Below, piece by piece: positions 1-64,000 of a stretch of 64,000 nucleotides of DNA (its first letter is position 1; each line of letters starts with the position of its first letter). The notes below the pieces were generated by a model. It saw nothing but the letters and a program-made list of their open reading frames with translations, did not search any database and was not told where the DNA came from. The position numbers and the translations under genes are program-made. This stretch comes from Aquimarina sp. ERC-38 (GTDB taxonomy: Bacteria > Bacteroidota > Bacteroidia > Flavobacteriales > Flavobacteriaceae), in the NCBI RefSeq assembly GCF_026222555.1, contig NZ_CP098511.1:4259501-4323500 (forward strand), given 5' to 3'.

Positions 1-995
1 TATCCGATAGCGAGTTTTGCTGCTATTTTTGCAATCGGATATCCGGTAGCTTTTGACGCCAATGCGGAAGATCTGGATACCCTCGGATTAATTTCGATAG
101 CAATAATATCTTCTTTTTCATCCGGACTTACCGCAAATTGTACGTTACATCCTCCGGCAAACTCACCAATACTTCGCATCATATGGATTGCCATATCCCG
201 CATCCGCTGAAAGGTCTTATCACTTAAGGTCATCGCCGGAGCTACGGTGATGGAGTCCCCAGTATGAATTCCCATAGGATCCATGTTTTCGATCGTACAG
301 ATAATCACTACATTGTTATTGTCATCTCGTAACAACTCTAACTCATACTCTTTCCAGCCGATCAAGGCTTTATCAATCATTACTTCATGAATGGGAGAAG
401 TTTCTAAGCCATGCGTTAATTTATCATCAAATTCTTCTTCGGTAAATACAAAAGAAGCTCCTGCCCCACCCAGAGTAAATGAGGATCGAATCACTAATGG
501 AAAACCAAACTCCTGAGCAATTTCTTTTCCTTTTAAATAAGAACCGGCAGTTGCCTGCGGAGCCATTCCAATACCAATCTCAAGCATCAGCTCCCTAAAT
601 TTCTCACGATCTTCAGTAATATTAATAGCATCAATATCTACTCCGATAATAGAAACTTCAAAATCTTCCCAAATTCCTTTTTCGTCTGCTTCAATACAAA
701 GATTTAAAGCGGTTTGCCCTCCCATAGTGGGTAGTACCGCGTCGATTTCGGGATGATTCTTTAATATTTCAATAATAGACTTGGTGGTTAACGGCTTAAG
801 ATACACATGATCTGCCATCGACGGGTCGGTCATTATGGTTGCCGGATTGGAATTAATTAGTATGGTTTTAATTCCATCTTCTCGCAAGGATCGTAATGCC
901 TGGGTTCCCGAATAATCAAATTCACAAGCTTGACCAATAATAATTGGCCCGGAACCAATAATTAGAATTGTTTTTAAAGAATCATTTTTTGGCAT
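1..995 (-). CDS. carB: Carbamoyl-phosphate synthase large subunit, N-terminal part (runs off left edge)
   Basis: Reading the minus strand from the ATG at 993-995 gives about 331 residues with no stop before the window edge. The protein starts MPKNDSLKTILIIGSGP and carries the CarB N-terminal signature GSGPIIIGQACEFDYSG at about residues 14-30, then the motifs PTMGGQTALN, IRSSFTLGGAG and EINPRVSRSSALASKATGYP of the first ATP-grasp (carboxyphosphate) half. The enzyme makes carbamoyl phosphate from bicarbonate, glutamine-derived ammonia and two ATP for arginine and pyrimidine synthesis. The rest of the gene (normally about 950 residues or more in all) and any carA partner lie outside the window. 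Identification is secure; only completeness is unknown. Confidence 0.97.
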   Translation of the reverse strand, partial: MPKNDSLKTILIIGSGPIIIGQACEFDYSGTQALRSLREDGIKTILINSNPATIMTDPSMADHVYLKPLTTKSIIEILKNHPEIDAVLPTMGGQTALNLCIEADEKGIWEDFEVSIIGVDIDAINITEDREKFRELMLEIGIGMAPQATAGSYLKGKEIAQEFGFPLVIRSSFTLGGAGASFVFTEEEFDDKLTHGLETSPIHEVMIDKALIGWKEYELELLRDDNNNVVIICTIENMDPMGIHTGDSITVAPAMTLSDKTFQRMRDMAIHMMRSIGEFAGGCNVQFAVSPDEKEDIIAIEINPRVSRSSALASKATGYPIAKIAAKLAIG

Positions 996-1042
996 GGGTG
1001 TGGTAATATATAATATTGTAAAGTTATTTATGAGATATAAAA

Positions 1043-1072
1043 AAAGGTGTTACTCTTAAAAGAAACACCTTT
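1043..1072 (-). terminator. Intrinsic terminator of rpmH
   Basis: A 9-bp perfect stem (aaaggtgtt / aacaccttt) with a 12-nt loop. On the minus strand it is followed by a run of eight T. It lies 22 bp after the rpmH stop codon, so it ends the rpmH transcript before the carB promoter region. Confidence 0.8.
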
Positions 1073-1094
1073 ATTATTTACTAGTGACGAATCA

Positions 1095-1253
1095 TTAGTG
1101 TTTATGTCTTATCTCCGAAGATACGGATAATTTCTTTCTGCCTTTTGCTCTTCTTCTCGCCAGCACTTTTCTTCCGTTTACAGAAGCCATCCGTTCTCTA
1201 AAACCGTGCTTATTCTTTCTTTTTCTTTTTGAGGGCTGAAATGTTCTTTTCAT
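1095..1253 (-). CDS. rpmH: 50S ribosomal protein L34
   Basis: A 52-residue basic protein read on the minus strand, starting [20 protein letters not shown] and containing the L34 hallmark [22 protein letters not shown]. The length is slightly above the usual 44-47 because of a short extra C-terminal tail ([10 protein letters not shown]), which is common in Bacteroidetes. It is a structural protein of the large ribosomal subunit. A near-perfect promoter lies about 80 bp upstream and a terminator directly downstream, so it appears to be transcribed alone. In many bacteria rpmH sits next to rnpA and dnaA; here its neighbour is carB instead. Confidence 0.97.
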
Positions 1254-1332
1254 CGTAACTGGCTATCTTTATATTTCTTCTTTAGAAAATCTTCGTTTAT
1301 GGTTTAGAATTTACTTACTCTAAAACTGCGGG

Positions 1333-1362
1333 CAAATATACGAAGAGTTTTTACTTTGGCAA
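1333..1362 (-). promoter_or_regulatory. Bacteroidetes-type promoter of rpmH
   Basis: On the minus strand: TTG, 19 bases, TATATTTG. This matches exactly the Flavobacterium consensus TTG-N17/23-TAnnTTTG. The start of transcription would fall near 1325, leaving a leader of about 70 nt. A second TACATTTG sits a little further upstream. Confidence 0.75.
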
Positions 1363-1502
1363 ATGTATATTTTAAAATTATTTATCCAAAAAAAATACGT
1401 TCTTTGCAAAATTGAAATTTTATCGTGAATATACTTGAGAAAACAAATGAATAAAAGATTTTCAGCAGGTTATCGATTCACGATGTAATTAGGTTTTACT
1501 TT

Positions 1503-2018
1503 ATGTATAATAAAAATATTAAATTAATTATTGCTGCTTTGATAGTAGGTATTGCTATTTGGCAAATTATTGAAGGATATATTGGCAATGGTATTATGCT
1601 TTTCTTACTTGCCGGCATCTTTGTTTTTCTTTATTTTAAAAACGAATTTATCCTGTTATCATTCTTAAAATTAAGAAAACAGGATTTTGAAGGTGCCAAA
1701 ACCTGGTTATCGAAGATCAAAAATCCGGAAACAGCCCTTACTACCAAACAACATGGGTACTATAATTATTTATTTGGGATTATGAATGCTCAAACGAATA
1801 TTACCCAAGCCGAAAAATATTTGAAAAAAGCAGTTAAGTTAGGGCTATCTATGGATCAAGATCTGGCTGTAGCCAAACTAAATCTTGCCGGTATTGCTAT
1901 GACTAAAAGACGTAAACGAGAAGCGCAATTGTTACTAACCGAAGCAAAGAAATTAGACAAACACAACATGCTAAAAGAACAAATCACTATGATGAAGCAA
2001 CAGATGAAAAAAATCTAA
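1503..2018 (+). CDS. Small membrane protein with TPR-like C-terminal part
   Basis: A 171-residue protein. Two hydrophobic helices, about residues 8-24 and 30-50, form a hairpin in the inner membrane. The remaining 120 residues are helical, and the segment around 85-150 (YYNYLFGIMNAQ, AEKYLKKAVKLGL, AVAKLNLAGIAM, EAQLLLTEAKKLD) has the spacing of two to three degenerate tetratricopeptide repeats. This suggests a cytoplasmic protein-binding platform at the membrane. I do not recognise a named family, and no partner gene is adjacent. No terminator is obvious downstream. Confidence 0.8.
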   Translation: MYNKNIKLIIAALIVGIAIWQIIEGYIGNGIMLFLLAGIFVFLYFKNEFILLSFLKLRKQDFEGAKTWLSKIKNPETALTTKQHGYYNYLFGIMNAQTNITQAEKYLKKAVKLGLSMDQDLAVAKLNLAGIAMTKRRKREAQLLLTEAKKLDKHNMLKEQITMMKQQMKKI

Positions 2019-2169
2019 TTGTTAATTAAGGCATACTATTTGTAAACTTCTTAGCGTTAGTAAGGTGTTGTTTGATTACGGAAGGTTGTGAGGTATTTTC
2101 TAAATTATTGGGAAAATAGTATCTTTAACAAATTATTTAGATTTTACACAACATCTATAAAAGTTTTGT

Positions 2170-3039
2170 ATGAAAAATTTGTTTGTTGTTCTATGTATTA
2201 GTGTATTTACTATTTCTTCATACGCACAATTAGAAACTAAAGTTCCTTTTTCCGTAGCTATTGCAGCGCATATTAAAAAGTATAATATCAAAAGTAAAAA
2301 TGCGTATAAGGAGCAAGATATAGAATACGCAGAATTTCTTTTTGACTCTTTGGTAAATAATCACCTGGTTGGAACTTATATGGATAATTTTACCATGAAC
2401 CCTATTAAAGGAGATCCGGTAAAATTTGAAGAATTAAAGAAACCTATCTTTTTAATTACCTATGCTACCTGGTGTGTTCCTGGTGAAGGACAGGTTCCTG
2501 CATTAAATGACCTGGTTGACCGGTTTCATGATCAAATTGATTTTGTGGTACTCTTTTGGGATACCCCCGAAAAAATTAAAACTGTAGAGCGAGATTATAG
2601 CAATCAGGCACACTTGTTTTATGTAGATGAGCGAACGAATAGGGATACTTATATTATTAATAATCTAAAACATTCTTTAGGTTTTCCTATGATGTACTAT
2701 CTTGATAATGACAAAAAATTGTTAGGTATTGAGAAAGTGGTATCTCATCATAGTTCGGAAACTTTAAGTAATTCCTACTCCATACATTTTAATTCGTTAT
2801 CTAAAGGAGTTTCTACGTTAATTGCTAACTTAGATCTGGAAAGTGAAGATGATATTGAAAGTGAATTAGCTATTGATGAGACTCCTGAGTCCTCGGAAAA
2901 AGGTAAAAAGAAAAAGTCTAAGAGAGACCTTCGTACGGAAGAAGAACGTAGGATTGATGAAGAATACGAATTGTATTTAAGACAAAAGAAAATTGATTCT
3001 ATCAAAAGGCTTAAAATGAAATTAGGACCTAATAATTAG
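2170..3039 (+). CDS. Exported thioredoxin-fold protein with a single active-site cysteine
   Basis: A 289-residue protein with a signal peptide (about 1-19, ending SSYAQ). Residues about 65-200 resemble the TlpA/thioredoxin fold: a GTYMDNFTMNPIKGDPVKFEELK lead-in strand region, then ITYATWCVPGEGQVP at 97-110 where the redox motif belongs, and GFP at 171-173 as the cis-proline loop. The usual CxxC is CVPG, so only Cys102 remains and disulphide exchange of the normal kind is unlikely. Residues about 225-289 form a highly charged tail rich in Glu and Lys, ending in a helix. It is probably periplasmic. The role could be a chaperone, a peroxiredoxin-like function or a binding protein; I cannot choose between these. 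Confidence 0.75.
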   Translation: MKNLFVVLCISVFTISSYAQLETKVPFSVAIAAHIKKYNIKSKNAYKEQDIEYAEFLFDSLVNNHLVGTYMDNFTMNPIKGDPVKFEELKKPIFLITYATWCVPGEGQVPALNDLVDRFHDQIDFVVLFWDTPEKIKTVERDYSNQAHLFYVDERTNRDTYIINNLKHSLGFPMMYYLDNDKKLLGIEKVVSHHSSETLSNSYSIHFNSLSKGVSTLIANLDLESEDDIESELAIDETPESSEKGKKKKSKRDLRTEEERRIDEEYELYLRQKKIDSIKRLKMKLGPNN

Positions 3040-3202
3040 ATAGCTAAATCAACATTAAATAACAGGAATTTTTCATTAAAAAAATTCAAACCTCTGTATT
3101 AAGAAGCTTTGCTTCAACTCTGGTTATTCTTTTGTTTATTGACATAATCTTCGATTTTTTCTTTATAAATCTCTTTCTAAGCCATTTTATTCATCTAGCT
3201 GT

Positions 3203-3259
3203 AACGATTAGCCTTAATTCTAACAGCGATAGCCATTGTAAATCTTTACCGGACACTAA
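3203..3259 (-). repeat. Left arm of an inverted repeat around the TauE gene
   Basis: Reverse-complemented, this stretch begins ttagtgtccggtaaagat and closely resembles 3675-3738. The two copies face each other and bracket the TauE/SafE gene. The first bases of this copy overlap the TAG stop codon of that gene. A third related copy lies at 54756-54800. Confidence 0.65.
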
Positions 3260-3627
3260 GGTTTCGAAAAGATCATCCGGGCGGCAACGATTAAGAGTAC
3301 TATACCGAAAATTCTTTTTAAAAGTAGCTGATTAATAGAAATCGCAAATTTACTACCTAGATATCCACCTATAATAAAAGTAATTGCTATAATAACCGCA
3401 AACTTAAGATTAACATATCCTTCTTTATAATAATTAAAAGCGGCAAGTAAGGTTACTGGAATAGATAATACGGCAAGACTGGTACCTTGTGCTTCATGCT
3501 GAGTAAAACTAAGCCATAACACTAGTAATGGAATCATTACGACACTCCCGCCTATACCCATGGTACCACTTAAAAAACCGGCAATTAAACCGATGACCAC
3601 CAGTGATGCAATTGTAGTAAAGTCCAT
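3256..3627 (-). CDS. Half-size TauE/SafE (TSUP) family membrane permease
   Basis: A 123-residue, very hydrophobic protein with about four membrane helices and the TSUP motif GFLSGTMGIGGSVVMIPLL near the N-terminus, followed by HEAQGTSLAVLSIPVTLLAAFNYY. Family members usually have about 250 residues with two inverted halves; single-half forms of about 120 residues are common in Flavobacteriaceae and probably dimerise. The proposed role is export of sulfite or organosulfonates, but the substrate is not readable from sequence. The gene is flanked by inverted copies of a dispersed repeat, and its stop codon sits on the repeat boundary. Confidence 0.85.
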   Translation of the reverse strand: MDFTTIASLVVIGLIAGFLSGTMGIGGSVVMIPLLVLWLSFTQHEAQGTSLAVLSIPVTLLAAFNYYKEGYVNLKFAVIIAITFIIGGYLGSKFAISINQLLLKRIFGIVLLIVAARMIFSKP

Positions 3628-3674
3628 ACTACAATATTACATAAATTAAGTGTGGTATAAATTATAAAAAATCA

Positions 3675-3738
3675 TTAGTTTCCGGTAAAGATTCAAGATC
3701 GCTATCGCTCCTAGAAACAAGAATCAAGACTAATCATT
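3675..3738 (+). repeat. Right arm of the inverted repeat around the TauE gene
   Basis: Begins ttagtttccggtaaagattc and includes gatcgctatcgctcctag and aagactaatcatt. It is the inverted partner of 3203-3259 and shares its middle with 54756-54800. It looks like a degenerate copy of a dispersed intergenic element. Confidence 0.65.
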
Positions 3739-3783
3739 ATAGTATTGAAATTCAATATTGTAATAAATATTTACGTTAAAAAA

Positions 3784-3863
3784 CAAATTACTTTTAAAAA
3801 AGTGAAAAAGCAACCTCCAAACAGTTCAAAGTTTGGAATTACCTTATTTTACTATGCTTTATA
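3784..3863 (+). repeat. Dispersed intergenic repeat, copy 1
   Basis: About 80 bp that align without gaps to 15013-15092 with roughly 83 percent identity by eye. Shared blocks are aaattacttt, aaaaaagtgaaaa, attaccttat and ttactatg. A small hairpin (ccaaac / gtttgg) sits in the middle of this copy. No coding potential is seen. The rest of the 298-bp gap 3628-3925 holds the inverted-repeat arm and AT-rich sequence only. Confidence 0.65.
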
Positions 3864-3925
3864 AACTTTTACTTATTTAACCGGACACTAATAAAAAAAA
3901 GGATTTCTTATTTAAAGGCTCCTGG

Positions 3926-4915
3926 TTATTCTCTGATGGTATCCATAAGCATCTCTTTAATTTCAATATTTTGATTAGATGCTATTTTATAATGCCCCTC
4001 TTTAGGAATCTGGATAAGGTATTCTTTTCCACTTGCATTATTAAGATGGGTTTCTCTTAACCAGGGATTATGTAGTTTTAAAATTTTATAATTGATTTTA
4101 TATTTAGCCGCAAACTCATTAAAGTCGGTTATAGGCTCTTCTACTAATACATTGAAGGTAGGTATATGACTGTAGAGATCTCTTTTCTTAAAATTAAACC
4201 CATACTTTCTGGGGTTACTTAGAATCTCTTTCATAGCTGCAATCCTAAATACATAGCGTCCTGTTTCCTGACCTAATAACAAATCGTAATAAGAGGTTGC
4301 ATTTTGACGTTCTAACTGCTTACGTATTCCCGCATTTCCCGCATTATAAGCAGCTGCAGCCAGGGTCCAGGTTCCTAAACGTTCTTTTGCAGCTTTCAAA
4401 TATTTACAAGCCACCCGGGTAGCTTTTTCTATATGATAGCGTTCGTCGACGTTTTGATTAATTTCTAACCCGTATTCTCTACCGGTTGTTTTTAAAATTT
4501 GCCAGAATCCGGTAGCTCTGGCAGGAGAAACTGCTTGAGTTAAACCACTTTCTATTACTGCCAGGTATTTAAAGTCATCCGGAAGGCCTTCTTCTTTTAA
4601 GATAGGTTCGATAACGGGAAAATACTTATGAGCTCTTTTAAACAATAACAAACCGTTAGACTGCCAATAAGTATTTACTAATAATTCCCGATCCATTCGT
4701 TCTCGTATATCCGGATTCTCTACCGGCACTAATTCCCCAGCAAAATTAATATTCTCCGGCATCGGGACAGCGTACACATTATAATCATTAATTAAAGATT
4801 CTGTAAGAATTTTATGTTCTTCTTTTTTTATCGGATCGACTTTTGTAGCATTTATCAGTAATAAAAGGGAAAACAAGGTTCCTAATACAAATAACACATT
4901 TTTAAGCACACCCAT
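3926..4915 (-). CDS. Lytic murein transglycosylase, MltD-like
   Basis: A 329-residue protein with an N-terminal hydrophobic segment (about 5-24). The SLT (goose-lysozyme-like) domain spans about 105-225, with the catalytic Glu122 in AVIESGLTQAVSP, the ATGFWQI motif at 134-140 and AAAYNAGNAGI at 187-197, all typical of transglycosylase family 1. Residues about 270-320 (YKINYKILKLHNPWLRE, YLIQIPKEG) resemble one LysM peptidoglycan-binding module. The enzyme cleaves glycan strands to 1,6-anhydromuropeptides in the periplasm. The full-length MltD family often has more LysM repeats. Confidence 0.9.
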   Translation of the reverse strand: MGVLKNVLFVLGTLFSLLLLINATKVDPIKKEEHKILTESLINDYNVYAVPMPENINFAGELVPVENPDIRERMDRELLVNTYWQSNGLLLFKRAHKYFPVIEPILKEEGLPDDFKYLAVIESGLTQAVSPARATGFWQILKTTGREYGLEINQNVDERYHIEKATRVACKYLKAAKERLGTWTLAAAAYNAGNAGIRKQLERQNATSYYDLLLGQETGRYVFRIAAMKEILSNPRKYGFNFKKRDLYSHIPTFNVLVEEPITDFNEFAAKYKINYKILKLHNPWLRETHLNNASGKEYLIQIPKEGHYKIASNQNIEIKEMLMDTIRE

Positions 4916-4977
4916 AAAATTAAAGATTACTGATTTATAATAGATTCGAGTTGTTAAAAATACTATAATATTTTCAA

Positions 4978-5646
4978 TTAGCCATAGTTTTCGTCGATAA
5001 TTTTAGGTAGGTTATCGTTAAACCAGCGTGCACGATTGATGATCATGGCATGAGTACCACCTTTGATAATTATACAATTTTTGATATGAATAATTGGAAA
5101 AACCACATCTTTATCCCCGTGAATATGAATAATATCCGGATCGGGTTCCGTCTTATCCCAATGAACAATTTTTTCAATGGACCAATCCAGGTATGTTTTA
5201 TCTTTGACAGATAAGTATTTTTGATAAAGAGCTGCTCTTTTTTTAGCAAAATCCCCAAAAGCCAACTTTTCCCAATTTTCTATTTTAGAAATTAATGAAG
5301 TGGGAAAGAATCGATATGCTTTGGTCTTACCGACCACTCGTATCCGATTGGGAAATTCGGCATTACATTTAACACTGGAAACAATAATCACTTTACTAGC
5401 CTTAATAAATTTACTCATTTCCTGCACTACAATTCCACCAAAAGAAACTCCTAGTAGAACGCAAGGTTCATTTTTGATAACTACAGTCATTCGTTTGGCA
5501 TAATCTGGCAAGGATTCGTCTTTTTTAGGAATCTTCCAGGGTATTAAGTGAATTGCAAAACGATCTTCGGGTAACTTAATATGTTCAAAAATGGAGACGT
5601 CTGCCGCCATCCCCGGAACAAAAAAAACATGAGTAACTCGCTCCAT
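4978..5646 (-). CDS. Alpha/beta hydrolase
   Basis: A 222-residue cytoplasmic protein. The nucleophile elbow LLGVSFGGIVV places Ser68 as nucleophile; HIHGDKDVVFP (about 174-184) supplies the acid, Asp178 or Asp180; and GGTHAMI supplies His199. The oxyanion loop is FVPGMAAD near residue 10. This is the complete triad of the fold, so an esterase or thioesterase activity is likely, but the substrate is unknown. It lies 62 bp upstream of the transglycosylase on the same strand, so the two may be co-transcribed. Confidence 0.85.
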   Translation of the reverse strand: MERVTHVFFVPGMAADVSIFEHIKLPEDRFAIHLIPWKIPKKDESLPDYAKRMTVVIKNEPCVLLGVSFGGIVVQEMSKFIKASKVIIVSSVKCNAEFPNRIRVVGKTKAYRFFPTSLISKIENWEKLAFGDFAKKRAALYQKYLSVKDKTYLDWSIEKIVHWDKTEPDPDIIHIHGDKDVVFPIIHIKNCIIIKGGTHAMIINRARWFNDNLPKIIDENYG

Positions 5647-5865
5647 TCTAGGTATTTTAACAGTACGATATTAGATTATAAGGGCTAATTTCGGTATCTT
5701 TACAGCACAAATTAAAGAATACTTTTTATATCTGATCATCGTTACACTTAATTTTTTACTAAATAAACAGTAGCTGACAAACCCTCGTGAGCGTGAATTA
5801 TTGGTTATTGATAAATAGTGTTTCAGGATCTTTTTTTATAATTTTTAAACTAAACAAAATATCTT

Positions 5866-6177
5866 ATGGAGAATTTGAGCGAAGTTGCGCTAGAAGTAGT
5901 TGATAATGAATTTTTACGTCAGTTTGAAACCACCATTGAAGGTGAAAAGGCTAAAATTGAATATGCGCAACAGGAAAGGAAAATTTTTCTAACAAAGCTT
6001 ATTATGAGTGAAGAGCATATTGAAAAGGGATTTGCAGATGATTTTATTATTGCCGTATTTTCTATTATAGAAGATCGAAACATCAGATTGGTACCTACCA
6101 GTCCGATTATTGCTAAGTTTATGAAGAAAAACCGAAGAAAATATAAAAGCTTATTACCTGTAGGTATTAACTTATAG
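5866..6177 (+). CDS. Short GNAT-like N-acetyltransferase (YjdJ / GTNAT type)
   Basis: A 103-residue protein with the pattern of the small acetyltransferase family Acetyltransf_CG: VVDNEFLRQFETTIEGEKAKIEY, QERKIFLTKLIM, and IRLVPTSPIIAKFMKKN (residues about 75-92), the last giving the acetyl-CoA loop and the conserved S/P-x-x-x-x-F helix. Members of this family have about 95-105 residues, so it is complete. The acceptor is not known. A terminator follows 20 bp after the stop. Confidence 0.85.
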   Translation: MENLSEVALEVVDNEFLRQFETTIEGEKAKIEYAQQERKIFLTKLIMSEEHIEKGFADDFIIAVFSIIEDRNIRLVPTSPIIAKFMKKNRRKYKSLLPVGINL

Positions 6178-6541
6178 TAATTAAACAAACATTTACAAAA
6201 GCCTTTAACTTTAAAGTTGAAGGCTTTTTTGTTTTCTATTTTGAGTACTATACAACCTATTATAAAACTCTCTTCTACAAATTTTTAAGATGACTTACCT
6301 AAAATAATTTCCCTCTTAAAATTTTCACAAATTTTATAGGAGGTCTATTTAAAATTCATAGTATTGTACTTCATAAATACAATAGGATTTTAAGGTTATA
6401 TCCCCACTATAACTAATTCATTTAAGTCCTTTTCTCGTCATATTTCAAATAACCTGAAAATTTATAAATTTTATTCTAGCAAGGTATTTCTTAGCTATCA
6501 ATTATCATTTGTGAAAAATTAATTTAATTATTTATACTAAC
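6178..6541 (+). other. Intergenic gap, no gene seen
   Basis: 364 bp of AT-rich sequence. Apart from the terminator at 6198-6230 I see no ORF, repeat or RNA signature. The right part presumably contains the promoter of the T9SS protein gene. Confidence 0.6.
6198..6230 (+). terminator. Intrinsic terminator after the small acetyltransferase
   Basis: Stem agcctttaacttt / aaagttgaaggct with one mismatch and almost no loop, followed by six T. Its position 20 bp after the stop at 6177 fits rho-independent termination. Confidence 0.8.
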
Positions 6542-6550
6542 ATGTATTCT

Positions 6551-8854
6551 ATGAAAACAACTTTATTTTTATCGCTAATTTTTCTTGTAACAATTATTCC
6601 GCAGACTATTGTATCTAAATCAAAAATTGATTCTAATGTAAAAGTCAAAAAACAAATTAAAAATTTAAACAGTACATCCTCTACGGATGATACGTTTGAA
6701 TTTACCGATACTTTTTTAATCAATGCGGACACTGATCAAATAATTGCTACTTTACCTAATTATTCTTCTGAAATATCTATAGATTCGGATACGTTGCAAG
6801 GTGCTAACCTTACCTTCCAAGCCAATTACGTAGGTAATGCAGATAATGTAATTATTGAATTTGATTTATGGTCGCCACATCATGCAGAACGATTTTATAG
6901 AGACAGCATAGCTCCTTATAGTTTGTTTGGAGACGATAATGGAGACTATCAAGGAACAATTTTTCCTGACGGTCAAACTTTTAATGATGAGTATCTTGTC
7001 TTTATAAGAGCTTACAAAGGATTTGTATCCGAAGAAAATTTAATTGATGAAAATGTTGCAGGGATTAAATTGAGACAAGTTAATATAGAACCATCACTAG
7101 GTTTTGCTGAAGTATATCTTAACGAAAACACTCTGGAAAGACAATTTTTTGAGGAGTATGAAACTTCAAGCCCTTCTACCCTAACCCTCATCATCCGGAA
7201 ATGTCTGGATTGCTCAAGTAATGTATCCAGCATATTATTTAATTTAAAAGGCCCGGTAGAGGTAAACAATCTTGTAAATGAACAGGGCGGAAGATATTCC
7301 ATTTTTGGTTTTTCTCAGGATAGAAGACCCGCAAGAAAAATCCTACCTCCGGGTTCCTATGTAATTGAAGCTACGCCATACACGGGTAGTAACGGTACCG
7401 GAATAAAGGGACGTACTTCTACCTTTGGGTTTACTGTTGGGCATGATAATAGAAACCCAATTAAAATTAATTCCGTTCAGATTGCATCCATTCAATCAGA
7501 CACCCTCTATCAGTACCAAAGCCTTAGTAACGGACAGATTTTTAATAAGAGTGAGGAAGGTTTAGCTTTCAACTCAATATCTTCAATCGTCGCAAACATA
7601 GATTCGGAATTTGTAAAAAGTGTGGCTTTTGACTTAGAAGGTGAAATTAATCTAAAAACTATTGAAAACATCTTTCCTTATGCACTGTTTGGTGATGATA
7701 ATGGTATTTTAGACCTTCAAGATTTTCCTAGCGGTACCTATAAGTTAACTGTTATACCTTATAGTGAAAGAAACGGGCAAGGTGAATCTGGTACCTCTCA
7801 AATAAAGAATTTTACTATTACCCGTGATGAACAAAATGATCCTTTTGAGTTCACCGGGTTTACTATTATTAATGCAGATACGGATGAAGCTTTATCTCAA
7901 AACAGATTGTTATACGGGAATACCATCGTAAATATGGATGGGTTAGAAAATGCTAATTTAACTCTAGAGGCAAATTTTAAAGGAAATAATGATGGGATAA
8001 CGGTAGAATTCAGAGAAGAATTCTCACAAGAAAGTCGTATTGAGCGGTCTGCACCGTACGTTTTTGATGGTAACTCAGGTAGTAATTATTTTGGAAAACC
8101 AATTCCTGTTAGTAATACAGATACTAAAATATTTCGGGTCATTGCAACTAGAGGGGAGGGGGAAAATAAGGTAATCGTAGATGAATTTGATAAGGAAGTA
8201 TTCTTTGTGAGTTTTGATGACTTAGTCAGTTTTAGTGATTTACAAATTGGTAATCCTAACTCTGATCAAACTTTTGACTTTTTTTCAACTACTTATCTAT
8301 TAGGAGATAGTGGTAGAATTGGTGATGGTAATGTTGGAATAGTAGTAGAAGACCGGTTTAGATTATCTTCACCTCGTTTAGTAAGTAGTGTATCCTTTTC
8401 ACTCTACGGCCCTATTAGTTATTCATACATTGAGAATGATCGACAGGACAATAACTTTTCTCTCTTTGGTTATACGGATACTACCTTCAATACAAGACAA
8501 TTTGTTCCGGGAGATTATACCTTTACCGCTACACCTTACACCGGAAAAAACGCGACAGGTTATAAGGGAGGTTTTTTTCGTATAAATTTCTCCATCATAG
8601 AGGAGGAAGGTCAGAACAGATTGATCCTATATCCTAACCCGGCAAATCAGAGTACCACTTTGACTACGGCAGATCAGACAATTATTTCTGCTGATTTATA
8701 TAATGTACAAGGTTTTAAAGTACGTACCTTTAAAAATCTACAAAATGAAAGCAGTACTATCAACACTTCCGGATTACCAATAGGTTATTATTATCTTAAA
8801 ACAGTAGATGATAAAGGTGAATTAAAAACAGAAAAACTTCTAATACAACGATAG
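6551..8854 (+). CDS. Large secreted protein with T9SS type A sorting domain
   Basis: About 767 residues from the ATG at 6551 (a second ATG lies at 6542). The N-terminus MKTTLFLSLIFLVTIIPQT is a signal peptide. The C-terminal 80 residues (ILYPNPANQSTTL ... YNVQGFKVRTF ... LPIGYYYLKT) are a Por secretion-system type A sorting domain, so the protein should cross the outer membrane by T9SS. The body is built from repeats: FEFTDTFLINADTD near the start and FEFTGFTIINADTD after the middle. Three copies of a closing motif have the pattern P-G-x-Y-x-x-x-A/V-x-P-Y, then G-x-N/G-G and a strand. The fold is probably beta-sandwich and adhesin-like. No catalytic domain is recognised. Confidence 0.88.
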   Translation: MKTTLFLSLIFLVTIIPQTIVSKSKIDSNVKVKKQIKNLNSTSSTDDTFEFTDTFLINADTDQIIATLPNYSSEISIDSDTLQGANLTFQANYVGNADNVIIEFDLWSPHHAERFYRDSIAPYSLFGDDNGDYQGTIFPDGQTFNDEYLVFIRAYKGFVSEENLIDENVAGIKLRQVNIEPSLGFAEVYLNENTLERQFFEEYETSSPSTLTLIIRKCLDCSSNVSSILFNLKGPVEVNNLVNEQGGRYSIFGFSQDRRPARKILPPGSYVIEATPYTGSNGTGIKGRTSTFGFTVGHDNRNPIKINSVQIASIQSDTLYQYQSLSNGQIFNKSEEGLAFNSISSIVANIDSEFVKSVAFDLEGEINLKTIENIFPYALFGDDNGILDLQDFPSGTYKLTVIPYSERNGQGESGTSQIKNFTITRDEQNDPFEFTGFTIINADTDEALSQNRLLYGNTIVNMDGLENANLTLEANFKGNNDGITVEFREEFSQESRIERSAPYVFDGNSGSNYFGKPIPVSNTDTKIFRVIATRGEGENKVIVDEFDKEVFFVSFDDLVSFSDLQIGNPNSDQTFDFFSTTYLLGDSGRIGDGNVGIVVEDRFRLSSPRLVSSVSFSLYGPISYSYIENDRQDNNFSLFGYTDTTFNTRQFVPGDYTFTATPYTGKNATGYKGGFFRINFSIIEEEGQNRLILYPNPANQSTTLTTADQTIISADLYNVQGFKVRTFKNLQNESSTINTSGLPIGYYYLKTVDDKGELKTEKLLIQR

Positions 8855-8871
8855 CCTTAAGAAACAAAATG

Positions 8872-8904
8872 AAAATTCCGGTTATTTCCATATACCGGAA
8901 TTTT
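8872..8904 (+). terminator. Intrinsic terminator after the T9SS protein
   Basis: Perfect 11-bp stem aaaattccggt / accggaatttt, 17 bp after the stop codon, followed by a T-rich stretch. It separates this gene from the convergent mtaB. Confidence 0.8.
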
Positions 8905-9001
8905 CTGTTTTACATATTTGTTCGAGACAAATAATTCATTTTTTCTTACTAAGAAAATTAAAATATTGAAATTTTAAATTCTTTATCTTAAAATCCCCAC
9001 G

Positions 9002-10330
9002 CTACCCAACCTCAACCAATTCCAACACCTGAAACCTACCAAAACCTTCTTCATCAATTTCGGTTAATTTCACATTGTGTATAGTATTTACCAGTTCCGG
9101 GTTCCAGGGCATTCTTACTTTTATATAATTTTCAGTAAATCCGTGAATGTAACCTTCTTTATTTTCGGCTTCAAATAGTACCTTTTGTACGGTTCCTAGC
9201 TGGCTTTCATAAAAAACCCTTCGCTTTTTAGCGGATAGTACCCGTAACATTTTACTTCGCTTTTTACGAACGGGTAAAGGCACTACATCCAGGGATTCAG
9301 CTGCTAAAGTATTTTTTCTTTCAGAATAGGTAAAAACGTGTAGATAGCTAATATCCAACGAATTAATAAACTCATAAGTTTCTAAAAAATGAGCTTCAGT
9401 CTCGCCGGGAAAACCTACAATCACATCTACCCCAATACAGGCATGGGGCATTGCTTTTTTTATAATTGCTACTCGATCTCTATACAAATCAGTAAGGTAA
9501 CGACGTCGCATCAATTTTAAAATCTCATCGCTTCCGGATTGTAGCGGAATATGAAAGTGAGGAACAAAGCTATTAGAATTTGCTACAAACCGTATGGTTT
9601 CTTCTTGTAACAAATTTGGTTCAATAGAAGAAATTCGTAATCTCTCTATACCCGGTACCTTATCTAAAGCTTGTACCAGTTCAAAAAATGTATTTTCGTG
9701 TTTTTTGTTACCAAACTCCCCTTTTCCGTAATCTCCGATATTTACCCCAGTCAATACAATTTCTTTAATTCCTTTAGATGCGATTTCGCCAGCTTTAGCC
9801 AAAACATTTGCCAAGGTATCACTACGGGAAATTCCGCGGGCAAGCGGAATGGTACAATAGGTACATTTATAGTCGCAACCATCCTGCACTTTTAAAAATG
9901 CCCGGGTGCGGTCGCCAATCGAATAACTTCCTACGTAAAAATCAGCATCTTCAATTTCGCAGGAATGCACTTCGCCCTGATCATTTTTAGAAAGGTCATT
10001 AATATACTGATTCAATTTAAATTTTTCCGTAGCACCCAAAACAAGGTCTACTCCATCTACTGCTGCTAATTCGGCTGGTTGTAACTGAGCATAACACCCC
10101 ATAGCAGCAATAAAAGCCTCAGGATTTACCTTTTGTGCTTGTTTTACAATGGATTTAAAACGTTTATCCGCATTTTCAGTAACCGAACAGGTATTAATTA
10201 CATACAAATCTGCTTTTTGAGAAAAATCCACCCGCTCAAAACCTTCCTTTTGCACTTCGCGAGCAATGGTAGAGGTTTCTGAAAAATTTAATTTACAACC
10301 CAGCGTATAAAATGCAACCTTCTTTTTCAT
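9002..10330 (-). CDS. mtaB: tRNA (t6A37)-methylthiotransferase
   Basis: A 442-residue radical SAM enzyme of the MtaB branch of methylthiotransferases. Cys12, Cys48 and Cys79 (YTLGCKLN, NTCSVT, MGCYAQ) hold the auxiliary cluster in the N-terminal domain. Cys152, Cys156 and Cys159 in GCDYKCTYCTIP hold the SAM cluster. The C-terminal part is a TRAM domain (VLFEAENKEGYIHGFTENYIKV). The enzyme converts t6A to ms2t6A at position 37 of tRNAs that read ANN codons. The length is normal. It stands alone and converges with the T9SS gene. Confidence 0.95.
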   Translation of the reverse strand: MKKKVAFYTLGCKLNFSETSTIAREVQKEGFERVDFSQKADLYVINTCSVTENADKRFKSIVKQAQKVNPEAFIAAMGCYAQLQPAELAAVDGVDLVLGATEKFKLNQYINDLSKNDQGEVHSCEIEDADFYVGSYSIGDRTRAFLKVQDGCDYKCTYCTIPLARGISRSDTLANVLAKAGEIASKGIKEIVLTGVNIGDYGKGEFGNKKHENTFFELVQALDKVPGIERLRISSIEPNLLQEETIRFVANSNSFVPHFHIPLQSGSDEILKLMRRRYLTDLYRDRVAIIKKAMPHACIGVDVIVGFPGETEAHFLETYEFINSLDISYLHVFTYSERKNTLAAESLDVVPLPVRKKRSKMLRVLSAKKRRVFYESQLGTVQKVLFEAENKEGYIHGFTENYIKVRMPWNPELVNTIHNVKLTEIDEEGFGRFQVLELVEVG

Positions 10331-10506
10331 TAATATTACTGCTTATCTTTTTAAAACGTAGGAAATCTAGTTATCTTTAACCAAAGAAAATAAGTTCGCT
10401 ACTATTGAATTTACAAAGATACCAACTAATATTTAGCTTCACAAAACGCTTACTTACAAACTATTATTCTGCTATTCTAAGTTTAAAAATTATAGACGAG
10501 TTTCAA

Positions 10507-12135
10507 ATGCGTGGAGCAAATTGGTCTTTTAATAGCAAACAGTTTCTTATTACTATTTTATTGAGTAGTTTTTTATTCAGTTGTAGTCAACCTAATTCAA
10601 CCTTTAAAGATACTGATGTCTTTAGGTATAATCAGTACGATAATGTAACTTCGCTAGATCCTGCTTTTGCCCGGGATATTCCTAATATCTGGGCGACAAA
10701 TCAATTATTTAACGGGCTGGTACAATTAGATGATTCTTTAGCAATCCAGCCGGATATTGCTACTTCATGGGAAATATCTGAAGATAACCTGGACTACACC
10801 TTTAGCCTTCGTAAGGATGTATATTTTCATAAAAATGAACTATTTGCTACCCGGGATAGTACACGTAGGGTTACAGCTGCCGACTTTGTGTATAGCTTTA
10901 ACCGATTAAAAGACCCAAAACTAGCCTCCCCCGGAGCCTGGGTATTAAAAAATGTAGAACAATGCGAAGCCTTAGATAAACACACTCTGCATATTAAGCT
11001 AAAACAGCCTTTTCCTGCATTCCTAGGATTATTAAGTATGCGTTACTGCTCAGTCGTTCCTAAGGAAGCTGTGGATTGGTATGGTAACAATTTTAGAGCA
11101 AATCCGGTAGGTACCGGCCCCTTTTATTTTAAACTTTGGGAAGAAAATATCAAACTGGTATTGCGGCGTAATAAACACTATTTTGAAAAAGATAGTTCTG
11201 GAAATGCACTCCCTTATCTGGAAGCAGTAGCAGTTACCTTTTTACCAGATAAGCAAAGTGAATTTTTATTATTTATGCAAGGCAAATTGGATCTCTTAAA
11301 CAGCCTGGATGCTTCTTATAAAGACGAATTGCTTACTCCTTCCGGAAAATTACGAGAGGTACATAAAAACCAAATGCATATTGATAAGGGACCATATCTT
11401 AATACGATTTACCTTGGATTTTACCTGGACGGTGATACCTCTCCGGTACATTCGGAATGGTTACGAAAAGCGATTAATTATGGGTTTGATCGTAAAAAGA
11501 TGATCACTTTTTTAAACAATGGGATTGGCACTCCTGCTACCAGTGGCTTTATCCCTAAAGGCGTACCAGGATATAAACCCAATAGCGGGTTTACTTATCA
11601 ACCGGCAAAAGCAAAAAAGTATATACAAAAGTATATAGAAGTTACCGGCGATACTCAACCGGAGGTACGTATTGCTACGGATAACAATTATCAGGTTCTT
11701 TGTGAATTTATACAAAGGGAATTAGAAAAGTTGGGGATTAAAATTGCAGTAGACGTTATGCCTTCTTCTACGATAAGAAAGAAGAAATGGGGAGGAGAAC
11801 TAGATATTTTTCGTGCCAGTTGGATTGCTGATTACCCGGATGCAGAAAATTTTCTATCTCCGTACTACAGTAAGAATTTTACCCCAGACGGCCCTAACTA
11901 TACTCACTTTAAGAACGAAAAATTTGATGTTTTATACGAAGAAAGTTTTTCTATTCAAAATGATTCCATCCGGCAGGGTTTTTATACACGTATGGATTCC
12001 ATTATTATAGACCATGCTCCTATTATCCCTTTATATTATGACGAAGTTATTCGTTTTACCCAAAAAAACGTAAAAGGATTAACCACTAACCCTCAAAACT
12101 TTCTGGTTTTAAAGAAAGTATGGAAGGAAGATTAG
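10507..12135 (+). CDS. Oligopeptide-type ABC transporter substrate-binding lipoprotein (SBP family 5)
   Basis: The chosen start at 10507 gives MRGANWSFNSKQFLITILLS and a lipobox LFSC, whereas the longer frame from 10405 would bury the signal. The mature protein has the DppA/OppA pattern: RYNQYDNVTSLDPAF, NQLFNGLVQLD, PDIATSWEISEDNLDYTFSLRKDVYFH, and VTAADFVYSFNRLKDP at about 150-165. Later motifs AINYGFDRKKMI and FRASWIADYPDAENFL are typical of the second lobe. It would bind peptides or similar solutes at the membrane. No permease or ATPase genes are adjacent, so the partner components must be elsewhere or the protein acts as a sensor. Confidence 0.9.
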   Translation: MRGANWSFNSKQFLITILLSSFLFSCSQPNSTFKDTDVFRYNQYDNVTSLDPAFARDIPNIWATNQLFNGLVQLDDSLAIQPDIATSWEISEDNLDYTFSLRKDVYFHKNELFATRDSTRRVTAADFVYSFNRLKDPKLASPGAWVLKNVEQCEALDKHTLHIKLKQPFPAFLGLLSMRYCSVVPKEAVDWYGNNFRANPVGTGPFYFKLWEENIKLVLRRNKHYFEKDSSGNALPYLEAVAVTFLPDKQSEFLLFMQGKLDLLNSLDASYKDELLTPSGKLREVHKNQMHIDKGPYLNTIYLGFYLDGDTSPVHSEWLRKAINYGFDRKKMITFLNNGIGTPATSGFIPKGVPGYKPNSGFTYQPAKAKKYIQKYIEVTGDTQPEVRIATDNNYQVLCEFIQRELEKLGIKIAVDVMPSSTIRKKKWGGELDIFRASWIADYPDAENFLSPYYSKNFTPDGPNYTHFKNEKFDVLYEESFSIQNDSIRQGFYTRMDSIIIDHAPIIPLYYDEVIRFTQKNVKGLTTNPQNFLVLKKVWKED

Positions 12136-12153
12136 TAGTACTAAAATATTATT

Positions 12154-12175
12154 AAAAACAACGATTATTGTTTTT
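12154..12175 (+). terminator. Intrinsic terminator after the substrate-binding lipoprotein
   Basis: Stem aaaaacaa / ttgttttt around a 6-nt loop, ending in five T, 18 bp after the stop at 12135. The stem is AT-rich and therefore weak. Confidence 0.55.
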
Positions 12176-12250
12176 AACCCTTTTAATTTGCATTTTATCT
12201 ATATTTTATTAGTTTTGCTGAAATTTTGTGATAACTTCAAATCTATTAAA

Positions 12251-13327
12251 ATGAAAAAAACATTACTTTGTTTAACCATGTCTGCTTTTTTAACTGTAAT
12301 CTCTTGTGGAGATGATGCTGACAATGTAGATCAGGATTTAGAAAATGCGGCACTAGAAGACGTTGCTCTAGAAGCTTCAGATGTTTTAAGCAACCTAATT
12401 ATTGAAGGTGCTGAAAAAAAAGCAGGTAGTGCTCCGGCACCAACTGGAACGGCTTCCTTTACTATTGCTACTAAAAAACAATCTGCGTTTCAGAAAAATG
12501 GTTTTGATATTGAATTACAAGCCCCCGAAAATTATGCCGGTGCTTACCTGGTAGTAAAAGACGAAAGTGGTGTGGCTTCCGGATATTTTGATATTCCTAA
12601 AGGCGCAAACTTTAGAAATAAAGCTAAAACAAGTAAAAAACGTAATTTTCTAAAATCTTCAATACAAAAAATGGATGAGAATACTATTGAAATTGATGTG
12701 GATTTTAACGACGTACCTCCCGGACAATTTTGTTATTTACTTTGTATCTACACTGAAGATGGAGCCGTAAGTGAACCTTCTGAAATTTGTGTAGAAGTAG
12801 AAGCATGGGGTGGTAATAGTGCTATTATAGGAGAGTGGGCATTTCAAAAGTCAACTTACAACTATGATGATGAAAATGATATAGACGAAGTAGGAGTGGA
12901 AGATTGTGATGAACGAACTGTTTTTTGCGATAATGAGGAAGAAATTATTGTTGAGAAAGCTTATTGTGATACTACTATCTTTGGTGACTTAACTTTTAAA
13001 GAAGATGGTACTTATATTTTTGTAGACCAAACGAAATTTAAAAACCTGGATTATGAGGCTACGCGTGAGAATTGTGAAGCTCGTTATGAGGAAGAAGGTA
13101 TTGAAAATACTACTTCCATCGGAAACTGGGCTTATAATGAAGAAGAAAATATTTTAACTTTAGTAGAGTTCACTTATATAGAAGATGATGAGGAAGAAAC
13201 CTATACAGATGGGGAATTATTATTTAATGATTCTCTAAAAATTTCAGGGAATTCCTTAGAGTTCTTTGGGAGTGAAGAGTTTGAAGGAGAACTAGAAACT
13301 TTCTCCAGTGTTTTTGTCAAAAAATAA
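12251..13327 (+). CDS. Lipoprotein with lipocalin-like C-terminal domain
   Basis: The ATG at 12251 gives MKKTLLCLTMSAFLTVISCGDD, a clean lipoprotein signal, so I prefer it to the frame opening at 12188. About 358 residues. Residues about 90-190 form a beta-rich domain (FDIELQAPENYAGAYLVVKDESG ... VPPGQFCYLLCIYTEDG). From about 190 on, IIGEWAFQKSTYNYDD, GDLTFKEDGTYIFV and IGNWAYNEEENILTL follow the lipocalin-like plan of Bacteroidetes lipoproteins. It is strongly acidic and has several Cys, possibly forming disulphides. Function unknown; it would be anchored in the outer membrane. Confidence 0.8.
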   Translation: MKKTLLCLTMSAFLTVISCGDDADNVDQDLENAALEDVALEASDVLSNLIIEGAEKKAGSAPAPTGTASFTIATKKQSAFQKNGFDIELQAPENYAGAYLVVKDESGVASGYFDIPKGANFRNKAKTSKKRNFLKSSIQKMDENTIEIDVDFNDVPPGQFCYLLCIYTEDGAVSEPSEICVEVEAWGGNSAIIGEWAFQKSTYNYDDENDIDEVGVEDCDERTVFCDNEEEIIVEKAYCDTTIFGDLTFKEDGTYIFVDQTKFKNLDYEATRENCEARYEEEGIENTTSIGNWAYNEEENILTLVEFTYIEDDEEETYTDGELLFNDSLKISGNSLEFFGSEEFEGELETFSSVFVKK

Positions 13328-13350
13328 AACTATAACTAACCAACTTTTAA

Positions 13351-13383
13351 AAATGCCTTCTACTTTTCAGAAGGCATTTTTTC
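13351..13383 (+). terminator. Bidirectional intrinsic terminator
   Basis: Stem aaatgccttct / agaaggcattt with T-runs on both strands, placed between two convergent genes that end at 13327 and 13385. Confidence 0.85.
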
Positions 13384-13384
13384 T

Positions 13385-14566
13385 TTATTCATATCCCTTC
13401 CGCCAGGACTGGGTTTGTTCAAATACTTGTTCCAGAATGGCTTCTTCTTGTTTTGTAAATTCCAGGTTTCTTCGTTTCATGACTACATTGGCAACTTCAA
13501 AGGCTTTTTTAGTAAGATAGGTAGTAAAACCACCACTTCCCCCCCAACTGTAACTAGGAATAAAATTTCGGGGAAAACCACCTCCAAAAATATTAGCGCT
13601 TACACCTACTACGGTACCGGTATTAAACATAGTATTAATTCCGCATTTAGAATGATCGCCCATCATCAACCCGCAAAATTGTAAGCCGGTTTTTGCAAAG
13701 TTTCCTGTTTCATAATTCCATAAACGAACGGAGGCATAGTTATTTTTTAAATTGGACGTATTTGTATCTGCCCCCAGGTTGCACCACTCCCCGATCACTG
13801 AATTTCCTAAAAATCCATCATGACCTTTATTAGAATACCCAAAAATAACCGAATTACTTACTTCTCCTCCTACTTTAGCATATGGTCCGATGGTAGTTCC
13901 GCTATAAATCTTGGCCCCCATTTTAACCGTTGCATGTCCGCAAAGGGCAAAGGGCCCACGAATCATGCTTCCTTCCATGACTTCAGCATTTTTCCCAATA
14001 TAAATAGGTCCTTCAGTAGTATTTAAAATAGATACCTTCACCTTAGCTCCATCTTCAATAAAAACTTGATGCTCCCCAATAATTATATTATCCGATGATA
14101 ATTCCTGACTGTTTTTATCTTTAGTTAATAAATCAAAATCTGCTTCGATTTCGCCAGGATTGTTGGTAAATATATCCCAGGTATGTTTGATCGTATGCTC
14201 GGGTGCTGTTTCGCTTTGAATAATTTTATAAAATTCAAAGTCTACTGCTGTCCCTTCTTTAGTATAAAAAGCAACAGGAATATCTTTATTAAAAATAGCT
14301 TGCCCGGGTTGAAGGTCTTTTATTTGAGTAACTAGTTTAGGAGTGGGTAGATAAGAAGCATTGATCATAATGTTATCTTCAAACTCTACCATAGGGAATT
14401 TGTCACTTAAATAATTTTCAGTAACCGTAGAGGTGGTAAAACCCAAATGTTTTTCCCATTTTTCACGGATCGTCAAAATTCCTACTCTAATCTCAGCAAC
14501 CGGCCGGGTAAAGGTAAAAGGCAACAATGCATTACGGGCAGGGCCGTCAAATAAGATATAATTCAT
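13385..14566 (-). CDS. GlmU-like sugar nucleotidyltransferase / left-handed beta-helix protein
   Basis: The ATG at 14566 (MNYILFDGPARNALLPFTFTRP) fits the family start; the open frame extends to 14626 but would run into the rpmE2 terminator. About 393 residues. The N-terminal part is a degenerate nucleotidyltransferase domain: the usual GxGTRM loop reads DGPARNALLPFT, with TRPVAEIRVGI following. The C-terminal part (about 200-370) has hexapeptide repeats of a left-handed beta-helix (IYIGKNAEVMEGSMIRGPFALCGHATVKMGAKIYSG). Annotated in Flavobacteriaceae as GlmU family. It may bind UDP-sugars, but acetyl and uridyl transfer are not proven. It lies downstream of rpmE2 on the same strand, across a terminator. 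Confidence 0.85.
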   Translation of the reverse strand: MNYILFDGPARNALLPFTFTRPVAEIRVGILTIREKWEKHLGFTTSTVTENYLSDKFPMVEFEDNIMINASYLPTPKLVTQIKDLQPGQAIFNKDIPVAFYTKEGTAVDFEFYKIIQSETAPEHTIKHTWDIFTNNPGEIEADFDLLTKDKNSQELSSDNIIIGEHQVFIEDGAKVKVSILNTTEGPIYIGKNAEVMEGSMIRGPFALCGHATVKMGAKIYSGTTIGPYAKVGGEVSNSVIFGYSNKGHDGFLGNSVIGEWCNLGADTNTSNLKNNYASVRLWNYETGNFAKTGLQFCGLMMGDHSKCGINTMFNTGTVVGVSANIFGGGFPRNFIPSYSWGGSGGFTTYLTKKAFEVANVVMKRRNLEFTKQEEAILEQVFEQTQSWRKGYE

Positions 14567-14602
14567 ATGCTTAGTATTAATTAGAAATACCGTTAAAAAA
14601 GA

Positions 14603-14635
14603 AAAACCCCAAAGGTAAAGAACCATTGGGGTTTT
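14603..14635 (-). terminator. Intrinsic terminator of rpmE2
   Basis: Perfect 10-bp stem aaaaccccaa / ttggggtttt, with a T-rich tail on the minus strand, 18 bp after the rpmE2 stop. It lies directly in front of the GlmU-like gene, whose transcription may depend on read-through. Confidence 0.85.
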
Positions 14636-14653
14636 ATGATATCACTAAAAAGT

Positions 14654-14905
14654 TTATTTCTTAAACTTCGCGTATTTATTTTTAAATTTATCAATACGTC
14701 CTGCTGTATCAATAAGCTTGGACTTCCCGGTATAAAAAGGATGAGAAGTTCTTGAAATTTCCAGTTTAACCAGGGGATATTCAACACCATCCACATCTAA
14801 GGTTTCTCTGGTATTAGCCGTAGACTTTGTTAAAAAAACCTGATCGTTTGACATATCTTTAAAAGCAACTAGACGATAATTTTCCGGGTGAATATCTTTC
14901 TTCAT
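14654..14905 (-). CDS. rpmE2: 50S ribosomal protein L31, type B
   Basis: An 83-residue protein starting [20 protein letters not shown], with [27 protein letters not shown]. It lacks the four zinc-binding cysteines of type A L31, so it is the zinc-independent (C-minus, type B) form. It is a structural protein of the large subunit. An exact promoter lies 35 bp upstream and a strong terminator follows. In many bacteria type B L31 replaces the zinc form under zinc shortage; whether a type A copy exists here cannot be seen. Confidence 0.96.
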
Positions 14906-14939
14906 GATGATTAAATCTTAATTTTCATTTTTGGAAGTG

Positions 14940-14969
14940 CAAATTTAGCAATATTCTTTTAATTTACAA
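14940..14969 (-). promoter_or_regulatory. Bacteroidetes-type promoter of rpmE2
   Basis: On the minus strand: TTG, 19 bases, TAAATTTG, an exact match to TTG-N19-TAnnTTTG. Predicted start near 14933. I see no Zur-like palindrome over it. Confidence 0.75.
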
Positions 14970-15012
14970 GAGTTTCTTTACGATTTAATTATGCAAATCA
15001 TTTATGCTGAAG

Positions 15013-15092
15013 AATAAATTACTTTCAAAAAAGTGAAAATGTAACCTCAAATGCTTTAAAGTCTAGGATTACCTTATCTTACTATGTTTTAT
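15013..15092 (+). repeat. Dispersed intergenic repeat, copy 2
   Basis: Gap-free partner of 3784-3863, about 83 percent identical by eye, in the same orientation. Both copies lie in intergenic DNA and neither is coding. Confidence 0.65.
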
Positions 15093-15170
15093 ATATAGTT
15101 GTTAATCTTAAACCGGAAGTTGATGCTTTAAAATACTAGAACGTATTTACTCCATTCCTTGGAAGGGAGG

Positions 15171-15300
15171 GTTGGGGTGGGATGTTTACTTAAGTTGAAA
15201 CTTATTTCCACCCCTCTCGCGGATATTTACGTACCCGGTTGGGGTGAGATGTCTACTTAAATTGAAACACCCATCCCTAGCCCTTCCCTCGAGGGAAGGG
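15171..15300 (+). repeat. Composite intergenic repeat with palindrome
   Basis: Two 31-bp direct copies, 15171-15201 and 15238-15268, differ at three positions (core gttggggtg.gatgt.tactta). They are followed by a perfect 20-bp palindrome at 15281-15300 (cccttccctcgagggaaggg). A decayed version of the unit is visible at 34103-34133. The rest of the 688-bp gap 14906-15593 holds the rpmE2 promoter and repeat copy 2, and no gene. Confidence 0.7.
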
Positions 15301-15593
15301 AATTAAAAAGTTGACATTTACCGTACATCTTTATTTATTTTGCTCTTTGATATAAGTAAAACACATGTTTTTATAACCCACTAAAATGGTAACTAAATAA
15401 AGGTTTAAAGTAAAGCTTGAGTTAGCCTTGATTAATTTGTAGGTTTCCTAATAATTCATTTTTATTTTTGGTAAAATCAACCATTTACAGATTCGCATCA
15501 AATTTCAATTTAATATGGGTTTCTATCCGAGTAATCGTTTTAACCTAACTGATTTTAGTACATTTGCTTCCTTTAGCAATAATCAAAATAAAC

Positions 15594-16121
15594 ATGGAAG
15601 AACAGCAACCGGACACGAAAAAACTAATTGTAAATTATGGACTTATCCTAGGTATTGTCTCCATTTTATATAGTTTAACTATTTACCTAACTGATTCTTA
15701 TAAAGATCCGCATTGGTCCGTAGGTATTTTAGGCTTTATTATTTTACCCGTTATCATCTATTTAAGTATTAAAACGTATAAAGAAAACAACAATGGTTTT
15801 CTTACCTTATCTAATGCTTTAAAGATTGGGATAGGAGTTGCCCTTGTTGGGGGTATTTTATCAGCGTTATGGAATATCACCCTAACTAGTGTTATCGAAC
15901 CTGAATACACACAACAAGTATTAGCCGCTCAAAAAGAAAATGCTTTAAAAGATTCACCAGACTTAACCGAAGAGCAAATAGACCAGGTTTTTGCTATGAC
16001 TGAAAAATTACAATCCCCCTTTATCAGTTTTGCCTTTGGGATTATCGGAAGTTTATTTTTCGGATTTATTTTTTCGTTAATTATTGGTTTAATTATGCAG
16101 AAAAAAGAAGAACTCTATTAA
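15594..16121 (+). CDS. DUF4199 family membrane protein
   Basis: Starts at the ATG at 15594 (MEEQQPDTKKLIVNYGLILG). About 175 residues with four membrane helices: two near 15-60, one near 80-105 and one near 140-165. The family pattern is visible in the first helix pair, the LSIKTYKENNNGFLTLSNALKIG loop and the long third helix. DUF4199 proteins are frequent in Bacteroidetes and often sit next to a glycosyltransferase, as here with 16 bp of spacing; the two are likely co-transcribed. Function unknown. Confidence 0.88.
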   Translation: MEEQQPDTKKLIVNYGLILGIVSILYSLTIYLTDSYKDPHWSVGILGFIILPVIIYLSIKTYKENNNGFLTLSNALKIGIGVALVGGILSALWNITLTSVIEPEYTQQVLAAQKENALKDSPDLTEEQIDQVFAMTEKLQSPFISFAFGIIGSLFFGFIFSLIIGLIMQKKEELY

Positions 16122-16137
16122 GGTAGTACCACATTCT

Positions 16138-17085
16138 ATGAATATCTCCGTAGTTATACCTTTATTGAATGAAGAAGAATCTTTAAAAGAGTTGTATACC
16201 TGGATCGCAGGTGTTATGAAGCAACACGGATATACTTACGAAATTTTATTTATTGATGATGGTTCAACAGATCGTTCCTGGCATATTATTAAACAACTTT
16301 CATCAGAAAATCCGCAGATTAAGGGTATTCGTTTTTTGCGAAATTTTGGAAAATCACAGGCGCTCCATGCTGGTTTTTCAGAAGCCGAAGGAGAAGTCGT
16401 TATTACCATGGATGCCGACCTGCAGGATAACCCCGAAGAAATACCGGAATTGTATCAAATGATTACAAAACAAGGGTTTGACCTGGTTTCCGGATGGAAG
16501 AAAAAACGCTACGACTCGGTACTAGGTAAAAATTTACCCTCCAAACTTTTCAATGTGGCGGCCCGTAAAACATCGGGACTGCACTTACATGATTTTAATT
16601 GCGGATTAAAAGCTTATAGAAAAGAAGTCGTTAAAAATATCGATGTACATGGCGAGATGCACCGGTACATTCCGGTACTGGCAAAAAATCAGGGGTTTAA
16701 AAATATAGGCGAAAAAATAGTGCAACACCAGGCGCGTAAGTATGGTAAAACCAAATTTGGTGCCAGCCGTTTTATTAATGGTTTCCTGGATTTAATGACC
16801 ATCAGTTTTATGTCAAAATTTGGCAAAAGACCTATGCATTTCTTTGGACTGATTGGAACTATCTTGTTTATTATTGGTTTTTTATGTGCTTTATATCTGG
16901 CTATCGATAAATTATTTATTGAAGTACGGGGGCGGTTAATTGCACAACGTCCGGAATTTTACGTGGCCCTCACTGCTATGATTCTAGGAACTCAATTTTT
17001 CCTGGCAGGATTTCTGGGAGAAATTATTTTAACTTTAAAAAGTTCTAAAGAAAGGTATCGAATTTCAGAAAAAATCCATCTTTAG
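16138..17085 (+). CDS. Membrane-anchored family 2 glycosyltransferase (DPM1/GtrB-like)
   Basis: A 315-residue protein. The GT-A domain runs from MNISVVIPLLNEEESL through FIDDGSTDRSW (Asp40-41) and the metal-binding MDADLQD (Asp92, Asp94), then LVSGWKKKRYD and HDFNCGLKAYR. Two membrane helices follow at about 235-260 and 280-305. This layout is that of polyprenyl-phosphate sugar transferases such as GtrB and DPM1, which load a sugar from a nucleotide donor onto a lipid carrier at the inner membrane face. The donor sugar cannot be read. It follows the DUF4199 gene closely. Confidence 0.92.
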   Translation: MNISVVIPLLNEEESLKELYTWIAGVMKQHGYTYEILFIDDGSTDRSWHIIKQLSSENPQIKGIRFLRNFGKSQALHAGFSEAEGEVVITMDADLQDNPEEIPELYQMITKQGFDLVSGWKKKRYDSVLGKNLPSKLFNVAARKTSGLHLHDFNCGLKAYRKEVVKNIDVHGEMHRYIPVLAKNQGFKNIGEKIVQHQARKYGKTKFGASRFINGFLDLMTISFMSKFGKRPMHFFGLIGTILFIIGFLCALYLAIDKLFIEVRGRLIAQRPEFYVALTAMILGTQFFLAGFLGEIILTLKSSKERYRISEKIHL

Positions 17086-17146
17086 CAATCAGCTCCACCT
17101 AAAATCAAATTAAACACTATTTTTGTTTAAAATTCAATAGATTCTC

Positions 17147-18874
17147 ATGCAATTAAATGATACGGCCATGACCGCAAAAGTTGAAGAATGGCTTTCTCCG
17201 GTTTTTGACTCAGAAACAAAAGAAAAAATACAAAGCTTACAAAAAAACAACCCTGAAGAACTTAAAGAAAGTTTCTATAAAAACCTAGAATTCGGTACCG
17301 GGGGCATGCGCGGTATTATGGGGGTGGGAACCAATCGTATTAATAAGTATACGTTGGGCAAAAGTACGCAGGGGTTAAGTAATTATTTGCTTAAAACCTT
17401 TGCCGACGAACAACCCAAAGCGGTAATTGCCTATGATTGTCGTCATCAAAGTGATACATTGGCAAAAGTAGTTGCAGATGTCTTTTCAGCAAATGGTATT
17501 AAAACCTATTTGTTCAGTGACCTCCGCCCTACTCCTGAGTTATCATTTGCCGTAAAAGAATTGGATTGCCATTGCGGTATCGTCTTGACAGCAAGTCATA
17601 ATCCCCCTGAGTATAACGGGTATAAAGTATACTGGCAAGACGGTGGTCAGCTGGTACCCCCGGAGGATGCAGAAATTATTGCTGAAATCACTGCTTTACA
17701 ATATGAAGATATAAAATTCGGGGCTAACCCGGATCTGATTGAATATATAGATACTACTATTGATAACGCTTTTATCGATAAAAGTGTTGCTAACGGAAGT
17801 TTTATAGCTTCCGCAGAAGCGAAAAAAAATACAAGTATCGTATTTACTTCTTTACATGGGACTTCTATTACCGCAGTACCTGAAACCTTAAAAAGAGCAG
17901 GTTTTACCAATGTTCATATCGTTGAAGAACAGGCAAAACCTGATGGTAATTTTCCGACGGTGGTTTCACCTAATCCTGAAGAAACCGAAGCGCTGGATAT
18001 GGCGTTGCAGTTAGCAAAGAAAGTCGATGCTGACATTGTGATCGGTACCGATCCGGACTGCGATCGATTGGGGATTGCGGTAAAAAATACTGAAGGAGAA
18101 TTACAATTATTAAACGGTAATCAAACCATGGTGGTGATGACCTGGTTTTTATTGCAACATTATAAAAATAAACATGGTTTTAAAGGTAATGAGTATATCG
18201 CTTCTACCATCGTATCCACACCTATGATGAAGAACCTGGCAGATGCTTTTGGGGTGGCTTATATGGAGGTGCTTACCGGTTTTAAATGGATTGCCAAATT
18301 GATTAAAGACCACCCGGACAAACATTTTATTGGGGGCGGTGAAGAGAGTTTTGGATATATGGTTGGAGATTTTGTGAGAGATAAAGATGCCGTTACCGCT
18401 ACCTTATTAGCTTGCGAAATTGTGGCGTATACTCAAGCAAACGGGAGTTCTTTTTACCAGGAATTATTACAACTTTATACAGAACATGGCTTTTTCAAAG
18501 AAAATCTGGTTTCTCTCGTAAAAAGAGGAATTGAAGGGGCAAGTGAGATCAAACAAATTATGGTTGATCTTCGGGAAAACCCGCCAACTGAATTTAATGG
18601 AGAAAAAGTAGTCTTAATTGAAGATTACCAGGCTGGTGAAGCTGTCAATATTCAAGATCATACTACTAATAAAATTGATATTCCAAAATCGAACGTATTG
18701 ATATTTTACACCGATGGCGGGAGTAAAATAGCCGCCCGCCCCAGCGGAACCGAACCAAAGATTAAATTTTATATTAGCGTTCAGAGTGAAGTAGCTTCTG
18801 TAGATGAAGTACCCACCGTTTCTGATCAACTTGATCAAAAGATAGAAGCAATCAAAAAAGACCTGAATGTGTAA
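17147..18874 (+). CDS. Phosphohexomutase (phosphoglucomutase / phosphomannomutase)
   Basis: A 575-residue alpha-D-phosphohexomutase. The phosphoserine loop TASHNPPEYNGYK is at about 148-160, the magnesium loop GTDPDCDRLGI at about 299-309, the sugar-binding loop GGGEESFGY near 394, and the phosphate-binding loop RPSGTEPKIKFY near 530. The order and length match the PgcA group. It interconverts hexose 1- and 6-phosphates and so links glycolysis to nucleotide-sugar synthesis, which fits the adjacent glycosyltransferase. Whether glucose or mannose is preferred is not decided by these motifs. Confidence 0.93.
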   Translation: MQLNDTAMTAKVEEWLSPVFDSETKEKIQSLQKNNPEELKESFYKNLEFGTGGMRGIMGVGTNRINKYTLGKSTQGLSNYLLKTFADEQPKAVIAYDCRHQSDTLAKVVADVFSANGIKTYLFSDLRPTPELSFAVKELDCHCGIVLTASHNPPEYNGYKVYWQDGGQLVPPEDAEIIAEITALQYEDIKFGANPDLIEYIDTTIDNAFIDKSVANGSFIASAEAKKNTSIVFTSLHGTSITAVPETLKRAGFTNVHIVEEQAKPDGNFPTVVSPNPEETEALDMALQLAKKVDADIVIGTDPDCDRLGIAVKNTEGELQLLNGNQTMVVMTWFLLQHYKNKHGFKGNEYIASTIVSTPMMKNLADAFGVAYMEVLTGFKWIAKLIKDHPDKHFIGGGEESFGYMVGDFVRDKDAVTATLLACEIVAYTQANGSSFYQELLQLYTEHGFFKENLVSLVKRGIEGASEIKQIMVDLRENPPTEFNGEKVVLIEDYQAGEAVNIQDHTTNKIDIPKSNVLIFYTDGGSKIAARPSGTEPKIKFYISVQSEVASVDEVPTVSDQLDQKIEAIKKDLNV

Positions 18875-18907
18875 CAGAAAGGATTCGGATAACGTAGTAC
18901 TCCCTAC

Positions 18908-20740
18908 ATGAATTATTTTAAGCAATTTTTTCGTTTTGCGGTTCCCTATAAAATTTACGGAATTTTAAATATTTTATGTAATACCATGTACGCCCTTTTC
19001 AGTGCGTTATCCTTTATTGCTATCTTTCCGGTATTAAAAGTTTTATTTAATACGGAAGCAGATCAGCAATTCTACCAACCGGAATGGACCGGAATTATTA
19101 ATGTAAAACAATATTTAATAGACAGTCTGAACTGTTACATAGAAGAAACTACGGCTTTACATGGTAAAATGCCTATTCTGACATATGTAATTATTGTTAT
19201 TATTAGTATTTTTCTTCTTAAAAACCTTTTCGGCTACCTGGCCTTGTATTTTATTACTTTTTTACGAAATGGTGTACTTAAAGATATACGGAATGAATTG
19301 TATGATAAAATTGTAAGTCTGCCTTTATCCTTTTATTCTGAAAAAAGAAAAGGTGATACTATTGCTAGGATAACTTCGGATGTTTTAGAAATTCAGAATT
19401 CATTTCTTTCAATTCTTGAACTTATTGTAAGGGAACCTCTTACCATTTTTTTTACCCTGGTTTCTATGGTACTGATTAGTGTAAAACTAACTTTATTCGT
19501 ATTTGTATTTATTCCTGTTTCCGGATTTATTATTTCGCTAGTTGGAAAAACTCTAAAAAAGCAATCTGATAAAGTACAAAGAGAACAAGGACAGTTTTTA
19601 TCTGTAGTTGAAGAGACCCTGGGAGGTTTAAAGGTAATCAAAGGTTTTAATGCGGAATCGCGGTTTTCACAGAAATTTAAAGCCTCCACCCAACGTTATT
19701 TTGATTTTTCAAACACCTTATTAAACCGTCAAAACCTGGCGTCACCTACTAGTGAATTTTTAGGTATTTGCGTAATTGCGGTTTTATTATGGTACGGAGG
19801 TATTTTGGTTTTTAAAGATAAATCCCTGGAACCCGAATCATTTATTGTGTTTATAGGCTTGGCTTATAATATTTTAACTCCCGCCAAAGCAATATCCAAG
19901 GCTAACTATAGTGTTAGAAGAGGAAATGCAGCAGCAGAAAGGGTACTGGAAGTTTTAAACACCCCCTCCCCTTTGGCAGATCAAGTAGCAGCACAAACCA
20001 AGCAAGACTTTACTACAGCCATTACTTTAGAAAACGTTTCCTTTAAATATGAAGATGACTACGTATTAAAAGATTTCAATTTAACTGTAAAAAAAGGAAC
20101 TTCTGTAGCCCTGGTAGGACAGTCCGGGAGTGGAAAATCAACGATTGCTAATTTGGTTACCCGTTTCTATGATGTAAGTGAAGGAACTATTGCATTAGAT
20201 AATACCCCTATTAAGAAACTAACCAAGCAGTCTTTACGCCAATTAATAGGATTGGTTACTCAAGATTCTATTTTGTTTAATGATACCATTAAAGAAAACT
20301 TATGTATTGGTAAAGAAGATGCAACCGATGAAGAAGTTATTGCTGCTCTCAAAGTCGCTAATGCCTGGGAATTTGTAAAAGATCTACCAAAACATATTCA
20401 TACCAATATTGGGGATAGTGGAAACAAATTAAGTGGGGGTCAAAAACAACGTTTATCCATTGCCCGGGCAGTGCTTAAAAACCCTCCTATTATGATTCTG
20501 GATGAAGCCACCTCTGCCCTGGATACTGAAAGTGAGCGATTGGTTCAGGCAGCATTAGAAAATATGATGAGAAATCGTACCAGTATTGTCATCGCGCACC
20601 GTCTTTCTACCATCCAGAATTCGGATCGTATTGTGGTTATGCATAAAGGTAGTATTGTCGAACAAGGAACTCACGAAGAGTTGTTACAAAAACAAGGAAC
20701 TTACTACAAATTAGTTTCCATGCAATCTTTTGAGGAGTAG
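18908..20740 (+). CDS. ABC exporter, MsbA-like (fused permease and ATPase)
   Basis: A 610-residue half-transporter with six helices in about residues 15-330 and an ATPase domain from about 375. Walker A is GQSGSGKS near 404, the signature is LSGGQKQR near 508, Walker B is IMILDEATSALD near 528, and the switch histidine is in AHRLST near 562. The intracellular loop motifs (LPLSFYSEKRKGDTIARITSDV) are those of lipid and drug exporters of the MsbA group. As a homodimer it may flip lipid A core or another lipid. The preceding mutase gene ends 33 bp upstream, so the two are likely co-transcribed. Confidence 0.93.
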   Translation: MNYFKQFFRFAVPYKIYGILNILCNTMYALFSALSFIAIFPVLKVLFNTEADQQFYQPEWTGIINVKQYLIDSLNCYIEETTALHGKMPILTYVIIVIISIFLLKNLFGYLALYFITFLRNGVLKDIRNELYDKIVSLPLSFYSEKRKGDTIARITSDVLEIQNSFLSILELIVREPLTIFFTLVSMVLISVKLTLFVFVFIPVSGFIISLVGKTLKKQSDKVQREQGQFLSVVEETLGGLKVIKGFNAESRFSQKFKASTQRYFDFSNTLLNRQNLASPTSEFLGICVIAVLLWYGGILVFKDKSLEPESFIVFIGLAYNILTPAKAISKANYSVRRGNAAAERVLEVLNTPSPLADQVAAQTKQDFTTAITLENVSFKYEDDYVLKDFNLTVKKGTSVALVGQSGSGKSTIANLVTRFYDVSEGTIALDNTPIKKLTKQSLRQLIGLVTQDSILFNDTIKENLCIGKEDATDEEVIAALKVANAWEFVKDLPKHIHTNIGDSGNKLSGGQKQRLSIARAVLKNPPIMILDEATSALDTESERLVQAALENMMRNRTSIVIAHRLSTIQNSDRIVVMHKGSIVEQGTHEELLQKQGTYYKLVSMQSFEE

Positions 20741-20849
20741 GAATATTAATATTAGTTTTATCATATTACCAATAATTACTATATACTCATTAATACTTCT
20801 ACCAGATTTATAAAATAAGCTAGTGTAAACAATTAACCAATTTGCCTTA

Positions 20850-20975
20850 AATAACGAAGGGCGCCTTATGGGCGCCCTTCATCTTCACACAAATCATCTT
20901 AATTTAAGGATTTACTCTAAAATTAAAACTCACTCTTTATATCTTAATACGGTTTTATCTTTTCTCGATTACGGT
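20850..20975 (-). ncRNA. Putative small RNA, unit A
   Basis: On the minus strand, TTG-N19-TATATTTA (20977-21006) is followed by a predicted transcript of about 120 nt. The conserved core (20886-20934) is 46/49 identical to that of unit C. The unit ends in a perfect 10-bp GC-rich hairpin at 20856-20880 (gaagggcgcc / ggcgcccttc, 5-nt loop); the T-tail after it is short. A tiny ORF opening in the core (M-I-C-V-K-M) is not preserved among the units, so the product is more likely RNA than peptide. Confidence 0.6.
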
Positions 20976-20976
20976 G

Positions 20977-21006
20977 TAAATATACAAACATATTTAATAT
21001 CTACAA
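20977..21006 (-). promoter_or_regulatory. Predicted promoter of small-RNA unit A
   Basis: TTG at 21004-21006 and TATATTTA at 20977-20984 (minus strand) with 19 bases between them, one mismatch from the Bacteroidetes consensus. An overlapping TATGTTTG at 20985-20992 is exact but lacks a TTG at the right distance. Confidence 0.55.
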
Positions 21007-21489
21007 ATTAAATTACGTCTTTTACCCAATTAAAATGAATTTTACCATAATGGATAAAATAAAACCTAAAATTCGTAATATAATACTTACATTATTACTT
21101 TATTACTAATTTTGAGTATTAATTATACGGTTATTTAGTAATATTTCCACCTTCTATAGTAATAGACGTTAAAAACTAACATTTATTACGTATAAATCAG
21201 AAAAAATATAGGGTAAATTAGTAATAATATGATTTTTAAGCGTTTACCGCATCAAATTCAAGTTAATAAAACATGTATTTTATATAGGTAAGAAAGAATT
21301 CTTATTCTTTATTAATTAACTATTTCAATCCTTCTATTCAACATTTAATAAGATTTGGAATTGATTTTAATGATTTGGCACCTATTTTATAATGTGCTAT
21401 TGAGATCATCACTAAAATACAAACTAGCTATTCTTAAAAAATTTAATATAAATTGCGATTTAAATATCTGTATCAATCCCAAATTATTA

Positions 21490-21603
21490 AAATCAAAAAG
21501 CCATTTCAAAAACTGAAATGGCTTAAAATCATATTAATTTTAAAGGGCTAACTCAAAAAATTAAAAATTATGATATGTATTTGAAAAAAATCTTTCTAAA
21601 TAC
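21490..21603 (-). ncRNA. Putative small RNA, unit B
   Basis: The most diverged of the three units. On the minus strand it has TTG-N20-TACATTTG (21608-21638), a core at 21525-21570 that aligns with units A and C with a few single-base gaps (shared blocks atcat.ttaattt, aaagg and actc), and a perfect 11-bp terminator hairpin at 21498-21524 (aagccatttca / tgaaatggctt) followed by TTTTTGATTTT. The element order and spacing match units A and C. Confidence 0.6.
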
Positions 21604-21607
21604 AGGT

Positions 21608-21638
21608 CAAATGTAAGAAAATAATTACTTAAAACCAA
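21608..21638 (-). promoter_or_regulatory. Predicted promoter of small-RNA unit B
   Basis: TTG at 21636-21638 and TACATTTG at 21608-21615 (minus strand), 20 bases apart. The bases after the box (ACCTG) resemble those after the unit C box (ACATG). Confidence 0.6.
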
Positions 21639-21694
21639 AAAATATTACTTTTAAACCTATTTTATTACTTTTTATCGATATTTATGAATTAGGT

Positions 21695-21828
21695 ACAAAA
21701 AAAGAGCGCCAGACGGCGCTCTTCTCCTCACACAAATCATCTTAATTTAAAGGCTTACTCTAAAATTAAAACTCACTTTAACTACAAATTTTATCCTTTT
21801 GAAAGATAAAATTATCTCTTATTAACAC
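21695..21828 (-). ncRNA. Putative small RNA, unit C
   Basis: On the minus strand, TATATTTG (21833-21840) is followed by a transcript of about 130 nt. The 49-bp core at 21729-21777 is nearly identical to that of unit A. The unit ends in a perfect 8-bp hairpin (agagcgcc / ggcgctct, 21703-21722) followed by seven to eight T, the best terminator of the three. The orientation of the T-run fixes the strand. No TTG is present at -33; a T-run occupies that place. Confidence 0.65.
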
Positions 21829-22124
21829 ATGTCAAATATACGGTAAAAAGTAATATAAAAAAATAAAAAACGTATTTTAACATAATAAAAACGTATTTCA
21901 TCTGGATTTACATCGTGATTTATGATTTAAAAAAGAATTATACTACATTTATTAAACTGAAAATCGACTAAAACCATTTTAATTTGTTGATAGTAAATAC
22001 TTTAAGGGAATTATTCTTATAAAATTACATTTACCATAATTAAATTGTGAGAAGTTATAAAATGCGTAAAACCTGCCAGGTTGCAATACTTCCTTTAAAT
22101 TTCTGTCGCCTTAATAATATAACG

Positions 22125-22132
22125 TACCTTTG
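22125..22132 (+). promoter_or_regulatory. Minus-7 box of the DEAD-box helicase gene
   Basis: TACCTTTG, an exact TAnnTTTG match, ending 17 bp before the start codon. No clear TTG is present upstream. The leader would be only about 10 nt. Confidence 0.5.
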
Positions 22133-22149
22133 CGCCTTATTTAAAATAT

Positions 22150-23913
22150 ATGAACAAATTCGAGCAATTAGGCTTAGGTGAAGCCGTTTTACAGGCCGTG
22201 AAAGAAATGGGATTTGAAACACCCAGTGAAGTACAGGAAAAAGCTATCCCTATATTGTTAGAGCAAGATACGGATATGGTTGCTTTGGCACAAACCGGAA
22301 CTGGTAAAACAGCCGCTTTTGGGTTTCCACTTATAGAAAAAATTGATGCATCTAGTAGAATTACCCAAGGGTTAATTCTATCTCCTACTCGTGAATTATG
22401 TTTACAAATTACAAATGAGTTAAAAAACTACTCGAAGTTTGTAAACGGTTTACATACCGTTGCTATTTACGGAGGTGCCAGCATTACCGATCAGGCGAAG
22501 CAAATTAAAAAAGGAGCGCAAATTATTGTAGCAACTCCCGGGCGTATGCAGGATATGATTAATAGAAAGTTGGTGAATATTACCAATATTGATTATTGCA
22601 TCCTTGACGAGGCTGATGAAATGTTAAATATGGGGTTTTATGAGGATATTAAATCCATTCTTTCAGATACCCCGGATCATAAAAATACCTGGTTATTTTC
22701 GGCAACGATGCCCAGAGAAGTGGCTACTATTGCAAAACGCTTTATGAGTGATCCGGTAGAAATTACCGTAGGTCATAAAAACACTGGTTCAAAAAATGTT
22801 TCTCATGAATATTATGTAGTTAACTCAAGAGATCGATATGCAGCCTTAAAACGTCTTGCAGATGCCAATCCGGACATATTTTCGGTAGTGTTTTGTCGTA
22901 CTAAGCGAGATACTCAAAAAGTAGCTGAAAATCTAATTGAGGATGGGTACAATGCCGCAGCACTTCATGGGGATTTAAGCCAGAATCAGCGTGACCTGGT
23001 TATGAAAAGTTTTAGAAACAGACAGATACAAATGTTAGTAGCGACAGATGTGGCAGCCAGGGGTATTGATGTAGATGATATTACTCATGTGATTAATTAC
23101 CAGTTGCCCGATGAAATTGAAACGTATACACACCGTAGTGGCCGGACTGGTCGGGCGGGAAAAAGCGGGGTCTCTATGGTCATTGTGTCTAAAAGTGAGA
23201 TACGCAAGATTAAAAGTGTTGAACGTATTATTAAACAGACTTTTGAGAAGAAAGATATTCCAAGTGGTGAAGAAATCTGTCAAATACAATTATTTCACTT
23301 AGCTAATGATATTGCAAAGGCAGAAATTAACCATGAGATTGACCCTTATTTACCTTCTATAAACGAAGCTCTGGAAGCTTTTACAAAGGAAGAGCTCATT
23401 AAAAAACTTTTTTCAGTAGAGTTTACCCGATTCCATAACTATTATAAAAAATCCAAAGATCTAAATAGTAGTGCAGAAAGTACAAGTTATAGTGCAGATG
23501 GAAGTGTACGATACTTTATCAATGTAGGAGAACGGGATGATTTTGACTGGATGACCCTTAAAGATTTCCTTAAGGACACTTTAGATTTAGGACAGGATAC
23601 CATAAGTCGCGTAGATGTAAAAGAAAATTTCTCTTTCTTTAACACCCCGGCAGAATTTCAGGAAAGAGTGCTTGCTATTTTTGAAGATTTTCAAATGGAC
23701 GGGCGAAAGGTGAATATAGAAATTTCTAAGAGCGGTGGTCGTCGCGACGGAGGTTCGCGAAGGAGAAATCGACGAGATGGAAGCGGAGGCGGTGGATCTA
23801 GTTCCAGATCTTCCTCTCGAAGAAGTAAAAACTTTTCACCACGCGGTTCCGGTACCAATTCTTCTGACGGAAGACGAAGAAGAGACCGGAGAAAAAGAAG
23901 CGATCGAAACTAA
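22150..23913 (+). CDS. DEAD-box ATP-dependent RNA helicase (DeaD/CsdA type)
   Basis: A 587-residue protein. The Q motif region EQLGLGEAVLQAVKEMGFETPSEVQ opens the sequence. Motif I is AQTGTGKT near 46-53, followed by PTRELCLQ, DEADE near 153-157, SATMPRE near 180, and ATDVAARGIDV with HRSGRTGRAG in the second RecA domain. Residues about 470-555 (VRYFINVGERDDFDW, DVKENFSFFNTPAEF) form a DbpA-type RNA-binding domain. The tail from about 556 is rich in Arg, Gly and Ser. It unwinds RNA in ribosome assembly and at low temperature. The long tail and RNA-binding module point to the DeaD group. The small-RNA cluster lies just upstream on the opposite strand. Confidence 0.94.
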   Translation: MNKFEQLGLGEAVLQAVKEMGFETPSEVQEKAIPILLEQDTDMVALAQTGTGKTAAFGFPLIEKIDASSRITQGLILSPTRELCLQITNELKNYSKFVNGLHTVAIYGGASITDQAKQIKKGAQIIVATPGRMQDMINRKLVNITNIDYCILDEADEMLNMGFYEDIKSILSDTPDHKNTWLFSATMPREVATIAKRFMSDPVEITVGHKNTGSKNVSHEYYVVNSRDRYAALKRLADANPDIFSVVFCRTKRDTQKVAENLIEDGYNAAALHGDLSQNQRDLVMKSFRNRQIQMLVATDVAARGIDVDDITHVINYQLPDEIETYTHRSGRTGRAGKSGVSMVIVSKSEIRKIKSVERIIKQTFEKKDIPSGEEICQIQLFHLANDIAKAEINHEIDPYLPSINEALEAFTKEELIKKLFSVEFTRFHNYYKKSKDLNSSAESTSYSADGSVRYFINVGERDDFDWMTLKDFLKDTLDLGQDTISRVDVKENFSFFNTPAEFQERVLAIFEDFQMDGRKVNIEISKSGGRRDGGSRRRNRRDGSGGGGSSSRSSSRRSKNFSPRGSGTNSSDGRRRRDRRKRSDRN

Positions 23914-24000
23914 CTTTTTAAAATTTATCTAAGTTTGGCTCGATTTTTATGCTACATTTAAATAGTGAATCGTCTTTGTAAATATAGCCCTATACCCCGT

Positions 24001-24777
24001 ATGAAGTTCGGATACTATTTGTTACTTCTTTTATGTACACTTCCCTTTTGTACTTTTGCACAAGAAGAAGTTGCTGAAACACCCATGGTTTCCGGTAAAG
24101 TTTTAAATGCGGCAAATGATGTAAAACTGGAAAGTGTTCATGTAGTAAATCTCAATAAAGTAAAGGGTACTATTACAAATGATCAGGGAGACTTTACACT
24201 TTCGGCCGAGGTAGATGATACCTTGTATTTTACCTATATTGGATTTAAACCTATCAAAATTCGGGTTACTAATGATTGGATCCGCTTCGGGGCGGTTAAA
24301 ATTAAAATGACTGAACTGGGTATTGCCCTTGAAGAAGTAGTGGTTGCTGATGTACAACTTACCGGATATCTGGAGATAGATGCAAAACGTATTCCTATTT
24401 ATAATAACTACCGCTATAGTATTTCAGGTTTAAGTCGTGGATATGAAGGTGGAAGCCGGCAACCCGGCGCTTTTAATAAAGTATTAAAATCAATATTTAA
24501 TCCTGCCGACTTTCTGTACAATGTCTTTAGTAAAAAAGGTAACGAAATGCGGAAAATGCGGAAAATGAAAGAGGATGATGAAATCCGTAACCTGCTGGAA
24601 ACTAAATTTGATCGTGAAACCTTAATGGCTTTATTACAGATTGAAAAACTGGATATAGACGAAATTTTACGAAACTGTAATTATTCAGCAGACTTCATTA
24701 ATTTTGCTAATGACCTTCAAATTCTTGATGCCATTAGCGAATGCTACGAAAACTATAAAACCCTTAACCGTAAATAG
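24001..24777 (+). CDS. Exported protein with carboxypeptidase-regulatory-like (CarboxypepD_reg) domain
   Basis: I chose the ATG at 24001 because MKFGYYLLLLLCTLPFCTFAQ is a textbook signal peptide; a GTG at 23965 would add 12 residues in front. About 258 residues. Residues about 30-120 (VSGKVLNAANDVKLESVHVVNLNKVKGTITNDQGDFTLSAEVDDTLYFTYIGFKP) form the beta-sandwich domain found at the N-terminus of SusC-like receptors, here without a barrel. The C-terminal half is helical and charged. It is a periplasmic or outer-membrane-associated protein of unknown role, 87 bp after the helicase gene. Confidence 0.85.
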   Translation: MKFGYYLLLLLCTLPFCTFAQEEVAETPMVSGKVLNAANDVKLESVHVVNLNKVKGTITNDQGDFTLSAEVDDTLYFTYIGFKPIKIRVTNDWIRFGAVKIKMTELGIALEEVVVADVQLTGYLEIDAKRIPIYNNYRYSISGLSRGYEGGSRQPGAFNKVLKSIFNPADFLYNVFSKKGNEMRKMRKMKEDDEIRNLLETKFDRETLMALLQIEKLDIDEILRNCNYSADFINFANDLQILDAISECYENYKTLNRK

Positions 24778-24939
24778 AATAGTGTTTACCTAATAGTAAG
24801 GTAAAAGAATAGGAAGAATTTTAAACCGAATATATACGCATCGGTTGTTCTTAGAACTGCTTTGGATTTAGAAATAAGAAAACTTTTATAATTTATACCA
24901 AATGCTTTTTTCACCAAATTTTCCTCATATTTAAGTTGT

Positions 24940-25599
24940 CTAATTGTGAATTTCGTAGTACTTCGCTATAAGTTGATCATGACTTTTTAAAACTTTTTTA
25001 GTCCATTCCCAACGTAGATATAACTGCTCTTCTTCGGTAAGTTGCCAGGTTAGTTCGGAATTTTGTAGGTGCTGGGTTGCACTTTGTAATATAATTGCTG
25101 CCGAAACAGAAATATTTAAACTTTCCGTAAACCCATACATAGGAATATATAACCTACTGTCTGCTGCGTTAAGAACATCTTCACTTAGCCCACCCTGCTC
25201 CTGTCCGAAGAAAAATGCCGAAGGTTTGGAAAAATTGAAATTTGAAAGTGCTACAGCTGGTTGATGCGGAGTCGTAGCTACTATTTGATACCCTTTTTCT
25301 TTTAAGCGATTTATACAATCCCTGGTATGGTGGTGCCGATGGATACTTACCCATTTTTGAGCTCCCATAGCAATCTCCCGGTCGATCTTTTTACGATTGC
25401 GTTCTTCAATAACATGCGCTTGCTGGATTCCAAATACGTCACAACTGCGTATTACCGCACTTGTATTATGTAATTGATATACGTCTTCAATAACCACCGT
25501 ATAAAAATTAGTACGTTGCGCTAATACTTCTGTAAATAATTGCTTCCTCCGGGGTGTTATAAAGCCTTCTAAATAGTTTAGTAATTTTTTGTCAACCAT
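24940..25599 (-). CDS. tRNA/rRNA 2'-O-methyltransferase, SpoU/TrmH family
   Basis: A 219-residue SPOUT enzyme. The family motifs are present: motif 1 NTSAVIRSCDVFGI near 45-58, motif 2 FFFGQEQGGLSEDVL near 130-145, and motif 3 IPMYGFTESLNISVSAAI near 155-172, which form the SAM-binding trefoil knot. A short N-terminal region (MVDKKLLNYLEGFITPRRKQL) and a C-terminal helix agree with TrmH, which methylates G18 in the D-loop of tRNA. The assignment to TrmH itself rather than a paralogue is likely but not certain. Confidence 0.88.
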   Translation of the reverse strand: MVDKKLLNYLEGFITPRRKQLFTEVLAQRTNFYTVVIEDVYQLHNTSAVIRSCDVFGIQQAHVIEERNRKKIDREIAMGAQKWVSIHRHHHTRDCINRLKEKGYQIVATTPHQPAVALSNFNFSKPSAFFFGQEQGGLSEDVLNAADSRLYIPMYGFTESLNISVSAAIILQSATQHLQNSELTWQLTEEEQLYLRWEWTKKVLKSHDQLIAKYYEIHN

Positions 25600-25674
25600 C
25601 TAATTATCTTCTATGCAGAATGTTATATAAAACGAGCTCAAAGCTTTAATATCAAATACTATTAGATAGAACAA

Positions 25675-25702
25675 AAGGCTTGGTATTTTCATACCAAACC
25701 TT
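25675..25702 (-). terminator. Intrinsic terminator after the LuxR-type regulator
   Basis: 12-bp stem with one G-U pair (aaggcttggtat / ataccaaacctt) and a 4-nt loop, followed by TTTTG on the minus strand, 32 bp after the regulator's stop. Confidence 0.75.
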
Positions 25703-25734
25703 CCGAACCATTTGAATTTAGCCAATATAATATT

Positions 25735-26406
25735 TTATACGAAACCTCGTTTACGGGCTTCTTCTAATAAGGTTTGATCATCTGCCTTACTGATTGAGAA
25801 CATCTCTTTGATTTGATTTTTTCGTTTTTCAATAGCACTTAAGGACAAACTTACATAATTAGGTAAGTTTTTGGTCTTAACACCACGAGATAAGTGGTAT
25901 AATATTTTTAGGTTTTTTTCATCTAGAGAAAAGTTATTTGTCATCATTTTCCTAAAATGATTGTTAACCGTGGCACTATAATAAGGCGTACCATTTACAA
26001 TATTATTAAAAGCTAACAATAATTCGTTAGACGTAAGATCACTTTTAATTAAGAATCCAGAAGGGTTCACATTTTTCAAGATATTATGAATACGATGATC
26101 CTCACGGTGCATAGTTAAAATGATAATTTTCGAATCTGGCAACAGTTTATTAGCATGTGATGCCAGGTCTTCTCCCGAGGTAATCTTACCATCTGATGAC
26201 GGAGGTAATTTTATGTCAACAAACAACATATCATAAGGTGTACCACTGGCAGACCGACGTATCAAGTCAATAGCATCATCACAATTAGAAGCAATATCAA
26301 TTTTAATATTGTACTCCTTTTGATTCTCTCCTAAGAGTGTATTTTTATAACCTTCAATAATCATAGGATGATCATCGATCATCAAAACTTTTAACTTTTT
26401 TTTCAT
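25735..26406 (-). CDS. Response regulator, receiver plus LuxR-type HTH
   Basis: A 223-residue protein. The receiver domain has the acidic pair in MIDDHP (Asp11, Asp12), phospho-acceptor Asp64 in LFVDIKLPP, Thr in ILTMHRED and Lys in LIKSDL. The C-terminal helix-turn-helix (about 160-222, NLKILYHLSRGVKTKNLPNYVSLSLSAIEKRKNQIKEMF) is of the NarL/LuxR class, though the usual GxSxKEIA stretch is altered. The insertion SSDGKITSGED after the acceptor Asp is typical of a Bacteroidetes subgroup. It follows the TPR histidine kinase on the same strand after 201 bp, so the two should form one phosphorelay. Confidence 0.92.
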   Translation of the reverse strand: MKKKLKVLMIDDHPMIIEGYKNTLLGENQKEYNIKIDIASNCDDAIDLIRRSASGTPYDMLFVDIKLPPSSDGKITSGEDLASHANKLLPDSKIIILTMHREDHRIHNILKNVNPSGFLIKSDLTSNELLLAFNNIVNGTPYYSATVNNHFRKMMTNNFSLDEKNLKILYHLSRGVKTKNLPNYVSLSLSAIEKRKNQIKEMFSISKADDQTLLEEARKRGFV

Positions 26407-26607
26407 TGTAGTTCGCTAATTTTAAAAACAGGAATTATCCTGAGGGGTTCTTTCATACAGAGGTTTTCTAAGTTAAGCTGTAATAATATGTCTAAAATCA
26501 ATGTTAACTCCGAAATTTCTAATTGTCCCCTAAAATAAGGATTTTTTATTGTTAAAAGAGCAGAATTCCTCTAACTTTTATTCTAATTCTACTTACAAAT
26601 ATAAACT

Positions 26608-28656
26608 TTATAAAGGAATTTCAACAGAAACTTGTGTTCCTACCCCGCTTTTACTGGTAAAATCTACAACGCCATTCATTTGTTTTACGCGAGAAGTAAT
26701 GTTCTTTAAACCGATACCTTTTTTCACTTTATCTTCTTTAAATCCTACTCCGTTGTCTTTGACGGTTAGTTTGATTTCATTATCCACAAACTTAAACTCT
26801 ACATTTATTTTAGTAGCATTTGCATGTTTAAAGATGTTTTGCAAAGATTCCTGAATGATTCTAAAGAGGCTAATTTTTTTAGGATCGGGGACTTTTTTCC
26901 AATCTATATGTTCTTCGTACTTAAATTCAAATTTAATTTTATGTACTTCACAAAGTTCGCTGATAAGGCTTTCCACTACATCAACATAGGCGATATCTTT
27001 TGCTAAGGTTTCGGTACCTAAATCATGGGATATTAAACGTATTTCTTTTTCAATATCCTTTAATTCCTGGTTGTATTTTTGACGTATTTCATTATGTTCA
27101 TCATTGGTTCTCTGGTTAATACCGTCCAGGCTTAAACGTACTCCGAATAATCTTCCTAAAACTCCATCGTGTAATTCTTCAGACATCCGTTGTTGTTCCA
27201 GTTTACGACCTTCTTCCAGTTTGGTTTGTTGGGTAAGCAACAATCGGTAAATTTCCTGGTTGGTTTCTTGTTGTTGCTGTTCAAATTCCAGTTCAATATT
27301 TTTACGCCGTTGTTTAAAGATGGTGTACCCTAAAGCTGACAACATACTTATTAAAACTAAAGAGACTAATAGTACCTGATTGGTACGGCTCATTTGTACA
27401 ATTTTCTCCTCTGCTTGATCCGTTTCAAACCGAATCCGAGCGAATTTATCACGAAAAGCTCGTTCTTCTTGAATTAAACTATCATTTAACGCGATATACT
27501 TTTTAGCATATTGCAATCCTTCCTCACTTGGTGAGACATCAGCTAATAGTTGATAGGATTGCAAAAGTTCTTCGTTATTTTCTAATTCCTTCGCTAAATC
27601 TTTCGCAGTTAAAGCAAAACTTTGTGCTAAACTATCATTTAATATAGTCTTATAATATTCAGCTAAATGAAGGTTGTTTGTAATTAATCCTACTTTATCG
27701 TTAATACTATCTCTAATTTTTAAGGTTTTATAAAAAGCTTCAGGAATATTTTCTAAATTATTTGAAAGAAAGTTAACGTAAGCCATATTGTCCATTAAAC
27801 TTGCTTTCCATTTAGCATTGTCCTTCAAAAATTCCTTATTATTTAACGCCTTCTCATAATACTTTTTAGCATTTGTGAAATTTTTTGTAGACTTATAAAC
27901 AGTTCCAACATTATTATTACTAAGAACGTTGTATAACTGTTCTTTTCCTGTATTCTTGGCAACTTCAATAGCCTGTAAATAGTATTCAACGGCATCCTCA
28001 TATCTACCTAAATATTTTGAAGTAGAACCTAAATTTGTATAACTTAAAGGTAAATATTCAGGTTTGTTTGACGTTTCAAATTTTTCAATAGCTCTTATAG
28101 TGAGGTCTTCACTTCTAGTATAGTCTTTAACCTTTCGAGAAAGTTTGGCTAGATCAAGTAGAACTTTACCATAATCAAATTCAAAATCAGTAAAACCTGA
28201 TTTTATCGACTTGTCTAGTATTTGATATATCTTTTCTGCTTCATGAAAATTTTTATATGCACTATCTATATTTTTATATCTGTAATATATCCCTAAATTA
28301 GAATAAGCTTTTGCTATCCCTAGCGAGTCGCCTAATTCTTTTGATATATTTAACATACTTAAATCCATATCTTTAGAAACTTCCGGCAATTCTAATTCAT
28401 CATACAATGCTGATAATTTTAGATATATATGTTTGTTGAATACTAAATCTCGTGAAGATCGTATTTTAATTAATGCACTATCAAGATACTTAATTCTATT
28501 TTTTGCAGAAATTTTACTATTTGACGCTGATAATATGTAATTTTCTACTTCTCCTTTTAATGATATTAATTGAGAATTTTCTTTCTTCTTTTCAGTACAA
28601 GACAAAATAACGAAGATTGCCAATAGTAAGAAAAGTAAGATTTTATAAAATTTCAT
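26608..28656 (-). CDS. TPR-containing sensor histidine kinase (HisKA_3 type)
   Basis: A 682-residue protein. The N-terminus (MKFYKILLFLLLAIFVILSC) has a lipobox at Cys20, so the sensor domain may be lipid-anchored outside the inner membrane. Residues about 60-400 contain five or more tetratricopeptide repeats (AKAYSNLGIYYRYKNIDSAY, YTNLGSTSKYLGRYEDAVEYY, NNVGTVYKSTKNFTNAKKYY). A membrane helix follows at about 428-447, then a coiled coil. The phospho-acceptor His lies in EELHDGVLGRLF near 495, and the ATPase motifs are near 590-670 (IQESLQNIFKHANA, DNGVGF, GIGLKNITSRV). It would phosphorylate the adjacent LuxR-type regulator. The signal is unknown. Confidence 0.92.
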   Translation of the reverse strand: MKFYKILLFLLLAIFVILSCTEKKKENSQLISLKGEVENYILSASNSKISAKNRIKYLDSALIKIRSSRDLVFNKHIYLKLSALYDELELPEVSKDMDLSMLNISKELGDSLGIAKAYSNLGIYYRYKNIDSAYKNFHEAEKIYQILDKSIKSGFTDFEFDYGKVLLDLAKLSRKVKDYTRSEDLTIRAIEKFETSNKPEYLPLSYTNLGSTSKYLGRYEDAVEYYLQAIEVAKNTGKEQLYNVLSNNNVGTVYKSTKNFTNAKKYYEKALNNKEFLKDNAKWKASLMDNMAYVNFLSNNLENIPEAFYKTLKIRDSINDKVGLITNNLHLAEYYKTILNDSLAQSFALTAKDLAKELENNEELLQSYQLLADVSPSEEGLQYAKKYIALNDSLIQEERAFRDKFARIRFETDQAEEKIVQMSRTNQVLLVSLVLISMLSALGYTIFKQRRKNIELEFEQQQQETNQEIYRLLLTQQTKLEEGRKLEQQRMSEELHDGVLGRLFGVRLSLDGINQRTNDEHNEIRQKYNQELKDIEKEIRLISHDLGTETLAKDIAYVDVVESLISELCEVHKIKFEFKYEEHIDWKKVPDPKKISLFRIIQESLQNIFKHANATKINVEFKFVDNEIKLTVKDNGVGFKEDKVKKGIGLKNITSRVKQMNGVVDFTSKSGVGTQVSVEIPL

Positions 28657-28690
28657 AAACCAAAGTTAAAGTAAGAAACATTGAAAAATA

Positions 28691-28730
28691 AAAAATTTCA
28701 AGAACAATATTAACTATTCTTGAAATTTTT
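28691..28730 (-). terminator. Intrinsic terminator after the 52-aa lipoprotein
   Basis: Perfect 14-bp stem aaaaatttcaagaa / ttcttgaaattttt around a 12-nt loop. It lies 31 bp after the small lipoprotein stop and directly before the kinase start, so the kinase probably has its own promoter or needs read-through. Confidence 0.8.
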
Positions 28731-28761
28731 ATTTTTATTTGATCAAATTATTAGAACAATA

Positions 28762-28920
28762 TTATCCTTTTTTAATATCCTCCTCTGTTTCTTCACTTGC
28801 ATTAATTTCTACATTCTCTATTTCATCAGCACTTAACTCTTCATTTACATTGTCATTTTCACAAGCGATAAATACAGATCCTACGAATAATACAGCTAAT
28901 AATGTTTTTATAGTTTTCAT
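28762..28920 (-). CDS. Small acidic lipoprotein (52 aa)
   Basis: Reading the minus strand from the ATG at 28918-28920 gives 52 residues: MKTIKTLLAVLFVGSVFIAC followed by an acidic tail (ENDNVNEELSADEIENVEIN ... EDIKKG). The lipobox VFIAC at 16-20 is clear, so the mature product is about 33 residues on a lipid anchor, with 13 Asp or Glu. I do not recognise a family. The gene lies upstream of the histidine kinase on the same strand and is separated from it by a strong terminator. It could be an envelope peptide sensed or controlled by that kinase, but this is inference from position only. Confidence 0.7.
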   Translation of the reverse strand: MKTIKTLLAVLFVGSVFIACENDNVNEELSADEIENVEINASEETEEDIKKG

Positions 28921-29807
28921 AATATATATGTTTAATTGTTGTTGTTATTTTTTTGTTGTAATTAGTTTTTGTTTTTATTATTTTGAGGCATCTTATCATT
29001 ACGTTTACCTTTCGTTTTTAATAAGGAATCGCTGGCCAGCTTTCTACTCAGATGTCTCCTCGTATTTCCTATTTAGTAAATGTAACAGGTTGATAACCTT
29101 AATTGTACACTACAAATGTATGCTGGTTTTGGATTGTAGCCTAATCTAATGAGACGTGTTTTGTAGATACGTATCAAGGCGGTGTGAATACGTAGGGTAT
29201 ACGAGTGTATGATACTATTTTAAAATTGTAGAAATTTGAACGTGCAAAAACACAAGGTCAGAAACGGCTTACAAACGATAAATACAGCCCTTAACAACTA
29301 ACAGGGGTTAGTTAAAATCCCTTTTTTTCTACCAATTATTCCCATTTTCATAATTCAAAGTAGAAAATAATACTAGTAAATAACATCTTTAATATATATG
29401 ACATGGTTATAGGAATATCCATATTTTTAAAAAGGGAAAATTTATTATGGTAATAGTGCGATTTAAATCAAATACCTTACAGAAGATTGTGGGAAATATA
29501 TATGTAGTTTTATTAAAACATAAAATACACGTAGCATATTTTCTAATTGTATTAAGAGGTAGATACTATAAGTTATAGGTTCTAAGAAAATAAGAAACTA
29601 TTTGAAAAGTTAATTCCACAGTTTTTTCAGGGGAAATTAATAAAACAATAATGTGGTTTTTAAAATGTTGTGACTAATCTTAATTTGATAGAAAAATCAT
29701 ATTATTACTTTAAGAGATACTCTATACCCTTTTGCTTACAACTAAAAAACCCCAAATCTATAAGATTTGAGGTTTTTATTGGTACATGCTGATAGAAGGT
29801 ATACTTT
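28921..29807. other. Intergenic gap, no gene seen
   Basis: 887 bp with no credible ORF. On the minus strand a TACATTTG box lies at 29113-29120, without a TTG at the right distance; it could start the small lipoprotein transcript with a leader near 190 nt. On the plus strand a 7-bp hairpin (29296-29313) is followed about ten bases later by seven T, with nothing obvious upstream to terminate. The terminator of the LytTR gene is at the right end. Confidence 0.5.
29745..29777 (-). terminator. Intrinsic terminator after the LytTR regulator
   Basis: 15-bp stem with one G-U pair (aaaaaccccaaatct / agatttgaggttttt), 3-nt loop, 31 bp after the stop codon of the LytTR gene. Confidence 0.8.
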
Positions 29808-30545
29808 TTAAACGTATAATAAGCTTTTGTTGGCCAGGGTATCTTTAATTTCTTCAACGTTATTCTTGTATGATTTAGAAAACGGAATTAAATCATTAGA
29901 ATTTTTAATAGCACATTTAGCTTTACCAAAATGAATCCTGGAAACGTGCTTTGTATTAATAATATAACTATTATGGATACGGACAAAGGAGTCCGGTAAT
30001 AAATTTTGAAAATGCTTTAAGGTTTTAAAAGCTTCTACATTAGTACCATTACTCATGACAAAGTCAGTGGTATTGCTATCTGCTTTTAAGTATAAGATCT
30101 CATCCAGGTTGACAAATCGATAATCTCCGTAAGATCGAAAACATAAGGTATTATCGTATAATTCTTCATAGTCTTTTTCAAACCTATGAGTGATTTTTAT
30201 TAGATCAGCGTTTCTAAATGGTTTTAGAAGGTAATCCATTACATTATTTCTAATGCCTTCAATAGCATATTCCAAAGTTCGGGTCATCACCACAAACTTT
30301 GGGAGATACGTCATATATTTAGACAATTCGGTTAGCAGGTTGTACTGCATCCGATCCTGATAAATACCGGGAGTATCCGGTTCCATAAATACAAGTGCCG
30401 GTTTTCTTTCTAAAATCAAATTTAGCGCATCCGCTTCATTTGAGGCAATACCGGTACAAACATAATTTTCATATCTTTCTAAAAAAATCTGAATAGTATT
30501 AACAGCGCTATTGTCATTATCAATGATAATATAGGGGTATTTCAT
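29808..30545 (-). CDS. LytTR-family regulator with atypical receiver domain
   Basis: A 245-residue protein. The N-terminal 115 residues have the receiver fold, with Asp9 (IIIDNDNSA), Thr88 (VVMTRT) and Lys108 (YLLKPF). The phospho-acceptor position reads FMEPDTP where LDIEMP or similar is expected, so Glu55 replaces Asp; the acidic pair is also altered (DN for DD). The C-terminal LytTR DNA-binding domain (about 135-240) contains LNDEILYLKAD-like VNLDEILYLKADSNTT, FVRIHNSYIINTKHV and IPFSKSYKNNV. Glu at this place can mimic phosphorylation, so the protein may act without a kinase. No kinase gene is adjacent. Confidence 0.9.
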   Translation of the reverse strand: MKYPYIIIDNDNSAVNTIQIFLERYENYVCTGIASNEADALNLILERKPALVFMEPDTPGIYQDRMQYNLLTELSKYMTYLPKFVVMTRTLEYAIEGIRNNVMDYLLKPFRNADLIKITHRFEKDYEELYDNTLCFRSYGDYRFVNLDEILYLKADSNTTDFVMSNGTNVEAFKTLKHFQNLLPDSFVRIHNSYIINTKHVSRIHFGKAKCAIKNSNDLIPFSKSYKNNVEEIKDTLANKSLLYV

Positions 30546-30768
30546 AAGGGTACAATTAATGATTAGTTATTTAATTTGTTGTTGTTGTTTACATGTACAT
30601 TTACTACTGACAATATATCATTAATAATAAAAAAGTATCTGTGGAAAAACCTCAATATTAGTATGGTACGTATCATTTGTCCGAAAAAACAACTATTTCA
30701 GCGGACTTATGCACCATATAAAGCTATTTTTTTATATTTACTATAACGTTTAAGTATTGATGGAATAC

Positions 30769-31449
30769 ATGAAAAATATTGTGGTTTTAACCGGTGCCGG
30801 AATTAGTGCAGAAAGTGGCATCAAAACGTTTAGAGATGCAGATGGTTTATGGGAAGGTTATGATGTGATGGAGGTAGCTTCCCCACAAGGTTGGCAAAAA
30901 AATCCGAAGCTAGTACTTCAGTTTTATAATGACCGTCGCCGTCAATTATCAGAAGTGCATCCTAACGCTGCTCATAAGGCTTTAGTACAACTAGAAGAAC
31001 AGTACCATGTCACAATCATTACTCAAAATGTAGATGACTTGCATGAAAGAGCTGGAAGTTCACATGTCGTACATCTACACGGTGAATTATTAAAGGCAAG
31101 AAGTCAAAAAAACCCGGATGAAGTAATACCTTGTACAAATGACATTAATTATGGTGACACCTGTAAGTACGGACAACAACTCCGCCCACATATTGTTTGG
31201 TTCGGAGAAGAAGTACCCATGCTGGAAACAGCAATATCCCTAACTGAAAAAGCAGATATTCTAATCATCATCGGGACTTCTATGCAAGTATATCCTGCTG
31301 CAAACTTAGTGCACTACGTAACCCCAGGAATTCCAAAATACTTTGTAGACCCCGCTCCTGCCATAACAGATAAGTCTATACAGGTAATTGCTAAAAAGGC
31401 CAGCCTGGGCGTTCCTGAATTAGTGACTAAACTTTTAGAGCATGTTTAA
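30769..31449 (+). CDS. cobB: NAD-dependent protein deacylase (sirtuin), C-terminus altered by an IS
   Basis: About 226 residues from ATG 30769 (ATG 30760 is possible). NAD-binding motifs GAGISAESGIKTFRD, TQNVDDLHERAG with catalytic His in VVHLHGELL, and GTSMQVYPAA are all present. FYNDRRRQL carries the Tyr-x-x-Arg pair of class III sirtuins, which recognise succinyl- or malonyl-lysine. The CxxC zinc pairs are missing; only CTNDINYGDTC remains. The last codons GAG CAT GTT TAA belong to the inverted repeat of the IS5-type element inserted at 31438. Joining the flanks across the element restores KEN-stop in place of EHV-stop, so the protein is changed only at its last three residues. Confidence 0.92.
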   Translation: MKNIVVLTGAGISAESGIKTFRDADGLWEGYDVMEVASPQGWQKNPKLVLQFYNDRRRQLSEVHPNAAHKALVQLEEQYHVTIITQNVDDLHERAGSSHVVHLHGELLKARSQKNPDEVIPCTNDINYGDTCKYGQQLRPHIVWFGEEVPMLETAISLTEKADILIIIGTSMQVYPAANLVHYVTPGIPKYFVDPAPAITDKSIQVIAKKASLGVPELVTKLLEHV

Positions 31450-32321
31450 ATAAGATTCTTATAAATTACCTTATTCTATTGAGAATGATTTGACAATTCT
31501 GCCATAATACCCAAGATTCTTGACTTTCCTTCGTTTTTTCATAGTCTTTATCGAGTCTTCTGAAGAAGTTGAAGATACCGAAAGTCCTTTCAGTTACCCA
31601 TCTCCACTTCAAGGGAACAAAACCTTTTGTGGATGGGGGAGTTGATGATATCTTTACCTCAAGTCCAATTACATTTTCTTCAGCCCACCTCTTAAATATT
31701 GTTTTGTAGGCATGATCAGCTACTATTTTTTCCATCCTATCCAGGTACCCTAATAAAGGTTCCACAACTTTGTTGGCTACTACCCCATCAGCTTCATTGG
31801 CAGCCCCTACAACAACCCCCCAAACTAAACCTAACGTATCAGTAATTACGTGACGTTTACGGCCATTTACCTTTTTATTACCGTCAACCCCTTTTGACAT
31901 ACTTGTAAAAGGACCGGACTTTATGGATTGACTATCAATGGATAACAAGCTAGGTGTTGGTTCTTTCCCTTGTCGGTTCCGCTCCATTTTGTTAAGCTCA
32001 ATATTTAATCTCTCTTGTGTCCCATCTTTTTGCCATTTGCGAAAGTAATAGTATACACTTTGCCATTTTGGAAAACTATCCGGGAGGTTACGCCACTGAG
32101 TACCTGTACGGAGTTGCCATAAAATAGCGTCTACAATATCCCGTAGTTTATAATGCCCCCGGGTTTTCTTAGGTAAAAATAATTCCATATATTCCCATTG
32201 CTGGGTAGTTAATCTGTTATATTTAGATTGCATAAACATTGTTGTTTTAGTCAACTACAAAGTTTAGACTATCCAGCTTTTTAACAAAAAAATTATCCGA
32301 AAATTTAGTTTAAACATGCTC
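31438..32321 (-). mobile_element. Intact IS5-family insertion sequence (884 bp)
   Basis: The ends are inverted repeats with 13 identical outer bases (GAGCATGTTTAAA) at 31438-31450 and, reversed, at 32309-32321. They are flanked by a 3-bp target duplication TTA (31435-31437 and 32322-32324), the TNA type expected of the IS1031 subgroup of IS5. The element contains one full-length transposase gene. Both ends, the duplication and the ORF are intact, so insertion was probably recent and the element may still be mobile. Confidence 0.93.
31466..32254 (-). CDS. IS5-family transposase
   Basis: A 262-residue DDE transposase. The N-terminal domain has the DUF4096 pattern (LTTQQWEYMELFLPKK, LRDIVDAILWQLRTGTQWRNLP, WQSVYYYFRKW). 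The catalytic Asp lies in LSIDSQSIK, the second Asp in IVADHAYK, and Glu in RWVTERTFGIFNFFRRL, the Y-(2)-R-(3)-E-(6)-K-like signature region of IS5. NGRKRHVITDTLGLV is also typical. A second in-frame ATG at 32233 could be the start. It is the only gene of the element at 31438-32321 and is read against cobB. Confidence 0.95.
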   Translation of the reverse strand: MTKTTMFMQSKYNRLTTQQWEYMELFLPKKTRGHYKLRDIVDAILWQLRTGTQWRNLPDSFPKWQSVYYYFRKWQKDGTQERLNIELNKMERNRQGKEPTPSLLSIDSQSIKSGPFTSMSKGVDGNKKVNGRKRHVITDTLGLVWGVVVGAANEADGVVANKVVEPLLGYLDRMEKIVADHAYKTIFKRWAEENVIGLEVKISSTPPSTKGFVPLKWRWVTERTFGIFNFFRRLDKDYEKTKESQESWVLWQNCQIILNRIR

Positions 32322-32379
32322 TTAAAAGAGAATTAGCCGTGAAGTCGTATCTTTACCCTTTTAAATTTGACCTTTATTT

Positions 32380-33723
32380 ATGTCTTTACAATCCTTACAG
32401 GCAGTAAGTCCGATCGATGGCCGTTATCAAAGTAAAACTGTAGCTTTAGGCGCTTTTTTTAGCGAAGAAGCGTTAATTAAATACCGGGTACGCATTGAAG
32501 TAGAATATTTTATTGCCTTATGCGAATTGCCATTACCTCAGTTAATTGGTTTTAATACTAGTAAATTTAACGAATTACGTAAACTATATACCAACTTTAA
32601 AAGTAAAGATGCACAACGAATAAAGGAGATAGAAAAAACCACCAACCACGATGTAAAAGCGGTTGAATATTTTCTGAAAGAAGAGTTTGACCGGTTGGGG
32701 TTAAGCGCACATAAAGAATTTATCCATTTTGGCCTTACTTCACAGGACATTAATAATACGGCAATTCCTTTAAGTTTAAAAGAAGCCATAAATGAAGTCT
32801 ATATTCCACTTTATCAGGAAGTATTAGGTAAATTAACCTCACTAGCCTCTGATTGGAAAGCCGTGGCAATGCTTGCCCGTACGCATGGCCAACCTGCCTC
32901 TCCTACCCGACTCGGTAAAGAAATTCAGGTGTTTGTTAGTCGACTCGAAGCACAATTTGATTTATTGAATGATATTCCCAGCGCAGCAAAATTTGGTGGG
33001 GCGACCGGTAATTTTAATGCACACCAGGTAGCTTACCCTACGATAGACTGGAAAAAATTTGGTCAAAAGTTTGTACAGGAAACCCTGGGACTACACTATT
33101 CATTTCCTACGACGCAGATTGAACATTATGATCATATGGCTGCCTTGTTTGATGCTTTAAAACGAATTAATACTATAATTCTAGATTTAAACCGGGATAT
33201 TTGGACTTATGTTTCTATGGACTATTTTAAACAAAAAATTAAAAAAGGGGAAGTAGGTTCCTCAGCAATGCCACATAAAGTAAACCCTATTGACTTTGAA
33301 AATAGCGAAGGTAATATTGGTATTGCTAATGCTTTATTTGAACATTTATCTGCAAAACTTCCGGTAAGCCGATTGCAACGGGATTTAACGGATAGTACCG
33401 TATTACGTAATATCGGAGTGCCCATTGGGCATACCTTAATTGCATTTCAGTCTACTTTAAAAGGTTTGTATAAACTTTTACTAAACGAAAATGCCTTTCA
33501 AAAAGACCTGGAAGCAAACTGGGCTGTGGTAGCAGAAGCCATACAGACCATTCTAAGACGAGAAGGCTATCCTAATCCATATGAAGCTTTAAAAGGATTA
33601 ACCCGAACCAATACTCAAATTAATCAGGAGTCCATTGCTGATTTTATTGACTCCTTAGAAATTTCTAAACCTATAAAAGAAGAATTGCTTAGCATCTCAC
33701 CTACTAACTATACCGGAATATAA
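32380..33723 (+). CDS. purB: Adenylosuccinate lyase
   Basis: A 447-residue member of the fumarase/aspartase superfamily. The family signature SSAMPHKVNPIDFENSEGN with the mobile catalytic Ser is at about 301-319. TSQDINNTAIP and ARTHGQPASPTRLGKE (about 125-185) hold the substrate-binding residues and the catalytic His. The start MSLQSLQAVSPIDGRYQ is typical of the E. coli-like PurB subgroup. It removes fumarate from SAICAR and from adenylosuccinate in purine synthesis. It stands just beyond the IS element, and its own promoter seems to be intact. A small membrane protein gene follows without a gap. Confidence 0.96.
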   Translation: MSLQSLQAVSPIDGRYQSKTVALGAFFSEEALIKYRVRIEVEYFIALCELPLPQLIGFNTSKFNELRKLYTNFKSKDAQRIKEIEKTTNHDVKAVEYFLKEEFDRLGLSAHKEFIHFGLTSQDINNTAIPLSLKEAINEVYIPLYQEVLGKLTSLASDWKAVAMLARTHGQPASPTRLGKEIQVFVSRLEAQFDLLNDIPSAAKFGGATGNFNAHQVAYPTIDWKKFGQKFVQETLGLHYSFPTTQIEHYDHMAALFDALKRINTIILDLNRDIWTYVSMDYFKQKIKKGEVGSSAMPHKVNPIDFENSEGNIGIANALFEHLSAKLPVSRLQRDLTDSTVLRNIGVPIGHTLIAFQSTLKGLYKLLLNENAFQKDLEANWAVVAEAIQTILRREGYPNPYEALKGLTRTNTQINQESIADFIDSLEISKPIKEELLSISPTNYTGI

Positions 33724-33912
33724 ATGAGATGGTTTAAACCCGGAAACAGAACTATGATTATACTCACTGCAACTTTGTGCTTTGGGTTTATTATTACCGG
33801 TTTAACCACCCTTCTGGATTACTTATTAGTTCAAATACTTTGGGTAGGGCTATTTTTTTACTTTATTATTTCTCTGGTATTCGTTAACCTTCCGGAAGAG
33901 AAAGATGAATAA
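33724..33912 (+). CDS. Small two-helix membrane protein
   Basis: A 62-residue protein whose ATG directly follows the purB stop codon, which suggests translational coupling. It has a short basic N-terminus (MRWFKPGNRT), two hydrophobic helices at about 11-30 and 35-55, and an acidic end (LPEEKDE). This is a plausible inner membrane protein. I do not recognise the family. Its abutting position makes it more credible than its length alone would. Confidence 0.6.
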   Translation: MRWFKPGNRTMIILTATLCFGFIITGLTTLLDYLLVQILWVGLFFYFIISLVFVNLPEEKDE

Positions 33913-34224
33913 CTTTTGTCTAATCCATTATATTTTTAGGCATAGCCAAAGAAACTTAGGTACTTATAAATAAGTAAAAAAAGCTCCAGTTGATAATAGC
34001 GTTAGTGTATCAAAATTAACTCAACTATTTTGTTTACAGCTATCAATTCTATCCTAAATCCTTTCCGAAATAAAGAATTTTTAGCTACCTTCCCTTTGGG
34101 ACGGGCCGGGGATGTTATCTAAGTTATTTTAAACTAAAACTAAAAAATAAACCCATTACATTACTTAAACAAGGTGGTATAACGGGCTATGCTTTTCAAA
34201 AATTAAAATCTACTTAAATTCAGG
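33913..34224 (+). other. Intergenic gap with a decayed repeat
   Basis: 312 bp without a gene. Around 34083-34133, ccttccctttgggac and the following ggccggggatgttatctaagtt resemble the repeat unit at 15171-15300, but heavily diverged. No terminator stem is clear. Confidence 0.45.
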
Positions 34225-34761
34225 TTAAATACTATCAAAGATGCTAGCTGCATCCAGTACGCTAGAACTGTTGTCCATTAGGGTTTTGGACAAAGTATTC
34301 ATCTTTTCCGTGCTCATATTATTACCCAATACCCGAACCAGGGCAAACCCGGCTGAAGGTTTTGTGGCATAAATAATGACCTCATCAATACGGGTATCAT
34401 CTCCTTCATATAATATTTGAACATTCGTATTATTTTTAGAAAAACGCATTAATGATTCGTATTTCTTATTTTTTAAAATTGCCGTCACCTTTTGTTTTTC
34501 CGTTTCAAATTTAGCAGTATTAGCTTCCGAAGCTTTTAAGGCTAGAAAGTTTACTTTTTTAATACTTTCCAGTGCTTCTTTCTCTTCTTGTTTTAATTGA
34601 AGGCTTTGTGCGTCCAATAAGCTAGTAGGAATATCCATTGTGATAAAATCCGCATCTTCCTTTTGGTTGACCAAATATTCCTGTAAAGTTGTTTCCTGAT
34701 TACAAGAAGCTATGAAAAGGACAGCACTTAGTAATAAAACACATTTTTTAACTATTTTCAT
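34225..34761 (-). CDS. DUF4252 lipoprotein (second of two)
   Basis: A 178-residue protein with signal MKIVKKCVLLLSAVLFIASC and lipobox at Cys20. The DUF4252 region covers most of the mature part (FITMDIPTSLLD, ESLMRFSKNNTNVQILYEGDDTRIDEVIIYATKPSAGFALVRVLGNN). It is the last gene of the sigma / anti-sigma / DUF4252 cluster, 4 bp after the paralogue upstream. DUF4252 proteins commonly travel with ECF sigma genes in Flavobacteriaceae. The function is unknown; an envelope role is likely. Confidence 0.88.
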   Translation of the reverse strand: MKIVKKCVLLLSAVLFIASCNQETTLQEYLVNQKEDADFITMDIPTSLLDAQSLQLKQEEKEALESIKKVNFLALKASEANTAKFETEKQKVTAILKNKKYESLMRFSKNNTNVQILYEGDDTRIDEVIIYATKPSAGFALVRVLGNNMSTEKMNTLSKTLMDNSSSVLDAASIFDSI

Positions 34762-34765
34762 CTTT

Positions 34766-35311
34766 CTATTTATTTTTATCTACATTTTTCAATTCTTTTC
34801 CTCCGGGTATGTTTAAATCATCAGCTAACTTGGATACTTGTTTCAAATCTATATTTCCAGTGATAATTAACACTACGGTATCAGGGGAATCCTTAGAAGA
34901 ATTATTTCCATCCGGGCTTTCCAGGAACATAAAAAGCTCACTAACAAAATCCTCATTCTTCCCGGGTTTAGAATAAAACCGAATGTTCTGTCCGTCACTA
35001 TTTACACGCATTAATTCATCCAACGAGGCTTTTTTAAGATAACCCGTCACATCTGACTTCATTTTTAAACCTACTTCTTTATTATCCGTAGCAAATACTT
35101 TTATGTTTTCAATATTTTCTACCAAGTTGATATACTGTTGTGTCTCCTGGTCGCCGCTATCAAAATCGATTTTGCTTAGTAACTTAAACATCTTACTGGT
35201 CATCACCATAGAAGAAACATCATTCATATTCTCGTACTTATCAAAAGTACCTTGGGCAATAATAAATGTGGGGGCAATGAGGATTAGGGCAATTATGATA
35301 TACTTTTTCAT
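34766..35311 (-). CDS. DUF4252 exported protein (first of two)
   Basis: A 181-residue protein with a cleavable signal MKKYIIIALILIAPTFIIAQ and no lipobox. The mature part (FDKYENMNDVSSMVMTSKMFKLL ... LDELMRVNSDGQNIRFYSKPG ... VVLIITGNIDLKQVSKLADDL) is the DUF4252 pattern. It shares its family, but little direct identity, with the next gene. It lies between the anti-sigma gene (27 bp upstream) and the second DUF4252 gene, in one operon. Confidence 0.88.
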   Translation of the reverse strand: MKKYIIIALILIAPTFIIAQGTFDKYENMNDVSSMVMTSKMFKLLSKIDFDSGDQETQQYINLVENIENIKVFATDNKEVGLKMKSDVTGYLKKASLDELMRVNSDGQNIRFYSKPGKNEDFVSELFMFLESPDGNNSSKDSPDTVVLIITGNIDLKQVSKLADDLNIPGGKELKNVDKNK

Positions 35312-35338
35312 TTGTTTTCTCTTTAGTTTTTTAGGGTA

Positions 35339-35782
35339 TTATTTAATTGTAATTATTTTATTTTTTGTTTTTTCAAATTCATCCAGGTATTTTAAATCCT
35401 GTGCACCATGGTTCATATAGCGTGCTACCAGATGTAAAACTTCCTTTGTTTTTTGCATTGCAATTTCGGGGTCTTCATACGTACCCAGTTCTTCTTTTTC
35501 GGAGGGAAGGCTGTTGACAAAAACACCGATTAGGATAGCAATCGATGCTGCAATTCCAAGCATCCAAATGACCGAAGGCTTCTCTCGATTAAACACAGGT
35601 TCTTTATCCGGTAAGGTAACTGATTGTTCTTTCTCGAAGAATAAGAACATCTGTCGATACGCATATAAGGAAGGTTCGTCTTTATACTTTTGTAGTTCTT
35701 CTTTTAAACGTTGCTCGTCAGATAGTGAGGTGGCGCCTTCCTCATATTTTTTTAGTAACGATTTTATTTCAGGTAATTCCAT
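35339..35782 (-). CDS. Putative membrane anti-sigma factor
   Basis: About 147 residues from the ATG at 35782 (MELPEIKSLLKKYEEGATSLSDEQ). This start overlaps the end of the sigma gene by 14 bp, a coupling usual for sigma/anti-sigma pairs. The N-terminal 70 residues are cytoplasmic and helical, with the EGATSLSDEQRLKEEL pattern seen in Bacteroidetes anti-sigma-like proteins. One membrane helix lies at about 80-97 (VIWMLGIAASIAILIGVFV), and the C-terminal part is outside. No zinc-binding HxxxCxxC motif is present. The call rests on position, topology and start pattern. Confidence 0.78.
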   Translation of the reverse strand: MELPEIKSLLKKYEEGATSLSDEQRLKEELQKYKDEPSLYAYRQMFLFFEKEQSVTLPDKEPVFNREKPSVIWMLGIAASIAILIGVFVNSLPSEKEELGTYEDPEIAMQKTKEVLHLVARYMNHGAQDLKYLDEFEKTKNKIITIK

Positions 35783-36278
35783 AGCTATGTTTTTTTTCAA
35801 TTTCGGTACGTATCCATTTACGCGCTCTCGATAAAGAGACCCGTACGGCGGTCTCATTCATATCCAGCATTTTAGCAATTTCATGATTATCATATTGTTC
35901 AATATCCCGCAATTGAACGATCATACGTTGTTGTGCCGGCAGTTCATTCATAACCCGTTGTACCCAATCCATGGTATCTTTAGCTTCGGTTTTTCTATGT
36001 AAAGAAGCTTCCCTACTACTATAATTAGAATGAACCAGTTTCATATTTTCGGATTCTTTAGCTTTTAATTTATCAAAGCAAAAGTTTTTGGTCATCGTCA
36101 TGGCAAAAGCTTCTACATTCTTATACCCGGTGATACTGCTTTTATTTTTCCACAACTTCAACAGAATTTCCTGGGTAGCATCTTCAGCTTCTTCGGTACT
36201 CACCAATAAACGCTTGGCCATTCTAAAAAGTTTGTCCTTAAACGTATCGGTTAATTTTATAAAAGCTACTTCTTTCAT
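35769..36278 (-). CDS. ECF-type RNA polymerase sigma factor
   Basis: A 169-residue sigma-70 family protein. Region 2 is in LFRMAKRLLVSTEEAEDATQEILLKLWKNKSSITGYKNVEAFAMTMTKNFCFDKLK (about 17-72), with the typical AEDATQEIFLKLW-type motif. Region 4 is in LPAQQRMIVQLRDIEQYDNHEIAKMLDMNETAVRVSLSRARKWIR (about 113-158). Only regions 2 and 4 are present, so it is an ECF factor. It heads a four-gene operon with an overlapping anti-sigma gene and two DUF4252 genes, and probably activates this operon itself. Confidence 0.95.
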   Translation of the reverse strand: MKEVAFIKLTDTFKDKLFRMAKRLLVSTEEAEDATQEILLKLWKNKSSITGYKNVEAFAMTMTKNFCFDKLKAKESENMKLVHSNYSSREASLHRKTEAKDTMDWVQRVMNELPAQQRMIVQLRDIEQYDNHEIAKMLDMNETAVRVSLSRARKWIRTEIEKKHSYGIT

Positions 36279-36513
36279 TCCGGTTATTCGTAAAACCTGC
36301 GTTATTAATGCTTTATAAAAGGGAGACGACCTACTGCTTTTTTTGTTACAAGTATACTAAAAAACAATTTTTATATGTTATCTTTCTACATAATAGCCGT
36401 ACTAATATGATAATGAAGGTATGTAGTACTACATATTCAATATTCCGGAGCTATAGTCATTTAAAGCAACAGGAAGCATACCACTTTGAAATTAATCAAA
36501 ACAGGATTATTAA

Positions 36514-37944
36514 ATGAAATACAACTACCTCTTTTTTCTCTTCTTCGGAAGCAGTTTACTTATTAATACGGCTTGTTTTAAAGACAATGATGATGTAATT
36601 GTTCCATCAAATACTTCAGAAATTAATGATTTTATCTGGAGGGGAATGAACCGCTTTTATTTGTATAAGGCTACTTCTGCAAACTTAGGCAACGACCGAT
36701 TTGACGGCAATACCGAATACCAATCCTTTATTAATTCTTTTGATTCACCGGAAGCTTTATTTGATAATTTACAGGTAGTCATTGATGAATTTAGCTTTTT
36801 AGTAGATGACTATATTGAACTTGAGAATTCTTTTAACGGAATTACCAAAAACAACGGGATGGAATTTACATTAAGTCGCTATCCTAATGAACCCACTAAT
36901 ATTTTTGGATTTGTACGTTTGGTGCTACCTGGTACAGATGCGGAGGCTAAAGGACTTACCCGGGGAATAATTTTTAACCGTATTGACGGTCAACAGATTA
37001 CTGAAAATAATTTTAGGTCTTTACTTGCTTCAGATACGTATACGATTGGATTAGCAACACTAGCGGGCGAAACTATTACGGAGGTAGCTACCACCATAAG
37101 TCTTACTAAAGTTGAATATACGGAGAACCCTGTATTTATTGATAAAGTCATTGTTGAAGAAGGAAAGAAGATAGGTTACCTGATGTATAACGCTTTTAAT
37201 GCTAGTTTTGACTCCCAATTAAACGCTGCTTTTGCCCGGCTTAAATCTGAAAATATTGAGGAGTTAGTCCTAGACCTTAGATATAATGGCGGTGGAAATG
37301 TAGAGACTGCCAAAGATTTGGCCAGTATGATTACCGGACAATTCAACGGAGAAATTTTTTCTACTGAAGAGTGGAATGAAGAGTTTCAGGAAGCATTTCT
37401 AAACGATAACCCCGATCGCCTGATCAATCGATTTGATACTAAAATTGATAATGGGGAAGATATTAATTCGTTACAACTTACCCGGGTTTTTGTGTTGACT
37501 ACCCGTAGTTCAGCTTCTGCCAGCGAACTGATCATAAATGCATTAGATCCTTATATCGATGTAGTAAGAATAGGAACTACTACCCGGGGTAAATTTCAAG
37601 CATCCATAACGCTTTATGATTCGGATAATTTTAGACGACAGCGGGCAAACCCCGGTCATACCTATGCTATGCAACCTTTAGTACTTAAGTCACTAAACTC
37701 AGTTGGGTTTACCGATTATTTTGACGGACTTGCTCCGGACATTGAAGTACCGGAAGATTTTAGTAATCCCGGAGTTTTAGGAACTCCAGAAGAACCCCTT
37801 TTTAAAGCAGCCTTAGACGTGATTTTTGCCAGGAAGTCTTTAAAACATAAAGCGAATATTAGATATCAGTTTGTTGGGGAAAGCGGGGAATCGCAACTAA
37901 ACTATCAAAAGATGTTTAAAAAGGAGATTGAATTTACACATTAA
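36514..37944 (+). CDS. S41-family peptidase lipoprotein, paralogue 1
   Basis: A 476-residue protein with signal MKYNYLFFLFFGSSLLINTAC (lipobox NTAC). An N-terminal helical domain (about 35-115) comes first. A PDZ-like domain follows (about 125-215, FVRLVLPGTDAEAKGLTRGIIFNRIDGQQIT). The peptidase core has LVLDLRYNGGGNVETAKDLASM (oxyanion strand), SSASASELIINALDP with the catalytic Ser, and TTTRGKFQ with the general-base Lys 25 residues later. It is a tail-specific-protease relative anchored in the envelope. It is the first of three tandem paralogues, 64 bp before the second. Confidence 0.92.
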   Translation: MKYNYLFFLFFGSSLLINTACFKDNDDVIVPSNTSEINDFIWRGMNRFYLYKATSANLGNDRFDGNTEYQSFINSFDSPEALFDNLQVVIDEFSFLVDDYIELENSFNGITKNNGMEFTLSRYPNEPTNIFGFVRLVLPGTDAEAKGLTRGIIFNRIDGQQITENNFRSLLASDTYTIGLATLAGETITEVATTISLTKVEYTENPVFIDKVIVEEGKKIGYLMYNAFNASFDSQLNAAFARLKSENIEELVLDLRYNGGGNVETAKDLASMITGQFNGEIFSTEEWNEEFQEAFLNDNPDRLINRFDTKIDNGEDINSLQLTRVFVLTTRSSASASELIINALDPYIDVVRIGTTTRGKFQASITLYDSDNFRRQRANPGHTYAMQPLVLKSLNSVGFTDYFDGLAPDIEVPEDFSNPGVLGTPEEPLFKAALDVIFARKSLKHKANIRYQFVGESGESQLNYQKMFKKEIEFTH

Positions 37945-38008
37945 CATCAAAATACAATACTTTTTTTAAGTTAAAACCTTATATTTAGAAATTATTTAAA
38001 ATGCTCTT

Positions 38009-39487
38009 ATGAAAAAGATAAAATACCTAAGCTTGTTAGTTGCCTTTATTACACTAATAGCTTGTAGCAACGATGATGAAGGAACGGATACAGATACAGG
38101 TAATGAAATAGATACTGACAACGAAGTCGTAAATGAAGATTTTGAGGTTGATGACTTTATTTGGCAAGCTATGAATCTAGTATATCTTTATAAAGCAGAT
38201 GTTTCAGATCTAAATGATGACAAAATTCAAAATCAATCGGAATATGAAAACTTTTTAAAAAGCTTTGATTCTCCGGAATCTCTGTATGACGCATTGCAAT
38301 CCAGTCAAGACCGATTTAGTTTTCTAACACCAGATTATGTAGCCTTAGAGAAACAATTCAGTGGCATCTCTAAAAGTAATGGAATGGAGTTTGGTTTAGT
38401 AAGAAAAACTCAAGGTGGTGACGATGTAGTAGGATTTGTAAGATATGTTTTACCAAGCACGGATGCGGAAAGAAAAGGGATTGAGCGAGGAGATTTTTTT
38501 GATGCTATTGATGGAGAAGTATTAACTGTTAATAGTAATTTTCAAGAATTATTTGCAAGAGACTCCTATACCGTAAGATTTGTGGACGAGACTAATAACT
38601 TTACTCCTATAGAAGATATAAACTTAACCGCGGTAGAGTATACAGAGAATCCTATTTTTATTTCTAAAACCATAGATTATAAAGGTCAAAAGATCGGTTA
38701 TATAATGTATAATGGATTTACCGGCACCTTCGATGAACAATTGAATGATGCTTTTGGAGTCCTAAAAACGGATGGAGTTACAGATTTAATCCTTGATTTG
38801 CGTTATAATGGAGGTGGTTCCGTACGTACGGCCATTGATCTAGCCGCGATGATTACCGGACAATTTACCGGTGATATTTTTTCTAAAGAGATTTGGAATG
38901 AAAATTTACAGGCACAATTTTCATCAGGGCCAAACGGAGAAGAAAATTTATTAAATCGATTTGTAGATACGATACGAACCGGAGCTCCTATTAATAAACT
39001 AGAGCTTGCTAAAGTCCATGTTTTAACAACCGATCGTACCGCTTCGGCTAGTGAATTAATAATTAACGGATTAGATCCTTATATCACTGTAGTACAAATT
39101 GGAGAAACTACTACTGGTAAGTTTCAGGCCTCTGCAACTTTTTATGACTCGCAAAATCTAGGTAGAGAAAATGCAAATCCTAATCATACCTATGCGATTC
39201 AACCATTAATTTTTAAATCAGCAAATAAAGATGATATTACTGATTTTGTAGATGGATTGGTTCCGGAAGTTCCTTTTCAGGAAAGCTTACTTAACTTAGG
39301 TACTTTAGGAGAAGTAGAAGAACCTTTTTTAAATGCTGCCTTAGAATTTATTACAACTGGCGCCGTGCCTACTAGTTCTAAAAGCAATTTATTGAATGAA
39401 ACCATCGGTGAATCAAAAATGCATTCACCCATCTACCAAAAAATGTATGACAATACTAAAGATTATTCTTTTTTATTAAAAGATTAG
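38009..39487 (+). CDS. S41-family peptidase lipoprotein, paralogue 2
   Basis: A 492-residue protein with signal MKKIKYLSLLVAFITLIAC, then an Asp/Glu/Thr-rich linker. The PDZ-like part includes FVRYVLPSTDAERKGIERGDFFDAIDGE. The active site is intact: LILDLRYNGGGSVRTAIDLAAM, RTASASELIINGLDP with Ser, and ETTTGKFQAS with Lys. The C-terminal motif GESKMHSPIYQKMYD also occurs in the other two copies in varied form. All three are clearly related along their full length, pointing to tandem duplication. Targets are unknown. Confidence 0.92.
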   Translation: MKKIKYLSLLVAFITLIACSNDDEGTDTDTGNEIDTDNEVVNEDFEVDDFIWQAMNLVYLYKADVSDLNDDKIQNQSEYENFLKSFDSPESLYDALQSSQDRFSFLTPDYVALEKQFSGISKSNGMEFGLVRKTQGGDDVVGFVRYVLPSTDAERKGIERGDFFDAIDGEVLTVNSNFQELFARDSYTVRFVDETNNFTPIEDINLTAVEYTENPIFISKTIDYKGQKIGYIMYNGFTGTFDEQLNDAFGVLKTDGVTDLILDLRYNGGGSVRTAIDLAAMITGQFTGDIFSKEIWNENLQAQFSSGPNGEENLLNRFVDTIRTGAPINKLELAKVHVLTTDRTASASELIINGLDPYITVVQIGETTTGKFQASATFYDSQNLGRENANPNHTYAIQPLIFKSANKDDITDFVDGLVPEVPFQESLLNLGTLGEVEEPFLNAALEFITTGAVPTSSKSNLLNETIGESKMHSPIYQKMYDNTKDYSFLLKD

Positions 39488-39648
39488 TCATGAGATGTAT
39501 GATAGATTTTACTTTTTTAGTTCCTATTTTTCAAAGGGAGGAGCTAAAATAGTATTTATTTTTTAGTGAGCATCCTTAACTAATCCTACTCTTGACAATT
39601 TTTTAAAACTAGCATTCTACAACCTTTAAATTAAAAATTATAAAAATT

Positions 39649-39656
39649 TATCTTTG
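39649..39656 (+). promoter_or_regulatory. Minus-7 box of the toxin-antitoxin pair
   Basis: TATCTTTG, an exact TAnnTTTG match, 22 bp before the antitoxin ATG. It supports transcription of the pair independent of the peptidase gene upstream. No exact TTG lies at -33. Confidence 0.5.
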
Positions 39657-39678
39657 TTATAACAAAAAAGCAAATGTG

Positions 39679-39906
39679 ATGAATATAGAAAGTACCAAGT
39701 TAGAACTAATGCATTTATTACTTCAAACTCAAGAAGAATCATTACTTACTAAATTAAAGAAAGTTTTTGAAGAAGAGCAAAAGGATTGGTGGTATGATTT
39801 AAGCAAACAAGAACAAGAAGATATTGAAGTTAGTATTATTCAAGCAAATAGAGAGGAGTATATAGATGATAAAGAAGCGATGAATCGCTTTCAAAAATGG
39901 CATTAA
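39679..39906 (+). CDS. Type II antitoxin (addiction-module component type)
   Basis: About 75 residues from ATG 39679 (a GTG sits just before). The N-terminal half is helical (KLELMHLLLQTQEESLLTKLKKVFEEEQ). The C-terminal part has DLSKQEQEDIEVSIIQANREEYIDDKEAMNRFQKW, the pattern of the small antitoxins that pair with RelE/ParE toxins (compare the TIGR02574 type, in which a helix-rich N-terminus precedes a toxin-wrapping tail). It overlaps the toxin start by 10 bp, so the two are co-translated. Its length and overlap leave little doubt about the pair, though the family name is less certain. Confidence 0.8.
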   Translation: MNIESTKLELMHLLLQTQEESLLTKLKKVFEEEQKDWWYDLSKQEQEDIEVSIIQANREEYIDDKEAMNRFQKWH

Positions 39907-40190
39907 AAATAGTATGGACTCCTAAAGCTCTCGAAGGTTTAGATTCCGTGCTTGATTATCTTGATATACATTGGACCTCAAAAGAAATATTAATTTTAGA
40001 AAGTAAAATCGAAGAATTTAAATCGCAAGTAGAAAGGACACCTTTTATATACCCAACTACTGGGAAACACAAGTATATTCGAAAAGCTGTATTGAGCAAA
40101 CACAATTATATTATCTATCGGATAAAACCTCAAAAGAAAGTTATAGAAATTATTTATTTTAAAGCATCAAAACAGAAACCGGATTCTTAA
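39897..40190 (+). CDS. Type II toxin, RelE/ParE family
   Basis: A 97-residue basic protein. Typical features are IVWTPKALEGLDSVLDYLDIHWTSKE at the N-terminus, FKSQVERTPFIYPTTGKHKYIRKAVLSKHNYIIYRIK in the middle and IEIIYFKASKQKP at the end, the beta-sheet plan of ParE-type plasmid stabilisation toxins. Members target gyrase (ParE) or cut mRNA on the ribosome (RelE); the sequence looks closer to ParE. It overlaps the antitoxin gene. The pair sits between the second and third S41 peptidase genes. Confidence 0.9.
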   Translation: MALKIVWTPKALEGLDSVLDYLDIHWTSKEILILESKIEEFKSQVERTPFIYPTTGKHKYIRKAVLSKHNYIIYRIKPQKKVIEIIYFKASKQKPDS

Positions 40191-40437
40191 TAGTACTATC
40201 TCCAAATTAAAAGTTTCATTAACACTATTTCCTGCTGGAAATACCCTAAAAATCAAAGCAAAACCTCTTATTAAAATTATAACGCTGAAAATTCCCTACG
40301 GTAGTTTAACCGTATGTACACGATAATTAAACTATTAAATATTGTTAAAAAAGTTTAATTTTTACTCTTAAAATTTATTAAACATTACCTTCTTTCGTAC
40401 GAAAATATTACTTTTAACAATTCTTTAAAAGAACCTT

Positions 40438-41955
40438 ATGAAAAGAATACAATATTTAGCTTTTTTGTTTGCCTTTGTGATATTTTTTAGTTGTGGTAGT
40501 GATGATGAGGGTATGGATCCAATCTCAGATCCGGATCCGGATCCAAAAGAAGAAATTGATCCGGACAATGAGGATTTTGAAATTGATGATTTTATATACG
40601 AAAATATGAACCTGTACTATCTTTATAAAGAAGATGTTGCAGATTTAGCTAATAATAGATGGGAATCAGAACAAAAATATAAACAGTATTTAGCTAATTT
40701 TGAATCTCCCGAATCTCTTTTTGATAATTTACTATCAAAAGACTTATTATTAGGACAACGTAAAGACCGGTTTAGCTTTTTGATTAATGATATCAACACG
40801 TTTAAAAATGCCCAGTCCGGAGTAATTACTACCAGTGGTATGCAATTTAAAGTAGGACTAATTTTTCAGGACAGTAGAGACCTATTTGGTTATGTAACCT
40901 ATGTGTTACCTAATACGGATGCAGCGACAAAAGGCATCCAAAGGGGTCAATTTTTTACCCATGTAGACGGATTAAAATTGACAATTGATAACTTTTTAGA
41001 TTTATTAATAAACGATAACGCTTCTTTTACGATTGGCTTTGCAGATCAGGATTTTCAAAGAACTGAAGATATAACTTTACTAAAGGCTCAACATATAGAA
41101 GATCCCATTCATATTGCTAAAACTCTTGAATTTAATGGAAAGAGAGTTGGATATTTAATGTATAACGAATTTAACTTTGATTTTAACGGACAGTTAAATG
41201 AAGTTTTTGCAGATTTTAAAGCAGAAGGGATTAGTGATTTGGTATTAGACCTAAGATACAATGGTGGGGGTTCCGTAAATACTGCGATTGCCCTTGCCGG
41301 AATGATTACCGGACAGTTTAAAGGCGAAATTTTTACTCAAAATTCTCATAATAAAGATTATCAGGCAGCTATTAATAATTTTGCTAATGCAGATGAAATT
41401 TTATTCGATCGGTTTTCTGATAAAGTTACGATAGAAATTAAAGACGATGGACCTAATATAACCGAACCTATGAACTCTTTAAATTTAAATAGGGTTATTG
41501 TATTAGCTGGTTCTAATAGTGCATCTGCTAGTGAATTAATTATAAATAGTTTAGAACCTTATATCGAGGTAGTCCACATTGGAAATAATACCACCGGTAA
41601 ATTTCAGGGATCAGCAACCATTTATGATTCTGAAAGGGTTTTTACAAGACAAGGTATCAATCCTAATCATAATTATGCTTTACAACCCTTAATTGTTAAA
41701 ATTGCAAATAAAGAGGGTATTACCGATTTTGCTAATGGTTTAACCCCGGACTATACATTTATAGAGAACGCTTTTAAGATGGGAACATTAGGTGATGTAT
41801 TTGAACCTTGGTTAAATGAAGCCTTAGAATATATTGTAACTGGTACTTTAACAGAAACCAAAAATAATGGTAACAGTTTTAAAGAAGTAGGAAATTCTAA
41901 AATGAAGCAGTTAAACTATCAAAGAATGTATGTAGATATGGTACCGGAAAAATAA
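40438..41955 (+). CDS. S41-family peptidase lipoprotein, paralogue 3
   Basis: A 505-residue protein with signal MKRIQYLAFLFAFVIFFSC followed by a linker with repeated Asp-Pro. The PDZ-like region is FGYVTYVLPNTDAATKGIQRGQFFTHVDG. The catalytic parts LVLDLRYNGGGSVNTAIALAGM, NSASASELIINSLEP (Ser) and NTTGKFQGS (Lys) are intact. A short insertion DKVTIEIKDDGPNITEP before the Ser strand is absent from the other two copies. A toxin-antitoxin pair separates it from paralogue 2. A strong terminator ends the cluster. Confidence 0.92.
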   Translation: MKRIQYLAFLFAFVIFFSCGSDDEGMDPISDPDPDPKEEIDPDNEDFEIDDFIYENMNLYYLYKEDVADLANNRWESEQKYKQYLANFESPESLFDNLLSKDLLLGQRKDRFSFLINDINTFKNAQSGVITTSGMQFKVGLIFQDSRDLFGYVTYVLPNTDAATKGIQRGQFFTHVDGLKLTIDNFLDLLINDNASFTIGFADQDFQRTEDITLLKAQHIEDPIHIAKTLEFNGKRVGYLMYNEFNFDFNGQLNEVFADFKAEGISDLVLDLRYNGGGSVNTAIALAGMITGQFKGEIFTQNSHNKDYQAAINNFANADEILFDRFSDKVTIEIKDDGPNITEPMNSLNLNRVIVLAGSNSASASELIINSLEPYIEVVHIGNNTTGKFQGSATIYDSERVFTRQGINPNHNYALQPLIVKIANKEGITDFANGLTPDYTFIENAFKMGTLGDVFEPWLNEALEYIVTGTLTETKNNGNSFKEVGNSKMKQLNYQRMYVDMVPEK

Positions 41956-41977
41956 CTGGCTGTATTCTTATTATAAG

Positions 41978-42011
41978 AAAGCCGTTTCAAAGCATATTGA
42001 AACGGCTTTTT
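41978..42011 (+). terminator. Intrinsic terminator at the end of the S41 cluster
   Basis: Perfect 13-bp stem aaagccgtttcaa / ttgaaacggcttt around a 6-nt loop with T-tail, between the convergent genes ending at 41955 and 42047. It may work in both directions. Confidence 0.9.
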
Positions 42012-42046
42012 GCTCTTTATAGCCACGCAGGCAGGTATGGGGTACT

Positions 42047-43114
42047 CTACTGAAAGTAAATCTTAGAAGGTACGACGCCTACCGTAACAGATTCAATGAC
42101 TTCCAGGGTTTCCAGATCGATAATATCCAGTTCACCATCACTACCAAAATCTTTTGCATCTACTGCATATAACCTATTGTCGCGAATACTCATACCATAA
42201 TACGATAAATCTTCAAGTATAGGAGACTCGGCGAGGGTTTGTGAAGTTTTTGCTATCTTGTAAACTTTTGCATCCAGGTAATAATAAATTTCTCCATTTT
42301 CATAATCCATTAAAGAAGGTTGTTGCTGATCCGGAAAAGGAATTGTTGTTTCAATTTCATTAGTGGTTGTATTTAATTTAACCAAAGCTCCAGGGGTAGA
42401 TTTTGAAGCATCAACAAAATCAGGTTTTCCTCCACATAGAATCCATAAATTTTCGTCTCCGTCAAGTTCTAACTCATCCGGATTATCTCCTACTACGACT
42501 TCCGTAACATTATCTGTATTAATATCAATAATTGAAAGTATATCGTTATTGGTAAAACCTCCTTTATGAGATACATAGATAAAATCACCTTTACCTACCA
42601 CCCTTTCTGGACCATTAGAAACCGGAATAGTATTTTCGACCGTAAAGGTTTCTAAGTCCAGGACTGCTATAAAATCATCCGTAGTATCTTCCGGATTTCC
42701 CCAATTAGTAACATATCCTTTACCACCCGCAAAATCGATATATCTTGGAGTTTGTAACCCTTCGGTAACAATTGTTTTTTCCTTAAAAGTATAGCGATTT
42801 ACAACGGCTACGGTATTAGCATTATCAACCACTACAAAAGCCAGGCTATCTAGAAACCCTATAGATTGTTGAAACGTTCCTAATATCCCTTCATTTACAG
42901 TGCTATAGATGTTATTCCGTACATTAGCTAAACTTTCCGGAATAAAGGATACTGATCCGGAGACTCCGGTAGTAGATCCTTCATGAGATACCAGTATTCC
43001 ATTTTGAAATGCTCCCTGAATAATTTCTTCCGGAGTTGTGTTGTCATCGTCACTACAGCTAGCCAGAAACAAGGTAGTACATAAGCTTATTAGGAATAAA
43101 TTTTTGATTGTCAT
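42047..43114 (-). CDS. Surface lipoprotein with YncE/DUF5074 beta-propeller (BtuG-like)
   Basis: A 355-residue protein with signal MTIKNLFLISLCTTLFLASC (lipobox at Cys20) followed by acidic residues, which in Bacteroidetes often direct surface exposure. The body is a repeat of propeller blades of the YncE type (FIAVLDLETFTVENTIPVSNGPERVVGKGDFIYVSH, ILSIIDINTDNVTEVVVGDNPDELELDGDENLWILCGG). Proteins of this kind located beside B12 TonB receptors in Bacteroides (BtuG) bind cobalamin at the cell surface and sit as a lid on BtuB. Position, 5 bp after the receptor gene and behind the riboswitch, supports that role here. Confidence 0.82.
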   Translation of the reverse strand: MTIKNLFLISLCTTLFLASCSDDDNTTPEEIIQGAFQNGILVSHEGSTTGVSGSVSFIPESLANVRNNIYSTVNEGILGTFQQSIGFLDSLAFVVVDNANTVAVVNRYTFKEKTIVTEGLQTPRYIDFAGGKGYVTNWGNPEDTTDDFIAVLDLETFTVENTIPVSNGPERVVGKGDFIYVSHKGGFTNNDILSIIDINTDNVTEVVVGDNPDELELDGDENLWILCGGKPDFVDASKSTPGALVKLNTTTNEIETTIPFPDQQQPSLMDYENGEIYYYLDAKVYKIAKTSQTLAESPILEDLSYYGMSIRDNRLYAVDAKDFGSDGELDIIDLETLEVIESVTVGVVPSKIYFQ

Positions 43115-43119
43115 TGTGT

Positions 43120-44988
43120 TTAAAGATTAAGTGTTATTTGTAATTGATAATTCCGTGGAGGCATCGGCCTAAAACCTACATTTTGATAGATCTCATTATA
43201 AAGATTGGCTACTTTAATTTCAGTTAAAGCAGCTATATTTTTTCCTAAAGAAAAATGATACCCAATTCCTACATTGGACACATCATATCCGGCTAATTCC
43301 CGGGTATTATCCGTAGTCAAAAACACCGGGGCGTTGTATAGAAACTGATAGTAAAAAACTAATTTTTTGTAAGCATAAGAAAGAGAAGCAGTCACCTTAT
43401 GCATTGGTACATAAATCAATTGTTTATCCGTTTCCTGATTTTCAGATACCGTATATGCGTAATTAGTATCTATTTGCAATTGACCGTAGGTAAACTTTTT
43501 CAGGTAGGAAGCTGTGGTTTCCATACCATAACTTCTTACACTAGCTACATTGACCGGAGACCAAACAGTTCCGCTTAAGGGTCGCCATTGAATCAGGTTT
43601 TTTGCATCGATCAGATACCCTGCTACATTTACAGATAAATTCTTAAAATGAAATCCCTGTACAAGTTCTCCCTGTACTGATGTTTCCGGAATAAGATCAG
43701 GATTACCTTCACCTCCGGGACCTCCCCAAAACAAATCGTTATAGGTAGGTATCCTATAATTACGGGATGTATTTAATTGTAAGTGATACCAAGGCGTTAT
43801 TTTATAGGTGGCATCAAAAGAATATAATAAAGGTGCCTTAAACGCATTATTTTCTTCTTGCCTCAGGTGAGCGGTATACGAAAAGTTCTTATTTACTTCA
43901 TGTTTAAACGTCAGGATCCCGGTGTAAATAGATCGATCTTTCGGCTCAAAAAAATTAGTGCCTTCCCCCTGAATATAAGATACCTGCCCTTGAACTTCTA
44001 AGTACAGATCATCTGAAAGTGTATATCCACCCGTATATTTTCCTAAATAAGTACGGGATTTACCGAAATCAAAATCATCAGAATTCCGATCCGCATAATA
44101 TCTATAATTTTCGTACAAAAATGCGGTAGATACCGTAGAAGTAAATTTATTTTTTTGATGTTGCCAACTAAATATTGTCCTTGAATTTCTGTCTTCGTAA
44201 AAATCATTGGACGGAGAAGGTACTGCTCCTGAAAGCACTCCGGAAAAACCACGGTCTCCAATAAAGGTATTATGGTGAAATTTTAAAAGATCCTTTTTAG
44301 AAATATAATGTCCTACGTTCAGATTAAGATCATAGTTCTGATAATCACCGTTTTGATTTTTAAAATTGGTCGTAAGATAGTCAAAATCATTATCCGAAGA
44401 AGAACGTTCCATTCCCCCGGAGATTGTACTTTTACTCGTTCCGTAACTAGCTTTATAGTTTACTAAGGAAGTAGCAAAACTGCCGTAACCCGATCGAAAC
44501 CTTTGATCAAAATGTTTATTAAAGTCAAGAGTATTGGTCAAATGTACCGAACCCCCAATAGCCCCACTCCCAAATTGTACACTGCCACCGCCGCTCCGGA
44601 TAGTAATTTCATCCAGGTTTCCGGTTCTGATCGTATTAAAATCCGTTTGTCCGTTAAGTTGTGAGTTGATATTAATACCGTTCCAAATGACCGCAGTTTG
44701 AGCAGCACTGGTACCTCTAAAAGATGCCGAAGAAGTTCCGCCTATTCCGTTTTCCCTAAAATATAAGGTGGAATTATAGCGTAACAAATCGGTTAATGCA
44801 GGGTTATTTCGTTGTATAGTTGAGTCCGTAAGTGTTTCTTTTTTAAAGCCATCAGAAAACACGGTCAAGCGTCGGTCTTTAAGAAAAACCGCTTCCAGTT
44901 CGTTTACAGGGATTTCCTGACCGAAACTTAATAGACTACACCCTACCCCAAGGATACTGTACAAAAACTTTTTGATCCGCTTCATCAT
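43120..44988 (-). CDS. btuB: TonB-dependent receptor, probable cobalamin receptor (BtuB-like)
   Basis: The start at 44988 (or 44985) gives MMKRIKKFLYSILGVGCSLLSFGQE, a signal peptide; the longer frame from 45051 runs through the riboswitch. About 622 residues: a plug domain (about 30-150, LTDLLRYNSTLYFRENGIGGTSSASFRGTSAAQTAVIWNGININ, IRSGGGSVQFGSGAIGGSVHL) and a 22-strand type barrel ending in aromatic strands (FRPMPPRNYQLQITLNL). It takes up a large ligand across the outer membrane with TonB energy. The upstream cobalamin riboswitch and the adjacent CobUTSC and BtuFCD genes identify vitamin B12 or cobinamide as the ligand. Confidence 0.92.
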   Translation of the reverse strand: MMKRIKKFLYSILGVGCSLLSFGQEIPVNELEAVFLKDRRLTVFSDGFKKETLTDSTIQRNNPALTDLLRYNSTLYFRENGIGGTSSASFRGTSAAQTAVIWNGININSQLNGQTDFNTIRTGNLDEITIRSGGGSVQFGSGAIGGSVHLTNTLDFNKHFDQRFRSGYGSFATSLVNYKASYGTSKSTISGGMERSSSDNDFDYLTTNFKNQNGDYQNYDLNLNVGHYISKKDLLKFHHNTFIGDRGFSGVLSGAVPSPSNDFYEDRNSRTIFSWQHQKNKFTSTVSTAFLYENYRYYADRNSDDFDFGKSRTYLGKYTGGYTLSDDLYLEVQGQVSYIQGEGTNFFEPKDRSIYTGILTFKHEVNKNFSYTAHLRQEENNAFKAPLLYSFDATYKITPWYHLQLNTSRNYRIPTYNDLFWGGPGGEGNPDLIPETSVQGELVQGFHFKNLSVNVAGYLIDAKNLIQWRPLSGTVWSPVNVASVRSYGMETTASYLKKFTYGQLQIDTNYAYTVSENQETDKQLIYVPMHKVTASLSYAYKKLVFYYQFLYNAPVFLTTDNTRELAGYDVSNVGIGYHFSLGKNIAALTEIKVANLYNEIYQNVGFRPMPPRNYQLQITLNL

Positions 44989-45024
44989 TAATTGAACCTT
45001 TTTCCCGAGATTCATAATTACCTG

Positions 45025-45200
45025 AGAATAATGGCAGGTCTCCTGGCTCACGTTTTGTTACCAACCTTCCCATTCGTTATTAACAAACAGTGGTATTGTA
45101 GTAGGATAACAAACATCCGCCTACGGCGGACTAAGTATACAGTTGCGGGAACAGCTCCGGCTTTTCCAATTTATAGTTCTTAACCAGGTACATTTGTTTA
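45025..45200 (-). promoter_or_regulatory. Cobalamin riboswitch upstream of btuB
   Basis: On the minus strand the hallmark segments occur in the right order: gccggagctgttcccgcaac, aatgggaagg, and the B12 box agccaggagacctgcc at 45033-45048. A 7-bp peripheral stem (gtccgcc / ggcgga) lies between the first and second. The box ends about 45 bp before the receptor start, so adenosylcobalamin binding probably hides the translation start or stops transcription. I do not see a strong terminator, so translational control is more likely. No such element faces the opposite way to cobU. Confidence 0.93.
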
Positions 45201-45217
45201 TCACTTTTGGTATAATC

Positions 45218-45333
45218 CGTCAGTTCGAGTGCTTCGACCAAAGGAAGAAGTGTATCGAGAACAAGGATTATAGTTAAAAGCTATTCTCGATACGTTTTTT
45301 TCCATTTCATTACAAAAAACACTCGAATTGACG
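45218..45333. repeat. Nested inverted repeat between riboswitch and cobU
   Basis: Outer arms cgtcagttcgagtg (45218-45231) and cactcgaattgacg (45320-45333) match with one mismatch; inner arms gtatcgagaa (45252-45261) and ttctcgatac (45284-45293) match perfectly. The remaining gap to cobU (45334-45526) holds AT-rich sequence with no second riboswitch. Confidence 0.75.
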
Positions 45334-45526
45334 CTTTTTACTAAACGTATGACCAATATAGATACAAATTAAAGTATCGGATTCCCTTTTAATTTTCAGC
45401 TTTACCAAAGCTTTAAAACCAAAATTCGATGCGAATGTATTATAATTTACACAAAAGTCTGCTACGTTTTTAATAAGAATTGAGAATTACCTATACCTTT
45501 ATACCCAAAAGCACCGAACACATTTC

Positions 45527-46042
45527 ATGAAACTTTATTACATCACCGGGGGAGAACGTTCAGGAAAAAGCAGGTACGCTCAGGAACTTGCCTTAAGCTT
45601 GTCTCCTACCCCCTGGTATCTGGCAACTTCCAGAATATGGGATGCAGATCATCAAAAACGTATTGACCGCCACGTTGCAGATCGGCCTGCCCCGTGGAAT
45701 TCGATGGAAGAAGAGAAAGAACTTGCCTCGGTAATTAAAGAAAATAGCGTCACCGTTATTGATTGCGTAACCTTGTGGTTAACCAATTATTATGTAGATA
45801 CAAAAAATGATTTGAAAAAATCCCTGGCACTGGCAAAATCCGAATTTGACAAATTAATAACGATCAATGCTACATTAATTATCATTTCTAACGAAATCGG
45901 TATGGGCGTTCATGCTACTACCCAAATAGGGAGAAAATTTACAGAATTACAAGGTTGGATGAACCAATACATTGCCCAACATGCACATAAGGCTATCTTA
46001 ATGGTTTCGGGTTTGCCTATGATTTTAAAAGACGAAGAATGA
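45527..46042 (+). CDS. cobU: Bifunctional adenosylcobinamide kinase / guanylyltransferase
   Basis: A 171-residue CobU/CobP protein. The P-loop GGERSGKSRYAQELA is at about 7-21. WYLATSRIWDADHQKRIDRHVADRP (about 32-56) contains the conserved His used for GMP attachment, and VIDCVTLWLTNYY and IIISNEIGMGVHATTQIGRKFTELQGWMNQYIA follow. It phosphorylates adenosylcobinamide and activates it with GTP to adenosyl-GDP-cobinamide. It is the first gene of a rightward operon cobU-cobT-cobS-cobC; the next gene overlaps it by 4 bp. The length is typical. Confidence 0.95.
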   Translation: MKLYYITGGERSGKSRYAQELALSLSPTPWYLATSRIWDADHQKRIDRHVADRPAPWNSMEEEKELASVIKENSVTVIDCVTLWLTNYYVDTKNDLKKSLALAKSEFDKLITINATLIIISNEIGMGVHATTQIGRKFTELQGWMNQYIAQHAHKAILMVSGLPMILKDEE

Positions 46043-47067
46043 TTGACAAAATTCAAAATAAGGCACTGGAAGCTAAAGTTCAGCATCTGATTGATACTAA
46101 GACAAAACCCCCGGGTTCATTAGGTGTTTTAGAAGAAGTAGCGTTGCAAATCAGTTTAATTCAACAGACGGTGGCACCTTTTTTAAAAAATCCCACACTT
46201 ATTGTTTTTGCCGGAGATCATGGGATTGCTACTCACGGAGAGGTAAATCCTTATCCGCAAGAAGTTACCGCCCAAATGGTACTGAACTTTTTACGGGGCG
46301 GAGCCGCTATTAACGTGTTTTGCAAGCAACATGATATTAATTTAAAAGTCGTAGATGCCGGCGTGAATTACGATTTTGATCAAAACGAAAACCTGCTACA
46401 CCTTAAAGTCAATAAAGGCACTAAAAATTATCAGGAAGAACCTGCAATGTCCATAGCAGAATATCAGGAAGCTTTAGAAAAAGGCGGAGCATTGGTACAA
46501 CAAATATTTGATCAAGGGAGTAATTGTATTGGATTTGGAGAAATGGGAATTGGCAACACCTCTTCTGCATCCCTATTGATGGCTTATTTTTTAAACGAAC
46601 CCATAGATCAATGTGTGGGTGCTGGTACCGGCCTTACTGCCGAAGGTATTCGTAATAAAACCAAGATATTAGAAGCTGTTATTAATAAATACCAGCCGTA
46701 TTCTCCTGAAGAAGCCTTACGGACTTTCGGAGGTTTTGAGATGGTCATGATTACCGGGGCTATTCTAAAAGCCGCTCAATTTAGGATGACTATTTTAATC
46801 GATGGTTTTATTGTGACCGCTGCGTTATTAGGAGCCTATGCTTTTAATAAAAATTGTCTGGACTATTGTATTGCCACCCATACTTCTGATGAATCCGGAC
46901 ATCAAAAGATGTTAGAATATCTTAATAAAAAAGCATTACTAAACCTGAGACTTCGATTGGGAGAAGGTACCGGAGTCGCTTTAGCTTATCCTTTACTTCA
47001 ATCTGCAATAGGTTTTTTAAACGAAATGGCAAGTTTTGAGTCGGCGCAGGTTTCGGATGCAAATTAA
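46039..47067 (+). CDS. cobT: Nicotinate-nucleotide--dimethylbenzimidazole phosphoribosyltransferase
   Basis: A 342-residue CobT. Typical stretches are TKPPGSLGVLEEVALQI near residue 18, VFAGDHGIATHGEVNPYPQEVTAQMV near 55-80, FGEMGIGNTSSASLLM near 170-185, and FGGFEMVMITGAILKAAQ near 232-250. The catalytic Glu is near the C-terminus (LRLGEGTGVALAYPLL). It makes alpha-ribazole 5'-phosphate, the lower-ligand nucleotide of cobalamin. It overlaps cobU by 4 bp (ATGA), a sign of coupled translation. Confidence 0.96.
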   Translation: MIDKIQNKALEAKVQHLIDTKTKPPGSLGVLEEVALQISLIQQTVAPFLKNPTLIVFAGDHGIATHGEVNPYPQEVTAQMVLNFLRGGAAINVFCKQHDINLKVVDAGVNYDFDQNENLLHLKVNKGTKNYQEEPAMSIAEYQEALEKGGALVQQIFDQGSNCIGFGEMGIGNTSSASLLMAYFLNEPIDQCVGAGTGLTAEGIRNKTKILEAVINKYQPYSPEEALRTFGGFEMVMITGAILKAAQFRMTILIDGFIVTAALLGAYAFNKNCLDYCIATHTSDESGHQKMLEYLNKKALLNLRLRLGEGTGVALAYPLLQSAIGFLNEMASFESAQVSDAN

Positions 47068-47082
47068 CCTTAATTCTATCTT

Positions 47083-47841
47083 TTGAAAGAAGAAATACGT
47101 ATCTTTTTTACTGCATTGATGTTTTTTACCCGGATTCCCTGTCCGAAATGGGTAGGGCACGAACCCGGGTATCTTCAAAAAAGTTCTAAATATTTTCCGC
47201 TGGTCGGTATCCTTGTTGGTAGTATAGGCGCCATTACTTTCTACCTCAGCCATTTTATAGTTTCTATTCCGTTGGCAATTATTTCTTCAGTAATTGCGAC
47301 GGTTTATACGACGGGTGCCTTTCACGAAGATGGGTTTGCCGATGTATGTGATGGTTTTGGTGGCGGATGGACTAAAGAAAAAATACTACTAATCATGAAG
47401 GATTCACGCTTGGGTACCTATGGAACCATCGGATTAGTGCTGTTATTAGGAGTAAAAATACTAGCTTTGACGGAAATACCAATACACTGGATTCCGATTA
47501 CGCTTATTAGCGGACATAGTTCGAGCCGGTTTATTGCTACTACACTTATCTATACACATCCATACGTTCGGGATACGGATAGCAAAGCCAAACCGGCAGC
47601 TCAAGGTATGAATACTAAAATGCTACTTATTAGCGGATTTTTTGGTGTACTTCCCTTTATTTTCTTTAGGAATCCCTTAGTTTTCTTATGTCTCCTTCCT
47701 ATGTATTTATCAAAAATGTATTTGGGAAATAAATTTACCAAATGGATTGGCGGACAAACCGGAGACTGTGCCGGAGCGGTACAACAAGTGAGTGAAGTAA
47801 TTTTTTACCTTAGTATACTTATCCTATGGAAATTCACCTAA
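47083..47841 (+). CDS. cobS: Adenosylcobinamide-GDP ribazoletransferase (cobalamin synthase)
   Basis: A 252-residue integral membrane protein with about six helices. It starts at a TTG (47083), giving KEEIRIFFTALMFFTRIPCPKWVG, the usual CobS beginning; no ATG fits better. The Mg-binding motif FHEDGFADVCDGFGGGWTKEKIL (about 86-108) is intact, and GGQTGDCAGAVQQVSEV near the C-terminus is the second conserved motif. It joins adenosyl-GDP-cobinamide from CobU with the alpha-ribazole product. It lies 15 bp after cobT and overlaps cobC by 16 bp. Confidence 0.95.
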   Translation: MKEEIRIFFTALMFFTRIPCPKWVGHEPGYLQKSSKYFPLVGILVGSIGAITFYLSHFIVSIPLAIISSVIATVYTTGAFHEDGFADVCDGFGGGWTKEKILLIMKDSRLGTYGTIGLVLLLGVKILALTEIPIHWIPITLISGHSSSRFIATTLIYTHPYVRDTDSKAKPAAQGMNTKMLLISGFFGVLPFIFFRNPLVFLCLLPMYLSKMYLGNKFTKWIGGQTGDCAGAVQQVSEVIFYLSILILWKFT

Positions 47842-48377
47842 TTCGGCATACTACTCCCGATATTCAAAAAGGGATTTGTTACGGTCAATCAGATATTGGA
47901 GTGGCGGCTACTTTTTCTTCAGAAGTTAAAGAAATTCAAAAGCAAATACCATTAGATGCATCTACCGTAATTTATAGCAGTCCGTTACAAAGGTGTATGC
48001 AGTTAGCAAACAGCTTCGGCTTGCCCGTTATACAAGATTCCCGATTACGGGAAGTCAATTTTGGTACCTGGGAATTACAAGCCTGGGATGCTATCCCTCA
48101 AAACGAAATGGAACCCTGGATGAAGAACTTTGTAAGTGTAGCCCCTCCTAGTGGGGAATCCTATGAAGCTGTTCAAAAACGGGTGCTTGCAAGTTTTACG
48201 GAAATTTTACAAAGTTCTTCAAAGTCAGTTATTATTTGTACCCATGCTTCTCCGCTACGTATTATCTTATCTAACCTTAAAGAAATTCCGCTTAAAGATT
48301 CCTTTAGCCTTACTGTAGCATACGGGCAGGTGTTTAAAATTCAGTATGCCGATAAAAAATTGACTATTATTGACTAA
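47826..48377 (+). CDS. cobC: Alpha-ribazole phosphatase, histidine phosphatase family
   Basis: A 183-residue member of the phosphoglycerate mutase-like family. The catalytic motif is LIRHTTP (RHG variant with Thr) at about 5-11, the second His is in CTHASPLR near 139, and YSSPLQRC and LREVNFGTWELQAWDAIP lie between. It removes the phosphate from alpha-ribazole phosphate or from adenosylcobalamin phosphate. The start overlaps the end of cobS by 16 bp, and the B12 operon context makes the CobC role likely over other phosphatases. Confidence 0.88.
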   Translation: MEIHLIRHTTPDIQKGICYGQSDIGVAATFSSEVKEIQKQIPLDASTVIYSSPLQRCMQLANSFGLPVIQDSRLREVNFGTWELQAWDAIPQNEMEPWMKNFVSVAPPSGESYEAVQKRVLASFTEILQSSSKSVIICTHASPLRIILSNLKEIPLKDSFSLTVAYGQVFKIQYADKKLTIID

Positions 48378-48462
48378 AAGTAAGATTGATCTTAGCTTCT
48401 AGCTTATAAAACCTGACTACAAAGGATTCTGTATATTAGCGCCTAATTGATAAACGGATGCA

Positions 48463-49620
48463 ATGCGCCTACTTCCTATCATTTTATTTATCTTTAATTT
48501 GCTTTGCTATTCCTGTAAAACAGATACAAAAAAGATTCAAGCTTCCCCTACGGATAGTATTAGTGAATTAAATATTACTTATGCAAACGGGTTTACCATT
48601 ACCCAACATGATAATTATCGACATATCAAGGTAACCGCCCCCTGGCCGGAAGCTAAAGACACTTTGCATTACATCCTATATCCTAAAAATTCAAAAAAAC
48701 CTAAGATTAATATTGATGCTACTTTTATTGGGACTCCGGTACAATCGGTAGTAGTGACTTCGACCACAGATATTCCTATGTTAGAAGTCTTGGAAATTGA
48801 TTCGCTACTAGTAGGTTTCCCACAAACGCAATATATTTCTTCAGAAAAGACCAGGAAAAGAGTAATTGATGGGAAGGTAACGGAGCTAGGAAACGAACAA
48901 AATATAAACGTAGAAGCTTTACTAGAATTGAATCCTAATCTGGTTATCGGGTTTTCTACTACCGGACAAAACGCCACGTATGAACTGCTAAAAAAATCCG
49001 GTATTCCAGTGGTGATAAATGGTTCCTGGCTAGAGCAACATCCGCTGGGCAGAACGGAATGGATTAGGTTTATCGCTTCGTTTTTTCATAAAGAAGATAA
49101 GGCAAAAACGGTTTTTAATACGATAAAAAAGGAATATAAAACTACTGCTGATAAGGTAAAAGCTCTAACGAAAAAGGCTACGATACTACCTGGCTCCCTT
49201 TTTAAAGATGTATGGTATGTACCAGGAGGAGATAGTTATATGGCAAAGTTTTATAAGGATGCAAGCTTGTCTTATGCCTGGGCACAAACCAAACAAACCG
49301 GTAGTTTATCCTTAAGTATTGAAGAGGTATTGGATAAAGCACAAGATGCCGATATCTGGATCACTACTAAAACTTTATCATCTTTAAAAGAGCTTTATGA
49401 AGAAAACAGTAAATATGAACTCTTTACTGCATTTGAAAATAAAAACGTATATTCTACTTTTAATAAAGGTTCCGGAAGTGGTACTGACTTTTATGAATTA
49501 GGTTCATTACGACCGGATTTAATTTTAAAAGACCTGATTAAAATCGGGCATCCGGGAGTACTACCAGATTATGATTTATACTTTTTCAAGCAATTAAACC
49601 AGAACGTTGACCCCAAATAA
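48463..49620 (+). CDS. btuF: ABC importer substrate-binding lipoprotein, probable B12 (BtuF-like)
   Basis: A 385-residue protein with signal MRLLPIILFIFNLLCYSC (lipobox CYSC). The cluster A-2 (BtuF/FhuD) pattern is visible: VVVTSTTDIPMLEVLEIDSLLVGFP, GNEQNINVEALLELNPNLVIGFSTT (about 145-168), and ADIWITTKTL with a long connecting helix. It would hand corrinoid to the BtuC/BtuD transporter encoded next. It is in the periplasm or anchored to the inner membrane. The symbol rests on context; an Fe-siderophore ligand cannot be excluded from sequence alone. Confidence 0.85.
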   Translation: MRLLPIILFIFNLLCYSCKTDTKKIQASPTDSISELNITYANGFTITQHDNYRHIKVTAPWPEAKDTLHYILYPKNSKKPKINIDATFIGTPVQSVVVTSTTDIPMLEVLEIDSLLVGFPQTQYISSEKTRKRVIDGKVTELGNEQNINVEALLELNPNLVIGFSTTGQNATYELLKKSGIPVVINGSWLEQHPLGRTEWIRFIASFFHKEDKAKTVFNTIKKEYKTTADKVKALTKKATILPGSLFKDVWYVPGGDSYMAKFYKDASLSYAWAQTKQTGSLSLSIEEVLDKAQDADIWITTKTLSSLKELYEENSKYELFTAFENKNVYSTFNKGSGSGTDFYELGSLRPDLILKDLIKIGHPGVLPDYDLYFFKQLNQNVDPK

Positions 49621-50635
49621 GAAACATAGATTTTATTTTATCATATTATCCGTTACCCTGATCTTTTGTTTTATTTTAAATGTAAGCTTAGGTTCGGTGA
49701 TCATCCCCTGGTCAGCTATCGGCAATAGTTTTATCAATGGTCCGGTTGAAAAAGAGTCCTGGCGTATTATTATTTTATCTTATCGTATTCCCAAGGCATG
49801 TACGGCAATTTTAACCGGAGGTTGCCTGGGAGTTTCCGGATTGGTTATGCAGACCTTTTTTAGGAATCCGTTAGCCGGGCCTTTTGTCCTGGGTATTAGT
49901 TCAGGAGCAAGTTTAGGCGTTGCCATATTGATTTTAGGAGGTGCATTTATTTTTACAGAAACTTCGTTTTTTATTCCGAATTGGCAACTAATTATCGCTT
50001 CCAGTTTAGGGAGCATGATATTGTTAACTATTGTTTTATTAGTTTCCCGAAAAGTAAAAGATACCATGTCTATACTTATTATTGGATTAATGTTCGGTAG
50101 TATGACGGCAGCAGTGGTAGGTATTTTATCATACTTTGCTCCGGCTGAACTCTTGCAACGCTACATCTTTTGGAGTCTGGGTAGCCTGGGTAATGTTTCC
50201 TGGGCAGATTTACTGTATTATTTAATCACTTCTGTTTTGGGTATTCTCATTATTCTTTTTTGCATCAAACCTTTAAACTTATTATTATTAGGCGAGAATT
50301 ACGCTAAAAGCACTGGTATATCCATTCAAAAAATCAAAATATTAGTAATTATATCTACCGGATTGTTAGCTGGTGGGGTTACCGCTTTTGCCGGTCCCAT
50401 TGCCTTTATTGGTTTGGCAATTCCGCATCTGACCCGTTTGCTTGTTAAAACTTCAGATCACCAGATAAGTCTTCCGACGGTTTTTTTGACCGGGAGTATT
50501 CTTTTGTTACTATGTGATACTATTGCCCAGCTACCGGGCTTACCATTAACCTTACCTATTAACGCTGTAACTGCAATTATCGGAGCACCGGTTGTGATCT
50601 GGTTACTGGTAAAAAAGCGAAAATTATTGTTTTAA
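49607..50635 (+). CDS. btuC: ABC importer permease, FecCD/BtuC family
   Basis: A 342-residue permease with about ten membrane helices. It begins at a TTG (49607) inside the end of the binding-protein gene, an overlap of 14 bp, because no in-frame ATG lies near the membrane start; translational coupling is likely. FecCD motifs: YRIPKACTAILTGGCLGVSGLVMQTFFRNPLAGPFVLGISSGAS (about 54-97), WSLGSLGNVSW, and GPIAFIGLAIPHLTRLLV near 265-282, which contacts the ATPase. The B12 context suggests BtuC. Confidence 0.9.
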   Translation: MTPNKKHRFYFIILSVTLIFCFILNVSLGSVIIPWSAIGNSFINGPVEKESWRIIILSYRIPKACTAILTGGCLGVSGLVMQTFFRNPLAGPFVLGISSGASLGVAILILGGAFIFTETSFFIPNWQLIIASSLGSMILLTIVLLVSRKVKDTMSILIIGLMFGSMTAAVVGILSYFAPAELLQRYIFWSLGSLGNVSWADLLYYLITSVLGILIILFCIKPLNLLLLGENYAKSTGISIQKIKILVIISTGLLAGGVTAFAGPIAFIGLAIPHLTRLLVKTSDHQISLPTVFLTGSILLLLCDTIAQLPGLPLTLPINAVTAIIGAPVVIWLLVKKRKLLF

Positions 50636-50652
50636 CTTCTTTAATCCGTAAG

Positions 50653-51456
50653 ATGAAACCAATTACTCCGGAACATAAAAATAGTATTCTTCAAGCACTA
50701 GAACTCACTATCGGGTATCATGAAAAATCCGGTCTCAATGTGGTTGAGGCAGACATTAATTTAAAACTACAACAAGGAGAATTGATTGGGCTAGTGGGTG
50801 CTAATGGTATTGGAAAGTCTACCCTATTAAAAACCTTTTGTGGCATTTTACCTCCTTTGCATGGAGAAATACACTTAAATAATCGAAATATTCAGCAATA
50901 CGAACCCCTTGAGCTGTCAAAGCTTTTAAGTGTAGTGCTTACCGAGGCACCGGCGTCTAAACACATAAGCGTACAGGAATTAGTAGCTTTGGGAAGGCAT
51001 CCGTACACCAATTGGGTGGGAAGCTTAACTGAAGAAGATATTGTCAAAGTGAAAAGTGCGATTGAAATCACCCATATTCAAGATATTGTACATCGTAAAT
51101 GCTACGAACTTAGTGACGGTCAATTGCAAAAAGTCATGATTGCCAGAGCTATCGCACAAGACACCCCTTTAATTATTTTGGATGAACCTACTACCCACCT
51201 GGATGTGCATTACCGGGCTTATATTTTAAAATTATTAAGGCGGCTATCGTTTGAACTTAAAAAGACAATTTTATTTTCTACCCATGAGATTGATTTTTCT
51301 ATTCAGGTATGTGATAAAATGATTGTGATGAATAAAGACAGGACGGAATATGGTCGTCCTAAAGAACTCATTGCATGTCGTGCCTTTCATGAACTTTTCC
51401 CGGATGATCTGATCATTTTCGATGAAAGCTCAGAACGATATTTATTGCGGAGTTAA
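50653..51456 (+). CDS. btuD: ABC importer ATP-binding protein, BtuD/FecE family
   Basis: A 267-residue ATPase with Walker A GANGIGKS near 54-61, Q-loop region LLSVVLTEAPASK, signature LSDGQLQK near 156-163, Walker B LIILDEPTTHLD near 174-185 and switch His in STHEID. The signature is LSDGQ rather than LSGGQ, which is common in this family. It powers the permease encoded 17 bp upstream, completing the cluster. Confidence 0.93.
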   Translation: MKPITPEHKNSILQALELTIGYHEKSGLNVVEADINLKLQQGELIGLVGANGIGKSTLLKTFCGILPPLHGEIHLNNRNIQQYEPLELSKLLSVVLTEAPASKHISVQELVALGRHPYTNWVGSLTEEDIVKVKSAIEITHIQDIVHRKCYELSDGQLQKVMIARAIAQDTPLIILDEPTTHLDVHYRAYILKLLRRLSFELKKTILFSTHEIDFSIQVCDKMIVMNKDRTEYGRPKELIACRAFHELFPDDLIIFDESSERYLLRS

Positions 51457-51579
51457 AAGGCAATACGTTTGTATTTACACCATATTAATTATCACATTCT
51501 TAATAAATTATTATTTTTTCTACGGATTAAACACAGAATATTCGGGTGAAATTCATTTTAGTTTATGATATATACTAGA

Positions 51580-51587
51580 TATATTTG
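51580..51587 (+). promoter_or_regulatory. Minus-7 box of the lipoprotein gene at 51613
   Basis: TATATTTG, an exact TAnnTTTG match, 25 bp before the ATG. It gives a new start after the btu operon, so the following gene need not be co-transcribed with it. Confidence 0.5.
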
Positions 51588-51612
51588 CATCTATACCTAA
51601 ACTATAAAAATT

Positions 51613-52674
51613 ATGAAAAATTTTAAGACTAGTGCAATTATTTTGTTGGTCAGTATCCTCCCCTTTTTTACAAGCTGTAGTGATGACAATGATGACCTGG
51701 TAGTTACCGAAGAAGAGTCAGAATTTGACGGAAACCTTATCGTGACTGAAAGTGGTGCCGGAGATAATAGAAATGTAGTACTGAACGCTGACAATATCGA
51801 AGAAAATTCAGTATTAGTGAAAGTTAGATTTGCTACCACCACTGAAAATATGAGGCGTTTGTATATCACCCGGGATGTTGCTAATAGCGGAATTGAAGTA
51901 TATGACTTAAATAATAAAACAGAGGGAATCGAAATTGACGATAAAGCCGATGGTTCTGTTGACTTAAAAGGAGATGATAAAAAAGAATTTGAATTCCAAA
52001 TCAGACTGGATAAACCACTACTTAGTAATGGTACGGTTGAATATACTTTATGGACTACTACCGGTCGGGGTGATTTTAGAGATGTAAGTAAAAGAAATGC
52101 ATTAGGGGCTGAAGTAGTTGGTACAGTTACCCTAGAATACGGTGAAGCAGTAAATTCCACCAGTGGGTTAAAAACTTTTGAAGCTACAATGCTAGCAGCA
52201 CCTTTATTAGATGGTAGTTCTAATACTTTTATATCATTATTTAATGAAACTGTATATAAAATTAGTGATGGTGAAGAGTTTGCTGCCCTTTGGGATTTCG
52301 GATATTACTATGGAAATACAGGTAAAGCTTCTTTAGCTTCTGCTTCTAACTTTCCGGCACTATTTGATACTAATGGTGATGGTGAACCGGATTCTGCGAT
52401 TTCCGCTTTAACCGGAGTACCGCAAGAAGAATTAAATACTTTCTTTTTTGGAGCTTCTAACTTAAGTTTTGAGGAATTTGAAGCCATATCAACTGGTGAT
52501 GAACTTAATGGTATTGGCCCCCTAACCAGAGAAAGGATAAATAATTTAGAAGAAGGTCAGATCGTAGAATTTATAGATAGTTATGGTCATAAAGGATTGA
52601 TTTTAGTGTTAAATGTAAACGGAACTTTTGGTAATGACGGAGCAATTACCATTCTTGTTAAAGTACAGGTATAG
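51613..52674 (+). CDS. Lipoprotein of unknown function
   Basis: A 353-residue protein with signal MKNFKTSAIILLVSILPFFTSC and an acidic stretch after the lipid Cys (SDDNDDLVVTEEESEFD). The mature part contains two apparent beta-rich halves; the first (about 40-175) ends with a phrase on growth of strands (EYTLWTTTGRGDFRDV), the second (about 190-353) includes LFDTNGDGEPDSAISALTG, a pattern like a calcium-binding D-x-N-x-D-x-E loop. I do not recognise the family. An outer membrane location is likely. It follows the B12 region but has its own promoter box. Confidence 0.8.
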   Translation: MKNFKTSAIILLVSILPFFTSCSDDNDDLVVTEEESEFDGNLIVTESGAGDNRNVVLNADNIEENSVLVKVRFATTTENMRRLYITRDVANSGIEVYDLNNKTEGIEIDDKADGSVDLKGDDKKEFEFQIRLDKPLLSNGTVEYTLWTTTGRGDFRDVSKRNALGAEVVGTVTLEYGEAVNSTSGLKTFEATMLAAPLLDGSSNTFISLFNETVYKISDGEEFAALWDFGYYYGNTGKASLASASNFPALFDTNGDGEPDSAISALTGVPQEELNTFFFGASNLSFEEFEAISTGDELNGIGPLTRERINNLEEGQIVEFIDSYGHKGLILVLNVNGTFGNDGAITILVKVQV

Positions 52675-52872
52675 TTTCTAGCAAAGAGGCTGTAACAGAC
52701 TTATAAAAACAGTCTGATTTCATATTTAGTCCGGATTTGTTATAAAGTAGCTTACCAAAGTGATTTTATAATACATCCGGATTTTTTATGTTTGGCAAGT
52801 AGTTCACTGTATGGTCTTTTTATATCTTCGTACATACTACTTCCTTAAGATTCATTATTAGTATATGTATTT

Positions 52873-54264
52873 ATGTTGACATCCCAAACTCTAATTTACT
52901 TAAGTATAGCACTCGTAATTGGGATTATTTTGGGCTACTTGATCCACCTTTTAAAATCTCAAAGTATTCGTAAAATTCTGGAAGAACGGAACCTTCATTT
53001 ACAAAAGCAACTGGAAGAATTAAAGACATTTCAAACCCATCAACTACATACGCTAGCAGAACAACATGGACAGTACTCCGCTCAATTAGAAAAACAACTT
53101 ACTGAAATAAAAACAGACCGGGAAGGCATCCGGCGAGAAAAGGATTTTTTACAAACCGAGCTAGCTAGAAAAAACTCAGAGTTTGATACCTTAAAAGTGC
53201 AACATAAAGAACAGAAGGAAGAAGTAGCGAATCTACAAAAACGTTTTTCAAAAGAATTTGAGAACCTGGCTAATAGAATACTAGAAGAGAAATCTATTAA
53301 ATTTACTGCTCAGAATAAAGAAAACTTGCAACACATCCTACATCCGCTACAGGAAAAAATTAAACTTTTTGAAAATAAGGTTGATCAAACGCATAAAGAA
53401 AGTATTGACTACCATGCAGCATTACGACAACAAATTGTAGGGCTAAGAGAAGTGAATCTACAAATGAGTAAAGAGACCCTTAATCTTACCAAAGCTTTAA
53501 AAGGTGATAGTAAGTTACAAGGAAATTGGGGAGAATTAGTATTAGAACGGGTGCTGGAAAAATCCGGACTAGAAAAAGACCGGGAGTATTTTGTACAAAA
53601 AAGTTTTACCCGTGAAGATGGTACTAAAGTACTCCCTGATGTAGTCATTTACCTTCCGGATAAGAAAAGAATGATCGTGGATTCTAAAGTATCCTTAACT
53701 GCCTATGAAAAATACGTCAATCAAGATGATGAACTGCTTAAAACCACTTTTTTAAAACAACACCTGATTTCGATAAAAAAACATGTCGATCAATTGTCAT
53801 CTAAAAGTTACGAGGATTTATACGAAACGGACTCTCCGGACTTTGTATTGCTATTTATACCGATTGAACCAGCATTTGCACTAGCCATTAATAGCGAACC
53901 TAGTCTTTACAATCAAGCTTTTGAAAAAAATATTGTGATTGTAACCCCGGCAACTTTATTAGCTACCCTTAGAACCATTGATACCATGTGGAATAATGAA
54001 AAACAACAACAAAATGCCATAGAAATTGCCCGACAGGCAGGTGCCCTTTATGATAAATTTACCGGGTTGTTAACAGATCTGGAACGAGTGGGTAAACGTA
54101 TCAATGATTCTAAAGGTGAGTACGATGCCGCTATGAAAAAATTATCTTCCGGACGTGGAAATCTTATCCAGAGTGCGGATAAACTAAAAAAGATGGGAGC
54201 CAAGGCAAAAAAGAGTGTTCCTGAAACCTGGATTAAAAAGTCCGAAGAAGATCTTTTTGATTAA
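52873..54264 (+). CDS. rmuC: DNA recombination protein RmuC
   Basis: A 463-residue protein. The N-terminal membrane helix (about 4-27, TLIYLSIALVIGIILGYLIHLL) is followed by a long coiled coil to about residue 200. The RmuC core then starts: LQGNWGELVLERVLEKSGLEKDREYFVQKSF, LPDVVIYLPDKKRMIVDSKVSLTAYEKYV (nuclease-like PD-(D/E)xK fold), and ALAINSEPSLYNQAFEKNIVIVTPATLLATLRTIDTMW. It limits DNA rearrangement at inverted repeats. The length and domain order are normal. Confidence 0.95.
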   Translation: MLTSQTLIYLSIALVIGIILGYLIHLLKSQSIRKILEERNLHLQKQLEELKTFQTHQLHTLAEQHGQYSAQLEKQLTEIKTDREGIRREKDFLQTELARKNSEFDTLKVQHKEQKEEVANLQKRFSKEFENLANRILEEKSIKFTAQNKENLQHILHPLQEKIKLFENKVDQTHKESIDYHAALRQQIVGLREVNLQMSKETLNLTKALKGDSKLQGNWGELVLERVLEKSGLEKDREYFVQKSFTREDGTKVLPDVVIYLPDKKRMIVDSKVSLTAYEKYVNQDDELLKTTFLKQHLISIKKHVDQLSSKSYEDLYETDSPDFVLLFIPIEPAFALAINSEPSLYNQAFEKNIVIVTPATLLATLRTIDTMWNNEKQQQNAIEIARQAGALYDKFTGLLTDLERVGKRINDSKGEYDAAMKKLSSGRGNLIQSADKLKKMGAKAKKSVPETWIKKSEEDLFD

Positions 54265-54361
54265 AGATAGTCCGTTAGTTCCATGGATTGCATCCCTATA
54301 GCATCAAAATAAATAGTATCTTTCACTCCTTAAATTCACCATCTAATTTTGGCATTTTACT

Positions 54362-54730
54362 ATGAAAAAGGTTTTAGGTATTATTTTAGGAACTATTGGT
54401 TTGCTTTTTCTAATTTGGTTTTCGGTCATCTATTTTGCTACTTTTAGCAAAGGAAATCGTAGCGGAGAACTTATTAAATTTAGTCATAAAGGAATTATAT
54501 TTAAAACCTGGGAAGGAGAAATCAGCCAGGGAATTTCCGGGGCACAAATTTTTAGTTTCTCGGTAGAAGAAAAACATAAAGATGTTATTCAGAAATTACA
54601 GGAATTCCAGGGGCGTTATGTAAAAGTAGAATATATTGAACGTTTCGGAAAAATTAAATGGTTGGGCGACACCGAGTATTTTGTAACCGAAGTGGAAGAA
54701 GAAGCTTCTCCGCATATTCGTAACCGGTAG
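54362..54730 (+). CDS. Small single-helix membrane protein (often misnamed 6-phosphogluconate dehydrogenase)
   Basis: A 122-residue protein with one N-terminal membrane helix (about 4-27, VLGIILGTIGLLFLIWFSVIYFA). The soluble part is beta-rich: RSGELIKFSHKGIIFKTWEGEIS, IFSFSVEEKHKDVIQKLQEFQGRYVKVEYIERFGKIKWLGDTEYFVTEV. Closely similar proteins are widespread in Flavobacteriaceae and carry a 6-phosphogluconate dehydrogenase label, but this one has no Rossmann fold and is far too short for that enzyme. The real function is unknown. Confidence 0.8.
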   Translation: MKKVLGIILGTIGLLFLIWFSVIYFATFSKGNRSGELIKFSHKGIIFKTWEGEISQGISGAQIFSFSVEEKHKDVIQKLQEFQGRYVKVEYIERFGKIKWLGDTEYFVTEVEEEASPHIRNR

Positions 54731-55184
54731 TTTTGTAAAATATAATAAGAGTATTTGTAAATATTCAAGATTGCTATTGCTTTAGGAAGCAGGAATCAAG
54801 GAGATAGAAATAGAATTTATTAAAAAGGGCAGGAATCAAGATGTAAGGTAACAGGACTTGTCACTTATAAAATAGGAAATGGAAGATGAGGCTTAAGAAA
54901 TAGAAGGTAAAACTCAAGAAACAGGAAACAAAAATCAGGACTTAAAACTTAGGAAACAAAATATACAAAATATAGGATCTAAAAAATAATAGCCAATATT
55001 TTTAGTTTGGTTTTTACTAACCCCCCTCATCATAATAACTTAGTAACATAATAATTCAGTAACTCAATAATAAAATAACTTAATAACACAAAAATGAAAT
55101 AACTCTTAACAAGCGACTATAATTTTTAATAAGTCAATTACTTAAAAAATTTGTTGTAAACCTATCATTCAATTACCAAACCAA
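54731..55184 (+). other. Intergenic region with degenerate purine-rich repeats
   Basis: 454 bp without a gene. From 54756, a copy of the element found at 3203 and 3675 (attcaagattgctattgc) is followed by loose repeats of a unit like caggaatcaag or caagaaacagg (54790-54960). Around 55030-55110 a second quasi-repeat occurs (ataacttagtaac, ataattcagtaac, ataacttaataac). No terminator is clear. Confidence 0.55.
54756..54800 (+). repeat. Third copy of the TauE-flanking repeat (partial)
   Basis: Matches 3685-3727 at about 36 of 43 positions by eye: attcaaga.tgctat.gct and aggaatcaag. It supports the view that the element is dispersed in the genome. Confidence 0.55.
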
Positions 55185-55739
55185 ATGAATTCCAAATTTA
55201 AATTAGCCAAAGAATCTCGTATTACCATATCAGAATTAATGCTTCCCTCCCATTCTAATTTTAGCGGAAAAATACATGGAGGTTATATTTTATCCTTAAT
55301 GGATCAAATTGCTTTTGCCTGTGCTTCTAAACATTCTGAGGCATATTGCGTTACAGCCAGTGTAGATAAAGTTGATTTTAAAAAACCTATTGAAGTCGGC
55401 GAACTAGTGACCTTAAAGGCGTCTGTAAATCATGTGGGCAGGACCTCCATGGTAGTAGGTGTACGGGTAGAAGCCGAACATATACAAACCGGGAAGGTAA
55501 AACACTGTAATAGTAGTTATTTTACGATGGTTGCCAGAAACCTGGAAGGGCGCAGTGTAGAAGTTCCCGGTCTTATTTTAGATTCTCCCACCAGTATTCG
55601 CAGGTTTGTAAGAACTATTATTAGAAAAGAAGATGCCCAGGAACGGCAAGGTATGTTTAAAGCCTCAGAATTTAAATGGCAGGAGCATCTGGAAGTACTT
55701 AAGGATTACCATGTAAAGTTACAAGGAATAGAAGCTTAA
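55185..55739 (+). CDS. Acyl-CoA thioesterase, hotdog fold
   Basis: A 184-residue protein. The hotdog active-site stretch SNFSGKIHGGYILSLMDQIAFACASKHSEAYCVTASVDKVDFKKPIEVGELV (about 23-75) has the G-x-x-HGG followed by an Asp (MDQIA) that defines the acyl-CoA hydrolase (YciA / BFIT) family. The second half is a helical tail of about 45 residues (RRFVRTIIRKEDAQERQGMFKASEFKWQEHLEVL) that is longer than in E. coli YciA. It hydrolyses acyl-CoA in the cytoplasm. Chain-length preference cannot be told. Confidence 0.88.
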   Translation: MNSKFKLAKESRITISELMLPSHSNFSGKIHGGYILSLMDQIAFACASKHSEAYCVTASVDKVDFKKPIEVGELVTLKASVNHVGRTSMVVGVRVEAEHIQTGKVKHCNSSYFTMVARNLEGRSVEVPGLILDSPTSIRRFVRTIIRKEDAQERQGMFKASEFKWQEHLEVLKDYHVKLQGIEA

Positions 55740-55787
55740 ATTTATTACACTTTTTTTGTACCTTGTAGTACCTCAAAATCTATAAGA

Positions 55788-56174
55788 ATGAAAAATGTAT
55801 ATATGCTGGGTATTATCCTATGTACCATGGCACTTCATACCGGTTGCTCCGAAGATGAAAACTCCGAACCTGAAGAAGAAGTAACAATTCCGGATGAGAC
55901 TGTAGATCTTAATCCCATTCCTGATCAAACTACCAGCTATACGGGTCAAGTAAAAGCAATTATTGACGCTGAATGTTTACGTTGTCACGGCAATCCGCCT
56001 ACTCAAGCCCCAACTACCTTAGCGAACTACGAATCTGTAGTGGAAGGTGTACAAAAAGGTAACCTGTTAGGTCGTTTAAAGAGTACGAATAACGTGATGC
56101 CCCCTACCGGAAAAATTGCCGATGAAAAAATTCTCCTGATTGAAGACTGGATTGCAGACGGATTGAAAAATTAA
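55788..56174 (+). CDS. Single-haem c-type cytochrome lipoprotein
   Basis: A 128-residue protein with signal MKNVYMLGIILCTMALHTGC (lipobox HTGC at Cys20), an acidic linker and a small cytochrome domain. The haem motif ECLRCHGNP is at about 64-72 (CxxCH) and the axial Met is probably in NNVMPPTGKI near 105. The pattern CxxCHG with a following MPP is that of the PSCyt1-like or cytochrome c lipoproteins in Bacteroidetes. It could pass electrons in the periplasm. A hairpin terminator follows at 56302. Confidence 0.85.
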   Translation: MKNVYMLGIILCTMALHTGCSEDENSEPEEEVTIPDETVDLNPIPDQTTSYTGQVKAIIDAECLRCHGNPPTQAPTTLANYESVVEGVQKGNLLGRLKSTNNVMPPTGKIADEKILLIEDWIADGLKN

Positions 56175-56301
56175 GAATCATACTTTCTCTAAAGGTGTTT
56201 TTTACAAGGAGTGAGAGGGATAATTGTCAACCTTAAAGGTGCCTCGTTCCCGTGCTATTTCTTTATTTAAGAAACCTGTAGCAATAGTATAGCTATAAAA
56301 T

Positions 56302-56328
56302 AAACCCACCTGTTTTGCAAGTGGGTTT
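56302..56328 (+). terminator. Intrinsic terminator between convergent genes
   Basis: 8-bp stem aaacccac / gtgggttt with an 11-nt loop and a T-tail on the plus strand. It is 127 bp after the cytochrome gene and 76 bp after the end of the leftward DOMON gene. Confidence 0.7.
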
Positions 56329-56404
56329 TTTCAGTAATTTAATATTTTATAAAACTTATAAACCCGGGTTTAGTCTTGTTTATTGGAGTTTAGAAGTCTG
56401 GGAT

Positions 56405-57202
56405 TTAATACTTCATAAACTTTTTAGTCAATTGACCATTTTTTGTTTCTAATTTTAATAAATACATACCTTTAGCTAAATCACTTACTTCTAACTGATA
56501 CGTGTTTGCCACTACCTTTAAAGGTTGGATTTTAACCGTTTTTCCTAAATAATCCATTACTGTTAACTTAGGATTGTTTCCATCCTTAATTTCTATTTGT
56601 AGTTTATTTTTTACCGGATTAGGATACATTGTTAAAACAGAAGCATCTAATTCTTTAACGGATAGAGTTTCAAAAGAAGCAGTTACCACTCCAGCATTAG
56701 CTCCTCCATGCCTAGCGATTTCAGTGTCACCTGCATTTCTACCGTGTGCAAAAATCATTCCCAGGCCGGTAAGATTTTCTTCAAATACATAATCCGTAGG
56801 ATCTCCGGTGTCTAAAGCTCTGGATGCAACAACAGTACGTTGCCCGTTACTAATTGAATTAGAGGTCACCGTCCAGTTGTTATTAGCGTCCACTACAGGT
56901 GGATCAAAACCAACAATTTCAGAATCAACAAGTTCCCCCTCGCTGATATAAACACAATCTTTGTCTGGCAACATTTGTGAAACATCTACATCAAAAGATA
57001 CTCCGAACCAACGGTTTTCAGGACCTACTAATCTCATTATAACCATTGAGTTGTCAATATCCAAATCTAATTGAACGGTTAATGTTGCAACATTATCATC
57101 TCTTAGAATGACTTCGCCGGTACTTCTAATCTGAGCATTTCCAATTAGACCAAAGAGTGCTACTAAAATGTAAAACAATCGTGTTTGTATGAGTTTTTTC
57201 AT
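56405..57202 (-). CDS. DOMON-like secreted protein with T9SS sorting domain
   Basis: A 265-residue protein with a signal peptide (about 1-23, ending IGNAQ). Residues about 30-180 (LTVQLDLDIDNSMVIMRLVGPENRWFGVSFDVDVSQMLPDKDCVYI) fit the DOMON pattern, a haem- or sugar-binding beta-sandwich. The C-terminus from about 190 (LTMYPNPVKNKLQIEI ... YLGKTVKIQPL ... LAKGMYLLKLETKNGQLTKKFMKY) is a T9SS type A sorting domain. It should be secreted or surface-attached. It lies 2 bp from the ankyrin gene upstream and is probably in an operon with it. Confidence 0.87.
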   Translation of the reverse strand: MKKLIQTRLFYILVALFGLIGNAQIRSTGEVILRDDNVATLTVQLDLDIDNSMVIMRLVGPENRWFGVSFDVDVSQMLPDKDCVYISEGELVDSEIVGFDPPVVDANNNWTVTSNSISNGQRTVVASRALDTGDPTDYVFEENLTGLGMIFAHGRNAGDTEIARHGGANAGVVTASFETLSVKELDASVLTMYPNPVKNKLQIEIKDGNNPKLTVMDYLGKTVKIQPLKVVANTYQLEVSDLAKGMYLLKLETKNGQLTKKFMKY

Positions 57203-57204
57203 TT

Positions 57205-57729
57205 TTAAAGTTTTGTGTTATTTAATAATTCTAATATAGCTTCATTTTGAAGTCGAGATGCATGAACATGTACGGTACTTCCCGAAGCATCTTTTATGGA
57301 GGTAACTGCGCCAGCTTCTAATAAAAGTTCAACAATCCCAACATGCCCGAACATCACTGCGTAATGTAGGGCTGTTGTATTTTTAGTATCAGTAATATTA
57401 GGATCCGCCTTATTTTCTAAAATCTTTTCAGTAATAAAATGATCCCCTTTAACTGCTGCTGCCATTAAAGCTGTACCGTCTCCACTAATATAATCAATAG
57501 TAGTACACCTTTTAGCTAGAAAAGAAGCAACTTCCTGGTTTCCACGATAGGCTGCAAGAATTAGTGGTGTATATCCACTATCATTTACCGAATCAATAAC
57601 CTCGGGGTTTTCTCTATACAATTTTTCAATATCTTCCAGGGAACCTGATCTTGCCACGTCAAATACTGCACTTTGGCTTTGACTCAAAGAGAAGAAAGAA
57701 AAGAAAAATAAGGTTAGTAAGACCTTCAT
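57205..57729 (-). CDS. Ankyrin-repeat protein, exported
   Basis: A 174-residue protein with a signal peptide (about 1-20, ending SQSQS). It has four ankyrin repeats: SVNDSGYTPLILAAYRGNQEVASFLAKR, SGDGTALMAAAVKGDHFITEKILEN, DTKNTTALHYAVMFGHVGIVELLLEAG, and a degenerate last one. It is a periplasmic protein-protein interaction module. The gene for the DOMON/T9SS protein follows after 2 bp, so they may act together; the function is not known. Confidence 0.88.
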   Translation of the reverse strand: MKVLLTLFFFSFFSLSQSQSAVFDVARSGSLEDIEKLYRENPEVIDSVNDSGYTPLILAAYRGNQEVASFLAKRCTTIDYISGDGTALMAAAVKGDHFITEKILENKADPNITDTKNTTALHYAVMFGHVGIVELLLEAGAVTSIKDASGSTVHVHASRLQNEAILELLNNTKL

Positions 57730-57915
57730 CGCAGGTAATTTGTGTTGTGCTAAAACTACTAAAAAAATTGAATATGAGCAGCAATGTAGTACAAAATTTT
57801 ATTTTAATAATTTAAAGACATGTCTTTATATCACGCTCATCACATACAGGTGGCTTTAAAATTACAATTTACATTTTGTATGATCTTTTAATTTATAAGA
57901 AAAGATGTATAAAGC

Positions 57916-57945
57916 AAAATGCCTTTCAAAGCAGAAAGGCATTTT
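57916..57945 (-). terminator. Intrinsic terminator after hsp20
   Basis: Perfect 11-bp stem aaaatgccttt / aaaggcatttt with an 8-nt loop, 37 bp after the Hsp20 stop on the minus strand. Confidence 0.75.
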
Positions 57946-57982
57946 AAATTTAACTATTTAATGAGTAAACACTAAATAATAT

Positions 57983-58417
57983 TTATGAAATCTCAATCAT
58001 TCTTTTTGGTTGTACTTTAGCTTCTTCTTTCTTTGGTAAAGTCACTTCTAGTATTCCGTTATTATAGGCAGCATTGATAGATGTACCGTCAATACTTTCA
58101 GGAAGTTTAAAGGTTCTTTTAAAGGAAGCATAGCCAAATTCCTTACGTGTATATTTATCACTTGAAGTCTCCTCCTGATTTTGTTTCTCAGTAAAAACTG
58201 ATAGATTTTCATTATCTAATTCAATTTTAAAATCATCCTTTGCAACTCCCGGTGCTGCTAGATAAATATGAAAGCTATCATCAGTTTCTTTAATATTAAT
58301 TGCCGGAGTATTAAATCCTATTCTATTTACATGATTTGTAGTTCCTCCAAACCAATCGGTATTAAAAAAATCATCTAAACCTACGGGTAATCTGTTTGTC
58401 TTTGCTAATAAACTCAT
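57983..58417 (-). CDS. Small heat-shock protein, Hsp20 / alpha-crystallin family
   Basis: A 144-residue protein. The alpha-crystallin domain covers about 40-135 (PAINIKETDDSFHIYLAAPGVAKDDFKIELDNENLSVFTEKQ), with the EFGYASFKRTFKLPE and AAYNNGILEVTLPKKE segments, including the conserved A-x-x-x-N-G-x-L-x-V motif. It holds unfolded proteins for refolding. A terminator follows. The length is typical of bacterial Hsp20. Confidence 0.95.
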   Translation of the reverse strand: MSLLAKTNRLPVGLDDFFNTDWFGGTTNHVNRIGFNTPAINIKETDDSFHIYLAAPGVAKDDFKIELDNENLSVFTEKQNQEETSSDKYTRKEFGYASFKRTFKLPESIDGTSINAAYNNGILEVTLPKKEEAKVQPKRMIEIS

Positions 58418-58541
58418 AACTATATGTATTTTTAATTATTTTAAATTTTAATTTCACTGGATATATAGCAAATCAGATTCCAATACTATTTTAATGACTT
58501 TTTGTCTTATAATTCATTTACATTAATGACTTTTTGTCTTG

Positions 58542-59213
58542 TTAACAGCCTACATTTCCAATTTCCATTTGAGGGATTGCAGCTGCCTTAGGATATTCAT
58601 TATTACTTTTTGATTTAATTATTGTATTTGGGATAGTCTTAATTTCTGTTTCTGGGGTGTTACTTTTATATTCTTTTTCTAAATGCTGTAATACGTTACC
58701 GTCTTCTATATAATAGCGTTTCTCTTTAATAGTTTCAATCCGATTTGGTTTTTTACCGTCTACTTTTTCAATTTCTTCTGAGCTACCAGATTTTTCAAAA
58801 ATAAAGAACGGACTTCCTTTTTTAAAGTAGATATTTATTTCTTCCCAACGATTTTCACGCTTATATGCATTTTGTAGATAAAGTAATTTATTATCTCTAT
58901 AATAACGTTTTAGTTCACCACTTCCTTTATTCCCTTGACAATTATATGTTTTTACATCTTCACGCATCTCCTTTCTTACTAGTTGAGCTTCTATTTCCTG
59001 ATATAACTGCTGTATTTTCTTTATTTCCGGTGATGATTCAATCGCAACTTTGTTAATATTTTGATTCGTATTGATGGGCTTTTCAGTGGAAAGTTTCTTG
59101 TCTATTACTACTTCTTCAACTTTTTCAGTTGTTTTTGTAGTATTATTACACCCTGACAATGCAATCACTAAAAAAGAGATCAATAATAACGGATATTTTC
59201 TTGATTTATTCAT
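58542..59213 (-). CDS. Lipoprotein of unknown function
   Basis: A 223-residue protein with signal MNKSRKYPLLLISFLVIALSGC (lipobox LSGC). A Thr/Glu/Lys-rich linker is followed by a mixed alpha/beta domain (KIQQLYQEIEAQLVRKEMREDVKTYNCQGNKGSGELKRYYRDNKLLYLQNAYKRENRWEEINIYFKKGSPFFIFEKSG). This repeating pattern of strand pairs ending in charged residues resembles the beta-hairpin repeats of MORN-like domains in lipoproteins, but I do not recognise a named family. Probably anchored in the outer membrane. Confidence 0.75.
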   Translation of the reverse strand: MNKSRKYPLLLISFLVIALSGCNNTTKTTEKVEEVVIDKKLSTEKPINTNQNINKVAIESSPEIKKIQQLYQEIEAQLVRKEMREDVKTYNCQGNKGSGELKRYYRDNKLLYLQNAYKRENRWEEINIYFKKGSPFFIFEKSGSSEEIEKVDGKKPNRIETIKEKRYYIEDGNVLQHLEKEYKSNTPETEIKTIPNTIIKSKSNNEYPKAAAIPQMEIGNVGC

Positions 59214-59403
59214 AAATACATATTGAAGTTGTTTAAACTTTCCTTGTAGCGTAGCTGTACTTTTAAAAAAGATACTAACTAAGAGGCACTTTTTTAAATT
59301 TTATTAAGACAACTTTTCAGTTTTTTGCTAAATTAGGTCATTAAAATCTATCTTTTATAAAATATACTTTTTAACGCAAATTATAATTTTCAGGTAATTA
59401 GAT

Positions 59404-59853
59404 ATGCAAATTAGAAAAGCTTTACCACAAGAAGCCCCATTATTATCTGAAATTGCTTTTACTTCAAAAGCATATTGGGGGTATAGCATTCAACAGCTAG
59501 AAGCCTGGAGAGAAGAACTTACTATCAATTCTGAATATATTCAGGAAAATGGAGTATATGTTGTAGAAGATCAAAAAATCATTTGCGGTTTTTATGCATA
59601 TAAAATAATATCGGATGCTTGTATAGATCTTGACTTTGTATTTATAATTCCTTCGGAAATTGGTAAAGGGTACGGTAGCAAACTGATGCAACACTTTTTA
59701 GCTTTGATAAATAACAGTCCGGCAAAGAAAATAGTAGTTGATTCAGATCCTAATGCCGAATTGTTTTACAAGCATTTTGGTTTTAAAACGATTTCTAAAA
59801 AGCCAACTTTAATTAAAAATCGATTCTTACCAGTGATGGAGTTGAATTTATAG
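59404..59853 (+). CDS. GNAT-family N-acetyltransferase
   Basis: A 149-residue protein. The acetyl-CoA binding motif A reads IDLDFVFIIPSEIGKGYGSKLMQHFLALI (about 78-105), with the Q/R-x-x-G-x-G/A signature as GKGYGS. The conclusion DSDPNAELFYKHFGFKTI is motif B (YxxxGF). IRKALPQEAPLLSEIAFTSKAYWGYS at the start is typical of this group. Cytoplasmic; the acceptor is unknown. It is separate from its neighbours. Confidence 0.92.
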   Translation: MQIRKALPQEAPLLSEIAFTSKAYWGYSIQQLEAWREELTINSEYIQENGVYVVEDQKIICGFYAYKIISDACIDLDFVFIIPSEIGKGYGSKLMQHFLALINNSPAKKIVVDSDPNAELFYKHFGFKTISKKPTLIKNRFLPVMELNL

Positions 59854-59938
59854 CATACGTTATTGTGGATATTTGTAAAGATTGCTTATCAACCAATCAA
59901 ATGATGTAAATAATAAATAAATTTTTACTTATTTCCTA

Positions 59939-60340
59939 TCAATTATAAAATCTCGTAAAAATCTTTATCAACTCGTCTGACGGTATCATCTTATTAGGGT
60001 AGTTATGCATTTCACGCAGAACCATATTAATAGCTTCCGGACGTAACCCCATTTTAAAACCAAAATCCTTAATCAGATGTATTTCTTTTTCTGAGGCATG
60101 ATTGTCTATATTCATCAATAAAACCAGTCTTTGGAATTGAAGTATTCGCTGGGCTTCAGGTTTTAAAATTTTTTGAGCTACTTCATTTTTAGCCAAGTCG
60201 TCTAATTCCTTTTTAGTAACTCCCAATTGCTCGGCAACTGCTATAATAAATTGATATTCGGAATCCTTTACCTCTCCATCTATTTTTGCAAGACTTATCA
60301 TCTCTGATAATAAACTTAATTTTTCTTCTTTGCTATGCAT
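59939..60340 (-). CDS. TerB-like protein
   Basis: A 133-residue all-helical protein. EKLSLLSEMISLAKIDGEVKDSEYQFIIAVAEQLGV (about 6-41) has the D-G-E-x-x-x-x-E metal-binding signature of TerB domains, repeated more weakly as LLMNIDNHASEKEIHLIKDFG near 78-98. TerB proteins bind divalent metals and act in tellurite resistance and stress clusters, but single TerB-like proteins in Bacteroidetes stand alone, as here. No other ter genes are in the window. Confidence 0.82.
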   Translation of the reverse strand: MHSKEEKLSLLSEMISLAKIDGEVKDSEYQFIIAVAEQLGVTKKELDDLAKNEVAQKILKPEAQRILQFQRLVLLMNIDNHASEKEIHLIKDFGFKMGLRPEAINMVLREMHNYPNKMIPSDELIKIFTRFYN

Positions 60341-60444
60341 ACTTTTTTTTAAACCAGAAAAATAAGTATTTATCTAAATAAATTCTTAATGAAGCACCAT
60401 TTATTCTCAAAATAATTCATTTTATCAGTGTGACAGAAAACAAT

Positions 60445-60452
60445 TATCTTTG
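60445..60452 (+). promoter_or_regulatory. Minus-7 box close to the DUF1456 start
   Basis: TATCTTTG, an exact TAnnTTTG match, ending only 5 bp before the ATG at 60458. The transcript would start at or near the start codon itself. Confidence 0.45.
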
Positions 60453-60457
60453 GGCTT

Positions 60458-60721
60458 ATGGGATTAACAAACAACGATATTTTTAAAAAATTACGAGTAG
60501 CACATAAATTAAGAGATGATGATATTATTAAGATATGTTCGCTAGTAGATTTTAAGGTTACTAAAAGCGAACTGGGAGCTTTTTTTAGAAAAGAAGACCA
60601 TCCAAAATATATGGAATGTGGGGATCAGATTTTACGTAATTTTTTAAATGGACTAATCATTCATCTTAGAGGTCCTATGCCTACAAAAAAGCAAGAAAAA
60701 CATATTCCTTTAAAAAAGTAA
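60458..60721 (+). CDS. DUF1456 family protein, single domain
   Basis: An 87-residue protein with one DUF1456 unit: TNNDIFKKLRVAHKLRDDDIIKICSLVDFKVTKSELGAFFRKEDHPKYMECGDQILRNFLNGLIIHLRG. The E. coli relative YehS has two such units in about 155 residues; here there is one and a basic tail (PMPTKKQEKHIPLKK). The function is unknown. The start follows directly after a promoter-like box. Confidence 0.88.
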   Translation: MGLTNNDIFKKLRVAHKLRDDDIIKICSLVDFKVTKSELGAFFRKEDHPKYMECGDQILRNFLNGLIIHLRGPMPTKKQEKHIPLKK

Positions 60722-60739
60722 TAGTTGCTTTAACCCTTT

Positions 60740-61921
60740 TTAATCTATTTCTACAATTTCAATACAGGAAGGAGCCTGTACTTGTATTTCATCTTCTAAT
60801 TTTTGTAACAAACCTGTAGTAGCATTTCGCCTGAAAAAAGTGACGTTATTTGAAAACTGATTCGCTACTATGAGTAGGTCTCCTGAAGATGATATTCCAA
60901 AATTGCGAGGATGTACCCCATAGGTTGGAATATGACCTATAATTGTTAATTTTCCGTTTTCCTGATTGATAGCAAATATAGCAACCGTATCTTCTTTAGG
61001 CCCCCGATTAGAAACATACAAAAATTTTCCATCTGGCGAACAATGAATATCCGCGGTTCGATATAAATCTTGCTCCTGTTGATAGGACAATATATCTTCT
61101 ATAAATTCCAATTCACCATCTTTATAATTAAATTGCGAAACCATCCCATTTAATTCAGCTACCCCGTACGCAAAATTTCCATCAGGGTGAAAAGTAAAAT
61201 GTCTCGGACCAGCACCGGGTTTGGCTATAAACTCTTTTTCAGGTTGTAGCACTAAAGGTTTCTGATAATTAGGTTTAAATTGTAAGCTATAAATTCGATC
61301 CCTTCCTAAATCTTGAACTAACAGATATTTTTGATCTGGTGTAAAATTAGAAGAATGGATATGCGCTTGCTTTTGTCGATTCTTAACTACATTGCTTCCA
61401 GGTTGGTCAAAAGTTATTTTTTGCGTATACAGTTGTAAACCACCATTTTTAGCTACAGAATATAGGGTCAATCCGGGATCTGTGTAATTTGAATTAGCTA
61501 GGTACGTTTCTTCTTGATTTAAAGCTAAATGCACCGGATTTCTTCCGCCGGAATCAACAGTTGATATCAAACTTAGTTTTCCGCTATTGATGTCTCTTCT
61601 AAAAGAAGCGATTTTTCCGGGAGTATCTCCCTGACTTTCGGAAACACTAAATAATATGGTTTTATTTTTATTAAACTTTAAAAAGGAAGGATTTACCAGG
61701 TCATCAATAACCTGAATTTCTTGAAGCGAATTCTCTCGGATATTAAATTGGTATACGTAGATACCTCTATCCGGATGTCCATCTGTATATGAACCTATAT
61801 AAATATGCATCTTTTGTGCGTTACTATTTTTAAAATTTAGGAAAAAGCATGCAACTAAGAAAGTAGTATAGATACTTCTTAAATTTACTAACCCCTGTAC
61901 ATATCTGAATGTATTACTCAT
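60740..61921 (-). CDS. Lactonase-fold seven-bladed beta-propeller protein
   Basis: A 393-residue protein with a hydrophobic export signal (about 17-36). The mature part starts MHIYIGSYTDGHPDRGIYVYQFN, the standard beginning of the Lactonase family (6-phosphogluconolactonase Pgl of the cycloisomerase-2 type). Further blades follow: NPSFLKFNKNKTILFSVSES, GRNPVHLALNQEETYLANSNYTDPGLTLYSV, GPRHFTFHPDGNFAYGVAEL and CSPDGKFLYVSNRG. Pgl works in the cytosol, but this one has a signal, so it may act on other lactones or sugars in the periplasm. Confidence 0.87.
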   Translation of the reverse strand: MSNTFRYVQGLVNLRSIYTTFLVACFFLNFKNSNAQKMHIYIGSYTDGHPDRGIYVYQFNIRENSLQEIQVIDDLVNPSFLKFNKNKTILFSVSESQGDTPGKIASFRRDINSGKLSLISTVDSGGRNPVHLALNQEETYLANSNYTDPGLTLYSVAKNGGLQLYTQKITFDQPGSNVVKNRQKQAHIHSSNFTPDQKYLLVQDLGRDRIYSLQFKPNYQKPLVLQPEKEFIAKPGAGPRHFTFHPDGNFAYGVAELNGMVSQFNYKDGELEFIEDILSYQQEQDLYRTADIHCSPDGKFLYVSNRGPKEDTVAIFAINQENGKLTIIGHIPTYGVHPRNFGISSSGDLLIVANQFSNNVTFFRRNATTGLLQKLEDEIQVQAPSCIEIVEID

Positions 61922-62087
61922 GTTACATTTCTCTCAAAAGCTAATCTACTAATTGTTTCGTGATATATATGACTTCTTAAAACAAATGTAATCCGGTACA
62001 CTTTGATCTTATAAAATAGAGGTATGAAGAATGTACTAGTTCATTTTTAAAGTAAAATCAACAGTAAATAACATGGATCTTTATACA

Positions 62088-62129
62088 AAAAGCTATCAGT
62101 GGGATCTTCGGATTCCATTGATAGCTTTT
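62088..62129 (-). terminator. Intrinsic terminator after the subtilisin-like gene
   Basis: Perfect 11-bp stem aaaagctatca / tgatagctttt with a longer, partly paired loop (gtgggatcttcggattccat), 17 bp after the stop of the peptidase gene. Confidence 0.8.
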
Positions 62130-62146
62130 ATTTCTAACATAGTTTA

Positions 62147-63625
62147 TTATTGTACCGCTTTTAAAGCGTTAATATTACCGTACCCAAAGCGTTTATCTCT
62201 TCTTGGATAAAATTCTCCTGACCTTTTTAATTTATCTAAAACCTGATTTCGGTTAAGACGTGGGTTTTTTGCCCAGATCAACGCTGCAATACCAGAGGTC
62301 ATAGCCGTAGCAACTGAAGAACCACTGGAATAGCGAGTAGTTCCATTATTGAATCCTAAAACAGGTACGTTTCTGTCAGGATTAGACCTACGTTGCATAA
62401 CAATGGTAAAGTCCATATTACCATCATGACATATATCACATCTTTTGTATCCATTATCACTAATTCCGGTAACCGCAACGGTTTCCCTCATACTAGCCGG
62501 AAAAATAATTCCGTACCAATTGGTAAAATTAGTAGAGGTTCCCCCCGCACAAATAATTAATTTTCCTTTGCTATAAGCGTATTTTACCGCATCCCTAATA
62601 TTCCCTATGGTATATAAGAAACCAATAGACATGGATATAATTTTAACATCAGACCTATTTGCCAGTGCAACCAAAGCATTACTTACTCCTTTTCTTTCGT
62701 GAAAATCGTCAAGTAACACATCTGAAGTACCCCGGTATACTACCAAATTTGAATTATAAGCCACTCCTACCGGCATTCCTTTATTATTTCTTGGAGACCC
62801 TATTACTGCACTCATTTGTGTACCATGACCGCATCGATCTTCCGGACCATCTACCCCTTTTGCCCATGGCCATGGTGATTCAATATAGGTTCCAAAACGC
62901 TTTACTGACCTTCCCCTTGAAGCTCCATTATTGATGTCACCATTTAGTAATGACTGACTTGAAGACAACCCGGTATCAATAACCCCGATGGTTACTCCGG
63001 CACCAGTACTCTTTGCCCATGCTTGCGGAATTTTGTGAATAGCAAAATTCCAGGGTAGTAAAGCATTGGGTGTAATCTTGCTCACGTCTCTACTGTTTAT
63101 AGGTTCGTTCACCATATCACAGCCTGCGTTTTTCTGCTGATAACCTTGTCCGGAGGGTGCAAACTGGTTGTATCCCATAGGATCCAAGTACCGTATTTGA
63201 CTAGTTGACAAGAGTGCCTTTACCGTTTCGAGTTTAGAAATCGGGACATCAATAACATTTAACACTCCGTCTGTCTCTTCAAAACGTGATTTCAACACTC
63301 CTTCGTTTTCTGCGACAATATTCATAACATTTTGTCGTGCATTTAACGTACTTTTAGTTTTACTACCATTTGAGAAGCTTTCTCCTTTATCTCCGTAACC
63401 GACACTCAGTACTTCTCCGCCACGCATGACTGCACTATAGAGCATTTTAGCTTCGGCTTTTTTCCAGTCTACATCGCCGAAAGTTTTGATTTGATCTTCC
63501 ATAAAAGCGTTAATTTCTTTTACCGAATACAAATCCTGGTCTTGTAAAACTTCAATTTCTTTTTCTTCTTTTGAGCATGCCATAAAAAGGTGTAAGCCCA
63601 CACATAAAGCAATAATTTTTTTCAT
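62147..63625 (-). CDS. Subtilisin-like serine peptidase lipoprotein (S8 family)
   Basis: A 492-residue protein with signal MKKIIALCVGLHLFMAC (lipobox FMAC). A propeptide-like region of about 180 residues follows. The catalytic triad is complete: Asp in IGVIDTGLSS near 217, His in CGHGTQMSAVIGSP near 268, and Ser in YSSGSSVATAMTSGIAALIWA near 435. The oxyanion Asn is replaced by or lies in CAGGTSTNF, which is atypical. The enzyme would cleave proteins at the cell surface or periplasm. It lies alone at the right part of the window. Confidence 0.92.
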   Translation of the reverse strand: MKKIIALCVGLHLFMACSKEEKEIEVLQDQDLYSVKEINAFMEDQIKTFGDVDWKKAEAKMLYSAVMRGGEVLSVGYGDKGESFSNGSKTKSTLNARQNVMNIVAENEGVLKSRFEETDGVLNVIDVPISKLETVKALLSTSQIRYLDPMGYNQFAPSGQGYQQKNAGCDMVNEPINSRDVSKITPNALLPWNFAIHKIPQAWAKSTGAGVTIGVIDTGLSSSQSLLNGDINNGASRGRSVKRFGTYIESPWPWAKGVDGPEDRCGHGTQMSAVIGSPRNNKGMPVGVAYNSNLVVYRGTSDVLLDDFHERKGVSNALVALANRSDVKIISMSIGFLYTIGNIRDAVKYAYSKGKLIICAGGTSTNFTNWYGIIFPASMRETVAVTGISDNGYKRCDICHDGNMDFTIVMQRRSNPDRNVPVLGFNNGTTRYSSGSSVATAMTSGIAALIWAKNPRLNRNQVLDKLKRSGEFYPRRDKRFGYGNINALKAVQ

Positions 63626-63910
63626 TTTTAAAATGTTGAGTTTAAAAGTAATTATTGATAGGAACCAAAAACTACTTAAATTAGTAAATTGATAAAAATA
63701 TAGGCTAATTTAGTAATATTATTGTGAAATTCATTGTAAAATGGAGATCTAGATCACAAATTATTAACTTATAAAGCTATTAGTATTAACGCTATCGATA
63801 AATCTAAAAAAGAGAAGTAATTTTATAGAATTGTAAAATCAAAAGAATCCATTCTTAGTATTTTAAAATCTTACTTTTTCAAAAAGCTATTACAGATGTC
63901 ATTAGTAATT

Positions 63911-64000
63911 TTACTTAAAAGTACGTTTGACCGAGCCGGTTATTTCGTCAAGGTCTTTTTTAACATCTTTAAATTGTTCAGAAACATTATTAGATACGGA
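63911..64000 (-). CDS. C-terminal fragment of an unidentified gene (runs off right edge)
   Basis: A stop codon (minus strand TAA at 63911-63913) is preceded by an open frame of 29 residues ending EQFKDVKKDLDEITGSVKRTFK. The segment looks like the end of a helical, charged coiled-coil-like protein, perhaps of the YtxH or DUF948 type, but too little is visible to name it. Confidence 0.45.
   Translation of the reverse strand, partial: SVSNNVSEQFKDVKKDLDEITGSVKRTFK

Follow-up and report, generated by a model that had tools for sequence, protein, structure and literature searches.

Units A and C, two of three small-RNA-like units in a gene-free gap of the Aquimarina sp. ERC-38 chromosome, are, we are reasonably sure, real members of a structured, multicopy RNA gene family found across Aquimarina. 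The family, its fold, its synteny, its upstream repeats, and its distribution were established by computation. The reading we favor, with somewhat better than even confidence, is that the RNA is a trans-acting sRNA whose ancestral single gene was multiplied in Aquimarina, that its promoter is activated by a LytTR-type regulator, and that it acts through C-rich loops.

Three units in a gene-free gap

The gap (20741–22149, minus strand read directly) lies in the window, the 64-kb stretch of DNA that was analyzed, with an ABC exporter gene on one side and a DEAD-box RNA helicase gene on the other (Table 1). A preliminary description of this DNA had reported three units on the same strand, and A, B, and C are where it placed them. 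As it had counted, 46 of the 49 core positions on the minus strand are identical between A and C; the stem lengths it gave for the terminators of A, B, and C (10, 11, and 8 bp) were confirmed from the sequence, as was the TTG-N19 spacing before the −7 box of A, and the boxes of B and C were located too. Absent from that description were two direct repeats, 20–21 bp apart, which stand upstream of each unit. All three units fold better than their own shuffled sequences (Table 1).

Table 1. Features of the gap and its flanking genes (positions in the window)
Feature	Position	Strand	Evidence and remarks
ABC exporter	18908–20740	+	Pfam ABC_membrane, ABC_tran; conserved syntenic neighbor, on the 3′ side of the array
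sRNA unit A, predicted transcript	20853–20974	−	R2 96.6 bits; fold z −6.2; hairpin 2 intact, hairpin 1 mostly lost
Intrinsic terminator of A	20856–20880	−	sequence and fold
Core of A (hairpin 2 and GATGATTTGTGTGA tail)	20885–20933	−	46/49 identity with C
Promoter of A, TTG-N19-TATATTTA	20977–21006	−	sequence; −7 box TATATTTA at 20984–20977
Direct repeats of A, GGTAAAATTCA and GGTAAAAGACG, 20 bp apart	21016–21046	−	sequence; Aquimarina matrix 15.3
sRNA unit B, diverged	21490–21605	−	hairpin 1, hairpin 2 with AGCCC loop, terminator; fold z −5.2
Terminator of B	21524–21498	−	sequence
Promoter of B, TTG-N20-TACATTTG	21608–21638	−	sequence; −7 box TACATTTG at 21615–21608
Direct repeats of B, GATAAAAAGTA and GTTTAAAAGTA, 20 bp apart	21646–21676	−	other-genus matrix 17.5
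Intrinsic terminator of C	21697–21722	−	sequence and fold
sRNA unit C	21700–21830	−	R2 111.8 bits; fold z −3.5; hairpins 1 and 2, terminator; hairpin-1 loop without CCCC
Core of C	21728–21776	−	conserved core; sequence
−7 box of C, TATATTTG	21833–21840	−	sequence; no clear TTG at −33
Direct repeats of C, GATGAAATACG and GTTAAAATACG, 21 bp apart	21871–21902	−	Aquimarina matrix 15.7; other-genus matrix 12.6
DEAD-box RNA helicase	22150–23913	+	Pfam DEAD, Helicase_C, DbpA; occupies the place of the ECF sigma gene here

The covariance model R2, run on the window, finds A (E = 4e-16) and C (E = 6e-19), scores to be read with both units among its 28 building sequences. Unit B is matched by its core alone (21571–21528, 14.3 bits), with an E value of 0.026 in the gap with filters off and 1.2 across the window, where a chance plus-strand match scores higher (18.0 bits). 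Searched for elsewhere, B's own sequence returned short AT-rich matches only, which rules it out as a conserved separate RNA. Its anatomy leads us to judge B a member of the family, less certainly than A and C, and, as described earlier, it is a diverged unit. In Rfam searches of the window nothing in the gap reached a gathering score, and the sole match was a cobalamin riboswitch elsewhere (45016–45438, minus strand). Lenient Rfam searches of the gap, of loci L036, L039, and L021, and of 13 other-genus loci gave matches that all fell below the family gathering scores.

Distribution of the family

Unit A as a DNA query finds C and five more copies in the genome, each with E < 1e-14, and a covariance model from 28 units (A and C included) recovers the same seven clear copies. 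The five dispersed copies lie at 524.6, 809.6, 813.2, 814.8, and 818.1 kb of the 4.43-Mb chromosome. Across the genus, 51 of 52 genomes match the 28-unit model (46 of 46 among those of good quality), each with 1–13 matches, and one has no match. The preliminary description had proposed paralogous structured sRNAs with their own promoters and terminators, and this is supported; its notion of a triplication is too narrow, the family being genus-wide and not a local tripling.

Outside Aquimarina, the 28-unit model (R1) matched none of 297 genomes from 235 other genera of the family, with 11 candidates per genome scored under stricter filters. The exact string AAATTAAGATGATTTGTGTGA occurs in 93 stretches among 84,980 species; among the 80 matches listed, 79 are from Aquimarina and one is from an uncultured Flavobacteriaceae bacterium. 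Tandem arrays are common, with units mostly spaced about 260–430 bp, and mean identity between units is 0.943 within a locus vs 0.847 between loci, a few overlapping loci entering twice. Diverged, low-scoring copies resembling B also stand at array edges in other genomic loci (L085, 4254–4390; L050, 9747–9881; L071, 5982–6117). Our literature search, partly loosely posed, found nothing on such an sRNA in Aquimarina.

Structure and covariation

Each unit runs in the order paired repeats, promoter, hairpin 1, hairpin 2, conserved tail, terminator. In the consensus of 119 units and B, the promoter is TTTGG, about 17 bp, and TATCTTTACA, followed by a leader; hairpin 1 reads CTTTCAT-TYTCCCCAAG-ATGAAAG, with a UCCCCAAG-type loop and an A-rich link after it; hairpin 2 reads TTTTAATTTTAG-AnTAAGCCC-CTAAATTAAGA; and the 3′ part consists of the tail GATGATTTGTGTGAAG and a GC-rich terminator. 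The core is strongly conserved over the 119 genus units.

The structure used for R2 was set by hand because RNAalifold, run on A1, missed hairpin 1. Of 175 matches, the 25 weakest, which include every copy from the ERC-38 genome, were dropped, and covariation was assessed on the other 150 (133 distinct). Pair cells are standard in 99.5%, in an alignment that was fitted to the structure and so favors it. Cells with double changes number 115, against a mean of 39 in shuffled alignments, and 0 of 500 shuffles reached 115. These double changes fall in hairpin 1 and the terminator, three pairs each; in hairpin 2 the 150-match alignment holds no double compensatory change, only one-sided changes or none. 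Of the checks proposed with the preliminary description, the covariance model shows covariation, the search of related genomes finds the RNA in 51 of 52 of the genus, and Rfam gives no match at gathering score.

The C-rich loops are nearly constant. CCCC occurs within the first 60 nt of 144 of the 150 units, none of them from this genome, and CCC in the hairpin-2 loop region of 142; at least 136 of the 150 aligned Aquimarina units have both loops. Within the ERC-38 genome, the hairpin-1 C-run is kept in the five dispersed copies and lost in A and C: in C, hairpin 1 has an altered sequence, and in A it is largely gone. Since the copies at the presumed ancestral site have lost the run and the dispersed ones have kept it, units A–C may be weakened or specialized.

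That the cores might be what is left of an insertion element or a degenerate coding gene, a prospect raised in the preliminary description, was not borne out, and we consider it very improbable. The multiple copies, some in tandem, and the presence of ATGATTTGTGTG in 133 of 133 distinct units would suit such an origin, but an ORF from the ATGATTTGTGTG ATG overruns the RNA 3′ end in 131 of the 133, which rules out a coding core and agrees with the earlier statement that no ORF is conserved among the units. Furthermore, loop lengths differ by 1–2 nt between units; promoter, repeats, and terminator travel with the copies; and the genes that recur as neighbors of the main loci are conserved ones and not transposases, though one copy in the ERC-38 genome has a transposase-like ORF nearby.

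Synteny within Aquimarina

In 102 arrays from 95 Aquimarina loci, overlapping loci of one genome entering more than once, the gene for the same ABC exporter is among the neighbors of 38 and a sigma-factor gene is near 53. The full arrangement, with the ABC exporter as the ORF next downstream and sigma one or two ORFs upstream, occurs at 32 arrays, many of the remaining arrays running into the end of a locus. In two divergent Aquimarina genomes the single clear match falls within the ABC–sigma gap; in seven others, also with a single clear match, the fetched stretch has no ABC or sigma gene. Further recurrent sites are a second sigma gene paired with a gene we take to be FecR, DUF58/DUF456 genes, and genes presumably 2-oxoacid dehydrogenase-like. 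In the window, the side with the ABC, phosphoglucomutase, and glycosyltransferase genes is present, and the DEAD-box helicase replaces the sigma operon. The preliminary description had linked the units to this helicase; that link is not supported, synteny pointing to the ABC exporter on the other side and, in other species, to an ECF sigma gene upstream, and a link to a LytTR regulator encoded elsewhere is better supported.

A probable counterpart in other Flavobacteriaceae

We traced the ABC gene in 59 of 60 genomes of the family, this genome included. At 41 of the 58 loci from other genera a sigma gene follows it in the fetched stretch, and the gap between the two is at least 180 bp in 26 cases and shorter in 15. 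A CCCCAA hairpin followed by a T-run occurs on the antisense strand in 17 of the 26 longer gaps, on the sense strand in 0 of 26, and in 0 of 15 short gaps; shuffled gaps had a mean of 0.14 and a maximum of 2 of 26 in 200 rounds. With CCC alone required, the counts are 22 of 26 antisense vs 3 of 26 sense (shuffled mean 4.2). A first, narrower scan, limited to loops of 5–10 nt, had given 11 of 26 vs a shuffled mean of 2.5; the second criterion was widened post hoc, after longer loops were seen, with matched controls. All of these scans leave out 20 ABC loci without a sigma hit, including our own (L165) and two refetches.

The typical unit of these genera combines AACCTACTTATG with a hairpin, whose loop is GUCCCCAAGU or UGCCCCAAAU, and with a terminator, which in some has a C-rich loop of its own; some gaps hold two units. 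In 21 aligned units, 7 of the 8 pairs of hairpin 1 show double changes and covariation is 0.52 vs 0.27 shuffled; with the 3′ side slid by −3 columns, 78% of cells are still paired and covariation is 0.25. A covariance model of these 21 units (R3) matches 55 of 149 genomes, once each. Thirty-four of the matches lie outside its training set, in 34 further genera, and 33 of those are in the ABC–sigma gap (32 in fetched loci, one by coordinates). Overall, loci were fetched for 48 of the 55 matches. In 47 of these the match is antisense and flanked by the ABC and sigma genes; in the other (G126) it adjoins the sigma gene, and the ABC gene lies elsewhere. Coordinates place the remaining seven matches next to the ABC gene.

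This RNA of the ABC–sigma gap is probably the syntenic counterpart of the Aquimarina sRNA. Because R1 and R3 give no cross-matches (R3 found nothing significant at the Aquimarina array copies on which it was tried), the argument for common descent is drawn from shared position, orientation, repeats, and loop.

The conserved antisense placement could also suggest a cis element, in which the antisense RNA and its terminator insulate or tune the ABC–sigma region and have been multiplied without any function in trans. We regard this as improbable: Aquimarina copies stand at several unrelated loci, the sigma neighbor is missing at the window copies, and the conservation of loop and tail exceeds the needs of a terminator.

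Upstream repeats and a candidate regulator

The TTG of the −33 element is preceded in other genera, at a distance of about 10 bp, by two copies of CGATnAAAnGCA with a 21-bp period. The layout upstream of the sRNA is CGATnAAATGCA-TTTTTTTC-TTG, with the repeats directly before the −35/−33 element; at other genes this spacing varies. The other-genus matrix was built from 26 of 30 loci, of which 17 fit the 21-bp pair well (score ≥17 of 22) and nine poorly. In Aquimarina, the repeat consensus over 177 units (229 occurrences minus 52 with identical upstreams or no TTG promoter pattern) is GTTAAAA..C.TTTTTTTtaGATAAAAt.CA, and its autocorrelation peaks at lag 20. Applied to the 64-kb window, the other-genus matrix ranks the pair of B first, at 17.5, where three shuffled windows reach 14.5, 15.0, and 16.9; the pair of C is sixth, at a score not above the shuffled windows, and the repeats of A were found in the window with the Aquimarina matrix and not with the other-genus one.

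At a score of at least 10, the other-genus matrix finds the pair upstream of 137 of the 177 Aquimarina sRNA units and of 27 of 28 genes for a LytTR regulator, vs 13 of 433 control ORFs. The cut of 10 was set post hoc, after a first matrix had given 27 of 29 upstreams at ≥9 and 10 of 433 controls, and the comparison leaves out L339, an incomplete locus. Moreover, the 28 upstreams are related sequences, three of them from closer relatives of the first regulator, and amount to about one independent, well-conserved observation. That first regulator is a LytTR response regulator whose gene lies 60 bp after a site of the strict repeat pattern in Aquimarina. A LytTR regulator related to it is present in 26 of 27 Aquimarina genomes and adjoins rpsF in the ERC-38 genome, where, as in three others, the repeats before its gene are followed by TTTG and a −7-like box as at the sRNA. 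A neighboring second LytTR/kinase operon has no repeats upstream. From these sequence patterns, the sRNA promoter is likely activated by a LytTR-type regulator.

In 100 genomes of the family the strict pattern matches 84 times, in 49 of them (4 matches for the reversed pattern), and its Aquimarina form matches 48 times in 22 genomes (1 reversed). By coordinates the sRNA accounts for only 11 of the 84, so the repeats are not confined to sRNAs. At 44 non-sRNA sites, an ORF of at least 50 aa starts within 400 bp on the same strand in 24 cases and is absent in 20. Six of the eight best-scoring control upstreams belong to DUF4199-type genes (two checked with Pfam); such genes with repeats occur in several Aquimarina (L052, L041, L136, L043, L107, and L145), and in two checked cases they are near the glycosyltransferase gene of the same region. 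In two other genera (L279, L291), a repeat-driven promoter precedes a CAP-type lipoprotein gene whose leader contains a TGCCCCAAAT-loop hairpin; the CAP domain was found by Pfam in one of the two, and the leader fold has a z of −2.2 in one.

Several further repeat sites were observed. At L290 and L296, from two genera, a pair lies upstream of a locus-I-type sigma gene, on the sigma strand, in the ABC–sigma region. Pairs in the window at 51524–51555 and 48350–48382 (both plus strand) precede two lipoprotein-like genes (51613 and ~48463); their other-genus matrix scores, 14.4 and 14.1, do not exceed what the shuffled windows give (tops 14.5–16.9). In six Aquimarina genomes (L319, L321, L310, L316, L318, L326), a conserved pair stands about 22 bp before the same 283-aa gene, whose product looks substrate-binding-protein-like by eye. 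At L292 a pair lies 42 bp upstream of an ORF with an FGE-sulfatase domain, which we take to resemble a gliding motility lipoprotein of the GldJ/GldK type. Elsewhere in the ERC-38 genome (L364, ~3184808, minus strand), a pair directly precedes TATATTTG, followed by a leader with ACCCCAAAA; the folding of this leader is no better than that of its shuffles.

Proposed action

The favored reconstruction is as follows. A, C, and less certainly B would be copies of an independently transcribed, trans-acting sRNA. Its ancestor was probably a single-copy gene, antisense in the gap between the ABC exporter and ECF sigma genes of Flavobacteriaceae. In Aquimarina, the RNA would have been remodeled by addition of another hairpin, one that is strongly conserved, and its gene would have multiplied, giving both tandem arrays and dispersed copies. 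The direct repeats just upstream of the −33 element in each copy fit a LytTR-type response regulator, the best candidate being the one with the same repeats before its own gene; the outcome would be an autoregulated switch in which copy number determines the sRNA dose. The C-rich loops of the RNA, UCCCCAAG in hairpin 1 and AAGCCCC in hairpin 2 (for some other genera, a C-rich loop in the terminator), may bind G-rich sites in a few mRNAs in the manner of LhrC.

A target search by loop complement found TTGGGG near starts (−100 to +25) at five sites among 520 ORFs, and no target emerged. Since complementary sites are rare, either few targets are to be expected or the loop binds a protein. CsrB and RsmY act as decoys for CsrA, and the RNA described here might likewise be a decoy, its C-rich hairpins binding an RNA-binding protein and its copies titrating that protein off mRNA leaders with the same hairpin. 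Apart from the few mRNA sites, this would fit the two C-rich loops per RNA, seen in most Aquimarina units and also in several other genera, and the persistence of the loops while the stems change. Because the leader of the CAP-type lipoprotein gene carries the same kind of hairpin under repeat control, the decoy model stays in play, and we rate it as unlikely though a serious candidate. No candidate binding protein was identified, however, and such leaders number only two, a third candidate, at L364, showing no fold beyond chance; nor would a loop-binding protein explain the long invariant tail GATGATTTGTGTGAAG.

A wider form of the idea, which we hold doubtful, is that a LytTR regulator of Flavobacteriaceae deploys a portable CCCCAA-loop hairpin both as an sRNA and as the leader of some of its own mRNAs, with the sRNA copies titrating a hairpin-binding factor and, in Aquimarina, gene dosage (1–13 copies) tuning the circuit. 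If true, Bacteroidota would have in this circuit an equivalent of Gac/Rsm assembled from other components.

To our knowledge, post-transcriptional control outside Bacteroides has been little explored in Bacteroidota. The results offer a family-wide, syntenically anchored sRNA, a genus in which it has multiplied, and a candidate regulator with a predicted site; with all of these in hand, regulator, dosage, and targets are directly testable.

Comparison with known systems

Flavobacteriia rarely use Shine-Dalgarno sequences. A published view has the C-rich-loop sRNAs of low-GC bacteria acting on such sequences (PMC4132741).

LytTR sites are described as 9-bp direct repeats, mostly with 12 bp between them and typically about 10 bp upstream of the −35 element, and the regulator gene as autoregulated (PMC6193735). 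The sRNA promoters are alike in having two direct repeats directly upstream of −35, with a period of 20–21 bp that fits a separation of 11–13 bp between 9-bp units, and the candidate regulator gene would likewise be autoregulated. They differ in sequence (CGATnAAAnGCA vs the published ACCRCTTAY, PMC6193735), in having an sRNA as output, and in the period, which in Aquimarina is mostly 20.

Rfp18 of Flavobacterium psychrophilum, a structured sRNA needed for precise protease expression, is, as far as its description allows comparison, similar in being structured and conserved beyond its own species in Flavobacterium (PMC9723704). FopS/GibS of Bacteroides thetaiotaomicron likewise form a paralogous, multicopy sRNA family in Bacteroidota; FopS is reported to have a single-stranded 5′ seed and one terminator hairpin, in 12–15 copies in Bacteroidaceae (PMC11697453, PMC7366714). 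Unlike FopS, the Aquimarina RNA has structured hairpins with C-rich loops, which precede the terminator and of which the first covaries, and has LytTR-type repeats and no Rfam match; the lenient searches of the gap, of L036, L039, and L021, and of the 13 other-genus loci, run with the families of Rfam release 15, gave no match to FopS.

The nearest working model for the action of the sRNA is LhrC of Listeria monocytogenes, a multicopy RNA with UCCC loop motifs, all five copies of which are reported to be under one two-component system (PMC4132741). The likeness extends to multiple copies, similar size, redundant C-rich loops (here in nearly all of the 150 aligned units), a single-stranded stretch, and a terminator (PMC4132741), and a shared response-regulator site has a putative parallel in the repeat pair that the other-genus matrix finds at 137 of 177 units. 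The differences are the Bacteroidota host, the CCCCAA loop, repeats that suggest LytTR and not LisR, and the lack of a linking Rfam match.
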